DNA of 64,000 nucleotides from Mortierella sp. BCC40632. Its lineage: Eukaryota > Mortierellomycota > Mortierellomycetes > Mortierellales > Mortierellaceae. The notes beneath the pieces were generated by a model. It made no database searches, was not told where the DNA came from, and saw only the letters and a program-made list of their open reading frames with translations. The stretch is from the NCBI GenBank assembly GCA_011634665.1, contig WAEK01000009.1:1665501-1729500 (forward strand). Reading direction: 5' to 3'. Both the position numbers and the translations under genes were made by a program. Below are positions 1 through 64,000 of the stretch, piece after piece (positions within the stretch are counted from its first letter, which is position 1; every line of letters starts with the position of its first letter).

Positions 1-1126
1 GCAGCTTTGAATTGAAGAGAGAGATGGAGAGAGAGATTGAATGAATGTGTTCGTGTGTGAGAGAGAGGGAAAGAGTGTGGGAATTGACCATTTTATGTTG
101 ATGACTGAAAGTCAGCAGTATCAAAGCTCCCACGCTCTCTACGCAGATGCCATCAAACCCACTGCAGCTACAACCTCTTTCATGGAGCTGCTCCCAGTCT
201 CTCTGTTGCAACAACTCCACTCAATTGCTCTGACCACCTTTCGCCTTATAGCTGCAACTGCTACATACATCTCTACAAAAAAAAAAAAAAGAACATACCT
301 TCCCACGACTGAATCTTTGAGGAGCCTTATGCATGCCCTTCCTGCAAAAAAATAGAAGCAAAGAAAGCCAACTTATCTTATCGAGGTCAGCGGTGAGCAG
401 TGAGCACACCCAAAGAAGACGTTAAGCTGCAACTGCTACATACATCTCTGGTAAAAAAAAAAAAAAAAAAAAAAAAAACCTTCCCACGACTGTACCTTTG
501 AGGGGCCATATGCATGCGCTTCCTGCAATAAAATAGAAGCAAAGAAAGCAAACTTATCGAGGTCAGTGGTAAGCACACGCAAGGAAGACGTTGAAATGAA
601 CTACGGTCAAAATGGTTCAGTTGATAATGAAATGGAGACCATACACCTCTTGGGTCTCCTAGATGCCTCTCTCTCTCATATGCACTTGCCTTATTTCTGT
701 TATCAATGCGCAGGAAGAATAGCTGGTGCTTTTTCTATTTCTTGAATAAAAGAAAAACAAAAAGAAAAGAAGCTTGGCTCAAGACAGTGAACGCATGAGG
801 ATAAAAAAAGAGTAGAGACGAAAGGAAACACAGAGAGACAAACATCGTGTACAGTAGGTTCTTACGGGTATGGTTGCTGGCGACTACGGGAAAAGGAAAA
901 GTAATTAGGCCTTTGCTGAAACGATGGATGGCGAGCAATGCTGGAATGTATAATGCTAAGGTGAATGAGGATGGCGAGGGACGGCTGTGGGAATGAGGGT
1001 AGGTTGTTGAGAGGAGGAGGAGGGAGGGAAGCAGGAGAGGATAAGAAAGAGGAGGAGGGGCAGTTTAGAGCTGGAGGATGGAAGAAAGAAAAGAAAGGTG
1101 GAGTGCGGTCAAGGAAGGGAAAAGCT

Positions 1127-1161
<35 letters not shown>

Positions 1162-1825
1162 GGGGCATACCTCACATGGTGTACCATGACCTGTCACAGA
1201 ATACAGTGCATTCTGTGCTCAGCCAGAAGACTGCTCGTGGGAAGATTTCTGACGCACATGGACTGGAGTTTCCCTCATTTAGACAGATCCTCTCGACCTT
1301 TTGTGCTTTTGCAAGGCTATGATGGCATGCGATGCATGGCCCTCTTTTGCTGAGGAGCAAGAACATAATCTACAGAATGAGATAAGCTGGTCTTTTCTCA
1401 AGAAACGATGCCAGCGTACATGAGTCCAGGGCAAGGGAGAGGTGAGCCTTGCTTATGGTTCTTTAGTAGGTTTCTGAGCAATCAGATTAGAGATGTTTGA
1501 GAGGACCCGACTACTCGGTGAAGGAACTCTTTGTAAGTCTGTGATACCTTCTTTGGGATGTTCAATAAATGATAAAAAAAAAAGTCTACCCATCTACGCC
1601 CTATGCAATAAGGATAGGATTCTATTTTCGAGTTTTTCTCGAGGGGGTTCATGAATGAAAACGACCTTTTAATGGATGAAAGTGATTCATTTTTCAAAGG
1701 AGCATTTGGTCATTCACTTTGATGAGGACATGGGGTCGATTCAGAAGGGGCATCTTAAGAGATTTTCCTTATTTGGGCATCGATACCTTTTTAGGCTGTG
1801 TCAGTTACGTGCGTCATTATATAGA
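1..1825. repeat. Arm 1 of a long inverted duplication (partner 36178-37825)
   Basis: The plus strand here matches the minus strand of 36178-37825 along almost its whole length, for example the agagagagatggagagagag leader, the segment around 1200-1480, and 1490-1825. Differences are mostly homopolymer lengths. This arm carries one extra tandem unit: about 247-420 and 425-595 are two copies of a segment of roughly 175 bp that is single in arm 2. No transposase, RT or LTR-like ends are visible. Long A runs (about 280, 450, 1130) read as T runs on the other strand and sit next to GTATG- and TAG-like intron borders. It looks like a duplicated piece of host sequence or an unclassified repeat. Confidence 0.8.
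1493..1720 (+). pseudogene. Unidentified exon-like ORF, frameshifted copy in arm 1
   Basis: Begins at the ATG encoding MFERTRLLGEG. The frame breaks near 1645, where this copy has five G and arm 2 has three, and again near 1694, where this copy has one extra T. The encoded peptide (SLPIYALCNKDRIL, then NDLLMDESDSF) is well conserved in the partner arm, which suggests former coding capacity. A GTGAGC...TTTAGTAG stretch just upstream (about 1442-1469) resembles a short intron. No family recognised. Confidence 0.35.
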
Positions 1826-1993
1826 TGTTGATTCGTAGAGAAGATCTACTTTGCGTACTTATGTGGTTCCGACTACAAAGGTCTACTCCAGGTATTGTAG
1901 CCATTCTCCGATCGAGCAACATAGTCAAAAGTACTAACAAAATTTTACACGGGTTTAGTACAGGGTTTTTAGTCTTTGTTCATGGGCTGATAG
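1826..1993 (+). pseudogene. Degenerate Ty3-W pol fragment
   Basis: About 165 bp closely matches the reverse complement of 7361-7545, which is joined to the Ty3-W protease ORF. It begins exactly where homology between the two arms of the long inverted duplication ends. The reading frame is broken, so it is assigned to W only by this match. After the gctgatag motif (about 1986-1993) the two copies diverge. Confidence 0.5.
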
Positions 1994-2302
1994 ATCAAAC
2001 GAACGAACAACCTTGTCCCGGTTGGGTATGTAGAAGGAGTTGTTCAAGCAAAGCTTACAGCGTGCATAAATTTCAATGACTGTGTGGATATCTGTCACGA
2101 TTTCTCTCGCTCTGAAGAACGTCCACTTTGAGAATTTTTTGCAACTTTTAGCCTATTTGTGAAAAAGGTGCCTGGCCATAGTCATTGATTTGACCGCCTA
2201 AAAGACATACTGGAATAGTCATAATGATAGATTGTGATGTCTATTGACTGACGTACTCTGTGTATCTAAGGTTTTTTCCCAACTTCAATGGATTCGAAAC
2301 TA
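1994..2302. other. Non-coding stretch left of Ty3-A1
   Basis: No ORF, repeat end or RNA gene recognised. It ends in the 5-bp target duplication of A1 and may be further decayed retroelement DNA. Confidence 0.4.
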
Positions 2303-2307
2303 TCAGC

Positions 2308-2377
2308 TGTACCAGTATAAATAGACCCTCCCTCCCCCTCTAATAAACAGGAGCTCTTCTGACCCCTTACTGTTGCA
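2308..2377 (+). repeat. A1 5' LTR (70 bp)
   Basis: TG...CA ends. Holds a TATAAATA box (2316-2323) and AATAAA (2342-2347), so promoter and poly(A) signal are packed into 70 bp. Identical to the 3' LTR. Confidence 0.95.
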
Positions 2378-2395
2378 TGGCAGCAAAGGTATTCT
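2378..2395 (+). other. A1 primer binding site
   Basis: TGGCAGCAAAGGTATTCT immediately follows the LTR CA. It would pair with a tRNA 3' end in CCA. The Y3 element has a similar site (TGGTAGCAAAGGTAC), suggesting related primer tRNAs. Confidence 0.75.
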
Positions 2396-2580
2396 GATTC
2401 ACCCTGAACCCTGGCCCCTGATAATTTTTTTCACAACGTCCGCTATAACCACTCCCACCCTGAGCCCCTCCCCCCTGACCCCCCTGACCCCTGCCTCCCC
2501 CTCCCAACCACCCCAAACACCAGAACCTTGCCTACTCCTTGATCCCCTTGTTGAAGCCTTATCACGTCTCGATATCACAA

Positions 2581-3487
2581 TGTCCTCCGAAGCCCAACCC
2601 TCTGCCCCTTCCTACCGTTACCCCCATCCTGAGAAGTATCAAGGTAGCCGCGATGGATTCACTGCCCTGACATGGCTCCGCAGTGTGAAGCGATATTTTC
2701 TGGCGACGGCCACACCAGATTCAATCAAGACAGTGGTCGCTGCTTCCCTTCTAGGCGATGCAGCAGGACAATGGTTCGACGGTTCCGGTCTCGCCGATGA
2801 TGCTGACTTTGCCGAGTTTGAGAAAAAAAATTCAAGTTGGCTTACATCCCCTCCGACTTTGACCAAGTGCTGCGATCAAGACTGGCGACTCTGAAAATGA
2901 CCACTACTGTTGATGCTCATGTCGCCGAAACCAAGCGCCTCCTTACGGCTCTCCTCGCCGATGCCACCTCGGACTTTACTCGTGCCGAGCTGGAGAAGTT
3001 TGCACACGTCTCCTTTTTGGAAGGATGCCCCAAGAACTTACAGCAACTCCTCAGAGCTCTCATGATCACTCAGGTTTTGAATATCTACCAACTCCTCGAG
3101 GCAGCCGAGCAGTACGACAGAGTGTACAACTTTACACCAGACAACCCAAGGAATAACCAGTCGGGATTCGTGACAACCCAAGCTTCCGTTGTGGCAGCAC
3201 AAATGCAGGCTCCAGCATCTGGCCCAACCCCGATGGAGATCGATAATCTTCGAATGGAGATCAATGCCCTCCGACGACACCTCCAAGGCTCAAGCCCCCT
3301 CCCAAAATTAACTGACACCGAAAGGAAAAAGCTCATGGCCAGGGGTGCTTGCTTCAAGTGCCGCCGTGATGGACACCGCGCAAATGAGTGCCCAGGCAAA
3401 AATGGCGGTCGGCATGTGAATAACATAGCGACCGATGAGGGCACCGGCTCCGCGGAGTCGGGAAAAGCCTCGAGCGACCGGGATTAG
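2581..3487 (+). CDS. Ty3-A1 Gag
   Basis: Structural capsid/nucleocapsid protein of the virus-like particle. The start is taken at the ATG of MSSEAQPSAPSY, which follows the leader and is conserved in A2. The capsid region runs from YQGSRDGFTALTWL through FLEGCPKNLQQLLRAL. It is followed by PTPMEIDNLRMEINALRRHL, a motif seen in related chromovirus Gags, and a CCHC zinc knuckle, CFKCRRDGHRANEC (about 3351-3392). The frame breaks near 2820 at an A run (eight A here, six in A2), which separates the capsid N-terminus from the rest. This is probably a homopolymer error or a very recent indel. The stop is at 3485-3487, before the protease region. Confidence 0.88.
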
Positions 3488-3519
3488 TCCAGGACCCGGC
3501 CGCTGAAGCTCCCTCCTCC

Positions 3520-4490
3520 TTGTCTCTGGACAGGGGGAGTGCAAGTAGTCTAGAGTTAAGTATTAAAAATACGGAGAATAAAATTGTTTGTACCCACTCC
3601 ACCTCACTACCCACTCCTCCTATTGAAACTCCCCTATTATGTAAGAAAAGACCCCTGACCTACCCCCAACCCCTGACCACATGTTTTTCGGACCCTCAAT
3701 CTGACTTTGTCAGTGAGAAGACAAACTCGTGTGCGACGGTGGACCTGGACCCACTTGCTCCCTCGTCTTTAGACTCTCTCCCTCCAAGGATACAAAGAAA
3801 TCAAAAAAAGCCGAAAAGATTAAGCTTTTGTTCTTTGTCTCTCAAGGACGCAGAACGGACTCTGCTGACATTCATTGGCTCTGTGAATGGTCACCCAGCA
3901 AAAATATTGATCGACGGTGGTGCTGAAGGTAATGTCATCAGCTACTCTTTTCAGAAAGAAACACTCCATTCCCACCACCTCAATCGACCCTATCCCTATT
4001 GTCCTCCCAAACGGCTCTGCATCATTCGCGGCGAATGCATGCACTATTCAACTACAACGAGACAAGTATGATGACTTCATCGATGCAATCGAATACAAGT
4101 TATCAAAGTACGACTTAATCCTCGGAAAACCTTGGCTCACACGGATCAACCCCCGTATCAACTGGCAGACAAACGACTTACACTTCCGACACAATGGCAA
4201 TAAGGTATTCTGGTGCTGTTCGGAGTCAGACGCCCCATCACTTACCCGTACCACCGATGAATTTGTCTTGAGCCCCATCAACTTCCACTCCATGATGACC
4301 CAACCAGGAAGTGAGGTATTTATGGCACTGGTCAACCTCGCTCCCAATGAGGCAGAAAAAAAGAGACACCTCCCTGAAGTGACCCCGATCCTGGAAGAGT
4401 ACTCCGACGTGTTTCCCAAAACACTTCCTGATGGCCTCCCACCGGACAGAGGCGACGAAATGCACATCGAGACTGACCCAACAGCCGACC
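3520..4490 (+). CDS. Ty3-A1 protease region of Pol
   Basis: Aspartic protease that would process Gag-Pol. The motif [13 protein letters not shown] (about 3905-3945) has D-G-G in place of the usual D-S/T-G. It lies after [12 protein letters not shown] and before [15 protein letters not shown] and [13 protein letters not shown], the typical end of this domain in Ty3 elements. The frame is split into 3520-4071 and 3917-4534 by small indels relative to A2. The region ends in [15 protein letters not shown], which leads into RT. Confidence 0.82.
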
Positions 4491-5757
4491 CCTGTTCGAC
4501 CTGTTATTCGTCTTTCAATTGCCGAACTGGATGAGCTTCGTAAGCAACTTGATGAGCTATTGAAAAAGGGATTCATCAAGCCAAGTACTTCTCCATATGG
4601 TGCCCCTGTCCTTTTTGTGAAGAAGAAAGAAGGTACATTGCGTATGTGTGTCGACTACCGGGGATTGAACCGTATCACAAAGAAAAACAGGCACCCTCTT
4701 CCACGCATCGATGAGCTCATCGATAGGATCCGAGACTCCAAGTACTTTACCAAGCTGGATCTAATGTCTGGCTATCACCAACAGCGCATCTATGGCCCTC
4801 ATACGCACAAGACGGCTTTCCGATGCAGATATGGCCACTTTGAATTTAATGTTATTCCTTTTGGATTGACCAACGCCCCTGCTGCTTTCTCGGCAATGAT
4901 GCGAAAGGCTATGGACCCACTTCTCGACAAATGCATTGTTATTTATCTTGACGACATTCTAATATTCTCCAAGACAAAAGAAGACCACCTAGAACACATC
5001 CGAAAAGTCCTTGAATTACTCCGCAAGAATAGACTTTTATGCAAAGCTCAGCAAATGTTCATTCCTTCAAGAAGAGACCGAGTTCCTCGGCCATATCATC
5101 TCCAAGGACGGTATCAAGCCCAACGGTGGTTTGATCAAGGCTATCCAGGAATGGCCTACCCCTGAGAAGCAGAAAGACGTACAACAGTTCATTGGTCTTG
5201 CTCAGTTTTATCAGCAATACATCAAAGGGTTTGCTGACATTGCTCTACCACTAACAGCACTACTCGGAGAAGGAAAACCGTTCAAGTGGGGAGATGAGGA
5301 GAACAAGGCTTTCCTCTCGCTCAAAGACGTCATGACTAAAGCACCAGTTCTCATTATTTACGACCCTGATCGCGCAACCATTGTGGAAACTGACGCTTCT
5401 GGATTCGCCGTGGCAGCCGTATTACTCCAAAAGGACGATTCAGGACAATGGAGACCAGTTGCCTTCACCTCAAAGAAAATGAACTCTGCCGAACGCAATT
5501 ATCCAACACATGAACAGGAGCTATTGGCCGTTGTCCATGCACTTAGAACTTGGCGCTATTATTTGGATGGAAAGAAGTTCACTGTCAACACCGATCACGC
5601 CACTCTCCGCCACTTTCCAACCCAGCCCAAACTCACCAAAAGACAGGCCCGATGGATGGAGCTATTACAAGAGTATGATTTCCAATTCCGCTATAAGCGT
5701 GGAGCCGACAACATTGTTCCTGATGCTCTATCACGACGCCCCGATCTAAAAAAATGA
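4431..5757 (+). CDS. Ty3-A1 reverse transcriptase and RNase H
   Basis: RT fingers and palm are present: [59 protein letters not shown] and the catalytic YLDDILIFS box. RNase H follows, with [28 protein letters not shown] and NTDHATL. The domain closes with [17 protein letters not shown]. The frame shifts once near 5040, where an extra T makes LLCKAQQ out of LYAKLSK; A2 lacks it. Otherwise full length and close to consensus. Confidence 0.92.
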
Positions 5758-5779
5758 CCCGCCCTGTACAATTAATTCA

Positions 5780-7275
5780 GTGGAGGTCTCGCTTGACCCA
5801 GGTATTAGGCAGCGCCTGATAGAAGGCTATATGACCGATCCTTGTCTGAAGTCGATCTATGAAAGCTGCCTCCAGGGAAGTCCACCCCCACGCTACCATC
5901 TGAAGAAGGATTTGCTTTATGTTTTACGCCGGGGTGACACCTTGCTATGTATTCCTCGCAAAGCTGACATTCGTCTCGATCTATTACATGATGCCCACGA
6001 CTCTGCCATAGCAGGACACTTGGGATTCGACAAGACATATGACAAGATAAGAAGGATTGCCTTCTGGCCCAAGATCGCGAGGGACACCAGGCTTTATGTG
6101 CAATCGTGTGAGAGCTGTCAGCGCAATAAGCCTAGCAACCATCGACCAGTAGGACTACTCCAACCCTTGACAGTACCCGGACAACGATGGGAAACCGTGA
6201 CAATGGACTTTGCAGTTAATCTACCCAAGACTCCTCGAGGATATGACGCAATCGCAGTATTTGTTGATTAATTGTCGAAGAAGCAAGTCCACTTTGCCCC
6301 TTGTAAGACTACGGATACAGCAGCCGACACTGCAAGGATATTTTTCGACAATATATTCAGACTACACGGGATGCCTACGACCATTGTCTCAGACCGCGAC
6401 ACCAAGTTCTGCAGTCACTTCTGGCAGGAACTGCACAAGCTCATGAATGTTAAGTTGGCTATGTCGACAGCTTTTCCCCCCAGACAGATGGACAGTCGGA
6501 GCGAGCAATTGGGGGACACTCTCATCAATACTACGAGCATTTGTCGATCAAAAGCAGACCAACTGGGACCTTTTTGTCTGCTGCCGAATTTGCATACAAC
6601 AACTCGGTCAACCCTACCACTGGATACTCGCCCTTCTTCTTGACCATGGGCTACCACCCTAGACTCCCCTCATCTCTTCTCCAACCTACGGAAACCAGTG
6701 TACCAAGTGTGGATGACTTTGTCAACGCTCAGTCCTCCAGCCTCCAAATAGCCCAGGAAAATATCCGTTTGGCACAAAGAAGAACCAGGAGTGGAATGCA
6801 AATACAAAGCGTGTGGACCATGACTACAAAGTTGGTGATATGATCATGCTGAACGCAGAGAACATCACCATCCCAGCATACAGCACAAGATCATCGAAAA
6901 AGCTGCAACAGCGCTTTTATTGGACCATTCCCCTCCTGGAAAAGCACTCACCTGTTACTTTCAAGGTTGAACTGCCTCCTGCCATGAAAATCCACGATGT
7001 CTTCCATGTGGACAGGTTCAGACACTACCACCCTTCACCAGAGGACCTTGGAGCTAGGACTCCTCCACGACCTGACCCCGAGATAGTCGACGGCGAAGAG
7101 GGAGTACGAGGTAGAAGAAGTGTTGGAGTACCGAAGGCACAGGAGGCAACACCAATTCCTAGTTCGCTGGAAGGGATACACTAGAGAAGACGATACCTGG
7201 GAACCAGTCAAGAACCTAGAGCATTGCCCCGATCTAGTAGAAAAATTTAAAAAAGATAATGGGTTGGATTTTTAA
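5780..7275 (+). CDS. Ty3-A1 integrase with C-terminal chromodomain
   Basis: Inserts the cDNA into chromosomes. The HHCC finger includes HDSAIAGHLGFDKT and SCESCQRNK. The core has DFAVNLPKTPRGYDAIAVFVD and later FRLHGMPTTIVSDRDTKF, with the DDE glutamate region damaged near 6480 (A2 reads HPQTDGQSERAI). An in-frame TAA follows FVD near 6270. The C-terminus has FKVELPPAMKIHDVFHVDRFRHY and a chromodomain whose FLVRWKGYTREDDTWEPV core can be read at about 7158-7211. Chromodomains of this kind are known to guide integration to methylated-histone chromatin. Several single-base indels break the frame; TAA at 7273-7275 ends it 10 bp before the LTR. Confidence 0.85.
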
Positions 7276-7285
7276 AAGGGAAAGG

Positions 7286-7355
7286 TGTACCAGTATAAAT
7301 AGACCCTCCCTCCCCCTCTAATAAACAGGAGCTCTTCTGACCCCTTACTGTTGCA
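7286..7355 (+). repeat. A1 3' LTR (70 bp)
   Basis: Identical to the 5' LTR. Preceded by a short polypurine tract (aaaagggaaagg) and followed by the TCAGC duplication. Confidence 0.95.
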
Positions 7356-7360
7356 TCAGC

Positions 7361-8414
7361 CCATGAACAAAGACTAAAAACCCTGTACTAAACCCGTGTA
7401 AAATTTTGTTAGTACTTTTGACTATGTTGCTCGATTGGAGACCTTCTTTGTCGCATTACCTGTGGTAGGTTTTGTAGTCGGAACCACATAAGTACGCAAA
7501 CAAGATCTTCTCTACGAATCAACATGGAGGAATGACTGGGCATGAACTGAGGAGTAAATTTTGTGAATGATTCCCATCTAAAAAAAATCATAAACGAATT
7601 TTGGATGCACTTTACAAGGAGGAACACTGATGCGATATTGCCTCGAATGTCTTCTTGCATCAATTCCTGCATGTCGATGACTCCGATGTCAGTTTGTACG
7701 TCGTCCTGCATCGCCCTCAACAACAACACTTGGGGATCTTCTTCCTTCTCGTCCGCCGTATCCATCTCATCGCTCTCACCGCTCTCGCTATCCGACCCCG
7801 AGCTCTCTCCGGAACCTTCACTCTCGCTGGATCCGCTATCATCCTCCATTACCTCCATTTTAATGCTTTCCTCGCTCTGCTCGTCGGCTCTCATGATCAG
7901 CGGCAATGTGCCACTCACTGCATCAATCTCAATCCGGCGGTTATGCAAATGGAAGACATATTTCCCGGTGGACCATTCGGTAGTGCCTCGCATCATCTCC
8001 ATAAATGCCCTTCCCAACAGAATGTCGAACGGCGGATCGTCCATGATAACACAGCCGATAGGGATCAGCAGACCTTCGACATTGAGTGGTACATCCGAGA
8101 CTTCACCTTTCACCACTGCCTTGCCATTGATTCCCTTCACTGCGATCGAAGAATAAGGAGACGCGTTCGCGATGCCAGCCTTCTCCAAAAACTTACGGCT
8201 GATCACATTGACACAGGACCCACCGTCCAACAGCGGCTTGACAGGCTCGTTCAACACCGTCGCAGGAAAACAGTGCGTGCTGAAGTCGGACACTTCGCTC
8301 TTGAGTAGCAGGGTATGATAGTCCCTCTCTTCTAATGTCAGATGAAGAGAAGGATGTTGTCCCAACAAATACACCCGTTGCTCTTGTGGGACCGTCTTCA
8401 AGGCTTGTCCTAGC
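7361..8414 (-). pseudogene. Ty3-W protease region, separated from its gag by an inversion
   Basis: On the minus strand it starts with KTVPQEQRVYLLGQHPSL next to MITE-A and reads through an aspartic protease with KPLLDGGSCVNVISRKF (D-G-G), then VIMDDPPFDILLGRAFM. A long acidic serine-rich tail follows (about 7660-7850), then a frame-broken stretch that matches 1826-1993 up to the A1 insertion. The natural upstream part lies at 15912-16698 on the plus strand, beyond MITE-B. Joining the two pieces across the duplicated GTCCTAGC keeps the frame. It has no start of its own, so the 330-aa ORF start at 8401 is not a real start. Confidence 0.8.
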
Positions 8415-8785
8415 TAGTGTTTCCCATGAGTCGAGTTGAGTTGAGTTGGAGGTTCGACTCAACTCAACTCATGCACACATGAGTTGGGAAAAATATGAAC
8501 TCAACTCAACTCATGAGTCGAAAAGTTTGAACTCAACTCAACTCAACTCAACTCATGAGTTGAAAAGTTGAACTCATCTCAACCCAGGGCATCTACGCCC
8601 TGTAAGCGAGTCGACTCACTCTAACTCAACTCAACTCAACTCAACTCATGAGTTCATGAGTCGAAAAAAGTTTCGACTCAACTCAACTCATGTTACACGA
8701 GTCGGGAGAAAGTTTGAACTCAACTCAACTCATGAGTTGAGTTGAGTTGAGTCCGTGAGTTGGTGAGTTGAGTTGAAGAACACTA
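8415..8785 (+). mobile_element. GAGTT-rich MITE copy A (hAT-like)
   Basis: 371 bp, from TAGTGTTTCCCATGAG to GTTGAAGAACACTA, almost entirely built from GAGTT/AACTC units around a small CAGGGC-ATCTAC-GCCCTG hairpin. No ORF. Its left flank GTCCTAGC and right flank GTTACCAC do not match each other. Each instead matches the opposite flank of copy B when B is read on the other strand, which marks an inversion endpoint. Confidence 0.93.
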
Positions 8786-9174
8786 GTTACCACCAACAGC
8801 GCATCTATGGACCACACACGCACAAGACAGCTTTTCGCTGCAGATACGGTCATTTTGAGTTTAATGTGGTTCCATTTGGCCTCACAAATGCACCGGCTTC
8901 CTTTTCCAATATGATGCTGAAAGTACTCGATCCTGTTCTGGACAAGTGGGTTGTCGTCTACCTCGACGATATCTTGATTTATTCAAAAACCAAGACCGAG
9001 CATCTCCGCCATATTCGAAGTGTCCTTGTCCTCCTCCGAAAACATGGACTGTACGTCAAGCTGAGCAAGTGCTCTTTCATGAAAGAAGAAACGGAGTTTC
9101 TCGGCCATGTAATAACCAAAGATGGCGTTCACACCAATGCTGGGCTTGTTAAAGCGATTCGTGAATGGCCACGA
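8786..9174 (+). pseudogene. Ty3-X' RT fragment (inverted half)
   Basis: Reads [33 protein letters not shown], then VVYLDDILIYSKT and EFLGHVITKDGVHTNAGLVK. This is the second half of an X-family RT whose first half is at 17070-17520 on the minus strand. At 9174, just after the codons for REWPR, the Y1 LTR begins. Confidence 0.88.
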
Positions 9175-9357
9175 TGCAACAGTCAGAGGCCAGGGAGTCT
9201 TTGGTTTGGGCAGTTTATTGCTAAAGATTAAGGTAACTAAAGGGTTGACTATTTATACAAGTATTTTGGTGGCAATGTGGAGGGGGCGCGGTGGTGGTGG
9301 CAACAGGACAGTCACAAATAGTGGCAAAGGGCGCAGCTTGAAGAGGACACTGTCGCA
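9175..9357 (-). repeat. Y1 3' LTR (183 bp)
   Basis: TGCAACAGTC...CTGTCGCA, alignable end to end with the Y2 LTR at 59379-59561. It begins exactly where X' RT is interrupted. Confidence 0.88.
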
Positions 9358-9367
9358 CCTTCCCCTT

Positions 9368-11584
9368 TTAAAAATTTAGGTCGTGCTTCTGCTTGTACTC
9401 GTCCACGGTTTCCTGGCAATGTGAAAGATCCTTTGCTTTTTCCCATGTTGCTTCGTCTCGAGAGTAGCCCTTCCACAAAATAAGGAACTGATGTTGCCGT
9501 CGGTAGAATCGATAGTCCAGAATACTGTCTACTTCAAACTCTTCTTCTCCATCGATGATTTCAGGCTCTGGTTCCGAATGTACTGTTGTCCTAGGGCCGA
9601 GAGATTCCGGTGACTCTTCATAGTGTCGGAAACGATCCACATGGAATACGTCGTGTATTTTCATTGTCGGAGGTAATTCAACTTTGAAGGTGACAGGGGA
9701 CAATTGCTGAAGGAGTGTGTAAGGTCCAATGAATCTTGGCTTCAGTTTTTCGGATGGTCTGTTCTGGTCTGCTGGGATAGTGATATGTTCCGCGTTGAGC
9801 AAGACCTTGTCACCTTCTTTGAAGTTATGCTCGATCCTATGTTTGTCTGCGTTCCAAGTCTGCCTTTCCTGTGCCAGTCGAATGGAGTCCTGAGCCTCCT
9901 TGAGTATCCTGCTCTGGTCGCTAACGAAACTTTCAACCTTGGGAGCTTTAGATGGTTAGGGTTGTAGTAGGGCGGTGTGCTGTAGCTCCTTGCTCCAAAG
10001 ACACACGGGGGATGCTCAAAGGAGAGGAAGGCAAAGGGACGGTCATCTGGTCGAGGGCCAATGAATGAGAGTCATAGGATTGCTCAGGTGGGAACAACAG
10101 CCAGGAAGGAAGGAAAGAATGAAAGAGGGGGGGACGAAACGAGAAGAGTCTTACATCAAAAGCGCCATGCTACCAACGGGTCGCCAGGAGCTCTTCAATG
10201 GCATGAAACGAGCGGAAGGCAGCACAAAAGCTAAATCAAGCTTCTCTAAAAAGAAAGGGGAAGGGTGGACGCATCTTACTTTCAAAGTCAACAAGGAACA
10301 AAAACAAAAGGAAGAAACGACCTGGAGCAAACAAGAGCCTGCTCAAGTATTTATTCATCTACTATCTATTGAGGGGCATGCAGACCAGATGGCTCCGCAG
10401 CCCCAAGTTGTCCACCTCTTGGAAAGGGCTAAAATCGTAACTACTGCGACCAGTGTCAGTTACTACACGACATCGGATGGGATACGGGGATGGTAACCCA
10501 TGTTCAAAAAGAAAGGAGAGTAGCCAGTTGTTGGGTTGACCGAGTTGTTGTATCCAAATTCGAGTGACGGTAATAAAAGGTCCCAGTTTGTCTGTTGTTG
10601 ATCTATGACAGCTCGAAGCATGGTTGTGAGCGTTTGGATTGCGCGTTCTGATTGCCCATCTGTTTGGGGGTGGTGTGCAGTCGACATGGCTAACTTTGTG
10701 TCCATTAGTCGGTGTAACTCCTGCCAGAACTGACTAGTAAACTTTGTATCCCGATCTGACACAATAGTTGTTGGCATTCCATGAAGTCGGAAGACATTTT
10801 TGAAGAAACAATGGGCCACATCAACAGCTGTATCTGTAGTTCTACTAGGTGCGAAATGAGCCTGCTTTGATAGTTTGTCGACAAAAACTGTGATTGCATC
10901 AAATCCTCTCTCTGTTCGTGGTAATTGAACAACAAAATCCATTGTTACTGTTTCCCATCGTTGATCTGGGATTGGAAGTGGATGGAGGAGTCCTGTCGGC
11001 GCACGATTGCTATGTTTGTTCCTCTGGCAACTCTCACAAGTCCTGACGTACGTCCTGATATCATTGACTATCTGTGGCCAGAATGCAAAGCGTCTCAGGT
11101 TGTCGTAGGTTTTATCGAATCCCAAGTGTCCTGCTATGGCTGAGTCGTGTGCATCATGGATGAGTGAGTGGCGGATGTCAGCATTCCTGGGGATACAAAT
11201 TACTGATTTGCCTCGTCGTAGCACATGGAGTAGTCCATCGAAAATAGCATATCCTTGAGGTGGTTGTCCTTTCATGCAGCTATAATAGATAGGCCATAAA
11301 CGGCTGTCGTCTCTGTAACTAAGGATGAGTCGTTTTCGAAGATCGCGGTCCAGAGTTATTTCCATTGAATTAAAATCGACAGGCTGGGGTAGAGAGTGGT
11401 CAGGTCGACGGGAGAGGGCGTCTGATACGATGTTTTCTGATCCTTTCTTATATTTGAAGGTGAAGTCGTACTCCTGAAGGAGTTTCATCCAATGAGCTTG
11501 GCGACGGGTGAGCTTCGGTTGTGTAGGAAAGTGTCGTAGTGTAGCATGATCGGTATAAACGATGAAGTGTGTTCCATCGAGATA
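9368..11584 (-). pseudogene. Ty3-Y1 RNase H (end), integrase and chromodomain
   Basis: From 11584 downward: [18 protein letters not shown], the integrase HHCC region (HDSAIAGHLGFDKT, TCESCQRNK), core FRLHGMPTTIVSDRDTKF and HHPQTDGQSERAI, then the R1 insertion. After R1 come SPVTFKVELPPTMK, FHVDRFRHY and a chromodomain (EEEFEVDSILDYRFYRRQHQ, ILWKGYSRDEATWE) ending in KQKHDLNF. Apart from R1 and one small frame change near 9800 the sequence is close to Y2. Confidence 0.87.
9976..10472 (-). mobile_element. R element R1 (solo-LTR-like)
   Basis: 497 bp. Read on the minus strand it runs from TGTCGTGTAGTAAC to GAGCTACAGCACA. It interrupts Y1 integrase between the LLQP and SDGIRGW regions; Y2 gives the empty site (agagcggatggg near 60172). 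Flanks GCGG and TCGG agree in three of four bases. No meaningful ORF. Confidence 0.85.
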
Positions 11585-11650
11585 TAGTGGTCAGCGAAAG
11601 TGTTCGCATGTTTTCTGTTTTGCTATATCAGTTTTCCTCCCTCGCTCATT

Positions 11651-11868
11651 TTTTTTTTTTTTTTTTGCCTGCTTTTATACAGTGAGATTTCGGCCACTAG
11701 CTCTAAGCCTAACCAAACAAACACTACAAAGAGAAGCTCTATCTTGTGTCTGCCAATCTGCCACTGTTTACACGTTCTCCCTCTAGAAACCCCAACGGAC
11801 AACCCCTCCCATCTTCTCCATGAAAGAGGCTGTAGTCTCCCCCAGGAGACTCATCCGGAGAGCTGCAT
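11651..11868 (-). mobile_element. SINE-like retroposon inside Tc1-1
   Basis: About 217 bp flanked by direct repeats CTCCCTCGCTCATT (11637-11650 and 11869-11882). On the minus strand it ends in a poly-A tract next to one repeat, the signature of target-primed retroposition. No ORF and no clear pol III A/B boxes. The head holds a short GTCTCC/GGGAGAC stem. It could be a SINE or the cDNA of an unidentified small RNA. Confidence 0.6.
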
Positions 11869-12069
11869 CTCCCTCGCTCATTTTAACTTATGCGATTCTC
11901 TTTTTTAAATGGTAGATTGCTTGGCTGATGGTCTCTATTTTGGCTGTATGTCAATCGATTTGAAAAAGATTTGGTCAAGATATAAACACCCTCTATTTCT
12001 TCACTCCATTCGAACACTTTATTTGAATCACTACACTTTTTGTTTGATGGAGTCGGACCAATTCTAGTT

Positions 12070-13088
12070 TCAATTTATTTGGCACCCTTTCAGTCGTATC
12101 ACTTTCTCCATTCGACTAGGAAGACTCTCATACAATGAATGGAGGAAATCATCTGGGATCGATCCCCAGATATGATCGATTCTTTCCCACAAGGTCTGTA
12201 GATTTGGTGCAGTCGTTTCGTATCTATCCAGAGCCCTTTTGATGTATGCCCATACATGCTCAATGATGTTGAGGTCGGCAGAGTTTGCAGGCCACTCAAG
12301 TCGTCGAATTCTTCTGCGTCTGAAGAAGTCTTGGATAATACGTGCAGTATGAACTTTGGCGTTGTCCTGTTGAAAAAGAAAACTTGCAGCGTCCATTTGC
12401 CACCGGTTGCGAGAAGCGATTACATAGTCATCGAGTATCTCCAGATACACTTGCGAATTGATCCTATCCTTGATCCACTCGGAGTCCCCTACGCCAAAAA
12501 ATGTAATGCAACCCCACATCATAATTTTCCCTCCTCCACCCTGTGGAACTCCTATCTTGTGATGTTCTCGCTTGCCTTTGTTTCGTTTTCGAGAGTAATA
12601 GTGCTTCCTTCCGTAGGACCCCATCCTACTAACTACAGTCTCGTCGGAGAACATAACGTTCTTCCAGTCCTCCACCGTCCAGTGCAAGTGATCCTTGGCA
12701 AACCGGACTCGATCTTGCTTGTGCTTCTTCGTCAGATAAAGTTCCTTCGCTTGACATACGAATAGAGACTATCTTTTTTTTTCAGATACTTCCTGATTGT
12801 CTCTATGTGAACGTCAACTCCGTCTGTTCCAAGAACGAGCTGCTTTCCCTCGAGAACAGTTGAAATTTGACCACTGTCCACTTGGCGAATAAGCATCCTC
12901 CTAGTGGCATCGCAAACTTTCTTAGGACGACCTATTATCGGATCAGGAATATTCTCCTTGTCCTCGTTCCTGATCTTATCGATAGCTGCAAGGGAGATAT
13001 GAAGCTCATTTGCCACCTGACGGATCGACCTTCCGTGTCGAAGAAGAGTCTTGACATTGTTGATCTTTTCTTGGGAGAGCCGTCTCAT
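12070..13088 (-). pseudogene. Tc1-1 transposase (one frameshift)
   Basis: DD34E cut-and-paste transposase. The start is taken at MRRLSQEKINNVKTLL (13088), which aligns with the start of the Tc1-2 protein; the ORF extends upstream without likeness. The N-terminal helix-turn-helix includes GRSIRQVANELHISLAAID, then GRPKKVCDAT. The catalytic domain has MFSDETVVS, QQDNAKVHTA and NSADLNIIEHVW, with 34 residues between the second D and the E. A frameshift near 12745 separates the DNA-binding and catalytic parts. All three catalytic residues are present. Confidence 0.9.
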
Positions 13089-13420
13089 TTTGGATTGGTG
13101 TTCTGTTAATGATTGAAACAGCAGGAGAGGAGAATACAGTGCTGAGGAGCCGTGCTGAAAGATAAAGAGTTGGTTGAGAAAGAGAAGCGGAGGTGAAAAG
13201 AATGCTATTTCAAACAAAGTGTATGAATGGACTGGATATTTTTGAAATCATGGTTTGATATCATGCTGAGCAGATTCCTGTCACAGATGAAACCGGAATG
13301 AAACCCAACGGCCAGACAACCCTTTCTTTCAATTGCGATAGCACTGTGTCTTGGAACAGGGAGTAATCACAAAAGTGCTGCAATTTCAAAATTATGCGAA
13401 CACTTTCGCTGACCACTTTA

Positions 13421-13777
13421 TCATGATCAGGATCGGCGAGTGCAACAGAGCTTGTTGTACTTCTTCGAACGATCGAGCATACTTCCTATCCGCGTTCCAG
13501 GCTTGAACGAATTTGAGTGGTTTCTTGTCGAAGCGATACAACTCAAATAGCGGGAGGGCTTTCTCAGCGAAGCAGGAAACGAAATCACCCATGAACAATG
13601 CGAAGCCAATGAAACCTCGGAGGTCCTTCACATTTCGTGGGGTTGGCCAGTATTGTATCTTTGCCAGTTTCTTCGGATCGGCGCTGATGGTACGTATTTC
13701 CATTGACGACTCTGCCTAGGAATTCCCTTTGCTTCACCAAAAAACCCGACTTAGCTCCCGAGAATGATCCATTGTAC
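13421..13777 (-). pseudogene. Ty3-Z RT thumb and start of RNase H
   Basis: Minus strand, read from right: KSGFLVKQREFLGRVVN, then ISADPKKLAKIQYWPTPRN, KDLRGFIG, and LHSPILI. This is the connection between RT and RNase H of a Ty3 element unlike A, X, Y or V here. Cut by Tc1-1 on one side and the W LTR on the other. One frame change near 13705. Confidence 0.75.
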
Positions 13778-13782
13778 TGCGG

Positions 13783-14093
13783 TGTAGTAAATACATTTAC
13801 GCATCTTCCGGTAGGAGTTTTGGGGCCGATATAAAAGGCCCCATCCCCCTTCTCAATAAAAGATCAGCTTCTTTCTTCCACATAAAAAACTTTGCACTTC
13901 GCTTACTGCGTGCTATTTTTCAAGGTACCTACAAGTCTCCAGAACTTATACAGGACCCATGCTTCACCCTCCAACCCTTTCATACTAAGACCTCCTCCTG
14001 CACTTGTCCCGAACAGATCTACTAGTATTCCTCCTCGATTCCTCACCATCGTGACGGCAGGAGGTAATCATATAGATTGAAGTAACGACAGCA
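13783..14093 (+). repeat. Ty3-W 5' LTR
   Basis: TGTAGTAAATACATT...GTAACGACAGCA, about 311 bp, with a TATAAAAG box near 13840 and AATAAA near 13855. A second copy lies at 57417-59353, interrupted by Tc1-4. Both copies are preceded by TGCGG, so the true start could be five bases earlier. Confidence 0.8.
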
Positions 14094-14095
14094 AT

Positions 14096-14113
14096 TGGTA
14101 CGTATGAGACTCG
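14096..14113 (+). other. Ty3-W primer binding site
   Basis: TGGTACGTATGAGACTCG, two bases after the LTR; its complement ends in CCA as a tRNA 3' end does. Conserved at the second W copy. Confidence 0.65.
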
Positions 14114-14556
14114 GTTGGAGGGGTGAAAGTGAACCAAGAAAGGCTCCCATATGATGGTCTTGACCATCGTTTGGTCTATTTATCCCCCCGGCCATGATGC
14201 GTGGACTTTACGGACCCATCTCAGTTTGATCCGCAACGGATTAAGACCTCAAGATCCTTTTTTATTGATAGTCAATCCTTTTCTACTACTCCTTTCATTA
14301 GTTCGTCAGATTAGCAAGCATTTTCGTTTACCTGTGTGCCATCCTGGTCATCTTAAAATATCCCATTTTTTCTGTTATCGTAAGTAGTCCATCCTCTTTC
14401 GAGTCTCTGATATCCTATGTAGGAAAGAACAGATATTGACTAGAACCATCGTATTTAGAAAACTATTTTGCACAGAAAACTGGTGGAGAACCTGGGCAAG
14501 CGTAAATCGTCCAACATTAAAGCCAAGGATAAACAAACAAAGAAATTTTTTCGAGA
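14114..14556 (+). other. Ty3-W leader
   Basis: Untranslated leader between primer site and gag. No ORF or other feature recognised. Confidence 0.6.
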
Positions 14557-15918
14557 ATGAGTCACCAACAAAATCCTGTACCCGATCCAGAATCTTCAGA
14601 AACAGACTTGCTCTCACTGTTGAGGCAGATACGTGATTCGCAAGAGCAAAGCAGTCGGAGAATGGATCGTTTCGAGGCGGACTTGAAAGCGCTGCGCTCA
14701 ACTCCGGCGTCCAACTTCCAGCAATGGAGGGAAAAGCCACGAAGTCAATCCGAGTCGGATGATGGCAGTGGAGAGGACCATTCATCCATCGAACGAGAGC
14801 AAATCAATCGGTCTAGATCGACATCTGGTCCCGCCCCGGCTACCAGTTTCGCCACTTCCTCTGCGTCGATGGCTGAACATGCGCACATCACACCTCAGAT
14901 GATCACCGAAGCCAACAAACGGGTTTACCACGGGAAGAAATTCGATCCCAAAAGCGGACACGTGGGTGAATGGGTGGAGTACTTCAGAGCGTATCTTAGC
15001 TCCAATATTTGGGATCTCCCACAAGGAACGAGGAATATTATTGCGATGAGGATGCTTGGGCAGGCATTGACTGGTACGACAGAGCAGTATTGGTTCTCCG
15101 AAATCCGCAAGGTCAAGGACGACTGTCAGGACATTTTAGACGAGTTGGAAGAGAGCTTCACACCTGATCACGTCAGGCAGAAAATGGGGACGATCGAGGA
15201 TGTTCGAGCGTGTAAACAAGAGGAGGGTGAGATCACTAGGATCTATCTCATCCGTTTTGAGCGAGCAGTCGCCCGGCACAGACGGGCCATGATGAAAAAG
15301 CGGCATACGATCGATGACAAGCAACTGATCCAGGCGTTATATGCTGGGATCCAGTCGAAGGAGATTGCCAAGCATGTTAAACGAACTCGAACGATTGACC
15401 AGGCCGTCGTAGAAGCCCGAAAGGCGGCGCAGGCGGAAAGTCATTGGGCCTGTCTGCGAGATGATGCGAAAGTCGAAAGAGACGCCAATGGGAACTCTAG
15501 TTCTTCCGTCGGTGAGCCGTCTGTAAGTCCTGTGAAATCGGAAACATCTGCCAAAGCGGAGGCGAAGAATAGCGAGTTGGACAGTCTGACGAAAGCAGTG
15601 AATGATCTCCGTATCATGATCAGCAGACAACAGCCGAACAACAACGCTCCCCGAGCACCGGGGGCTGTTAGACCTCGTCAGAGACGTCCATTGAATGAAA
15701 TCGAATGCTTCAACTGTCGTCAGAAGGGCCACTACTCAAACGATTGTCCCGAACCTCCAACCAAGAAGACAATGCTGGCCCAGATTGAATATCAGAACCA
15801 GATGGAATATCCTGAGGCGGAGACCTTTATCGGTAGCGTGTTCTTGACTGAGGAGGATTATCGCGAGTTCACTTATGAGCAGGATAAGATCGAGCAGGAT
15901 TTTTATCAGGGATGGTGA
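14557..15918 (+). CDS. Ty3-W Gag
   Basis: 453-aa intact Gag. The start MSHQQNPVPDPESSE is the first ATG of the frame after the leader. The N-terminal part is polar and Ser-rich. The capsid-like region runs from KFDPKSGHVGEWVEYFRAY through YAGIQSKEIAKHVKRTR (retrotransposon Gag pattern). The CCHC knuckle CFNCRQKGHYSNDC is near residue 385. An acidic C-terminal tail ends at TGA 15916-15918, overlapping the next ORF as ATGGTGA. It is intact although it lies inside the inverted 7.9-kb segment. Confidence 0.9.
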   Translation: MSHQQNPVPDPESSETDLLSLLRQIRDSQEQSSRRMDRFEADLKALRSTPASNFQQWREKPRSQSESDDGSGEDHSSIEREQINRSRSTSGPAPATSFATSSASMAEHAHITPQMITEANKRVYHGKKFDPKSGHVGEWVEYFRAYLSSNIWDLPQGTRNIIAMRMLGQALTGTTEQYWFSEIRKVKDDCQDILDELEESFTPDHVRQKMGTIEDVRACKQEEGEITRIYLIRFERAVARHRRAMMKKRHTIDDKQLIQALYAGIQSKEIAKHVKRTRTIDQAVVEARKAAQAESHWACLRDDAKVERDANGNSSSSVGEPSVSPVKSETSAKAEAKNSELDSLTKAVNDLRIMISRQQPNNNAPRAPGAVRPRQRRPLNEIECFNCRQKGHYSNDCPEPPTKKTMLAQIEYQNQMEYPEAETFIGSVFLTEEDYREFTYEQDKIEQDFYQGW

Positions 15919-16698
15919 GCCATGGTCAATTTCACTATCCCATCGAAAGGCGACCACCCGATACATATCATGCCCTCGCAGCGATAAAGCCGAGCGCCGG
16001 GCGCATACAAAAGCAAACCGAGACGCGACATCCTGCGAGACGATTGATCCCTATGACCCCTGCGTCATTAAGGCCAAACCAAATAGCGCGAATAGCAAGA
16101 GCAGCTGGTGGGAGGCCAGCGCCAACATCAAACCAGGATCCCACATCGAAACCGTCACAAGGTCCTGAAATGGCGGGAAAGTCATTGTCCGAAATTATGG
16201 CACAACCGGTCTCAGCTGATCCGACAGTGTTAGATGAGGTCTTAAGGAAATCCTACGGTGACAGCGATGCAGAAATGGAGTCCGCCGACGGAAATATATC
16301 TCGGCCCAAGCGAAACATCGTGTCCTTCGAGGTGCCGACGATCCAAGCTGCAAATCATCGCAGAAGCCCAAGATTGACAAAGAAAGAAAAGGCGCGGCCA
16401 GTTTCAGTGAAAGCGAAAGAGAAGTCGAAGCCAAAATCGGTCGTGAAACAGAAGTCTCCAATGGCGTCCATTGGGAGTAACGGAAGTAACGATGAAAAGA
16501 AGGGACAGGACAAGGACACCAAAGCTCAGGATATGAAGGATCTAAAGAAGAGGATCCGGTCATTGCCTGCGCCGATTAGGATGACCTTGGGGCGCACTCC
16601 ATTCAACATTGAAGAGTGTCTGAAGACAACCTTGGTGGAAAATCTGTCAATTGCGGACTTGATTGGAATCAGTCCTCACATCCGGCGGATGCTAGGAC
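15912..16698 (+). pseudogene. Ty3-W Pol, N-terminal part
   Basis: Overlaps the end of gag by 7 bases in the -1 frame, so Pol could be made by frameshifting or reinitiation. The product is basic and low-complexity (KKEKARPVSVKAKEKSKPKS), then LPAPIRMTLGRTPFNIEE and GISPHIRRMLG, where MITE-B cuts it. The continuation is the protease at 7361-8414 on the other strand. Confidence 0.82.
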
Positions 16699-17069
16699 TA
16701 GTGTTCTTCAACTCAACTCACCAACTCACGGACTCAACTCAACTCAACTCATGAGTTGAGTTGAGTTCAAACTTTCTCCCGACTCGTGTAACATGAGTTG
16801 AGTTGAGTCGAAGCTTTTTTCGACTCATGAACTCATGAGTTGAGTTGAGTTGAGTTGAGTTAGAGTGAGTCGACTCGCTTACAGGGCGTAGATGCCCTGG
16901 GTTGAGATGAGTTCAACTTTTCAACTCATGAGTTGAGTTGAGTTGAGTTGAGTTCAAACTTTTCGACTCATGAGTTGAGTTGAGTTCATATTTTTCCCAA
17001 CTCATGTGTGCATGAGTTGAGTTGAGTCGAACCTCCAACTCAACTCAACTCGACTCATGGGAAACACTA
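16699..17069 (-). mobile_element. GAGTT-rich MITE copy B (hAT-like)
   Basis: 371 bp, opposite orientation to copy A (TAGTGTTCTTCAACTC to GGGAAACACTA). Left flank GCTAGGAC and right flank GTGGTAAC do not match each other but are the reverse complements of the outer and inner flanks of copy A. Confidence 0.93.
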
Positions 17070-17520
17070 GTGGTAACCAGAAATGAGGTCAAGCTTGGTA
17101 AAGTAGCGAGCGCCACGGAATCTGTCAATAAGCTCGTCTATTCTGGGCAGCGGGTGGCGATTCTTCCTTGTGATACTGTTGAGAGCGCGATAATCGACGC
17201 ACATTCGGAGAGTGCCATCAGCCTTCTTGACGAATAAAACAGGGGCACCATACGGAGACGTGCTTGGTTTGATGAACTTTTTGGAGAGTAGGTCGTCCAG
17301 TTGTTTCTTTAGCTCGTCAAGTTCAGCAACAGATAGTCGAATGACGGGGCGGAAGGGGGTCTGCCGCTGGGTCAGTGTCGATACGCATAGCATCACCTCG
17401 GTCGGGGAAGGCCTGATGGGAGGGTAGGGGGGAAAATGTCTGGGAATTCGTCAAAAACAATTGAGTGGATGTCGGGGTGTAAGGGAGGGGTGGGGGGGGA
17501 GGAGCGGAGGAGGGAGGATC
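17070..17520 (-). pseudogene. Ty3-X' RT fragment (N-terminal half)
   Basis: Minus strand: a proline-rich linker, [66 protein letters not shown], and [11 protein letters not shown] ending at MITE-B. Its continuation is at 8786-9174. The upstream part is cut off by the X1 LTR. Confidence 0.88.
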
Positions 17521-17681
17521 TAACAAAAGAAGGGAGTGGCAGGAAAAGATGATCTTTATTGGTGGTAGGTGAAGGGACTATTTATACATGTGAGTGAGGT
17601 GGACCTTTTAAGTTATAGGGGTGGGAGTGGACATGACCTCAAAGGTTAAAGGGGTGGGTGCTGATGGTCGATACTGTGACA
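17521..17681 (-). repeat. X1 3' LTR (161 bp)
   Basis: Matches 47110-47269 of X2. On the minus strand it starts TGTCACAGTATC and ends in TTTTGTTA, so the end is TA rather than the usual CA. Contains a TATAAATA-like box. Confidence 0.8.
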
Positions 17682-17689
17682 CCTTCCCC

Positions 17690-18940
17690 ATTAAGTGAAG
17701 CAGGTCGTGATCCTTACAGTACTGTCTAAGGGTGTCTTCACAATGTGAAAAAGATTTTTGAGAGGCTCCCAGGTGGCATCTGAAGCAGCATCGTACCCGA
17801 CCCATTTGACAAGAAAAAACTTGTCTTTTCGTTTTGGGTGTCGTCCTGTGCGCTAAGATAGCCTCTACTTCATGTTCCTCATTACCCTCAATGATATCGG
17901 GTTCTGGAGGAGGTGAAGACCGGCGGCCAAGCGACTCTGGAGATGGAACAAACGGTTTAAAACGGTCGACATGAAATACGTCATGTATTTTCAATGTAGG
18001 GGGGTAGCTCGACCTTGAAGGAGACCGGGCTTCGTTGTTCGAGGAGTGTGAACGGGCCAAAGTATCGAGCCTGTAGTGATGCAGCTGGTCGGCTAGAGTC
18101 ATACGCAGTTGTGATGTTTTCCGTACTGAGCAGGACTTGGTCCCCCACTTTGAATGAGTGTGGCCTCCGGTGAGCATCAGCATTCTTGATTTGCTGATTC
18201 TGAGCCGAGAGAAGGCTGTCTTGTGCCAGAGATAATGAGGTCTTCTGCAAGGCAACAAATTTGTCCATGTCTGTGGGACAAGCTTCTTCAGGGGGCCCGA
18301 GGAGGGAAGCAGGAACCCGTGGATGGAATCCATGATTGAAAAATGGGGGGAGACTCCTGTGGATGAATTGACGGCATTGTTGTATGCGAATTCTGCAGCA
18401 GGGAGGTATAGGTCCCAGTCATCCTGTTTGTGGTTCACTAGACTCCGAAGAACTGACTTAAGAGTTTGAATGGCTCGTTCGGATTGACCATCTGTCTGCG
18501 GATGAAATGCTGAGGACATGGCAAGCTTCGTTCCTAGTCGCTCGTGGAGGCGCTTCCAAAAGGAACTAGTGAACTTGCTATCCCGGTCGGAGACAATCGT
18601 GGAGGGCAACCCATGGAGGCGAAAGACATTTGCAAAGAAACAATTGGCAACGTCCTTTGCTGAATCTGTAGTCCGACTAGGGGCAAAATGGACCTGTTTC
18701 GACAATTTGTCTACGAAGACAGTGATTGCATCGAATTTGCGTGCTGTTTGTGGTAGTTTTACCACGAAATCCATTGATACTGTGTCCCAACGTTGTTCTG
18801 GAATGGCTAAAGGTTGAAGAAGTCCAGCTGGAAGGCGGCGGACTGCTTTGTTACGTTGGCAGCTCGAGCAGGATTCGACATACCGTCGGACATCATTTGA
18901 CATCTTAGGCCAATAGGCAAAAACCGCCGTAAGGTGGCGT
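17690..18940 (-). pseudogene. Ty3-X1 integrase and chromodomain
   Basis: Integrase HHCC end SCSSCQRNKAV, core ending DFVVKLPQTARKFDAITVFV, FRLHGLPSTIVSDRDSKF and FHPQTDGQSERAIQTLKS, so the D,D,E residues are visible. Then SPVSFKVELPP, KIHDVFHVDRFKPF and a chromodomain start GNEEHEVEAILAHRTTPKTK. The chromodomain reads out of frame after that because of an A-run difference from X2. Three or more frame changes, mostly at homopolymers. Confidence 0.85.
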
Positions 18941-20620
18941 ATGTCTTGTCAAAGCCGAAGTGGCCTGATATTGCAGCATCATGAACCTCGTGGAGTAGGA
19001 TTAAACGCAGAGTGGACGACTTCGGGACGCAGAGTAATAGGTCACCCTTTGCGCTCGACATACAATAGACCGTCCTGCAAAAAGTAGTGTGGTGGTGGTT
19101 GGCCTTGAAGACACCTCTCATAGACGGGAGCAAGACCAGGGTCATCAGCATACCCCTCTATAACGTGCTGTCTCCAACTTGTATCCGTCTGAAGGCTGAA
19201 AGAGTTGATGGACATAGGGACAGGATCTGGTTCAAGTTTATCAAGGTTCGCGGTGGTCCGGACGACGAGAGAGAGCATCTGGTACGATGTTCTCAATTCC
19301 CCGCTTGAACTTGAACTCGAAATCATACTCTTGGAGGAGTTCCATCCATCTCGCCTGGCGCCTTGTCAGTTTGGGCTGGGTTGGAAAGTGTCTCAGCGTA
19401 TCGTGATCGGTATATACAATAAAAGTGTGAACCGTCTAAGTAAAAGCGCCATGTTTTGAGGGCGTGGACAACAGCCAGGAGTTCCTGTTCATGGGTAGGG
19501 TAGTTCCGTTCAGCTGGGTTTAGTTTGCGGGATGTAAATGCGACAGGTCTGGATGATCCGTCGGCGTCTGTTTGAAAAAAAGAACAGCACCTATGGCAAA
19601 TCCAGAGGCATCAGTCTCCACTGTGGACGGCAGATCGGGGTCAAAGATTCGTAGGACTGGAGCGGAGCTGATTGCAGATTTGAGGCTAAGGAATGCTTGT
19701 TCGCTGTTTTCATCCCATACGAACTGATGGTTTTCGCCAAGGTAGGGAGGTGAGGGGAAGTGCGATGTCGGCAAAATTTTTGATATATTGGTGATAAAAT
19801 TGCGCAAGACCAAGAAATTGCTGAACGTCGCGTTGTTTCTCCGGTCGTGGCCATTCACGAATCGCTTTAACAAGCCCAGCATTGGTGTGAACGCCATCTT
19901 TGGTTATTACATGGCCGAGAAACTCCGTTTCTTCTTTTCATGAAAGAGCACTTGCTCAGCTTGGCGTACAGTCCATGTTTTCGGAGGAGGGCAAGGACAC
20001 TTCGAATATGGCGGAGATGCTCGGTCTTGGTTTTTGAATAAATCAAGATATCGTCGAGGTAGACGACAACCCACTTGTCCAGAACAGGATCGAGTACTTT
20101 CAGCATCATATTGAAAAAGGAAGCCGGTGCATTTGTGAGGCCAAATGGAACCACATTAAACTCAAAATGACCGTATCTGCAGCGAAAAGCTGTCTTGTGC
20201 GTGTGTGGTCCATAGATGCGCTGTTGGTGGTAACCAGAAATGAGGTCAAGCTTTGGTAAAGTAGCGAGCGCCACGGAATCTGTCAATAAGCTCGTCTATT
20301 CTGGGCAGCGGGTGGCGATTCTTCCTTGTGATACTGTTGAGAGCGCGATAATCGACGCACATTCGGAGAGTGCCATCAGCCTTCTTGACGAATAAAAAAC
20401 AGGGGCACCATACGGAGACGTGCTTGGTTTGATGAACTTTTTGGAGAGTAGGTCGTCCAGTTGTTTTTTTAGCTCGTCAAGTTCAGCAACAGATAGTCGA
20501 ATGACGGGGCGGAAGGGGGGGTCTGCCGCTGGGTCAGTGTCGATACGCATAGCATCACCCTCGGTCGGGGGGGAAGGCCTGATGGGAGGGTAGGGGGGGG
20601 AAAATGTCCGGGAATTCGTC
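18940..20620 (-). pseudogene. Ty3-X1 RT and RNase H
   Basis: RT begins at [15 protein letters not shown] near 20540, then [38 protein letters not shown] near 20060. RNase H has [14 protein letters not shown]. The frame is broken at several runs (for example A7 near 19572 where X2 has A5). X2 carries the same region as one open frame. Confidence 0.87.
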
Positions 20621-21520
20621 AAAACAATTGAGTGGATGTCGGGGTGTAAGGGAGGGGTTGGGGGAGGAGCGGAGGAGGGGGAGGAGAAGAGGGAGAGAGG
20701 AGGAAGGGGCAGAGAGGAAGGAGGAGGAGGAGGGGGCAGAGGAAGGAGTGGAGGAAGGAGTGGGGAGGAAGGAGTGGAGGAAGGGAGTGGAGGAAGGAGT
20801 GGATGAAGGAGTGGAGGAGGGAGTGGAAGAGTGATTTGTTTGATCTGTGCTATCCTCATCGAGAGACCGAATAAGGGGCTAAGCAGATCTCGCTTCCGAT
20901 GTCTGTTGCCTCAGTGAAGAAATGTACGTGAGTGAGGAGAAGTCCCCGAGTGCGAGATGAGATAGATGACGATTTGAAACCAGTGCATTCCCAATCGATG
21001 GTGAGGCCGTTGTGTTGGAACCGTAGATTGTTTGTCCGCCAGTTGATGAGTGGGTTGATCTCAGCAAGCCAAGGCTTGCCAAGAATAAGGTCATATTTGT
21101 GGAGAGGGTAGACGATAGGGGTAAGAGTTGTGGAGTATTGGTGTCGTTGTAGGGAGATGTTGGATTTGAGTGCTGCAAAAGATTGGGAGCCATTTGGGAG
21201 GATGATAGGGATAGGGGAGATGCAAGTGTAGGGATTGAATGTTTTTGATGAAAGACTCGCTGACCACATTGCCTTGGGCTCCGCCGTCGATGAGGACCGC
21301 GCTGGATGGCCGTCAACATTGCAAATAAATGTAAGGAGTGTCGACTTTGCCTTCTCCACTGTGAAAGTAGAGACTCCAATGCCTTTTTACGTAGGCGGCG
21401 AATCTTGCTTTTAGATAGAACTGAGGTAGAGCAGGGTTCGGAGATTGAGGATGATGGGGATGAACTGAATGCAGGGTAGGTGTTATCGTCCAATCCTGTC
21501 TCAGGTTGAGTAGGCAAGGG
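20621..21520 (-). pseudogene. Ty3-X1 protease and proline-rich linker
   Basis: TFICNVDGHPA precedes a protease whose active-site stretch is frame-broken near 21300, then [36 protein letters not shown] and INWRTNNLRFQHNG. Between protease and RT lies an unusual run of about 200 bp, almost only G and A on the plus strand, coding Pro/Leu/Ser repeats (20640-20835). Confidence 0.75.
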
Positions 21521-22550
21521 GAGAGTATAGTCATAGGCGGTGGAGTGAGGTAAATGATTGTGGGAAGGCGAACATGATGATGGAGAAGTATGTATTTTAT
21601 CTGAAATAGCGATCGGTTTATTGGAAGTGACAGAAAACTTTTCAGAGGAAATAATATTTCTCCCATGGTCCAGAAGATCGGAGGAGGGGGAGTAGCAGCA
21701 ACAAGAGTCTGGACCTTTTCTAGTTGCTGTTGGCTTTTCCCGACTGAGGGGGGAGGGGGAGTGGCTGTTTGCTGCGCCTGGGGGAGGGGAGTGGTTTCAA
21801 TGTTGTTGAATTGTCGGGAGGGTTTCGCAGAAGGGGGAAAGGTGCGGCATTTGTCCGCCATGTGGCCTATTTTGCGACATTTGAAGCATCCCCTGTTCGC
21901 CTTGAGGTATTCGCGTTCCTCGTTGGTGAGCTTAGCTGGGCGAGGGACGCTGCCTCGGTTATTCGAAAGGTTTGACAAATAATTGACTTGGGCAGAGAGA
22001 TTATTGATCATCATCTGCATAGAGTCAATGTCCATGGCGTTAGGGTCCTTGACAGGGGTGGTCTTGGAGGTAAGGCCCTCAGGGAAAGGATGGCATGCAC
22101 GTTTGTAGCCTGTTGGATGGCCACATCCAAAGATTTGGGCTCACGAAGGCGAACCTCTTTGCTAGTATCATAGTGTAGGCCTTTCATGTACCAGTGTAAA
22201 GGCAGTTTCGTCGTCGAGTGTAGGGACGCGTCGTCTCAAGCGGCGGAACTCGTGAGTGTAGGCAGCAATGGTTCGTTTGCCTTGTTTCAGACCTTCGAGG
22301 GCCTCACGAGCGGCGGTCTTTGCATTGGGAGGGGTGTGGAAATCAAGGAATGCCTCTCGAAATTTTATCCATGGGCAGGTGATGTTGAGACCGCATGTTC
22401 TCCACCAGGATTTAGCGTCTCCAGTAAGGTTTAAGGCTGTATACTGCACCCAGTCGCATTCGTTGAGCTTGACGACCTGGTAATACTCCTCCTGGTTGTC
22501 GATGAAGTTGTTGCAGGCGTCCGCGTCGATGTCCCCAGAGTAGGGGGCGG
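21521..22550 (-). pseudogene. Ty3-X1 Gag (N-terminus missing)
   Basis: Capsid part near 22170-22540 has SGDIDADACNNFIDNQEEYY, LNLTGDAKSWWRTCG, WIKFREAFLDFHTP and HEFRRLRRRVPTLDDETAF. The CCHC knuckle CFKCRKIGHMADKC lies near 21865-21905. Frame-broken in the middle. The 5' end is lost at R2. Confidence 0.8.
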
Positions 22551-23049
22551 TGTGCTGTAGCTCCTTTGCTCCAAAGACACACGGGGGATGCTCAAAGGAG
22601 AGGAAGGCAAAGGGACGGTCATCTGGTCGAGGGCCAATGAATGAGAGTCATAGGATTGCTCAGGTGGGAACAACAGCCAGGAAGGAAGGAAAGAATGAAG
22701 GGGGGGGGGGAATCGGAACGAGAAGAGTCTTACATCAAAAGCGCCATGCTACCAACGGGTCGCCAGGAGCTCTTCAATGGCATGAAACGAGCGGAAGGCA
22801 GCACAAAGCTAAATCAAGCTTCTACAAAAAGAGGGGGAAGGGTTGGACGCATCTTACTTTCAAAGTCAACAAGGAACAAAACAAAAGGAAGAAACGACCA
22901 GGAGCAAACAAGAGCCTGCTCAAGTATTTATTCATCTACGATCTATTGAGGGGCATGCAGACCAGATGGCTCCGCAGCCCCAAGTTGTCCACCTCTTGGA
23001 AAGGGCTAAAATCGTAACTACTGCGACCAGTGTCAGTTACTACACGACA
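22551..23049 (-). mobile_element. R element R2
   Basis: 499 bp, reverse orientation, flanked on both sides by GCGG. The left flank is X1 gag (minus strand) and the right flank is Ty3-T integrase (plus strand), so it sits exactly at the junction of two truncated elements. Confidence 0.85.
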
Positions 23050-23189
23050 GCGGCAACCCTTGCAAAGGCTCAAGATGCGATCGCCGAGAAGCAAATCCTC
23101 CAAAAACTACAAGCAGATATAAAGCGAAGCCCCTGCACATTCAAGGTGGGAGATATGGTCCTGCTGAGTACCGAAAATATTTCGGCCAC
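23050..23189 (+). pseudogene. Ty3-T integrase C-terminal part, upstream of Q1
   Basis: ATLAKAQDAIAEKQILQKL and CTFKVGDMVLLSTENI match the post-core integrase segment of chromoviruses. It continues after Q1 at 24092. Confidence 0.75.
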
Positions 23190-24091
23190 TGCCCTGTAGA
23201 AATCACAAACAGGCCGCTGGGGAAATAGGATCAAATGGGTCTACGGTCAGTCTATCTTCTACAAATCTACATTCAACTCTCATAACGACGAAGGGAGAAT
23301 ACGTACAGAAATGGGAATGGCAATGTCCTAGAGCAATCTCAGGAGAACAAGAACCAAAGTGGGAAGAAAACCGATCGGGCTGAGGAAAATTATGCTAAGT
23401 CCAAAGTAGGCAAATTTACACTGTGTGAATAAGGCAAAAATGAGATTCAGACAAAAGAGTTGGTGTCGTGCCAGAGTCCAAAGACAAAGACCAACCTTTT
23501 GTCGATATATCTCGTTTTCACAGGAATTTTCCAGAAGAACAACGATGGGACAGGACCGAAGAAAGTGATCAAGATGCTATTCTGAAAGGATGGGGATGGC
23601 ACAAATGGGTTCGAGTCAATCAAGCTGGCACTGGTAGCTGTCCACACGAGGAATAAACAGCTCGATCAAGAAAGAAAAAAAAGAAAAGAAAGGAGAAGGA
23701 AAGAAAGGGATGGGATAGCAATGGCCAGAGGCCACGCGGATGTCTCTTGATACTCCTCGTGCGAGTCTTGGCTTCTTGATCCCACGATCGTTGAAGTATT
23801 CTTGCAATGGTCCAAGGAGGGGAGAAGGTCGATAAACGTCACGTTGCAGACGGGTCGCCAGGAGCACTTCGATGGCATGGAACGAGCGGTCAGCAGCGCA
23901 AAGCCCATATGACTTAGGGTGGATGTCGCATGTCTGTCGTTGGGTAAGGGTCGCTCAACCAGGGGAGGGAGTAACTTACTCTTCAAAGACGGCAGGCAGA
24001 CGAAATACAAAGAAGGGGCATCCCCGAGCAAGGAAGCTTGCTCGGTGTCTTTTATTTCACTATCTTCCGATATCGTAGTTGCTACATGACA
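23190..24091 (-). mobile_element. Q element Q1 (about 900 bp)
   Basis: Reverse copy of Q2 (50589-51487). On the minus strand it runs from TGTCATGTAGCAACTACG to ATTTCTACAGGGCA. Flanks CCAC/CCGC agree in three of four bases. No conserved long ORF. Its terminal sequences resemble those of R (TGTCRTGTAG...CTACAG..CA). Confidence 0.82.
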
Positions 24092-24509
24092 CCGCTGCCC
24101 ACGCCAACCGCCCTTCGAAAATACTCGAGCCACAATTCATTGGGCCATACGAAATCATAGACAAGATCAATGAGAACGCGTTCAAACTCGACCTACCACC
24201 TAACATGCGACAGCACCCTGTATTCAACGCTGATCTCCTGCGACCTTATATACAGAGTCCCCTCCGGAGTATGGAGACCGGGCACCTCCCAGACCACCCC
24301 CAGAGTTGGTTGACGAGGAAGAGGAGTACGAGGTTGATAAGATATTGAACTACAAGATGGTGGGGCGAACACCCAAATGGCTTGTAGCATGGAAGGGATA
24401 CGGCGCGGATGACGCTACGTGGGAGACGAAAGCGACGCTAAAGAATGCTAAAGATATATTTAGCGAGTTCGAAAAAGAGAGAAAAGGTAGTAAGAAAAAG
24501 AGAAAGTAG
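24092..24509 (+). pseudogene. Ty3-T integrase end and chromodomain
   Basis: AHANRPSKILEPQFIGPYEI, NAFKLDLPPNMRQHPVFNADL, then a chromodomain: EEEYEVDKILNYKMVGRTPK, LVAWKGYGADDATWE, with basic tail GSKKKRK. One frame change near 24295. The chromodomain aromatic and charged positions are present. Confidence 0.82.
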
Positions 24510-24678
24510 TGGTACTGTTTTTTTTAAAGGGGAAGGTTGCAAGAGGACCAACAGGTGGGGACCCGTTGTGAATAAGCCTGGCCTGGGAGAGATAGGAGTG
24601 ACCCTCTATAAATGGGGGTCACCTGTAGTAATTAACAGCCATCGGCTCCTTGACATAATAAACAGCCTTTCAAACATA

Positions 24679-26291
24679 AAGACCTCCAAAAATGTGTTCG
24701 CATAAATTTTGTATTTTGATAAGCGTATCTGCTTTATATCCAAATGATATCTAAAAGAGCTACTCTTTAAATCGTAGATTGCCACTTCAATGGAGTAGCT
24801 GTCAGTCAACTTGTTTTGCTTATTCTTTCATTATTGGTCATGAGACTGATATTTTCTTAGACACCATCCTATTGGAACACATTTTTGGAAACAAGGATTG
24901 TACTATCAGCAGATTTTAGAAAGGTCGGATCAAATCTGAAGTTAGTTTATTTGAGCTCCCTTTAACTGGATCACCTTGTGCATTCGGCCAGGGAGACTCT
25001 CGTAAATAGAATGAATGAAGTCAATAGGAAACGATGCCCAGATATCTTCTACACTACTCCACAGCTCTTGCAAATCTTTAGGACTTGTTTGGTACTGATC
25101 CAAGGCCCTTTTGATGTACGCCCACACATGTTCGATGATGTTGAGGTCTGCTGAGTTCACAGGCCACTCCAGTCTTTTGATTCGTCTAGAGCGGAAGAAA
25201 TGATTGATAATACGAGCAGTATGTACTCGAGCATTGTCTTGTTGGAAAAGAAACTTACCACGATCCATTCCACGATAATCCCGGGAAGCGAGAACATAGC
25301 TGTTGAGTATATCCAAATACACTTGCGAATTTATCCTCTCTTTGATCCAACTAGCATCGCCCATTCCAAAAAAATGTAATGCAACCCCATATCATGATCT
25401 TGCCTCCTCCTCCTTGTGGAACTCCTTTCGAGTGATGTTCTCTTTTTCCTTTGTTTTCTGGTTTTGAATAAAAGACTTTCCTTCCATAGGTCCCCATTTT
25501 GCTAATGATGGTCTCGTCGGAGAACATCACATTCTTCCAGTCTTCCACTGTCCAGTGAAGATGCTACCTTGCAAACTGCACTCGAGCCTTCTTTTGAATC
25601 TTCGTCAGATAAAGCCGTTTACGTTGGATGTAAGAGTTGAGGCCTCCATGATTCACATAGTTCCTGACCGTCTCTACATGAACCTGTATTCCATCCGTCG
25701 CCTGAACAAATCTTTGACCTTCTCGAAGAGTTGAAAGTTGACCAGTGTCTACTTGACGAACAGGCATCCGTATTGTCGCATCGCAAACTTTCTTCGGCCT
25801 ACCCATTTTAGGATCGGGTATGTACTCTTTGTCAGTCTTTCTGATCCTATCAATGGCCGCAAGGGAGATATGTAGCTCGGCTGACACTTGGCGGACTGAT
25901 CTTCTGGATCGGAGTAATGTCTTGATATCATCGACCTTGGCTTGGGAGAGCTGCCTCATCGTGGAATGACGAAATGTACAGAGAGTATACTGAGGGAGAG
26001 CGGCCAGTGTAAGTGAAGAGTAGGGTGCTATGTAGAAAGAAGTTGAGGAAAAAAGGCGCTAGAAAGAAATAGAGGTGGGTTTTCAAAAAAGTGTATCAAT
26101 GTACCGCACATTTTTAAGGCAAACTTACAGGCGGAAAAAAAGTTTTTTTAGAAATAAGGTGAGACCAGGATGGAGCCCATTGGCAATACTTTTTACCAAA
26201 GTACCCACGAGAGCATTATGTCTTGGTATAATATGGAATCAAAAAAAGAGTTGAAATACTAGATTTGTGCGAGCACTTTTTTTGAGGTCTT
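24679..26291 (-). mobile_element. Tc1/mariner element Tc1-2
   Basis: 1613 bp with imperfect inverted ends beginning AAGACCTC and flanking TA (24677-24678, 26292-26293). Carries a minus-strand transposase close to that of Tc1-1. The sub-terminal GTGTTCGCA/GTGCTCGCA motif is shared with Tc1-1. Confidence 0.92.
24942..25959 (-). pseudogene. Tc1-2 transposase
   Basis: DD34E transposase. Start MRQLSQAKVDDIKTLLRSRR (25959) with a helix-turn-helix (VRQVSAELHISLAAIDRI) and GRPKKVCDAT. A TAG stop follows QKKARVQFAR near 25568. The catalytic part has MFSDETIIS, FQQDNARVHTA and NSADLNIIEHVW. A frameshift near 25365 follows GCITFF at an A run. Catalytic residues intact; inactive as read. Confidence 0.88.
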
Positions 26292-26435
26292 TAGACACCA
26301 GACAAACCTATTGCATTGCATCTCCTCTGTCAGGTGGGAGTCCATCAGGGAGAGAGTCGGGGAAAGCATCAGGAAACTCTTCCATAACTATCTTTCGGAT
26401 TTCAGGATCAGCGTTTTCCTAGGGGTTGGTGACAG

Positions 26436-26579
26436 TAGTGTTTCTCAAAAAAGCCCGAGCCAAAAAAGCTAGTCCCACACAATGTAAAATTTCTCGGTGA
26501 AAGCTCACCCGACTCGGCTCGAAAATTTACATTGTGTGGGACTAGCTTTTTTGGCTCGGGCTTTTTTTGAGAAACACTA
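26436..26579. mobile_element. Palindromic MITE hATm-2, copy 1
   Basis: 144 bp, almost a perfect hairpin: TAGTGTTTCTCAAAAAAGCC at one end and its complement at the other. Perfect 8-bp duplication GGTGACAG (26428-26435, 26580-26587). Y2 near 62505 carries the empty site. The 8-bp TSD and TAGTG start fit the hAT superfamily. Confidence 0.93.
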
Positions 26580-26587
26580 GGTGACAG

Positions 26588-27205
26588 GCTTGGCATCTCC
26601 CTCTTTGAGTAGAGCAATAAAGACTTCACTGCCAGGAAGGGCGGCGACGGTGTTAAAGTGCATGTGGCTAAGGAGGAGTCCACCAGAGGTTGTCGTTACT
26701 GAAGTGGGTTTGAAGCTGCGACATGTCCAGTGAACTGTCTTTCCGTTGTGATCAAAGACTAGTTTGTTCGTCTGCCAGTTGATATTCGGGTTGATGTCAG
26801 TGAGCCAGGGTTTACCGAGGATGATGTCGTACTTTTGGAGGTCATAAGCGATAGTGTCTACCGTGTCAGTGTAATTATCGCGTGCAAGTGTAATCGTTGC
26901 CGTGTGGGATGTCGTAGATGAGGAGCCGTTAGGGAGGAGGACAGGGATGGGGTTGCATGATTTTACAGGGATCGAGTGTTGGGATAAAAATCCTTTGCAG
27001 ATTACATTCATTTCGGTCCCGCCATCGATTAAAATCTTTGCAGGGTGGTTGTTGACTACGCCGATGAAAGTAAGGAGTCGTTGATGAGCCTTTGCAATAG
27101 TGAAGCTATGAAGACCCAATCCTTTCTTTTTCTTCGGTTTGTGTGTTGACTCTGTCGATGGGTCTAGCTGTAATTCAAGAGCAGGTGGGTCCAGGTCCAC
27201 TTTGT
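26588..27205 (-). pseudogene. Ty3-Y3 protease region
   Basis: Minus strand: [26 protein letters not shown] (D-G-G active site), [34 protein letters not shown] and KLVFDHNGKTVHWTC. About 207 aa open. The MITE interrupts the stretch just before RT. Confidence 0.85.
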
Positions 27206-28304
27206 CACTAATTCAAGCCTTCTCCTCAGTCAATGACGACGTTGGCATTGGTTCATGGACGTTTGTGTGGGCCTTGGTTGGGTCGTGAGTATTATTGTCA
27301 TTATTGTTCTGAGGAGTGGACGAAGTAGAGTTGAATACTTTTTTATTTTTATTCGCTTGAGAACTTAACTCTGGTCTTGGAACACTCCCCTGATCCAGGT
27401 GGATAGGAGAGGGGGTTTCAGCAACTAAGCCCTGGACTGATCTTAATTGCTGGGGCCTTTTCCCTGCTCGGGCTGAGGGGGAGAGGTCTCTTCGGATTCT
27501 ATGTTGTTGAAACGTTTTCCACTGCGACATTCGTTAGCCATATGTCCTTCCTTGCGGCAGCGGAAGCAAGCTCCTCGTCGGCGGAGTCGCTCTCGTTCTT
27601 GTGGCGATAGTTTGGGTGTTGATGAGGGGCGGGAAGAGAACTGTTGACGAAGGGCGTTAAGTTCGGTCCTGAGGTTATCAATTTCCATAGCCATCGGGTC
27701 TTTTTGAGTACTGTTGGAACCGGAGGGGGAAGAGGGACCATGGTGATTATCGTGGGAGAAATAACTGGAGGGGTAGAGGATATCGTGAACGATTGATGCC
27801 TCGGTGATAGCTTTTTCAAAGGTCTTGGGTTGGCGTAGTCGAACCTGTTTAGAAGTTTCTGGATGGAGGCCATGAAGAAACCAGAAAAGTGCAGCGTCCG
27901 TGTCTTCCTTAAGGATGAGACGCAAAGCCTCTTTTTCCTTGGATCAATTTTTCCAACTTTAGAAGAGCAGCGTGGACAGCATCAGGAGGCTGAACCTTGC
28001 GATAAATGAAACGCGGAATTCCTCCCAGGGGGTGTCAATCTCGATCTCGGATGTGCGCCACCAAGAGCGTGCGTCCTTTGTGAGGGCAAGGAGAAAGAAC
28101 CGAACCCAAAGATACTTGGAGAGCTGTAAGACAGTGAATTACTCTTCATAGCTATTGGCAAAAATTCAGACACACTTCAGCATCGATAAAGCCACTAAAG
28201 GGCTCAGGCTTGGGGGGTTTGAGGACGGCGGCAAAGGTTCTTGATTGATCATTCGCGGCCAATCCTTGAAGAATGGAGGCTAAGGCATCGGCTTCTTGAC
28301 TCAT
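27206..28304 (-). pseudogene. Ty3-Y3 Gag
   Basis: Start taken at the ATG coding MSQEADALASILQGLAANDQ (28304), which follows the primer site and leader. The CCHC knuckle CFRCRKEGHMANEC lies near 27530-27575, preceded by DPMAMEIDNLRTELNALRQQ, as in A Gag. The frame is broken near 27930 and 28160. The C-terminal linker is Ser/Thr/Asn-rich. Confidence 0.8.
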
Positions 28305-28430
28305 GATGGAAAAGGTAGAAAAAAAATCTGAAAGGAGTCTTGTTCTTGGGGTACTTGGGTTGGAGTCGTGGGGGTCCGAGGGGTGGCAGGGTTCGAGGAG
28401 GAGTTCGTGTCAGAGTGGTCAGTGGAAAGA

Positions 28431-28449
28431 GGTTGTACCTTTGCTACCA
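28431..28449 (-). other. Y3 primer binding site
   Basis: On the minus strand TGGTAGCAAAGGTACAACC follows the LTR end CTGTTGCA directly. Very like the A1/A2 site. Confidence 0.7.
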
Positions 28450-28598
28450 TGCAACAGTCAGAGGCCAGGGAGTCTTTGGTTTGAGCAGTTTATTGCTGAA
28501 GATTAAAGAAATGATAAAACTAACTATTTATACAAGTGGTTGGGTGGCAAATTGAAGGAAAAGCAGCAGTGGTGGCAACTTGTAGAAGATACTTTCCA
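28450..28598 (-). repeat. Y3 5' LTR (about 149 bp)
   Basis: Matches the Y1/Y2 LTR from TGCAACAGTC through the TATTTATACAAG box, but is shorter and diverged at the far end, which is placed near TTTCCA. It is the border between the TE nest and the AT-rich island. Confidence 0.65.
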
Positions 28599-31500
28599 AC
28601 CCCTTCTTACGCGACAAAAAACAGCATCATTTCCTACCGATCCTTACTTTATTAGATCTTGTAAGTGAAGATATATACCAAATCACGATCAGCAACTGCG
28701 CCATATAACATCACAAGTTTCATTCAGGAATAAATGCAAACCAGAAATGAACAACATAACTAATGTATATAAACTAAATTAGAATAATTATGTTGTGGCA
28801 ATGATTACAAATTAGAGTATGGAAAAGTAAATGATAAAATTGAGATTAAATATAGAAGATAAAATAAAAAAACTCGCTACTAACTAGAAAAGAAATTTTA
28901 AAAAATATAATCGAGGGTTACGATCAGACCATAACTTAGAGATTATAGTAAACTGTTTAAAAAAATAGATAAACAGTCAGATTAAAGTGAAAACCAGATG
29001 AAAAGAGAATAATTCAATAGAAATGAATATCAATTATAAATATAAAATAAAAAAATTAACAAAGGAATTTCATTTGTGAATAAATAAATAGATATTTAAA
29101 GTTGAATAGAATTATTATTAATAAATTCATCTGAATATGATCTATCACAATGAATAACTGGCTTACCCACGGGGCTCCGCTCGCGTAAGGAATGATCAGA
29201 TCTGTAACAAATTCAAAGTGAGTTCTAGGTTGGAAGTAGTTGAATCGTTAAGGGGATAATATTCTGAGTTTCTTGCTAGGATAGCGTCTTTCCTTTTATA
29301 GGAGGTATTCCTATATTTCCTAGGACTATTGGTGGTATCTCTTGCAAGATCTGTCATCACAGATAATACTTAAGTTAAATTTCGCGATGTTACTCGGTCA
29401 AAAATTTTGACCTAGTGAAGAAAAGCAACTTTTTAGTTCAAAGAATTGCTGAGAGGAGTACCACCCGCGATGAAAGCCAAGTTTGAAATCCAACGCGATG
29501 AAAGGAGTACCCCAAGCGATGAATGGTGACAGAAATATCATATGCAGTGTAAATGGGAGGTATTCCCATCCGGAATGAGAATGGGACACTTACTTTGGTC
29601 AAGGAATGGATGTGATACCACAGCTCCCGCTATAAATGTATCGTGAGATTCCATACATTATTAAAATGAAATCTAGATAGTGGTGTAACACATCGAAGCA
29701 TTGAGGTATCAAAAACTCTCTGTGTATGACATAGAGATTGAAATCATACAGATAATCTACACCTATTAGCCTTCGTGTATTTTCTTACTATTGGAGAGTA
29801 TTGAAAGATTTTAAAGTGGTGAAAGTGATATAAAGTAAGCGCACAATAGACTATCTTCTTTATACACTTTCTAACTCGAATAATGTCTCTTCATTGATGG
29901 CTGAATGGTCGTTGAAATAATTCTAGTGTATCAATTAAACAGTCAGACAGTGTATTTGACTGCCTCTCATATTGTTTATTAAATATTTTATTATGTCTTA
30001 GTTTTGGTGAGAATAGTCTAGAGTACTATATCAAATTGTTTGGGATATAAAAACTATTCGCGCAATTTTAAGGTCGATTACTAAACACTCAGTACACAGT
30101 TTTCTTTACCTTCGAGTTCAAAGTGATGTATCAGATAGGCAATTAATGAATGTTGTTTCATAAAATAATAAAATTAATTAATTCCACATGATGTACATAG
30201 GAGAATTCTTCCAAAGTGACTAAAATACTACACATAAAATCGTACATAGTCATAAAACATTTCAATAGTGGTACTAAACTCAAAGTCTGAATTAATTTGA
30301 TAAAAGTCGGAATACGTACCATTTAAGACCAAGAGTGTAGATACAGTTGCAGATAGTAAGGTAATCAATTAACTTATTGGTCTAATTCTTCACATATACT
30401 TGCAATAGAGTGTGAATTAATATGAAAGTAAACAACAATGCTCGTAACTGAATAATCTCTCGAAATAGTAGGGTGACATTACTTAGGATCAGGTAGATGA
30501 ATTTAAGAAATGGAAAATCATAGAAGAGAATCTCAAATTTGAAATTTGGTAGATGAGGAAGAGATATTTCAAATGCTTGTGAACGACAATAGCATGGCCA
30601 GAGACAGAGAAATCTAAATGAGTGAGATATGAAATGAAACATGCAGAAAGTGAACGAAATAATATAGAATAACTTAAATGAATAAGATGTTTAAATGAGT
30701 TTAGATTATTTGTGTGAGAAAAACAACATCCACTACATTATAGTCGCGGTCAAAAGAATGGTGAAATAAGAAAAGTTAGGAGTGGAGAAAAGGTTAGTGA
30801 AGCTGGGTGTGCGACAAATGGTTTGATTGCATAAACAGAAATACCGGTTTTCCATATACAAGTTGTACTGAATTCTATTCGAAATTTTGCGTGACGAGAG
30901 AATTTTGAATTTCCCCCTCTAAAAGGTGAACTAACCCAGAAGAATAAAAGTAAATATCTGTTTTTAATCAGCTCGTTAATTAAAACGGCAATTAACAAGG
31001 GGCGGAAATTTGATCTAAATATGAAAAATAGTGAAAGATGATATGTATCTTTACACTTAGTAATTATGCGTTTGTTAATTCACAAATCTGAGATGATCTA
31101 AAGAACTGAGACGAGTGAGAGATAAAACTTAAAAGTGGAACAAATTAAACTAGAGATTACGTGAAGTGGTAGATAGATACCTTAGATAAAGGTGAAAAAT
31201 TGTATGCAGAAATTGAAGTTGATTAAAGAAGTCAACGATAGCGACTGAATAAAGTTACCGGCCAGGATTCGCACAGGTATAAGTGACCCAAATTGAAATA
31301 TGTTGAGTTTATTGTTTTGTATTCTCATATTATTTGATATAAATATTTGCAAACTCATCAATAGAATACACAATCACACCTTGTTATTTAATCAAGTCTC
31401 TTAGTGGTTGATAGGTTAGTCATTGCGTTATAATGAAAAATATTGGTGATTTTTAATCAAACAAGGAGAAAGGAAGTCCGTGAAATATATATGAATTACA

Positions 31501-32900
31501 CATATCATCAATTCCCCTTTTCATATGATTTGGATCTCATTTCTCTATTAAAATTGATAAATAATTCCTTGCTTTGAAGAAGCTTCAAGCAAATGATTAA
31601 ATATGTTCTACGGAATTAAGAGTGGATAAAGTCAAAACAGATAAATTAATTAACTGTTTTGATATTAATTTGTGATTGATATAAGTAGTTACAAATTTGT
31701 ATTTACAGATTTTCTTTCATATTAATAAATTGAATAGTCATTTCGTCGTAATTGAATGTATCTGAGAGTTCATAATTCACAAAAAATGAATCGTTTACTT
31801 TGTAAAAGACGCAATGGAAAAAATATGATTGATTGAATATTTACAACAATTATTTATCAAATTCAAAAATATTGACATTCAGTACTTTTTTGTTATTTTC
31901 TACCTCTATTCATTACTATTTTTTAATAAATTATTAATTTAATAGTTTATTATTGGTAATTTATCCTATTACATAGATATTTCCACAAATTGTATCTCTA
32001 TATTTAGTATAATTTAAAAATTTCGCTTAATAACAATCCTTATTACTTTCTTATGTGAATATGGTCAACTATTTCGGGAATATTGTGGATTAATTTTTAA
32101 AGCAAGCGATCCATACTTTGTTACTATCATATTGGTTATTCACTCAGCAAGTTCTTTTCCTGAATTACTCAAAAATGGCAATTTTTGTTTACTATTTTTT
32201 CTATGATGTAAGTATTGTCGTAGAGAAGAAACTGATTTTTTTTTTAATTTTGGATTAGATATTCTTTGCATAGTGCAGCCTGGTTAATTTGTCTAACAAA
32301 TTAAATTTATGTTTTCGTTGGAATGTCTTGCAAGTAAGATCTATTTTGCATAAGCATCAAATCATGTCCGAAATGCAATAGATATGTTCAAATGTTTCTT
32401 TAGGTATTTCAATAATGAATAGAATCATATTGTTCCTATTGGAGATTACATAGTATACTAATAATGAATCAATTGGGATAGTTCGTTATTGGTTAAATTT
32501 TATTTGCAAGATTTATTAATTAAGTGAATAAAATCTCTTTCCTCACAGGTTGAATTAATGATGGAACAATGTCTGTTAATATTGATTTGATAAATTCTAT
32601 TTTATACTGATGTGGGTTCAGGAGAAGTTGGTGACTCCCAGTTTGAGAATAAGATACAATACCGACGAATACTACTGTATATTCTCAGTCACTGGCAGAC
32701 CAGTGGCCGGTGATGTGTTTAATCTTGCTATTAATATTGACCGAGAAATATAATTTTGCTATTTGGCCCTTTTGCTCCACCTTATCTATTTTTTTCTCGT
32801 TCTTGCGAAACACATTCGATAATGCTTAAGAATGTCTTAAGATTACCGATCGTTACTCAAAATGATGAGCTTCAAATCATTATCGCCCAAAGTAGCTTAG
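28599..32900. other. AT-rich, ORF-less island
   Basis: About 4.3 kb of strongly AT-rich sequence, unlike both neighbours. No ORF above 86 codons, no recognisable TE, tRNA or rRNA. A single GC-rich stretch lies at 29162-29190 (cttacccacggggctccgct). Short GCGATGAA-like repeats occur near 29470-29525. Composition changes abruptly near 28.6 and 32.9 kb. Confidence 0.75.
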
Positions 32901-33236
32901 CTTGAGCAAAATTAGTTACCATATGCATACTCTTCGCCCCTCACTCACACCTTCAGTCTTCCTGACGAATATAGCGACCACTCACCCAGAGCTTTCGACA
33001 GCTCTGAGTTGTTCCACAAACCGCAAGCAGATTCAGCAGCCAATACGGCAACCTCAACTGCTAGACTCAACAAACCTCTTCGAGAGTTCCCACGGAACCT
33101 AAATATGGTCTACACAGCACCTACGACTATTCAACATTGGGAGACTAACATGGACAGAGAAATGCATCTTGACCAACAACTGGGCCTACTTCCAGCCCAT
33201 ATCGGACTTCTTACATAGCCGATCGATTTCCAAGCA

Positions 33237-33674
33237 GTGGCAACTTTGGAAAGCTTCCCGGACATCAAGTGTAAAGACGACGAAGGCCTTCTCAATCCTC
33301 AATTCCGGGGAATATTTCCAGAATTATCTTTGGACTTTGTTCAAGAGAGAATCCTTTACTACCAGACTGAGCTACTGGCTAATTTCAATGAATACCGAGA
33401 ATTCCTCAACGACTTCTCGCATCGTATTGCCGACATTCGAGAAAACAATGTTCGACAAGCAGCTCGCCTACCGACAAAGGCCAAGGCCACAGAGCAACCT
33501 CCACTCCTCTCCAACGACGACCTTAAACAAGCTAGAGCGGAGAACGACAAACACGTTAGATTCTGGAAACCCTCAACATTTTACAAAAACAAAAATAAGT
33601 TCTCTAACAAAAAGAGTGGACCACCCCTCAAAGCTCCAAAGAAAAAACGAACACCACATCCACACAACAAATAA
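33237..33674 (+). pseudogene. DIRS-type Gag-like ORF
   Basis: 145-aa ORF starting MATLESFPDIKCKDD, with a polar helical region (NEYREFLNDFSHRIADI) and a Lys-rich C-terminus (KNKNKFSNKKSGPPLKAP). Assigned by its position just upstream of a DIRS-like RT; the protein itself is not distinctive. Confidence 0.5.
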
Positions 33675-33839
33675 CTGAAATGCCGGTTTGCAGCTGGTCT
33701 TTTTCTCGCGGCCGCCCCCAAACGAAACCGGGGAGGACAGCACGGCAAGAGCGAACGAGTTCCCACTAGGTGGTTGTGATCATGGAACGTTTAAGGATCC
33801 CATTCACCACAACTCCTCCAATAGCCTCCCGACACCCAG

Positions 33840-34159
33840 TCAGCCGAGGGTAGCGACTCACGAAATCCAAATCATCGAAGCAGAAATACTGGAACTTCTA
33901 AAATTACGAGCCATCTAAGAGGCCTTCTCGCCAGGTTTCTCCAGCAGACTGTTTACCATACCAAAGAAGACAGGAGACTTGAGACCAGTCCTCAACCTAA
34001 AACCGCTATACCAATTTGTTTAGCAACGTCATTCCAAGATGGAAACGGTCCGGTCCGTCTGCAGGATGTTACAAAAAAACGACTACCTTACGAGCATAGA
34101 CTTGGTCGACACCTTCTTACACATCTAATCAATTAACGAAGACCGGTTGGGCTCATCAT
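33840..34159 (+). pseudogene. DIRS-type reverse transcriptase, N-terminal part
   Basis: After IQIIEAEILELLKLRAI and an in-frame stop comes the RT start: FSSRLFTIPKKTGDLRPVLN, LKPLYQFV, SKMETVRSVCRML, NDYLTSIDLVDTFLHI. The pattern of RPVLDLRPLN, F.MET and LTSIDL.DAF is typical of DIRS/Ngaro tyrosine-recombinase retrotransposons and unlike Ty3. At least three stops. MITE-C interrupts it, and I cannot follow RT beyond 34687. Confidence 0.75.
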
Positions 34160-34525
34160 TAGTGTTTCCCATGAGTCGAGTTGAGTTGAGTTGGGAGTTC
34201 GACTCAACTCAACTCATGCACACATGAGTTGGGAAAAATCTGAACTCAACTCATGAGTCGAAAAGTTTGAACTCGACTCAACTCAACTCAACTCACGAGT
34301 TGAAAAGTTGAACTCATCTCATCTCAGGGCATCTACGCCCTGTAAGCGAGTCGACTCACTCCAACTTAACTCAACTCAACTCAACTCATAAGTTCATGAG
34401 TCGAAAAAAGCCTCGACTCAATTCAACTCATGTTACACGAGTCGGGAGAAAGTTTGAACTCAACTCAACTCATGAGTTGAGTTGAGTTGAGTCGGTGAGT
34501 TGGTGAGTTGAGTTGAAGAACACTA
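34160..34525 (+). mobile_element. GAGTT-rich MITE copy C
   Basis: 366 bp, same orientation as A. Perfect 8-bp duplication CTCATCAT: left copy 34152-34159, right copy 34679-34686, after a second MITE that inserted at its end. Confidence 0.92.
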
Positions 34526-34530
34526 CTCAT

Positions 34531-34675
34531 TAGTGTTTCTCAAAAACAGCCCGAGCCAAAAAAGTCAGTCCCACACAATGTAAATTTTCGATCCGAGTCG
34601 GGTGAGCTTTCACCGAGAAATTTTACATTGTGTGGGACTAGTTTATTTGGCTCGGGCTTTTTTTGAGAAACACTA
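34531..34675. mobile_element. Palindromic MITE hATm-2, copy 2
   Basis: 145 bp hairpin element like copy 1. Perfect 8-bp duplication CTACTCAT (34523-34530, 34676-34683). The first three bases of the left duplication are the last three of MITE-C, so it inserted across the end of MITE-C. Confidence 0.93.
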
Positions 34676-34686
34676 CTACTCATCAT

Positions 34687-35351
34687 GCATAACTGTAAAG
34701 CCACCAGGAGTCAGGATGGAACACTTAGGGGAGTCTTGATTTGCTTCAAGGCGCCAGGTTGGAATCCAATGACCATATTAATGGAGTATTCAGGGCCATT
34801 GATATCCTAGCAAAAAAAAATAAAAACGAAAAAAAACTATAGCGCTCAGTGCCATTTAGACTGCCTAACAAAATTTGGGCCGCTACTGCATGGGCGATTT
34901 TCGGGCCGGTGACGTCATGCAGTCGCTCGCGTCGGCTTCTTCAACCAGCTCCTTCTTCAATCAACTCCATCTTCAACCATTACCTCTTCTTCCTCTCTAC
35001 CTCTTCACTCAACCAATCGTTCATTCAGTCCCCCTCTCACATTACCTCCTCCCACTCCTCTCAATCTTTCTGTCCCTCACAGGGACATGCATGCACAAAG
35101 GCGCAATCGGCAAGTGATAAGCGAAAAGAAACCATTCTATTTTTTTTTTTTTTTTTTCTTTCTTTCTTTCTTTCTTTCTTTCTCCTTCTCGCTCTCTGTC
35201 TATTCTCTCTTTCTGTTGCACACTGCTCTACTACAGTTTTCCCCTTTTCCTCTTCTGCTTTTTTCTTCCGATTCCACACCTCTTGGTGGAGGATGCTCTC
35301 TGTTCTCTCCTCCCGCTTTTTTAGTTTTTATTACAGGTCACTTGATGGCGG
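34687..35351. other. Pyrimidine-rich non-coding stretch
   Basis: C/T-rich sequence with a T run and (CTTT)n microsatellite at about 35141-35183. It resembles a gene 5' region but I find no convincing CDS; the ORFs here are low-complexity. R3 interrupts it at the right. Confidence 0.5.
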
Positions 35352-35853
35352 TGTCGTGTAGTAACTGACACTGGTCGCAGTAGCTACGATTTTAGCCCTT
35401 TCCAAGAGGTGGACAACTTGTGGCTGCGGAGCCATCTGGTCTGCATGCCTCTCAATAGATCGTAGATGAATCAATACTTGAGCAGGCTCTTGTTTGCTCC
35501 TGGTCGTTTCTTTCTTTTGTTTTTGTTCCTTGTTGACTTTGAAAGTAAGATGCGTCCCCCTTTCCCCCTTTTTTTGTAGAAGCTTGATTTAGCTTTTTGT
35601 GCTGCCTTCCGCTCGTTTCATGCCATTGAAGAGCTCCTTGCGACCCGTTGGTAGCATGGCGCTTTTGATGTAAGACTCTTCTCGTTTCGTCCCCCCCTTT
35701 CATTCTTTCATTTCCTTCCTTCCTGGCTGTTGTTTCCCCACCTGAGCAATCCTATGACTCTCATTCATTGGCCCTCGACCAGATGACCGTCCCTTTGCCT
35801 CCCTCTCCCTTTGAGCATCCCCTGGTGTCTTTGGAACAAGGAGCTACAGCACA
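35352..35853 (+). mobile_element. R element R3
   Basis: 502 bp, forward (TGTCGTGTAGTAAC to CTACAGCACA). Flanks GCGG and ACGG match in three of four bases. The most diverged R copy. Confidence 0.85.
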
Positions 35854-36177
35854 ACGGGCGGGGGTGGGTGGAGGTGCTGTCTACTCTCTGTTGCGCTCCG
35901 CTGTTACTGTTTTCTCTTCTCCTCTTCCTTTTTCTTTTCTTTTTGCACCTCCTCACTTTTTGACGGTGATGGTGTGGTGTTGGGGGCGGTATTTCTCTCT
36001 CTCTCCTTCACTCAAACACCACACTCCTTCAGGTAACTCCTTCTAATCACTCCCCCTCTCTGCTTTGCACTTTTCACAATTCACTTTATTGGATACCTCT
36101 GTCTCCACCGTTGCTATTGTCATCCACCAGCTTTTTTTCTCCCTCCCTTCCTATTCTACCCATACACCATCTATTTA
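35854..36177. other. Pyrimidine-rich spacer between R3 and arm 2
   Basis: Continuation of the C/T-rich sequence left of R3. No gene seen. Confidence 0.45.
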
Positions 36178-36500
36178 ATGACGCACGTAACTGACACAGC
36201 CTAAAAAGGTATCGATGCCCAAATAAGGAAAATCTCTTAAGATGCCCCTTCTGAATCGACCCCATGTCCTCATCAAAGTGAATGACCAAATGCTCCTTTG
36301 AAAATGAATCACTTTCATCCATTAAAAGGTCGTTTTTCATTCATGAACCCTCGAGAAAAACTCGAAAATAGAATCCTATCCTTATTGCATAGGGCGTAGA
36401 TGGGTAGACTTTTTTTTTTATCATTTATTGAACATCCCAAAGAAGGTATCACAGACTTACAAAGAGTTCCTTCACCGAGTAGTCGGGTCCTCTCAAACAT
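36086..36500 (-). pseudogene. Unidentified exon-like ORFs (arm 2 copy)
   Basis: Two overlapping minus-strand frames, MFERTRLLGEGTLCKSVIPS (61 aa, from 36500) and MKNDLLMDESDSFSKEHLVI (84 aa, from 36340), form one protein stretch if an A-run difference near 36332 is allowed for. They match arm 1 at the protein level. The end (after about RASLNRW) runs past the repeat. No domain recognised. Confidence 0.35.
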
Positions 36501-37825
36501 CTCTAATCTGATTACTCAGAAACCTACTAAAGAGCCATAAACAAGGCTCACCTCTCCCTTGCCCTGGACTCATGTACGCTGGCATCGTTTCTTGAGAAAA
36601 GACCAGCTTATCTCATTCTGTAGATTATGTTCTTGCTCCTCAGCAAAAGAGGGCCATGCATCGCATGCCATCATAGCCTTGCAAAAGCACAAAAGGTCGA
36701 GAGGATCTGTCTAAATGAGGAAACTTCAGTCCATGTGCGTCAGAAATCTTCCCACGAGCAGTCTTCTGGCTGAGCACAGAATGCACTGTATTCTGTGACA
36801 GGTCATGGTACACCATGTGAGGTATGCCCCCTTTTTTTTTTTTTTTTTTTTTTATAGCACTCCTTTCCCTTTCCTTGACTCCACCTTTCTTTCTTTCTTC
36901 CATCCTCCAGCTCTAAACTCCTCCTCCTACTTTTTCTTATCCTCTCCTGCTTCCCTCCCTCCTCCTCCCTCTCAACAACCCCACCCTCATTCCCACAGCC
37001 GTCCCCTCGCCATCCTCATTCACCTTAGCATTATACATTCCAGCATTGCTCGCCATCCATCGTTTCAGCAAAGGCCTAATTATTTTTTCCTTTTTCCCGT
37101 AGTCGCCAGCAACCATACCCGTAAGAACCTACTGTACATGATATTTGTCTCTCTGTGTTTCCTTTTGTCTCTACTCTTTTTCTTATCCTCAATCTTTCAT
37201 TGACTTGAGCCAAGTTTCTTTTTCTTTTTTTTTTTTTTTTATTCAAAAAATAGAAAAAGCACCAGCTATTCTTCCTATGCATTGATAACAGAAATAAGGC
37301 AAGTGCATATGAGAGGCATCTAGGAGACCCAAGAGGTGTATGGTCTCCATTTCATTATCAACTGAACCATTTTGAGCGTAGTTCATTTCAACGTCTTCCT
37401 TGGTGTGTGCTCACCATTGACCTCGATAAGTTGGCTTTTTCTTTGCTTCTATTATTGCAGGAAGCGCATACATATGGCTCCTCAAAGGTACAGTCGTGGG
37501 AAGGTATGCTCTTTTTTTTTTTTTTTTTTTTTGTAGAGATGTATGTAGCAGTTGATGTAGCAGTTGCAGTATAAAGCGAAAGGTGGTCAGAGCAATTAAG
37601 TGGAGTTGTTGCAACAGAGAGACTGGGAGCAGCTCCATGAAAGAGGTTGTAGCTGCAGTGGGTTTGATGGCATCTGCGTAGAGAGAGCGTAGGAGCTTTT
37701 GATACTGCTGACTTTCAGTCATCAACATAAAAATGGCCAATTCCCCACACTCTTTCCCTCTCTCTCTCACACGAACATATTCATTCAATCTCTCTCTTCA
37801 TCTCTCTTCCATTCAAAGCTGCCTT
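36178..37825. repeat. Arm 2 of the long inverted duplication
   Basis: Reverse-complement match to 1-1825. On the plus strand it has GTATGC followed by long T runs ending in TAG at 36821-36859 and 37505-37535, similar to very short introns. One of these follows codons for MAPQRYSRGK (37472-37503). Confidence 0.8.
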
Positions 37826-38843
37826 TCACATGAATACATTGTCTTCCTCCCGTGAACCATTGAATTAGCTATTGTTGTTTGAAAAGAAACATAAAAGCCT
37901 AATGTTGATAGCATTATGGATTACGGAGACTACCCTTTTACCACTTCAATAAAGTGTGCCATCCCCACCTAAAATGAGAACCAACTTACTGGAGCTCCTT
38001 CTGAGCCAAGGATTAGAGAGCATTGGCCTCCATACACTACTTCAAAAAGCGAAAGGAATAGGAAACAAAAAAAAGGCTCCACCTTAATCATTGGAGTATC
38101 CATACACAAGCTCACTGATCTGCAAACCAACTCATACTCGGAAGTATCTCTGTGAAGAATCTACATTCCTGTGTACGACAGATTCAGCAGTAACTAATGG
38201 CTCCATGGTCTTCTTCAAGATAGAGCCCAACCTGGATAGAGTAGGGGTAAAAGTGATATTACATCCCTATCATACAGACACCTTTTCTCCTTTTCTTTTC
38301 TTTTCCCACGCAACACTTTTTTTTTTCTTTCACGTCTTCCCACGCACATTGCACATTTACAGAGATATTAACAACTGGAGTATGAAGCAACACTATTTGC
38401 CCTGTGTCTTTGCAATAATTGCCCCAGTTTGACTATGAGATGACTCAAACATCTCGAGTAAAACCAACTAAATGTGAGGTTTAATTACCTTCACACCCAC
38501 ACACACACAGAGAGAGAGACTTCAAGAAAGAGTGAAAAAAGAGAAAAGGAGATTAAACAACACACTATTAAGCCTAATCTCTCCTATTGTACTTATACTT
38601 TCTGTGTCCACTACTTCACTTTTGTCTCCACCGCCTTCTCCCTTCATCGCTTCATGCTACTCAAAAACAGAGGAGCATATGAAGAGCGATATGAGACAGA
38701 GTATGCCCTTTCACACTGTCCTTGCCTTCTGTTCTCCTCTCTACCATCCTATCCCCCTCTCTTTCTTTCCTCACCTCAAAGATATGTCCCTTTTTTTTTT
38801 TTTTTATCCTTGGTTCAATCAGCTAAGGTTTGATCTGCGAAGG
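37826..38843. other. Non-coding stretch, possible gene upstream region
   Basis: Mixed sequence turning pyrimidine-rich (38690-38815) with a T run at about 38790 just before the next ORF. No reliable gene. Confidence 0.4.
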
Positions 38844-39507
38844 ATGCCTCGAGCAAAATCACTCCAGCCAGGAGTACTCGCGATGACCCCGCTGCAATGT
38901 CCAACCTGTCCTTCTAGATCCAACAGAAATAGAAATAATATTGCAACTTTTCGAAGTGGTCGACGTCAGTATTGTCCCCTTTTCTCGGACTTGGAGTCCC
39001 TCCTCCTCCTCATGACCCCAGATCAGCAGACAATGACATCCAGCAATCAAGGCATGATAAACTTTTGCTCCATCACTATTTCTACCCGTGATGAAGAAGG
39101 AGTGATAATAAGCTCATTCAACCCATATATTTTTCAATTAAAAGAGCTATCCAGTTGGTTGGAACCATTTGAGTACAAAGATATCCCCTTTGTAAACCAT
39201 GAGGACCTGGTCGGTTTTGAAATACCTGAAGACGCTTCAGTATATCAATGCCATTGCTTCTCATGAACGACATGTATCCATTGCCTTTCCGACACATCTC
39301 TATGCTCTTGCAAAAAGATAAAATGGTGTACGGAGGGTCGAATGAGAGTATTACTTTGGAGTAGACTCCCAATTTGACGAGGATGCTCTACGCGAAGACT
39401 TTGAATACTGTATGACCAAGAATATGAGGAACAACATCAGGTCATTCTCCGTGACAATTCTTACAACAATGAAGGGAAATATTAAAAAAAAAAAAAAAAA
39501 AAATAGA
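38844..39507 (+). pseudogene. Unidentified host-like gene, broken copy 1
   Basis: From MPRAKSLQPGVLAMTPLQCP the frame reads CPTCPSRSNRN and NPYIFQLKELSSWLEPFEYK, then IPFVNHEDLVGFEIPED. It then shifts to a frame coding YINAIASHERHVSIAFPTHL and, after further breaks, FGVDSQFDEDALREDFEY and an Asp/Glu/Gln-rich end. The last two segments recur at 40780-40867 and 41330-41466, so they were coding. I do not recognise the family. Confidence 0.4.
39480..39502. repeat. Poly-A tract
   Basis: About 20 A followed by a tagacagacagacag microsatellite. Confidence 0.8.
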
Positions 39508-39641
39508 CAGACAGACAGAGATAAGATGCGATAGTCTATAGTAACGCCTGTCCGACTCTTTATCCCCATTACACCCGGCTTTTGTTGCCTTCCCTCCACG
39601 TCCCTTCAGAAAGTTAGAGTGAGAATAAAAGGAATGCTAGG

Positions 39642-39762
39642 ATAGAGAGAGAGAGAGAGAAAGAAAGAAAGAGAAAGGTAGTGAAAGAAAGAGTGAGAGA
39701 GAGAAAGAAAGAAAGAGAAAGGTAGTGAAAGAAAGAGTGAGAGAAAGAATAAGGAGAGATAG

Positions 39763-39808
<46 letters not shown>
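39642..39808. repeat. (GA)n / (GAAA)n microsatellite
   Basis: Purine-only run of GA and GAAA units with an internal duplicated block (about 39660 and 39705). Confidence 0.9.
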
Positions 39809-39811
<3 letters not shown>

Positions 39812-40172
39812 AGCGTGTGTCTAGGGAGATAGAGAGGATAGGGGCAAGGATTCGGTGGAGCATTAGTAAAGTACACCCAGTCACCCACTGTCTGCTTCAT
39901 TTAATCTTGCAGTTCGACTTGGGATCTATGGTGGGGAGACCCATATCAGAGGAGCAGGGCCCTGGGCACGTGCACATCACAGCAGCTACATTAGATATAG
40001 CCTCCTGTGGGACAGGAAACAGAGTAAATACTCAGCGTCCCTGAGACTAAGTGTCCAGGCATGTCTTTTTCTCACCGACTCACACTTTCCCTTTGCTCTT
40101 CGCCTTTGACTACCACGGTCATCCCTATCGAGGCGTTTCCTCACGGTAAGCTCATTCACATCACTCTTGCAG

Positions 40173-40210
<38 letters not shown>

Positions 40211-40780
40211 TTGAAAGAAGGAAAGAAGGAAAGACTACCAAAGGCGAGGAGTCGAGTGCCCGTGGCGAAGCCGCGGGCACTCTACTTGTTTTGAGGGACT
40301 CTTCTATGATTATCTATTGCAACTGCTCTTCCATCCGGTGCTCTCATCCTTTCCCCTTCATTCTTTTACTTAAACCCCTTTATGTCCCGCTGCTATTACC
40401 AAAAGCTATTCCTTTTGGATCTCTTTGGATCTCTTTTCATATTTACACTAACTCTATTGCAAGAATACGGAGAGCATCAGGACCACCCATAGGTTACCCG
40501 ACTATCTGCGTCTGCATCAACAATCTGGCCCCTAAAGGGAACATATTCAGCCTTTCTTCAGTATATTACAGCTTAGCACCACTATTGAATTGAGTAGAGA
40601 AGGTATATGATTAAAAGAAGAGTACTTAAGTCAGTCATCTGCTATTTTTTTTCACTACTTTGGTGCTACGTTTTTCAGCTTTTTTTTTGGCCTACTTCGC
40701 CACTACAAACGCCACTCTTCTTTTCACAATATCCACTATGCCTTGATCACGATTAGCCAAGCGGGAAGAACATGCCAGTG
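39809..40780. other. Non-coding stretch with poly-A run and hairpin
   Basis: Contains a poly-A run (about 40176-40208) and the GC-rich hairpin listed separately. No convincing gene; short ORFs are low-complexity or unsupported. Confidence 0.4.
40254..40282. other. GC-rich hairpin, 13-bp stem
   Basis: GAGTGCCCGTGGC and GCCGCGGGCACTC pair with one mismatch around a 3-base loop. It stands alone in AT-richer sequence, with no U tract typical of a terminator. Confidence 0.6.
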
Positions 40781-41466
40781 CATATCATGTGGAGTATATT
40801 GATGTTTTTGCTACAAGGGAACAACATGTATTCATTGCCTATCTGATACATCACTTTGTACTTGCAGTAGTGTTCTTCAACTCAACTCACCAACTCACCG
40901 ACTCAACTCAACTCAACTCATGAGTTGAGTTGAGTTCAAACTTTCTCCCGACTCGTGTAACATGAGTTGAGTTGAGTCGAGGCTTTTTTCGACTCATGAA
41001 CTTATGAGTTGAGTTGAGTTGAGTTGGAGTGAGTCGACTCGCTTACAGGGCGTATATGCCCTGAGATGAGATGAGTTCAACTTTTCAACTCATGAGTTGA
41101 GTTGAGTTGAGTTGAGTTGGAGTGAGTCGACTCGCTTACAGGGCGTATATGCCCTGTGATGAGATGAGTTCAACTTTTCAACTCATGAGTTGAGTTGAGT
41201 TGAGTTGAGTTCAAACTTTTCGACTCATGAGTTGAGTTGAGTTCAGATTTTTCCCAACTCATGTGTGCATGAGTTGAGTTGAGTCGAACCCCCAACTCAA
41301 CTCAACTTTACTCTTGGGAAACACTAACTTGCGGAGAACGTTACTTTGGAGTAGACTTTCAAATTGACTAGGACACTCTGCGCGAAGACTTTGAATATGA
41401 CCAGGAATATGAAGAGGAACTCCAGACCATTCTCAGCGACAATTCATACAACAATGAAGAGACATA
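40781..41466 (+). pseudogene. Unidentified host-like gene, broken copy 2 (split by MITE-D)
   Basis: EYIDVFATREQHVFIAYLIH before MITE-D, and ERYFGVDFQID-stop-DTLREDFEYDQEYEEELQTIL after it, ending SYNNEET and TAA at 41464-41466. It matches the end of copy 1 at 39235-39505. One in-frame TAG. Acidic C-terminus. Confidence 0.4.
40868..41326 (-). mobile_element. GAGTT-rich MITE copy D
   Basis: 459 bp, orientation as B. Flanks ACTTGCAG and ACTTGCGG agree in seven of eight bases. It is longer than the others because a 93-bp internal segment (with the gcttacagggcgtatatgcc motif at 41041 and 41134) is tandemly duplicated. Confidence 0.92.
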
Positions 41467-41650
41467 AAGTCCTCCACTTGGATGATCAACCAAATCACGA
41501 TTTAGCCTAATCACTTCCATCTCTCATCTCCCATCATAGCACCCCACGTCAAGACTTCTAACAAATATTCCCACGACCTTCACCTCTTTTTTTATTCTCA
41601 GTGCTTGCCTCTGTAGATTCGCTTTAGTGAGCAAAGTGTTTTATTCTCAA
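41467..41650. other. Short non-coding stretch left of Ty3-A2
   Basis: Follows the end of the host-like pseudogene and ends in the TGGAT duplication of A2. Nothing recognised. Confidence 0.5.
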
Positions 41651-41655
41651 TGGAT

Positions 41656-41725
41656 TGTACCAGTATAAATAGACCCTCCCTCCCCCTCTAATAAACAGCA
41701 GCTCTTCTGACCCCTTACTGTTGCA
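41656..41725 (+). repeat. A2 5' LTR (70 bp)
   Basis: Same as A1 except C for G in aacagCagctc. TATAAATA and AATAAA retained; primer site follows at 41726. Confidence 0.95.
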
Positions 41726-41928
41726 TGGCAGCAAAGGTATTCTGATTCACCCTGAACCCTGGCCCCTGATAATTTTTTTTCACAACGTCCGCTATAACCA
41801 CTCCCCCACCCTGAGCCCCTCCCCCTGACCCCTGACCCCTGCCTCCCCCCTCCCAACCACCCCAAACACCAGAACCTTGCCTACTCCTTGATCCCCTTGT
41901 TGAAGCCTTATCACGTCTCGATATCACA

Positions 41929-42839
41929 ATGTCCTCCGAAGCCCAACCCTCTGCCCCTTCCTACCGTTACCCCCATCCTGAGAAGTATCAAGGTAGCCGC
42001 GATGGATTCACTGCCCTGACATGGCTCCGCAGTGTGAAGCGATATTTTTCTGGCGACGGCCACACCAGATTCAATCAAGACAGTGGTCGCTGCTTCCCTT
42101 CTAGGCGATGCAGCAGGACAATGGTTCGACGGTTCCGGTCTCGCCGATGATGCTGACTTTGCCGAGTTTTGAGAAAAAATTCAAGTTGGCTTACATCCCC
42201 TCCGACTTTGACCAAGTGCTGCGATCAAGACTGGCGACTCTGAAAATGACCACTACTGTTGATGCTCATGTCGCCGAAACCAAGCGCCTCCTTACGGCTC
42301 TCCTCGCCGATGCCACCTCGGACTTTACTCGTGCCGAGCTGGAGAAGTTTGCACACGTCTCCTTTTTGGAAGGATGCCCCAAGAACTTACAGCAACTCCT
42401 CAGAGCTCTCATGATCACTCAGGTTTTGAATATCTACCAACTCCTCGAGGCAGCCGAGCAGTACGACAGAGTGTACAACTTTACACCAGACAACCCAAGG
42501 AATAACCAGTCGGGATTCGTGACAACCCAAGCTTCCGTTGTGGCAGCACAAATGCAGGCTCCAGCATCTGGCCCAACCCCGATGGAGATCGATAATCTTC
42601 GAATGGAGATCAATGCCCTCCGACGACACCTCCAAGGCTCAAGCCCCCTCCCAAAATTAACTGACACCGAAAGGAAAAAGCTCATGGCCAGGGGTGCTTG
42701 CTTCAAGTGCCGCCGTGATGGACACCGCGCAAATGAGTGCCCAGGCAAAAATGGCGGTCGGCATGTGAATAACATAGCGACCGATGAGGGGCACCGGCTC
42801 CGCGGAGTCGGGGGAAAAGCCTCGAGCGACCGGGATTAG
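41929..42839 (+). CDS. Ty3-A2 Gag
   Basis: Starts MSSEAQPSAPSY. The frame breaks at T and A runs near 42045 (one extra T against A1) and near 42170. After that it is open from FKLAYIPSDFDQVL through the CCHC knuckle CFKCRRDGHRANEC (42706-42747) to the stop at 42837-42839. Role as for A1 Gag; the differences from A1 lie in runs of identical bases. Confidence 0.88.
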
Positions 42840-42872
42840 TCCAGGACCCGGCCGCTGAAGCTCCCCTCCTCC

Positions 42873-44110
42873 TTGTCTCTGGACAGGGGGAGTGCAAGTA
42901 GTCTAGAGTTAAGTATTAAAAATACGGAGAATAAAATTGTTTGTACCCACTCCACCTCACTACCCACTCCTCCTATTGAAACTCCCCTATTATGTAAGAA
43001 AGACCCTGACCTACCCCCAACCCCTGACCACATGTTTTCGGACCCTCAATCTGACTTTGTCAGTGAGAAGACAAACTCGTGTGCGACGGTGGACCTGGAC
43101 CCACTTGCTCCCTCGTCTTTAGACTCTCCCTCCAAGGATACAAAGAAATCAAAAAGCCGAAAAAAAAAGATTAAGCTTTTGTTCTTTTTCTCTCAAGGAC
43201 GCAGAACGGACTCTGCTGACATTCATTGGCTCTGTGAATGGTCACCCAGCAAAAAAATATTGATCGACGGTGGTGCTGAAGGTAATGTCATCAGCTACTC
43301 TTTTCAGAAAGAAACACTCCATTCCCACCACCTCAATCGACCCTATCCCTATTGTCCTCCCAAACGGCTCTGCATCATTCGCGGCGAATGCATGCACTAT
43401 TCAACTACAACGAGACAAGTATGATGACTTCATCGATGCAATCGAATACAAGTTATCAAAAGTACGACTTAATCCTCGGAAAACCTTGGCTCACACGGAT
43501 CAACCCCCGTATCAACTGGCAGACAAACGACTTACACTTCCGACACAATGGCAATAAGGTATTCTGGTGCTGTTCGGAGTCAGACGCCCCATCACTTACC
43601 CGTACCACCGATGAATTTGTCTTGAGCCCCATCAACTTCCACTCCATGATGACCCAACCAGGAAGTGAGGTATTTATGGCACTGGTCAACCTCGCTCCCA
43701 ATGAGGCAGAAAAAGAGACACCTCCTGAAGTGACCCCGATCCTGGAAGAGTACTCCGACGTGTTTCCCAAAACACTTCCTGATGGCCTCCCACCGGACAG
43801 AGGCGACGAAATGCACATCGAGACTGACCCAACAGCCGACCCCCCTGTTCGACCTGTTATTCGTCTTTCAATTGCCGAACTGGATGAGCTTCGTAAGCAA
43901 CTTGATGAGCTATTGAAAAAGGGATTCATCAAGCCAAGTACTTCTCCATATGGTGCCCCTGTCCTTTTTGTGAAGAAGAAAGAAGGTACATTGCGTATGT
44001 GTGTCGACTACCGGGGATTGAACCGTATCACAAAGAAAAACAGGCACCCCCTCTTCCACGCATCGATGAGCTCATCGATAGGATCCGAGACTCCAAGTAC
44101 TTTTACCAAG
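42873..44110 (+). CDS. Ty3-A2 protease region and RT start
   Basis: Protease motif [13 protein letters not shown], then [16 protein letters not shown], and without a frame break through [15 protein letters not shown] into [30 protein letters not shown] and [12 protein letters not shown]1 needs a frame change in this linker. Breaks here fall near 43255 (A run), 43460 (A run) and 44047 (C run). Confidence 0.87.
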
Positions 44111-45117
44111 CTGGATCTAATGTCTGGCTATCACCAACAGCGCATCTATGGCCCTCATACGCACAAGACGGCTTTCCGATGCAGATATGGCCACTTTGAA
44201 TTTAATGTTATTCCTTTTTGGATTGACCAACGCCCCTGCTGCTTTCTCGGCAATGATGCGAAAGGCTATGGACCCACTTCTCGACAAATGCATTGTTATT
44301 TATCTTGACGACATTCTAATATTCTCCAAGACAAAAGAAGACCACCTAGAACACATCCGAAAAGTCCTTGAATTACTCCGCAAGAATAGACTTTATGCAA
44401 AGCTCAGCAAATGTTCATTCCTTCAAGAAGAGACCGAGTTCCTCGGCCATATCATCTCCAAGGACGGTATCAAGCCCAACGGTGGTTTGATCAAGGCTAT
44501 CCAGGAATGGCCTACCCCTGAGAAGCAGAAAGACGTACAACAGTTCATTGGTCTTGCTCAGTTTTATCAGCAATACATCAAAGGGTTTGCTGACATTGCT
44601 CTACCACTAACAGCACTACTCGGAGAAGGAAAACCGTTCAAGTGGGGAGATGAGGAGAACAAGGCTTTCCTCTCGCTCAAAGACGTCATGACTAAAGCAC
44701 CAGTTCTCATTATTTACGACCCTGATCGCGCAACCATTGTGGAAACTGACGCTTCTGGATTCGCCGTGGCAGCCGTATTACTCCAAAAGGACGATTCAGG
44801 ACAATGGAGACCAGTTGCCTTCACCTCAAAGAAAATGAACTCTGCCGAACGCAATTATCCAACACATGAACAGGAGCTATTGGCCGTTGTCCATGCACTT
44901 AGAACTTGGCGCTATTATTTGGATGGAAAGAAGTTCACTGTCAACACCGATCACGCCACTCTCCGCCACTTTCCAACCCAGCCCAAACTCACCAAAAGAC
45001 AGGCCCGATGGATGGAGCTATTACAAGAGTATGATTTCCAATTCCGCTATAAGCGTGGAGCCGACAACATTGTTCCTGATGCTCTATCACGACGCCCCGA
45101 TCTAAAAAAAATGACCC
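44110..45117 (+). CDS. Ty3-A2 RT palm and RNase H
   Basis: [73 protein letters not shown], then RNase H with [38 protein letters not shown] and [14 protein letters not shown]. One extra T near 44215 breaks FGLTNAP; otherwise open over more than 300 codons, including the point where A1 is shifted. Confidence 0.9.
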
Positions 45118-45139
45118 GCCCTGTACAATTAATTCAGTG

Positions 45140-46629
45140 GAGGTCTCGCTTGACCCAGGTATTAGGCAGCGCCTGATAGAAGGCTATATGACCGATCCTT
45201 GTCTGAAGTCGATCTATGAAAGCTGCCTCCAGGGAAGTCCACCCCCACGCTACCATCTGAAGAAGGATTTGCTTTTATGTTTTACGCCGGGGTGACACCT
45301 TGCTATGTATTCCTCGCAAAGCTGACATTCGTCTCGATCTATTGCATGATGCCCACGACTCTGCCATAGCAGGACACTTGGGATTCGACAAGACATATGA
45401 CAAGATAAGAAGGATTGCCTTCTGGCCCAAGATCGCGAGGGACACCAGGCTTTATGTGCAATCGTGTGAGAGCTGTCAGCGCAATAAGCCTAGCAACCAT
45501 CGACCAGTAGGACTACTCCAACCCTTGACAGTACCCGGACAACGATGGGAAACCGTGACAATGGACTTTGCAGTTAATCTACCCAAGACTCCTCGAGGAT
45601 ATGACGCAATCGCAGTATTTGTTGATAAATTGTCGAAGCAAGTCCACTTTTGCCCCTTGTAAGACTACGGATACAGCAGCCGATACTGCAAGGATATTTT
45701 TCGACAATATATTCAGACTACACGGGATGCCTACGACCATTGTCTCAGACCGCGACACCAAGTTCTGCAGTCACTTCTGGCAGGAACTGCACAAGCTCAT
45801 GAATGTTAAGTTGGCTATGTCGACAGCTTTCCACCCCCAGACAGATGGACAGTCGGAGCGAGCAATTGGGACACTCTCATCAATACTACGAGCATTTGTC
45901 GATCAAAAGCAGACCAACTGGGACCTCTTTTTGTCTGCTGCCGAATTTGCATACAACAACTCGGTCAACCCTACCACTGGATACTCGCCCTTCTTCTTGA
46001 CCATGGGCTACCACCCTAGACTCCCCTCATCTCTTCTCCAACCTACGGAAACCAGTGTACCAAGTGTGGATGACTTTGTCAACGCTCAGTCCTCCAGCCT
46101 CCAAATAGCCCAGGAAAATATCCGTTTGGCACAAGAGAACCAGGAGTGGAATGCAAATACAAAGCGTGTGGACCATGACTACAAAGTTGGTGATATGATC
46201 ATGCTGAACGCAGAGAACATCACCATCCCAGCATACAGCACAAGATCATCGAAAAAGCTGCAACAGCGCTTTTATTGGACCATTCCCCCTCCTGGAAAAG
46301 CACTCACCTGTTACTTTCAAGGTTGAACTGCCTCCTGCCATGAAAATCCACGATGTCTTCCATGTGGACAGGTTCAGACACTACCACCCTTCACCAGAGG
46401 ACCTTGGAGCTAGGACTCCTCCACGACCTGACCCCGAGATAGTCGACGGCGAAGAGGAGTACGAGGTAGAAGAAGTGTTGGAGTACCGAAGGCACAGGAG
46501 GCAACACCAATTCCTAGTTCGCTGGAAGGGATACACTAGAGAAGACGATACCTGGGAACCAGTCAAGAACCTAGAGCATTGCCCCGATCTAGTAGAAAAA
46601 TTTAAAAAAGATAATGGGTTGGATTTTTA
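45140..46629 (+). CDS. Ty3-A2 integrase with chromodomain
   Basis: HHCC finger (HDSAIAGHLGFDKT, SCESCQRNK), core with TMDFAVNLPKTPRGYDAIAV, VDKLSKQVHF (A1 has a stop here), VSDRDTKFCSHFWQ, and the glutamate motif FHPQTDGQSERAIGTLSS intact. The C-terminal chromodomain EEEYEVEEVLEYRRHRRQHQ, LVRWKGYTREDDTWEPV is open to the end, KKDNGLDF. Breaks remain near 45275, 45652 and 46290, each at a run of T or C. Confidence 0.88.
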
Positions 46630-46640
46630 AAAGGGAAAGG

Positions 46641-46710
46641 TGTACCAGTATAAATAGACCCTCCCTCCCCCTCTAATAAACAGCAGCTCTTCTGACCCCT
46701 TACTGTTGCA
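46641..46710 (+). repeat. A2 3' LTR (70 bp)
   Basis: Identical to the A2 5' LTR; preceded by aaaagggaaagg. Confidence 0.95.
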
Positions 46711-46715
46711 TGGAT

Positions 46716-47109
46716 GCTCATTGATCAATCAGGTGCATTTCAGGTTCTTGCTAATTGTGTTCTTGATTCATGCTTCAGTACTTCGTTTGTCCTCCTCTGC
46801 TTTGGAGAGCTGCTTTGATACGTCTCGGCATACTCTCATAGAGCTTGTGGAGGTAGTCTTCCGGAAGATTTCTCCAAATGTCCTCCACACGTTCCCAGAG
46901 CATGTCTGTATCAGCTGGGTCAATGCGATACTGGTTGAGACGACGCTTGATGTGGCTCCAGACATGCTCAATGATATTGAGATCAGGAGAGTTGGCTGGC
47001 CACTCAAGAAGAGTAAATCTCTGCTTGGCAAACCATCTCTTCATGATCTTTGCAGTATGGATCTTGGAGTTTTCTTGTTGGAAAAAGGACTCTGCTGGAT
47101 CCATGCCTC
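46716..47109 (-). pseudogene. Tc1-3: C-terminal half of a transposase
   Basis: Minus strand: MDPAESFFQQENSKIHTAKI, WPANSPDLNIIEHVWSHIKR, ending in SRGGQTKY. The second catalytic aspartate is replaced by Glu (QQEN for QQDN), so it could not be active even if complete. Cut on the right by the X2 LTR and on the left by A2. Closest to Tc1-4. Confidence 0.85.
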
Positions 47110-47269
47110 TAACAAAGAAGGGAGTGGCAGGAAAAGATGATCTTTATTGGTGGTAGGTGAAGGGACTATTTATACATGTGAGTGAGGTGGACCTTTTAAG
47201 TTATAGGGGTGGGAGTGGACATGACCTCAAAGGTTAAAGGGGTGGGTGCTGATGGTCGATACTGTGACA
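47110..47269 (-). repeat. X2 3' LTR (160 bp)
   Basis: Same as the X1 LTR but one base shorter in an A run. Followed by a polypurine stretch on the minus strand. Confidence 0.82.
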
Positions 47270-47279
47270 CCTTCCCCCA

Positions 47280-48530
47280 TTAAGTGAAGCAGGTCGTGAT
47301 CCTTACAGTACTGTCTAAGGGTGTCTTCACAATGTGAAAGATTTTTGAGAGGCTCCCAGGTGGCATCTGAAGCAGCATCGTACCCGACCCATTTGACAAG
47401 AAAAACTTGTCTTTTTCGTTTTGGGTGTCGTCCTGTGCGCTAAGATAGCCTCTACTTCATGTTCCTCATTACCCCTCAATGATATCGGGTTCTGGAGGAG
47501 GTGAAGACCGGCGGCCAAGCGACTCTGGAGATGGAACAAACGGTTTAAAACGGTCGACATGAAATACGTCATGTATTTTCAATGTAGGGGGTAGCTCGAC
47601 CTTGAAGGAGACCGGGCTTCGTTGTTCGAGGAGTGTGAACGGGCCAAAGTATCGAGCCTGTAGTGATGCAGCTGGTCGGCTAGAGTCATACGCAGTTGTG
47701 ATGTTTTCCGTACTGAGCAGGACTTGGTCCCCCACTTTGAATGAGTGTGGCCTCCGGTGAGCATCAGCATTCTTGATTTGCTGATTCTGAGCCGAGAGAA
47801 GGCTGTCTTGTGCCAGAGATAATGAGGTCTTCTGCAAGGCAACAAATTTGTCCATGTCTGTGGGACAAGCTTCTTCAGGGGCCCGAGGAGGGAAGCAGGA
47901 ACCCGTGGATGGAATCCATGATTGAGAAAAAATGGGGAGACTCCTGTGGATGAATTGACGGCATTGTTGTATGCGAATTCTGCAGCAGGGAGGTATAGGT
48001 CCCAGTCATCCTGTTTGTGGTTCACTAGACTCCGAAGAACTGACTTAAGAGTTTGAATGGCTCGTTCGGATTGACCATCTGTCTGCGGATGAAATGCTGA
48101 GGACATGGCAAGCTTCGTTCCTAGTCGCTCGTGGAGGCGCTTCAAAAAGGAACTAGTGAACTTGCTATCCCGGTCGGAGACAATCGTGGAGGGCAACCCA
48201 TGGAGGCGAAAGACATTTGCAAAAGAAACAATTGGCAACGTCCTTTGCTGAATCTGTAGTCCGACTAGGGGCAAAATGGACCTGTTTCGACAATTTGTCT
48301 ACGAAGACAGTGATTGCATCGAATTTGCGTGCTGTTTGTGGTAGTTTTACCACGAAATCCATTGATACTGTGTCCCAACGTTGTTCTGGAATGGCTAAAG
48401 GTTGAAGAAGTCCAGCTGGAAGGCGGCGGACTGCTTTGTTACGTTGGCAGCTCGAGCAGGATTCGACATACCGTCGGACATCATTTGACATCTTAGGCCA
48501 ATAGGCAAAACCGCCGTAAGGTGGCGTATG
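47280..48530 (-). pseudogene. Ty3-X2 integrase and chromodomain
   Basis: SCSSCQRNKAVRRLPAGLLQ, VDKLSKQVHFAPSRTTDSA, VSDRDSKFTSSFLKRLHE, SSAFHPQTDGQSERAIQTLK and PPTLKIHDVFHVDRFKPFVP. The chromodomain starts EEHEVEAILAHRTTPKTK and is broken at an A or T run. Frame breaks near 48225, 47930, 47590 and 47475. Confidence 0.85.
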
Positions 48531-50130
48531 TCTTGTCAAAGCCGAAGTGGCCTGATATTGCAGCATCATGAACCTCGTGGAGTAGGATTAAACGCAGAGT
48601 GGACGACTTCGGGACGCAGAGTAATAGGTCACCCTTGCGCTCGACATACAATAGACCGTCCTGCAAAAAGTAGTGTGGTGGTGGTTGGCCTTGAAGACAC
48701 CTCTCATAGACGGGAGCAAGACCAGGGTCATCAGCATACCCCTCTATAACGTGCTGTCTCCAACTTGTATCCGTCTGAAGGCTGAAAGAGTTGATGGACA
48801 TAGGGACAGGATCTGGTTCAAGTTTATCAGGTTCGCGGTGGTCCGGACGACGAGAGAGAGCATCTGGTACGATGTTCTCAATTCCCCGCTTGAACTTGAA
48901 CTCGAAATCATACTCTTGGAGGAGTTCCATCCATCTCGCCTGGCGCCTTGTCAGTTTGGGCTGGGTTGGAAAGTGTCTCAGCGTATCGTGATCGGTATAT
49001 ACAATAAAGTGTGAACCGTCTAAGTAAAAGCGCCATGTTTTGAGGGCGTGGACAACAGCCAGGAGTTCCTGTTCATGGGTAGGGTAGTTCCGTTCAGCTG
49101 GGTTTAGTTTGCGGGATGTAAATGCGACAGGTCTGGATGATCCGTCGGCGTCTGTTTGAAAAAGAACAGCACCTATGGCAAATCCAGAGGCATCAGTCTC
49201 CACTGTGGACGGCAGATCGGGGTCAAAGATTCGTAGGACTGGAGCGGAGCTGATTGCAGATTTGAGGCTAAGGAATGCTTGTTCGCTGTTTTCATCCCAT
49301 ACGAACTGATGGTTTTCGCCAAGGAGGGAGGTGAGGGGAAGTGCGATGTCGGCAAAATTCTTGATATATTGGTGATAAAATTGCGCAAGACCAAGAAATT
49401 GCTGAACGTCGCGTTGTTTCTCCGGTCGTGGCCATTCACGAATCGCTTTAACAAGCCCAGCATTGGTGTGAACGCCATCTTTGGTTATTACATGGCCGAG
49501 AAACTCCGTTTCTTCTTTCATGAAAGAGCACTTGCTCAGCTTGGCGTACAGTCCATGTTTTCGGAGGAGGGCAAGGACACTTCGAATATGGCGGAGATGC
49601 TCGGTCTTGGTTTTTGAATAAATCAAGATATCGTCGTCGAGGTAGACGACAACCCACTTGTCCAGAACAGGATCGAGTACTTTCAGCATCATATTGGAAA
49701 AGGAAGCCGGTGCATTTGTGAGGCCAAATGGAACCACATTAAACTCAAAATGACCGTATCTGCAGCGAAAAGCTGTCTTGTGCGTGTGTGGTCCATAGAT
49801 GCGCTGTTGGTGGTAACCAGAAATGAGGTCAAGCTTGGTAAAGTAGCGAGCGCCACGGAATCTGTCAATAAGCTCGTCTATTCTGGGCAGCGGGTGGCGA
49901 TTCTTCCTTGTGATACTGTTGAGAGCGCGATAATCGACGCACATTCGGAGAGTGCCATCAGCCTTCTTGACGAATAAAACAGGGGCACCATACGGAGACG
50001 TGCTTGGTTTGATGAACTTTTTGGAGAGTAGGTCGTCCAGTTGTTTCTTTAGCTCGTCAAGTTCAGCAACAGATAGTCGAATGACGGGGCGGAAGGGGGG
50101 GTCTGCCGCTGGGTCAGTGTCGATACGCAT
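48493..50130 (-). CDS. Ty3-X2 RT and RNase H (long open frame)
   Basis: 545-codon open frame, starting [19 protein letters not shown] motifs: [85 protein letters not shown]. The catalytic box has one extra Asp (LDDD) from an in-frame cgt duplication at 49633-49639. RNase [49 protein letters not shown]. It continues to the integrase finger (HEVHDAAISGHFGFDKT). The best-preserved RT of the X family here. Confidence 0.9.
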   Translation of the reverse strand: MRIDTDPAADPPFRPVIRLSVAELDELKKQLDDLLSKKFIKPSTSPYGAPVLFVKKADGTLRMCVDYRALNSITRKNRHPLPRIDELIDRFRGARYFTKLDLISGYHQQRIYGPHTHKTAFRCRYGHFEFNVVPFGLTNAPASFSNMMLKVLDPVLDKWVVVYLDDDILIYSKTKTEHLRHIRSVLALLRKHGLYAKLSKCSFMKEETEFLGHVITKDGVHTNAGLVKAIREWPRPEKQRDVQQFLGLAQFYHQYIKNFADIALPLTSLLGENHQFVWDENSEQAFLSLKSAISSAPVLRIFDPDLPSTVETDASGFAIGAVLFQTDADGSSRPVAFTSRKLNPAERNYPTHEQELLAVVHALKTWRFYLDGSHFIVYTDHDTLRHFPTQPKLTRRQARWMELLQEYDFEFKFKRGIENIVPDALSRRPDHREPDKLEPDPVPMSINSFSLQTDTSWRQHVIEGYADDPGLAPVYERCLQGQPPPHYFLQDGLLYVERKGDLLLCVPKSSTLRLILLHEVHDAAISGHFGFDKTYATLRRFCLLA

Positions 50131-50167
50131 AGCATCACCTCGGTCGGGGGGAAGGCCTGATGGGAGG

Positions 50168-50415
50168 TGTCACGACAACCACCGCGTACCAAGAGCCAAT
50201 GGTCAAATGAGATTGACTGTTGTTCGCCACCACAGAAGCCACCCGCAGTAGTTAGTCAGTATGACTCACTGCAACACAGCCCAATCATCTAGTATAAGTA
50301 GTTCCTTTCTCCCCCACCAGTAACCAGCATCCAGAAATAAAATCTTCTTCCCTGAGTACCTGCCTTGTCTTCCCCCCCATCCATTTCCCCTTGGTCCCAG
50401 TGTCAGTTCCTGACA
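50168..50415 (+). repeat. Ty3-V 5' LTR (about 248 bp)
   Basis: TGTCACGACAACC...CAGTTCCTGACA with AATAAA near 50336. Only one V LTR is present, so the end is inferred from TG...CA and the TGGATCATAACC primer-like site at 50420. Confidence 0.65.
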
Positions 50416-50443
50416 TTTCTGGATCATAACCATTCCTGTTTCC

Positions 50444-50521
50444 ATGTCCCAGTCCATCGAAGCCGACCAGATCGAGTTTCTCAACTCACTGGCCCCTCGC
50501 ATCGCCAATCTCGAAGCCCGC
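50444..50521 (+). pseudogene. Ty3-V Gag, first 26 codons
   Basis: ATG of MSQSIEADQIEFLNSL to NLEAR, cut in frame by R4. The next codons are at 52592 on the minus strand. Confidence 0.8.
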
Positions 50522-51915
50522 TGTGCTGTAGCTCCTTGCTCCAAAGACACACGGGGGATGCTCAAAGGAGAGGAAGGCAAAGGGACGGTGTCATGTAGCA
50601 ACTACGATATCGGAAGATAGTGAAATAAAAGACACCGAGCAAGCTTCCTTGCTCGGGGATGCCCCTTCTTTGTATTTCGTCTGCCTGCCGTCTTTGAAGA
50701 GTAAGTTACTCCCTCCCCTTGTTGAGCGACCCTTACCCAACGACAGACATGCGACATCCACCCTAAGTCATATGGACTTTGCGCTGCCGACCGCTCGTTC
50801 CATGCCATCGAAGTGCTCCTGGCGACCCGTCTGCAACGCGACGTTTATCGACCTTCTCCCCTCCTTGGACCATTGCAAGAATACTTCAACGATCGTGGGA
50901 TCAAGAAGCTAAGACTCGCACGAGGAGGATCAAGAGACATCCGCGTGGCTTCTGGCCATTGCTATCCCATCCTTTCTTTCCCTTTCTTTTTCTTTTTTTT
51001 TCTTTCTTGATCGAGCTGTTTATTCCTCGGGTGGACAGCTACCAGTGCCAGCTTGATTGACTCGAACCCATTTGTGCCATCCCCATCCTTTCAGAATAGC
51101 ATCTTGATCACTTTCTTCGGTCCTGTCCCATTGTTGTTCTTCTGGAAAATTCCTGTGAAAACGAGATATATCGACAAAAGGTTGGTCTTTGTCTTTGGAC
51201 TCTGGCACGACACCAACTCTTTTTGTCTGAATCTCATTTTTGCCTTATTCACACAGTGTAAATTTGCCTACTTCGGACTTAGCATAATTTTCCTCAGCCC
51301 GATCGGTTTTCTTCCCACTTTGGTTCTTGTTCTCCTGAGATTGCTCTAGGACATTGCCATTCCCATTTCTGTACGTATTCTCCCTTCGTCGTTATGAGAG
51401 TTGAATGTAGATTTGTAGAAGATAGACTGACCGTAGACCCATTTGATCCTATTTCCCCAGCGGCCTGTTTGTGATTCCTACAGGGCAACGGTCATCTGGT
51501 CGAGGGCCAATGAATGAGAGTCATAGGATTGCTCAGGTGGGAACAACAGCCAGGAAGGAAGGAAAGAATGAAGGGGGATCGGAACGAGAAGAGTCTTACA
51601 TCAGAAGCGCCATGCTACCAACGGGTCGCAAGGAGCTCTTCAATGGCATGAAACGAGCGGAAGGCAGCACAAAGCTAAATCAAGCTTCTACAAAAGAAAG
51701 GGGAAGGGTGGACGCATCTTACTTTCAAAGTCAACAAGGAACAAAAACAAAAGGAAGAAACGACCAGGAGCAAACAAGAGCCTGCTCCAGTATTTATTCA
51801 TCTACGATCTATTGAGGGGCATGCAGACCAGATGGCTCCGCAGCCCCAAGTTGTCCACCTCTTGGAAAGGGCTAAAATCGTAACTACTGCGACCAGTGTC
51901 AGTTACTACACGACA
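50522..51915 (-). mobile_element. R element R4, split by Q2
   Basis: Two parts, 50522-50588 and 51488-51915, reverse orientation. Outer flanks CCGC (left) and GCGT (right) do not match; CCGC matches the left flank of R5 and GCGT the right flank of R5, each as reverse complement. Confidence 0.88.
50589..51487 (+). mobile_element. Q element Q2 (about 900 bp)
   Basis: TGTCATGTAGCAACTACG to GATTCCTACAGGGCA, inserted in R4 with a perfect 4-bp duplication ACGG (50585-50588, 51488-51491). No convincing gene. Confidence 0.88.
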
Positions 51916-52596
51916 GCGTCATTCCACTGAGTGAGGAGGGCGATCCTTTGGAAGTTCGTGGTGTAGTCGAGGCAGGAACCGACTTGCTTCAAGGCACGGA
52001 GTTGGGCCTCGGCGGTGACTTCCGCGTTGACCAAACCGAACATCTTGAGGAGGTGATCGGAAAACACTTGATAGTTCGTGACGAGGGTGTTGCGTTTGGC
52101 GAGGGGGATATTAAACTGGGGGATGTAGGGCTCCATGTATTTGAAGGGAGTCCCTTCAAGGTACGAAATGGCGAAACCGATTTTACTGCTGTCGTCGGGG
52201 AAGGAGGCGGGATTGGCGTTGATGTACAGGGCAAGGTGGGAAAGGAAGGTCCTGCAGTCGTCTCTTTTGCCAGAGAACTTGGAAGGCTCAGCGACCTTGG
52301 ATTTGCTGGGGCGGGATTCGAGGGCGGGCAGGGTAGTCAGGGCAGGGAGGGAGGACTTGAGGACGAACTTGTCTTCGCAATCCTCTCGCAGAGTTGCGAG
52401 ATCTCTGGCTAGGTTCTTGATGCTCGTGTCAACGTCATTGGAATTTCTTTCGAGAACTTTTTCAACGGTGTCGTGGACTTGTCCTTTGACACGGACGTCC
52501 AAAGAGCTGGTAAGACTGGTCAGGCTTTGTTCGATGAACTGGATTCGGGTGGGGATGGCTTGGAGGAACTGGAGTTGGGCATCGGTGAGGCAGCGG
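51916..52596 (-). pseudogene. Ty3-V Gag, inverted capsid segment
   Basis: Minus strand: CLTDAQLQFLQAIPTRIQ, SLDVRVKGQVHDTVEKVLER, PSKFSGKRDDCRTFLSHLAL, ISYLEGTPFKYMEPYIPQ, LLTQWNDA. An open frame of about 225 codons whose natural start is at 50444 and whose natural continuation begins at 53595, both on the plus strand. Confidence 0.87.
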
Positions 52597-53590
52597 TGTC
52601 GTGTAGTAACTGACACTGGTCGCAGTAGTTACGATTTTAGCCCTTTCCAAGAGGTGGACAACTTGGGGCTGCGGAGCCATCTGGTCTGCATGCCCCTCAA
52701 TAGATCGTAGATGAATAAATACTGGAGCAGGCTCTTGTTTGCTCCTGGTCGTTTCTTCCTTTTGTTTTCGTTCCCTGTTGACTTTGAAAGTAAGATGCGT
52801 CCACCCTTCCCCTTTCTTTTGTAGAAGCTTGATTTAGCTTTGTGCTGCCTTCCGCTCGTTTCATGCCATTGAAGAGCTCCTGGCGACCCGTTGGTAGCAT
52901 GACGCTTCTGATGTAAGACTCTTCTCGTTCCGATCCCCCCCCCCCTTCATTCTTTCCTTCCTTCCTGGCTGTTGTTCCCACCTGAGCAATCCTATGACTC
53001 TCATTCATTGGCCCTCGACCAGATGACCGTTGTCGTGTAGTAACTGACACTGGTCGCAGTAGCTACGATTTTAGCCCTTTCCAAGAGGTGGACAACTTGG
53101 GGCTGCGGAGCCATCTGGTCTGCATGCCCCTCAATAGATAGTAGATGAATAAATACTTGAGCAGGCTCTTGTTTGCTCCTGGTCGTTTCTTTCCTTTTGT
53201 TTTGTTCCTTGTTGACTTTGAAAGTAAGATGCGTCCACCCCTCCCCCCTTTTTTGTAGAAGCTTGATTTAGCTTTTGTGCTGCCTTCCGCTCGTTTCATG
53301 CCATTGAAGAGCTCCTGGCGACCCGTTGGTAGCATGGCGCTTTTGATGTAAGATTCTTTCTCGTTTCGTCCCCCCTTCATTCTTTCCTTCCTTCCTGGCT
53401 GTTGTTCCCACCTGAGCAATCCTATGACTCTCATTCATTGGCCCTCGACCAGATGACCGTCTCTTTGCCTTCCTCTCCTTTGAGCATCCCCCGTGTGTCT
53501 TTGGAGCAAGGAGCTACAGCACACCGTCCCTTTGCCTTCCTCTCCTTTGAGCATCCCCCGTGTGTCTTTGGAGCAAGGAGCTACAGCACA
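52597..53590 (+). mobile_element. R element R5, split by R6
   Basis: Parts 52597-53030 and 53528-53590, forward. Flanks GCGG (left) and ACGC (right). Opposite in orientation to R4; together they bound the inverted gag segment. Confidence 0.88.
53031..53523 (+). mobile_element. R element R6, nested in R5
   Basis: 493 bp, forward, perfect 4-bp duplication CCGT (53027-53030, 53524-53527). Confidence 0.9.
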
Positions 53591-53594
53591 ACGC

Positions 53595-54078
53595 GGCCCT
53601 TATCTCCCAATATACTATCGGTCTGAAGGACTCCGTCATGGATGTCCTCAGTACCGAGACCCTCGCCACTGATTTTGAGACACTCTCCACCCGAGCCATC
53701 GAGATCGATAACCTGCAGTTTGCCCGTGCCATGACCAAAAAGAACCGTAACCCCCTCCCCCAGACATTTTTCCAACCTCCGCCCCCAACAACAGACCGCC
53801 CCGAGACAATCCTCCTTCCCCCGACCTGCCCTCACTCCTGCCCCTGCCCCTGTTCCTGCCCCTGCCCACGCCCCCGAACCAATGGACCTCTCCCAAGCCC
53901 CCACCGCCTGACCGATGCCGAGAAAGCCCGCCGCCACAAGGAAAAACTCTGTCTGTACTGCGGGGAGCCCAACCATTTTGCATCTGAATGCCCAGCTAAG
54001 AAGAAAAACATGCGTACCCTGAACAACATTGATGACCCCTCCACTTTTGTCCTTGACTTGGGAAAAGACGAGGCCTAA
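53595..54078 (+). pseudogene. Ty3-V Gag, C-terminal part
   Basis: ALISQYTIGLKDSVMDVLST, TEIDN-like IEIDNLQFARAM, a Pro/Cys-rich linker and the CCHC knuckle CLYCGEPNHFASEC (53953-53994), ending at TAA 54076-54078. Confidence 0.85.
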
Positions 54079-54129
54079 TAAAGAGCGGAGGCGCTTTATT
54101 AGGCACCATAACCAAACTCCCTCCTACCA

Positions 54130-55062
54130 TGATGCTGCGACCCCCTCCCGAAACAATCAATTCCCCTATCACCATTCCTATCACCTTGTTCGCTCATGGT
54201 GCCGCGCTCCCGACCTATGCAATGATAGACTCGGGGGTAGTGTTTCCCATGAGTCGAGTTGAGTTGAGTTGGAGGTTCGACTCAACTCAACTCATGCACA
54301 CATGAGTTGGGAAAAATCTGAACTCAACTCAACTCATGAGTCGAAAAGTTTGAACTCAACTCAACTCAACTCAACTCATGAGTTGAAAAGTTGAACTCAT
54401 CTCAACCCAGGGCATCTACGCCCTGTAAGCGAGTCGACTCACTCTAACTCAACTCAACTCAACTCAACTCATGAGTTCATGAGTCGAAAAAAGCTTCGAC
54501 TCAACTCAACTCATGTTACACGAGTCGGGAGAAAGTTTGAACTCAACTCAACTCATGAGTTGAGTTGAGTTGAGTCCGTGAGTTGGTGAGTTGAGTTGAA
54601 GAACACTACTCGGGGGCTAGCATCTCCTTCATGCACTACGACGTTGCCAAACTCCACGACCTCCCCATTGTCCCCGACCACCTTGATGTTGCACTTGCTG
54701 ATGGTACAATCCACCCCTCGAAACACGCCACCCGTCTCGTCATGCAGTGCAACCCCCAACATTTTGAGATACACAAATTCCATGTGATGCCCCTCGGAAA
54801 CTACCCCATCATTTTGGATATGGATTGGCTACAAAAGCAAAACCCGAACATCGATTGGGAATGGGGTTCTCTCGATCTCCCCCGCACCTCCTCACACCGA
54901 CTCGAAGAACTTTCCCCCCTTCGCCCCACTCGTCATCCCTACCCCTCCGCAACCAACAGCTACCCCAAAGATATCTCTCTCCAACATCTCCCTCGTCTCA
55001 CCACGACAGCTCTCCCACCACATGAAGCAACACCCCAACGAAGTCTATGTCATGGATGTTAG
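54130..55062 (+). pseudogene. Ty3-V protease, interrupted by MITE-E
   Basis: LRPPPETINSPITIPI, TYAMIDSG, then MITE-E, then ASISFMHYDVAKLHDLPIVP, FEIHKFHVMPLGNYPIILDM and WLQKQNPNIDWEWGSL. The active-site D-S-G is cut immediately after Gly. This region precedes RT with a frame change near 55040. Confidence 0.87.
54238..54608 (+). mobile_element. GAGTT-rich MITE copy E
   Basis: 371 bp, same orientation as A, perfect 8-bp duplication CTCGGGGG (54230-54237, 54609-54616). Confidence 0.95.
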
Positions 55063-56463
55063 CCAAGTTGAACAACTCGCAACAGCCATCCCTGCCACTA
55101 CCCCTGACACCCCAACACTCCCCGACAAATATGCGGAGTACGCCTCCGTCTTCTCCAAGCAATCCGCAGACCAACTCCCCCCTCATCGCCCCTACGACCA
55201 TTCCATCAACCTCCGAGAAGATGCATCAATTCCTTTCGGCCCAGTCTACAACCTGTCCCAAGGCGAGCTGAAGGAACTCCATGAATACATCAAAGAGAAC
55301 CTCGCCAAAGGATTCATCCGGCGTTCCGAGTCCCCAGCAGGAGCTCCAATCCTTTTTGTCAAGAAAAAGGATGGCTCCCTCCGCCTCTGTGTCGACTACC
55401 GCGCACTCAACAAAGCCACCATCCCCAACAAATGCCCTCTCCCACTCATCGCCGAGACCTTTGACCAGCTCGGAAAGGCCAAGCGCTTCACCAAACTCGA
55501 CATGCGCGGAGCCTACAACCTTCTTCGAATAGCCCAGGGTGACGAATGGAAGACGGCCTTCCGTTGTCGCTACGGCCACTTCGAGTACCAAGTCATGCCG
55601 TTCGGCCTCATGAACGCCCCCGGAACCTTCCAGGCCTTTGTCAACGATGTCCTGCGCGAATATCTTGATGTGTTTGTCGTTGTGTATCTCGACGATATCT
55701 TGGTATTCTCCGAAGACCCCGACATGCACGACGAACACGTAAGAAAAGTCCTTGAAAAATTGAGAGAAGCACAATTGAGTTTGAAACTGGAAAAATGCGA
55801 GTTCGATTGTACTTCCGTCGCCTTCCTGGGTTTTGTGATTAGCCCCGAAGGTATCTCCATGGACCCTAGCAAAGTCGCCGCCATCCGCGATTGGAAGACT
55901 CCCCAGTCAGCACATGATATCCAGATCTTTCTGGGCCTTGCCAACTTCTACCGCTGTTTTGTCGAGAACTATTCCAAAATTGCCACCCCTTTGACCAGCT
56001 TGCTCAAAAAGGATGCCAAGTTCATCTGGGCGCTCGCGGAGCAGTGCGCTTTCGAGGAGCTCAAGGCGCGCCTCTGCTCCGAATCAATCCTGAAACACTT
56101 TGACCCGAAAAAACCCTGCGTCATCGAACCCGATGCCTCCGATTATGCCATTGGAAGCGTCTGCAGTCAGCCTGACGAGCAAGGACGATTGCACCCTATT
56201 GCCTACTACTCCAGAAAACTCCTGCCTGCCGAGATGAACTACCAAGTATATGATAAGGAACTCCTCGCTATCGTCTGTGCTTTCAAGCATTGGCGCCACT
56301 ACCTTGAATTCTCTGAACACATCACTATCGTTCTTACTGACCACCGCAACCTTGAGTACTTTACCACCACCCGAAACCTTAGCCGCCGCCAAGTCCGATG
56401 GTCTGAGATTCTCTCGGACTTCAATTTTGAGATCCGATACCGCCCGGGGTCTCAAAATGGCGC
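55022..56463 (+). CDS. Ty3-V RT and RNase H
   Basis: Uninterrupted frame of about 480 codons. [117 protein letters not shown]. RNase H: VIEPDASDYAIGSVCSQ (Pro where others have Thr), VYDKELLAIVCAFKHWRHYL, VLTDHRNLEYFTTT. It resembles the Tf1/sushi-type branch more than A, X or Y. Cut by R7 after RYRPGSQNG; GGC-GCG-GCC continues at 56961. Confidence 0.92.
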
Positions 56464-56960
56464 TGTCGTGTAGTAACTGACACTGGTCGCAGTAGCTACG
56501 ATTTTAGCCCTTTCCAAGAGGTGGACAACTTGGGGCTGCGGAGCCATCTGGTCTGCATGCCCCTCAATAGATAGTAGATGAATAAATACTTGAGCAGGCT
56601 CTTGTTTGCTCCTGGTCGTTTCTTCCTTTTGTTTTTGTTCCTTGTTGACTTTGAAAGTAAGATGCGTCCACCCTTCCCCCTTCTTTTGTAGAAGCTTGAT
56701 TTAGCTTTGTGCTGCCTTCCGCTCGTTTCATGCCATTGAAGAGCTCCTTGCGACCCGTTGGCAGCATGGCGCTTCTGATGTAAGACTCTTCTCGTTCCGA
56801 TCCCCCCTCTTCATTCTTTTTCCTTCCTTCCTGGCTGTTGTTCCCACCTGAGCAATCCTATGACTCTCATTCATTGGCCCTCGACCAGATGACCGTCCCT
56901 TTTGCCTTCCTCTCCTTTGAGCATCCCCCGTGTGTCTTTGGAGCAAGGATCTACAGCACA
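56464..56960 (+). mobile_element. R element R7
   Basis: 497 bp, forward, perfect 4-bp duplication GCGC (56460-56463, 56961-56964), interrupting the conserved ADALSR stretch of V. Confidence 0.93.
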
Positions 56961-56964
56961 GCGC

Positions 56965-57416
56965 GGCCGATGCCTTGTCTCGGAAAGACAAGCCAGAAGG
57001 GGGGGGTAACTCCTCCAAAACTTCCATGACCCTGCTCCCACCCATTACCTCCCTCGCCGCACTCCGAAGCCTCCCACTCGCCCCTGAATCCAGCACTATT
57101 CTCGAATCAATCAAAGCTCATCTCCCCTCCGACCCCCACTTCGCTCCTTTTCTCTCCAAACACAGCCCTCCCAACCAACATCCCTCGCCCTATACCATTC
57201 AAGACAACCTGCTCCTATTCGAAGGCCTCGTCTGCGTCCCTGACATTCCCACCATCAAGAAAGCCATCCTGACCGAATGTCACGACTCCTTGACCACAGG
57301 CCATTTCGGCATTGCAAAGACATTCGACCTGGTAGCAAGAACATTCCACTGGCCAGGCCTCCGAAAGTACGTCAAGGACTATGTAGGCGGATGCGATATC
57401 TGCCAGCGTAGTGCGG
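56965..57416 (+). pseudogene. Ty3-V integrase N-terminal finger
   Basis: ADALSRKDKPEGG, a linker, then ILTECHDSLTTGHFGIAKTF, RTFHWPGLRKYVKDYVGGCD, ICQRS, the HHCC zinc-binding domain. It ends at the W LTR before the DDE core. Confidence 0.87.
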
Positions 57417-57427
57417 TGTAGTAAATA

Positions 57428-59050
57428 AAGTGAATCCATAGATCGATCAATGATTTTTTTAGAAATGCATTCTGGCAGATTGCTCATTCGTCTATGATGC
57501 ATCCCAACTGGAGACCACCGTGGGAAAATAAGTCAGCCACTTATCTATGTCCTGCTTCAGTTGCACAGACCTGCAGTAGGGAAGACTTGATGTATTTTTT
57601 TTTTTTTTTTTTTGTTTCACTTGTCACATTGAGCCATCACTGGATTCATGGATCCTCATCGGATGATTGCTTCTCCATGGAGGGTCAGTATTTAGTGTGT
57701 CCTCCTTTGCTACGTAGCACAGCCTCAATGCGCCGAGGCATGCTCTCATACAATTTATGGATCAACTCTGGCGAGAGTTTTACCCATTCGTCTTGGACTC
57801 GTTCCCAGAGCTCATTCAAGTCATTCGGCTCATTGTCGTACTGATTGAGGCGACGCTTGAGGATACTCCAGACGTGTTCAATGATGTTGAGGTCCGGGGA
57901 TTTCGCTGGCCACTTCACAACTCTAAACTCCTGTTCTGCAAACCATCTCTTTACTATGTTTGCCATGTGCACTTTGGAGTTGTCCTGTTGGAAGATGGAG
58001 TCTGCTGGGTCCATGCCGGCCCATTCGAATGAGCTGGTAACATAATCCTGGAGAACCTGGAGGTACATTTCCGAATTCATTCCTTCTTCGATCCAGCAGA
58101 GGTCGCCTGGGGAATTGTAAGTGATGCATCCCCAGATCATCATCTTGCCTCCGCCACCTTGTGGAGTTCGACGGACCTGCTGACGCGAAAGCTTCCTGTG
58201 TTCAAGGTCGCTGTAGTAGAACTGTCTGCCAAATGTTCCCCACGCGGCTGATCATGCTCTCATCGGAGAACATTACTTTCTTCCATTCTTCGACAGTCCA
58301 GTCTTTGTGCGCTTTTGCAAATTCATACCTCTCGTGAATGTGATTGGGGAAGAGATCAGGTCGTTTCTGCTTGACAGATGCTTTGATGCCTCTCTTACGT
58401 AGATTGGTCCGCACAGTCTCAATCTGGACATGCACTCCATCTCGCTCCTGAATGAACCGCTGAGCTTGACGAAGTGTTTCCATTTTGCCAGTTTTGAAAT
58501 TGCGGGCAACAAGGACCATCGTTCTCTCTGGAATCTTACATTGAGGACCTGGTTTTGATGGAGGAACGTTTTCTTGAATACCTTTACGAATGTTGACAGC
58601 GGTCCCAATGGAGACAACAAGGGCACTTGCCACTTGTCTAACTGATTTCCCTTGCATCAGCAGATCTTTGACCGATTCCTTTTTCTCAGGAGAGAGGTGC
58701 TTTGGGGGCCTTCGAGTTCGCTCCAATGGCTGCTGCATTGTGGTTCAAAAGACTGGGAGAGAAGAATATTCAAGCTGGGTGAATGATTGGTTAGGGGAAA
58801 AAAAGACATGCAATAGAGAGATGTCTCAGCCTTTCTACTTTTCCAGCGTTTGATCAATGTGACTTCTCTGCTACATCAGGTAAACTATTGATGTATAGCT
58901 CTACTAAAGGAGATGGAGAGCAATCAGTTTAAAGTTGAAGGATCACCCATTCTCCCATGAGAGTTCCCCATTGGAATGCATCATAGACGAATGAGCAATC
59001 TGCCAGAATGCATTTCTAAAAAAATCATTGATCGATCTATGGATTCACTT
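57428..59050 (-). mobile_element. Tc1/mariner element Tc1-4, 75-bp inverted repeats
   Basis: 1623 bp; its ends are perfect inverted repeats over 75 bp (from AAGTGAATCCATAGATCGAT) with TA duplications at 57426-57427 and 59051-59052. The W LTR at 13783 provides the empty site (gtagtaaaTAcatttacg). Confidence 0.96.
57685..58738 (-). pseudogene. Tc1-4 transposase
   Basis: DD34E transposase in two frames. N-terminal part (58738-58202): LSPEKKESVKDLLMQGKS, helix-turn-helix VRQVASALVVSIGTAVNI, and MFSDESMISRVG. C-terminal part (58143-57685): MIWGCITYNSPGDLCWIEEG, FQQDNSKVHMANI and KSPDLNIIEHVWSILKRRL, with all three catalytic residues and 34 residues between the last two. One frameshift near 58236. 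It ends RSKGGHTKY, very like Tc1-3. Confidence 0.92.
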
Positions 59051-59378
59051 TACATTTACGCATCTTCCGGTAGGAGTTTTGGGGCCGATATAAAAGGCCC
59101 CATCCCCCTTCTCAATAAAAGATCAGCTTCTTTCTTCCACATAAAAAAACTTTGCACTTCGCTTACTGCGTGCTATTTTTCAAGGTACCTACAAGTCTCC
59201 AGAACTTATACAGGACCCATGCTTCACCCTCCAACCCTTTCATACTAAGACCTCCTCCTGCACTTGTCCCGAACAGATCTACTAGTATTCCTCCTCGATT
59301 CCTCACCATCGTGACGGCAGGAGGTAATCATATAGATTGAAGTAACGACAGCAATTGGTACGTATGAGACTCGGTTGG

Positions 59379-59561
59379 TGCAACAGTCAGAGGCCAGGGA
59401 GTCTTTGGTTTGGGCAGTTTATTGCTAAAGATTAAAGTAATGAGAAAGCTAACTATTTATACAAGTGGTTTGGTGGCAAATGGAAGGGGGCGCGGCAGTG
59501 GTGGCAACTGGACAGTCACAAATAGTGGCAAAGGGCGCAGCTTGAAGAGGACACTGTCGCA
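59379..59561 (-). repeat. Y2 3' LTR (183 bp)
   Basis: TGCAACAGTC...CTGTCGCA, same length as the Y1 LTR; a polypurine tract (aaaaggggaagg on the minus strand) precedes it. Confidence 0.9.
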
Positions 59562-59571
59562 CCTTCCCCTT

Positions 59572-61368
59572 TTAAAAATTTAGGTCGTGTTTCTGCTTGT
59601 ACTCGTCCACAGTTTCCTGGCAATGTGTAAGATCCTTTACTTTTTCCCATGTTGCCTCGTCTCGAGAGTAGCCCTTCCATAAAATAAGGAACTGATGCTG
59701 CCGTCGATAGTACCGATAGTCCAGAATACTGTCTACTTCAAACTCTTCTTCTCCATCGATGATTTCAGGCTCTGGTTCTGAATGTACTGTTGTCCGAGGG
59801 CCGAGTGATTCTGGCGACTCTTCATAGTGTCGGAAACGATCCACATGGAACACGTCGTGTATTTTCATTGTCGGAGGTAATTCAACTTTGAAGGTGACAG
59901 GGGACAATTGCTGAAGGAGTGTGTAGGGTCCAATGAATCTCGGCTTCAGTTTATCTGATGGTCTGTTTTGGTCTGCTGGGATAGTGATATGTTCCGCGTT
60001 GAGCAAGACTTTGTCGCCTTCTTTGAAGCTGTGCTCGATCCTATGTTTGTCTGCGTTCCAAGTCTGCCTTTCCTGTGCGAGTCGAATAGAATCCTGGGCC
60101 TCCTTGAGTATCCTGCTCTGGTCGCTTACAAAACTTTCAACCTTGGGAGCTTTAGACGGTTGGGGTTGGAGTAGAGCGGATGGGATACGGGGATGGTAGC
60201 CCATGTTCAAAAAGAAGGGAGAGTAACCAGTTGTTGGGTTGACCGAGTTGTTGTATCCAAATTCGAGTGAAGGTAATGAAAGATCCCAGTTTGTCTGTTG
60301 TTGATCTATGACAGACCGGAGCATCGTTGTGAGAGTTTGGATTGCGCGTTCTGATTGTCCATCTGTTTGGGGGTGGTGTGCAGTTGACATGGCTAGTCTT
60401 GTGTCCATTAGTCGATGTAACTCCTGCCAGAACTGACTAGTAAACTTTGTATCCCGATCTGACACAATAGTTGTTGGCATTCCATGAAGTCGGAAGACAT
60501 TTTTGAAGAAGCAATGGGCCACGTCAACAGCTGTGTCAGTTGTTCTACTTGGTGCAAAGTGGGCCTGCTTTGATAGTTTGTCGACAAAAACTGTGATTGC
60601 ATCGAATCCTCTCTCTGTTCGTGGTAATTGAACGACAAAATCCATTGTTACTGTTTCCCATCGCTGATCTGGGATTGGAAGTGGATGGAGGAGTCCTGTT
60701 GGTGCACGATTGCTATGTTTGTTCCTTTGGCAACTCTCACAAGTTCTGACGTACGTCCTGATATCATTGACTATCTGTGGCCAGAATGCAAAGCGTCTCA
60801 AGTTGTCGTAGGTTTTATCGAATCCCAAGTGTCCTGCTATGGCTGAGTCGTGTGCATCATGGATAAGTGAGTGGCGGATGTCAGCATTCCTGGGGATACA
60901 AATTACTGATTTGCCTCGTCGTAGTACGTGGAGTAGGCCATCGAATATAGCATATCCTTGAGGTGGTTGTCCTTTCATGCAGCTGTAATAAATAGGCCAT
61001 AAACGGCTGTCGTCTCTGTAGCTAAGGATGAGTCGTTTTCGAAGATCGCGGTCCAGAGCTATTTCCATGGAATTAAAATCGACAGGTTGGGGTAGGGAGT
61101 GGTCAGGTCGGCGGGAGAGAGCGTCTGATACGATGTTTTCCGATCCTTTCTTGTACTTGAAGGTGAAGTCGTACTCCTGAAGGAGTTCCATCCAACGAGC
61201 TTGGCGACGGGTGAGCTTCGGTTGTGTAGGAAAGTGTCGTAGGGTAGCATGATCGGTGTATACAATGAAATGTGTTCCATCGAGATAGTATCGCCATGTT
61301 TTCAGGGCATGTACAACTGCCAACAGTTCCTGCTCATGTGTTGGATAGTTCCTTTCTGCTGAGTTCAT
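59572..61368 (-). CDS. Ty3-Y2 RNase H (C-part), integrase and chromodomain
   Basis: 598-codon open frame: [47 protein letters not shown], integrase finger (HDSAIAGHLGFDKT, TCESCQRNK), core VTMDFVVQLPRTERGFDAIT, MPTTIVSDRDTKFTSQFWQE, HHPQTDGQSERAIQTL (D,D,E all visible), KPRFIGPYTLLQQLSP, KIHDVFHVDRFRHY and a chromodomain (EEEFEVDSILDYRYYRRQHQ, LILWKGYSRDEATWEKVKDL). No frame break, the most complete integrase in the window. Confidence 0.95.
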   Translation of the reverse strand: MNSAERNYPTHEQELLAVVHALKTWRYYLDGTHFIVYTDHATLRHFPTQPKLTRRQARWMELLQEYDFTFKYKKGSENIVSDALSRRPDHSLPQPVDFNSMEIALDRDLRKRLILSYRDDSRLWPIYYSCMKGQPPQGYAIFDGLLHVLRRGKSVICIPRNADIRHSLIHDAHDSAIAGHLGFDKTYDNLRRFAFWPQIVNDIRTYVRTCESCQRNKHSNRAPTGLLHPLPIPDQRWETVTMDFVVQLPRTERGFDAITVFVDKLSKQAHFAPSRTTDTAVDVAHCFFKNVFRLHGMPTTIVSDRDTKFTSQFWQELHRLMDTRLAMSTAHHPQTDGQSERAIQTLTTMLRSVIDQQQTNWDLSLPSLEFGYNNSVNPTTGYSPFFLNMGYHPRIPSALLQPQPSKAPKVESFVSDQSRILKEAQDSIRLAQERQTWNADKHRIEHSFKEGDKVLLNAEHITIPADQNRPSDKLKPRFIGPYTLLQQLSPVTFKVELPPTMKIHDVFHVDRFRHYEESPESLGPRTTVHSEPEPEIIDGEEEFEVDSILDYRYYRRQHQFLILWKGYSRDEATWEKVKDLTHCQETVDEYKQKHDLNF

Positions 61369-62300
61369 TTTGCGAGACGAAGGGCGACTGGTCGTGACTC
61401 TCCATTTTTGTCTATCTGAAATAGGACAGCTCCCACAGCAAATCCAGATGCATCTGTCTCCACGGATGTAGTCAATTCAGGGTCAAATATCCTGAGGACT
61501 GGTGCTTCACTAACAGCTTTTTTGAGGGCGATAAAGGCTGACTCATGGCTGTCATTCCATTCGAAGGGGACGTCGTCTCCTAAGAGAGATGTCAGGGGCA
61601 GAGCTATCTGAGCAAAGTTGTTGACATAGTTATGGTAGAACTGAGCGAGGCCGATGAACTGTTGAACTTCCTTTTGCTTTGTTGGTCGAGGCCATTCTCT
61701 GATAGCTTTGACGAGTCCAGCGTTTGTTTGAATGCCATCCTTGGTGAGAATGTGTCCCAAAAACTCCGTTTGTTGTTGTAGAAATGAACATTTGCTGAGC
61801 TTTGCGTAGAGGCCGTGCTTCCTGAAGAGAGAGAGAACTGTTCGTAGATGGTCCAGGTGTTCTTTCTTGGATTTAGAGTAGATTAGCACGTCGTCTAAGT
61901 AAGCTACAACAATTTCGTCCAAGACAGGGTTCAAGACGGTGCGCATCATTGAAGAGAAGGAAGCTGGGGCGTTTGTCAGACCAAAAGGAACAACATTAAA
62001 TTCATAATGTCCATATCGGCAACGGAAGGCTGTTTTGTGGGTATGCGGTTCGTAGACTCGTTGTTGATGGTATCCTGATAAGAGGTCGAGTTTCGAGAAA
62101 TACTTGGCACCTCTGAATCTGTCAATCAACTCGTCAATTCGAGGCAGAGGGTGGCGGTTCTTTTTGGTGATTCGGTTGAGACCTCTGTAATCCACACACA
62201 TTCTGAGGGTTCCTTCCTTTTGCGAACGAATAGGACGGGAGCGCCATAGGGTGATGTGCTAGGCTTAATGAACCCTTTTTTCAACAGGTCGTCTAACTGC
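61365..62300 (-). CDS. Ty3-Y2 reverse transcriptase
   Basis: Open from [20 protein letters not shown] (62201) through [80 protein letters not shown] and [16 protein letters not shown] (start of RNase H). The finger part just upstream (to about 62300) is one base out of frame. It overlaps the next frame by 4 bases. Confidence 0.92.
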
Positions 62301-63200
62301 TTTTTAGTTCATCAAGTTCAGCGATTGAAAGTCGAATGACAGGTCGGACAGGTGGATCGGCGGTAGGGTCGGTCTCAATTCGCATTGCATCTCCTCTGTC
62401 TGGTGGGAGTCCATCAGGGGAGAGAGTCGGGAAATACATCAGGGAACTCTTCCATAACTATTTTTCGGATTTCAGGGTCAGCATTTTTCCAAGGGGTTGG
62501 TGACAGGCTTGACATTTCCTTCTTTGAGTAGGGCAATAAAGACTTCACTACCAGGAAGGGCGGCGATGGTGTTGAAGTGCATGTGGCTAAGGAGGAGTCC
62601 ACCAGAGGTTGTCGTTACTGAAGTGGGTTTGAAGCCGCGACATGTCCAGTGAACTGTCTTTCCGTTGTGATCAAAGACTAGTTTGTTCGTCTGCCAGTTG
62701 ATATTCGGGTTGATGTCAGTGAGCCAGGGTTTACCGAGGATGATGTCGTATTTTTTGGAGGTCATAAGCGATAGTGTCTACCGTGTCAGTGTAATTATCG
62801 CGTGCAAGTGTAATGGTTGCCGTGTGGGATGTCGTAGATGAAGAGCCGTTAGGGAGGAGGACTGGGATGGGGTTGCACGACTTTTTACGGGGATCGAGTG
62901 TTGGGATAAAAATCGTTTGCTGATAACATTCATTTCAGCCCCGCCATCGATTAAAATCTTTGCAGGGTGGTTGTTGACTGCGCCGATGAAAGTAAGGAGT
63001 CGTTGTTGAGCCTTTGCAATAGTGAAGCTATGAAGACCCAATCCTTTTTTTTCTTCGGTTTGTGTGTTGACTCTGGCGATGGGTCTAGCTGTAATTCAGG
63101 AGCAGGTGGGTCCAGGTCCACTTTGTCACTAATACAAGCCTTCTCCTCAGTCTTTGACGACGTTGGCATTGGTTCATGGATGTTTGTGTGGGCCTTGGTT
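62301..63200 (-). pseudogene. Ty3-Y2 protease and linker
   Basis: [86 protein letters not shown]. Frame breaks near 62885, 62770 and 62500, at T or A runs. Near-identical to Y3, which carries a MITE just after this stretch; Y2 shows the empty site. Confidence 0.87.
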
Positions 63201-64000
63201 GGGTCGTGAGTATTATTGTCATTATTTTTCTGAGGAGTGGACGAAGTAGAGTTGAATACTTTTTTTTTATTTTTATTCGCTTGAGAACTTAACTCTGGTC
63301 TTGGAACACTCCCCTGATCCAGGTGGATAGGGAGGGGGTTTCAGCAACTAAGCCCCTGGACTGATCTTAATTGCTGGGGCCTTTCCCTGCTCGGGCTGAG
63401 GGGGGAGAGGTCTCTTCGGATTCTATGTTGTTGAAACGTTTTCCACTGCGACATTCGTTAGCCATATGTCCATCCTTGCGGCAGCGGAAGCAAGCTCCTC
63501 GTTGGCGGAGTCGCTCGCGTTCTTGTGGCGATAGTTTGGGTGTTGATGAGGGGCGGGAAGAGAACTGTCGACGAAGGGCGTTAAGTTCGGTCCTGAGGTT
63601 ATCAATTTCCATAGCCATCGGGTCTTTTTGAGTACTGTTGGAACCGGAGGGGAAGAGGGACCATGGTGATTATCGTGGGAGAAATAACTGGAGGGGTAGA
63701 GGATATCGTGGACGATTGTTGCCTCGGTGATTGCTTTTTCAAGGGTCTTGGGTTGGCGTAGTCGAACCTGTTTAGAAGTTTCTGGATCGAGGCCACGAAG
63801 AAACCGGAAAAGTGAAGCGTCCTTGTCTTCTTTTGGGATGAGACGAAGGTATCTTCTGAACTCATTTGTATATTCAGCGACGCCTCTTTTTTCCTTGGAT
63901 CAGATTTTCCAACTTTAAACGAGCAGCGTGGACAGCATCAGGAGGCGTGAACCTTGCGATAAACGAAGCGCGGAAATTCTCCCAGGGGTGTCAATCTTGA
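63201..64000 (-). pseudogene. Ty3-Y2 Gag (5' end outside the window)
   Basis: CCHC knuckle CFRCRKDGHMANEC (about 63458-63500) after MAMEIDNLRTELNALRRQ; capsid part with RKLLNRF-like IQKLLNRFDYANPRPLKK and FRRYLRLIPKE upstream in another frame. Frame breaks near 63650 and 63785. It continues past the window edge. Confidence 0.82.

Follow-up and report, generated by a model that had tools for sequence, protein, structure and literature searches.

The window analyzed here is a 64,000-nucleotide stretch of Mortierella sp. BCC40632 DNA (C9:1665501-1729500, in a genome of 49.9 Mb and 62 contigs), and the locus of interest lies between two MITEs placed in opposite orientation (Table 1). MITE-A and MITE-B are 371 bp each and identical at 370 of 371 positions, the single mismatch being a T in MITE-A and a C in MITE-B at element position 257. 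The stretch enclosed by the two copies holds the inner half of an X' reverse transcriptase (RT), Ty3-Y1 pol fragments, a Tc1-type element and a W gag with a zinc knuckle, while the protease side of W and the upstream half of the X' RT lie on the outer sides. The earlier note had named a Ty3-W gag, Tc1-1 and Ty3-Y1 as the contents of this segment, and all three could be recognized, as a zinc-knuckle frame, a Tc1-type DDE_3 frame and a chromodomain Ty3 integrase, respectively. A Pfam scan of 10 of the 19 frames of at least 120 aa returned only domain kinds that are usual for retroelements and DNA transposons or generic helix-turn-helix matches, the latter being weak and confined to the Tc1 region; one of the 10 scanned frames had no Pfam match. 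The linker frame that follows the W gag had no Pfam match. Given that the tested frames match only transposon-type or generic helix-turn-helix domains, we would expect no phenotype from an inversion of this stretch.

Table 1. Positions of the features at the MITE-A/MITE-B locus, counted from the first base of the window
Feature	Positions	Strand	Remarks
Outer W (Ty3-type) fragment, aspartyl protease side, ending at first target site	7409..8414	-	Pfam Asp_protease 8.7e-6
8-bp flank t1 GTCCTAGC, outer side of MITE-A	8407..8414	+	Reverse complement of 16691-16698
MITE-A, ends TAGTGTT...AACACTA, hAT-type	8415..8785	+	371 bp, longest stop-free frame 57 aa
8-bp flank t2 GTTACCAC, inner side of MITE-A	8786..8793	+	Reverse complement of 17070-17077
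Inner X' fragment, RT downstream half	8786..9174	+	RVT_1 profile positions 90-205
Inverted segment	8786..16698	.	7913 bp
Ty3-Y1 pol fragments (chromodomain integrase, H2C2, rve)	9368..11590	-	Pfam; RNase H match truncated at start of Tc1-type element
Tc1-type element, 39-bp inverted ends (87%), DDE_3 frame	11576..13427	-	Inverted-end and Pfam matches
Inner W fragment, gag with zinc knuckle and following linker frame	14533..16698	+	zf-CCHC 2.1e-6
8-bp flank rc(t1) GCTAGGAC, inner side of MITE-B	16691..16698	+	Reverse complement of 8407-8414
MITE-B	16699..17069	-	371 bp, 1 mismatch vs MITE-A
8-bp flank rc(t2) GTGGTAAC, outer side of MITE-B	17070..17077	+	Reverse complement of 8786-8793
Outer X' fragment, RT upstream half	17070..17518	-	RVT_1 profile 1-80, 26.4 bits, under curated cut-off 29.6
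Second X copy in window, site uninterrupted, without MITE	19845..20679	-	Single GTGGTAAC at 20227-20234

Neither MITE-A nor MITE-B is flanked by a matching 8-bp duplication of its own, and the flanks are instead exchanged between the two copies. The 8 bp to the left of MITE-A (t1) are the exact reverse complement of those to the left of MITE-B, and the same relationship holds between the 8 bp to the right of MITE-A (t2) and those to the right of MITE-B, which bears out the claim of the earlier note that the target duplications had been swapped. That note had also proposed that flipping 8786-16698 would rejoin W pol with its protease and the two parts of the X' RT in frame; the codon phases, taken from the coordinates only, are equal on either side of both joins (phase 1 for W and phase 2 for X'). 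The four 500-bp flanks were searched in the genome separately, with nothing joined beforehand, and each had a single 100% match in the assembly among the matches listed, with no sign of a second haplotype. Across the genome searches the best 40 of 102, 40 of 142 (X' inner flank) and 40 of 115 (X' outer flank) candidates were scored, and copy numbers are thus lower bounds.

The un-inverted state of the second target site can be read from other copies of the X element. In 26 of the 26 other places among the matches listed, the inner-left (8786 onward) and outer-right (17070 onward) X' flanks adjoin on opposite strands and overlap by exactly 8 bp. This count covers places at which the match to the inner-left flank begins with the flank's first base, and excludes the window's own copy; 13 of 40 inner matches were left out because their alignment does not start at the first base, and 13 of 41 outer matches (diverged relatives at 71-73% and one partial match) are absent from the list paired with them. 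Twelve X places, represented by 14 fetched loci, were read base by base, and each contained one GTTACCAC and no MITE. Of the 23 other matches listed that span all 389 bases of the inner X' fragment, 22 are 97-99% identical to it and the remaining one is 92% identical. For the first target site, the W flank that stops at 8414 on the outer left and the one that stops at 16698 on the inner right adjoin in five other, more diverged W copies, which are about 75-82% alike in their 300-base flanks. Four of these five carry the 8-mer GCCCCAGC, two substitutions from t1, and in the fifth (C53) the 8-mer is displaced by one base. There were five other matches to the W inner flank, four of which adjoin the outer flank, whereas in the copy at C9:1740953/1742290 the flanks are separated by 906 bp; C53, which completes the set of five abutting copies, was identified by local BLAST against its extracted locus. 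The W outer flank had 17 other matches, and the adjacency count covers the seven examined as loci: five abut, one has the 906-bp gap with its outer match ending about 106 bases short of the site, and one (C14) has no inner match. The remaining 10 outer matches end before the target site in the query, and their loci stand outside this count.

Given that W and X' run continuously across the target points elsewhere, while their halves at this locus lie about 8 kb apart and flipped, the sequence strongly supports the view that 8786-16698 is turned over relative to its ancestor. The single target copy of un-inverted DNA was seen in paralogous copies of the two elements (26 of 26 places for X, five copies for W) rather than in alleles. 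The inversion of about 7.9 kb put forward in the earlier note is therefore upheld by the exchanged 8-mers together with the un-inverted paralogues of both interrupted elements, and its ends are located at or within the MITEs. We considered that two unrelated insertions into already rearranged pieces of W and X' might have produced the same picture, given that retroelements in nests are frequently fragmented. However, the breaks in W and X' fall precisely at the 8-mers, and the halves are complementary with an 8-bp overlap, such that independent events have a next to negligible probability. A chance match of the 8-mers is ruled out by the same complementary halves and by the expected number of reciprocal swaps, which is 2e-5 across all pairs of 60 copies with base preferences taken from 36 distinct perfect duplications. 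We also rejected an inverted duplication of one locus, since rc(t1) lies to the left of MITE-B and rc(t2) to its right, and a duplicated t1-A-t2 block would give the reverse arrangement.

The MITE family as a whole provided a genome-wide control. Searching with a pattern for each MITE end returned 80 and 87 matches, and the reversed control patterns gave none in the same genome. These matches formed 61 paired copies, of which 60 had flanks for comparison (the pair on C43, whose flanks were not fetched, was left out): 39 have perfect 8-bp duplications, six have flanks that differ at 1-2 positions and 15, including MITE-A and MITE-B, have flanks that differ at three or more of the eight positions. 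With the 45 end matches that remained unpaired, 165 flanks were compared (120 from the 60 copies, plus 45). MITE-A and MITE-B represent the sole reciprocal swap among the copies with non-matching flanks, and no further reciprocal swap was found among the 165 flanks, save for copies that share a palindromic 8-mer and are self-matching. That palindrome, GGTATACC, is common to four MITE copies, each of which has matching flanks of its own. Other exact flank matches occur on the same sides of C4:1638846 and C5:2403463, between two unpaired left ends on C27, and between the two ends of a fold-back on C16; a one-sided exact match of C4:3317793 with C9:4296 is at about chance level. The flanks of C4:1590951 and C15:160147 have no partner among the sequences compared.

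This control also bears on the possibility that the true flanks match and that the assembler crossed between the two 371-bp MITEs, thereby flipping the segment. Flips of this kind are a well-known assembly error at inverted repeats that exceed short-read length, and this counts in favor of an artefact. On the other hand, there are no N letters in the 313,212 bases of the window and the fetched loci (overlaps counted), perfect duplications flank 20 of the 25 near full-length MITE copies, including copies that are 0-1 base from MITE-B, and the copies with non-matching flanks hold no second reciprocal swap. We consider an artefact quite unlikely.

Both ends of the MITE start with TAGTGTT, in line with the YARNG pattern of the short terminal inverted repeats that characterize hAT elements. 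On the strength of the TAGTGTT ends and the 8-bp duplication, we place the family with the hAT-type MITEs; the element is small and a transposase gene is absent from it (Table 1). Several copies are extremely close to the pair studied here. The copy at C12:1327582, on another contig, is identical to MITE-B, and those at C9:1719738 and C9:1764149, on the same contig, are one base from it; each of the three has its own matching 8-bp duplication. These relatives indicate that nearly the same sequence inserted several times independently, in two of the three cases on this contig, and suggest a recent burst of the MITE with partly local insertion. Against such a background, two independent MITEs 8 kb apart would be unremarkable, although a single duplicated copy is still compatible with the data. 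In an alignment of 28 of the 30 copies of 330-380 bp (two are missing), the A at position 81 occurs, among the 19 closest copies, only in MITE-A, MITE-B and the C12 copy, a distribution that a single duplicated insertion would also explain. The T of MITE-A at position 257 is found again in three copies of another sub-lineage and may reflect either later mutation or conversion.

The likeliest cause of the inversion, and in our judgment a probable one, is ectopic recombination between the two inverted MITEs. Two young hAT-type MITEs of one sub-lineage would have inserted in opposite orientation about 7.9 kb apart in a transposon nest, one into an old Ty3-W (target GTCCTAGC) and the other into a young Ty3-X' (target GTTACCAC). 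Homologous recombination between the 371-bp copies would then have inverted all of the DNA between them, swapped the inner members of both 8-bp duplications and split both retroelements into displaced halves. In this scenario both MITEs presumably predate the inversion, and strand exchange rather than a transposase would have made it. The near-perfect identity of the two copies and their inverted orientation provide a homologous substrate for such an exchange. Points against this explanation are the A at position 81 that MITE-A and MITE-B share with only one other close copy, the lack of a second reciprocal swap, and hence of an independent case, among the 165 flanks compared (self-matching palindromic copies aside), the similarity of only about 75-82% among the empty W copies in their 300-base flanks, and the one further W copy that does not abut.

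Swapped tags by themselves cannot tell homologous recombination apart from aberrant transposition, given that the same flanks are predicted by both. In hybrid-element insertion, only one MITE would have been present beforehand, and its left end on one sister chromatid would have been used together with its right end on the other as one transposon; the hybrid element would have inserted about 7.9 kb away and thereby produced the inversion along with a second copy and a new 8-bp duplication, all in one event. Such an event predicts both the precise exchanged-duplication pattern and near-identical copies, and working through the geometry with labeled ends gives the same flanks as ectopic recombination does. 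Delprat et al. (PMC2775673) describe cooperating copies at the same chromosomal site as giving an outcome "strikingly similar" to that of ectopic recombination, the two differing in whether the copies are identical or chimeric. MITE-A and MITE-B, with one difference in 371 positions, are too alike to show chimerism. Their near identity and the rare variant that they have in common favor a hybrid element, as does the presence of hAT transposase domains in the genome (22 matches to PF05699, the hAT dimerisation domain). However, this route requires an unusual transposase event, the two copies are not fully identical, and ordinary insertions of the same sub-lineage exist, some of them nearby, such that two independent MITEs need no special pleading. 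Among the few candidates read for an autonomous partner, no intact hAT transposase gene was found between matching ends. We regard hybrid-element insertion as a fairly unlikely but serious contender; if true, it would make the locus a natural case of a hybrid-element inversion by a non-autonomous hAT MITE. The earlier note had called the inversion between the two MITEs provable from the swapped duplications and had attributed it to recombination; while recombination is the likeliest cause and the inversion itself is strongly supported, that word is too strong for the mechanism because a hybrid element leaves the same flank pattern.

A further transposase-based route, in which reversed ends of the two MITEs transpose into a third site, is known from the Ac/fAc elements of maize, which are hAT elements and produce inversions bounded by element ends (PMC8225341). 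According to that report, such transposition leaves a freshly generated 8-bp duplication where the inversion ends, and it can shift the breakpoints off the elements. At the locus studied here, each 8-mer is common to the outer end of one element and the inner end of the other, and no freshly generated duplication is common to the two inner ends. Both 8-mers are explained by two old element sites whose halves fit, with nothing missing beside them. The flank pattern thus contradicts reversed-ends transposition, which we hold to be very improbable.

Viewed as a whole, the MITE-A/MITE-B inversion is an ordinary kind of rearrangement that is clearly readable from sequence, and its cause is likely rather than proved. 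Comparable inversions have been described in Drosophila, were proposed to arise through hAT-derived MITEs in cod, and are reported from fungi as transposable element (TE)-bordered inversions. In Drosophila buzzatii, the element Galileo generated the inversions 2j, 2q7 and 2z3, and exchanged duplications at inversion ends are established for this element (Delprat et al. 2009, PMC2775673). Our locus resembles 2z3 in that two elements of the same family bound the inversion in opposite orientation, their target-site duplications are exchanged, and the un-inverted state has a single target copy. Galileo, however, belongs to the P superfamily and makes 7-bp duplications, in contrast to the hAT-type element and 8 bp found here; moreover, the un-inverted chromosomes were sequenced and the copies shown to be chimeric in Drosophila, whereas we read the un-inverted state of a 7.9-kb segment from paralogous copies (PMC2775673). 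In the Atlantic cod, hAT-related and internally repetitive MITEs likewise lie at inversion ends and ectopic recombination was proposed, but those inversions are large, the MITE insertions are tandem, and the words "target site" are absent from the main text (PMC12368964). The maize Ac/fAc elements share with our MITEs the hAT type and 8-bp duplications at inversion ends, but they make a new duplication, whereas the pattern here is the non-identical one, which that paper assigns to homologous recombination (PMC8225341). Among fungi, Leptosphaeria maculans has 30 intrachromosomal inversions of 1.3-355 kb (median, 9.5 kb), 70% of which are TE-bordered; they differ in having been identified by genome comparison of members of the complex, and neither "target site" nor "TSD" appears in the main text (PMC4210507). 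Ectopic recombination between TEs was proposed for Cochliobolus heterostrophus (PMC4112212), and the available text on Agaricus reports inversions to which no MITE cause is assigned (PMC7473861). The literature searched, which was of partial coverage, yielded no fungal inversion with exchanged duplications.

The locus would be a clean case in which a 371-bp repeat suffices to invert a segment in a compact genome. It also suggests that 8-bp target tags combined with paralogous empty sites can establish an inversion from the assembly of one strain alone. Should the orientation still be polymorphic, the locus would offer a natural assay of recombination between short inverted repeats. The MITE is made of ACTCA-type repeats and, as DNA, folds into long hairpins (-100 kcal/mol, z -13.2 vs shuffles), and this self-folding may be a possible trigger for breaks.

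The copies closest to MITE-B, one of the two MITEs at the inversion ends, differ from it by one substitution at most and comprise, besides MITE-A, two full-length copies and one of 334 bp on contig 9 and another copy on contig 12. Those on contig 9 all lie within C9:1502817-1764519 (about 260 kb), a clustering expected under partly local hopping.

Two other family members have flanks that do not match (see the table). The contig 15 copy is possibly the product of a deletion or a translocation. Its left flank matches C5:1248867-1249373 (L121) at 96%, and that contig 5 stretch overlaps a match to the hAT dimerisation domain. The contig 4 copy has another family member in the same orientation 3.2 kb away and may have arisen when two directly repeated copies recombined. 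Among the sequences compared, its flanks had no partner.

Coordinates of MITE-related features (Cn, contig n)
Feature	Position	Locus	Flanks or structure
Full-length MITE	C15:160147-160517	L008, L100	unrelated to each other
MITE, 371 bp	C4:1590951-1591321	L006, L042	GTCAGCTC/GTCTTGAG
MITE copy	C4:3350660-3350905	L052	8-bp duplication GGTATACC
MITE copy	C8:2545998-2546358	L074	8-bp duplication GGTATACC
MITE copy	C9:2303011-2303376	L088	8-bp duplication GGTATACC
MITE copy	C11:1021590-1021960	L095	8-bp duplication GGTATACC
Fold-back derivative	C16:25350-25455	L101	106 bp, perfect 8-bp duplication GTAACGAC
Fold-back derivative	C5:1127188-1127330		paired like ends
Fold-back derivative	C5:1236909-1237051		paired like ends
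Fold-back derivative	C2:7280-7372		paired like ends
164-bp hAT-like MITE	C9:4702-4865	L075	8-bp duplications match
164-bp hAT-like MITE	C5:1247997-1248160	L121	8-bp duplications match
164-bp hAT-like MITE	C25:54348-54511	L111	8-bp duplications do not match

The palindromic duplication GGTATACC is common to four copies, three of them less than 20 kb from a contig end, and these are perhaps a single insertion multiplied via a subtelomeric repeat.

Derivatives in which right end faces right end, or left faces left, occur at four loci on contigs 16, 5 and 2. Such fold-back forms may be capable of moving, given the perfect duplication around the one on contig 16. In the copy of the Ty3-type element W at C9:1740953-1742683 (L015, L018), 906 bp separate the two flank matches; because this stretch has inverted repeats also present at other loci, it is perhaps a further fold-back insertion near the same place.

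A separate hAT-like MITE family, 164 bp long with ends CAGTGTTTCT, was seen at three loci.
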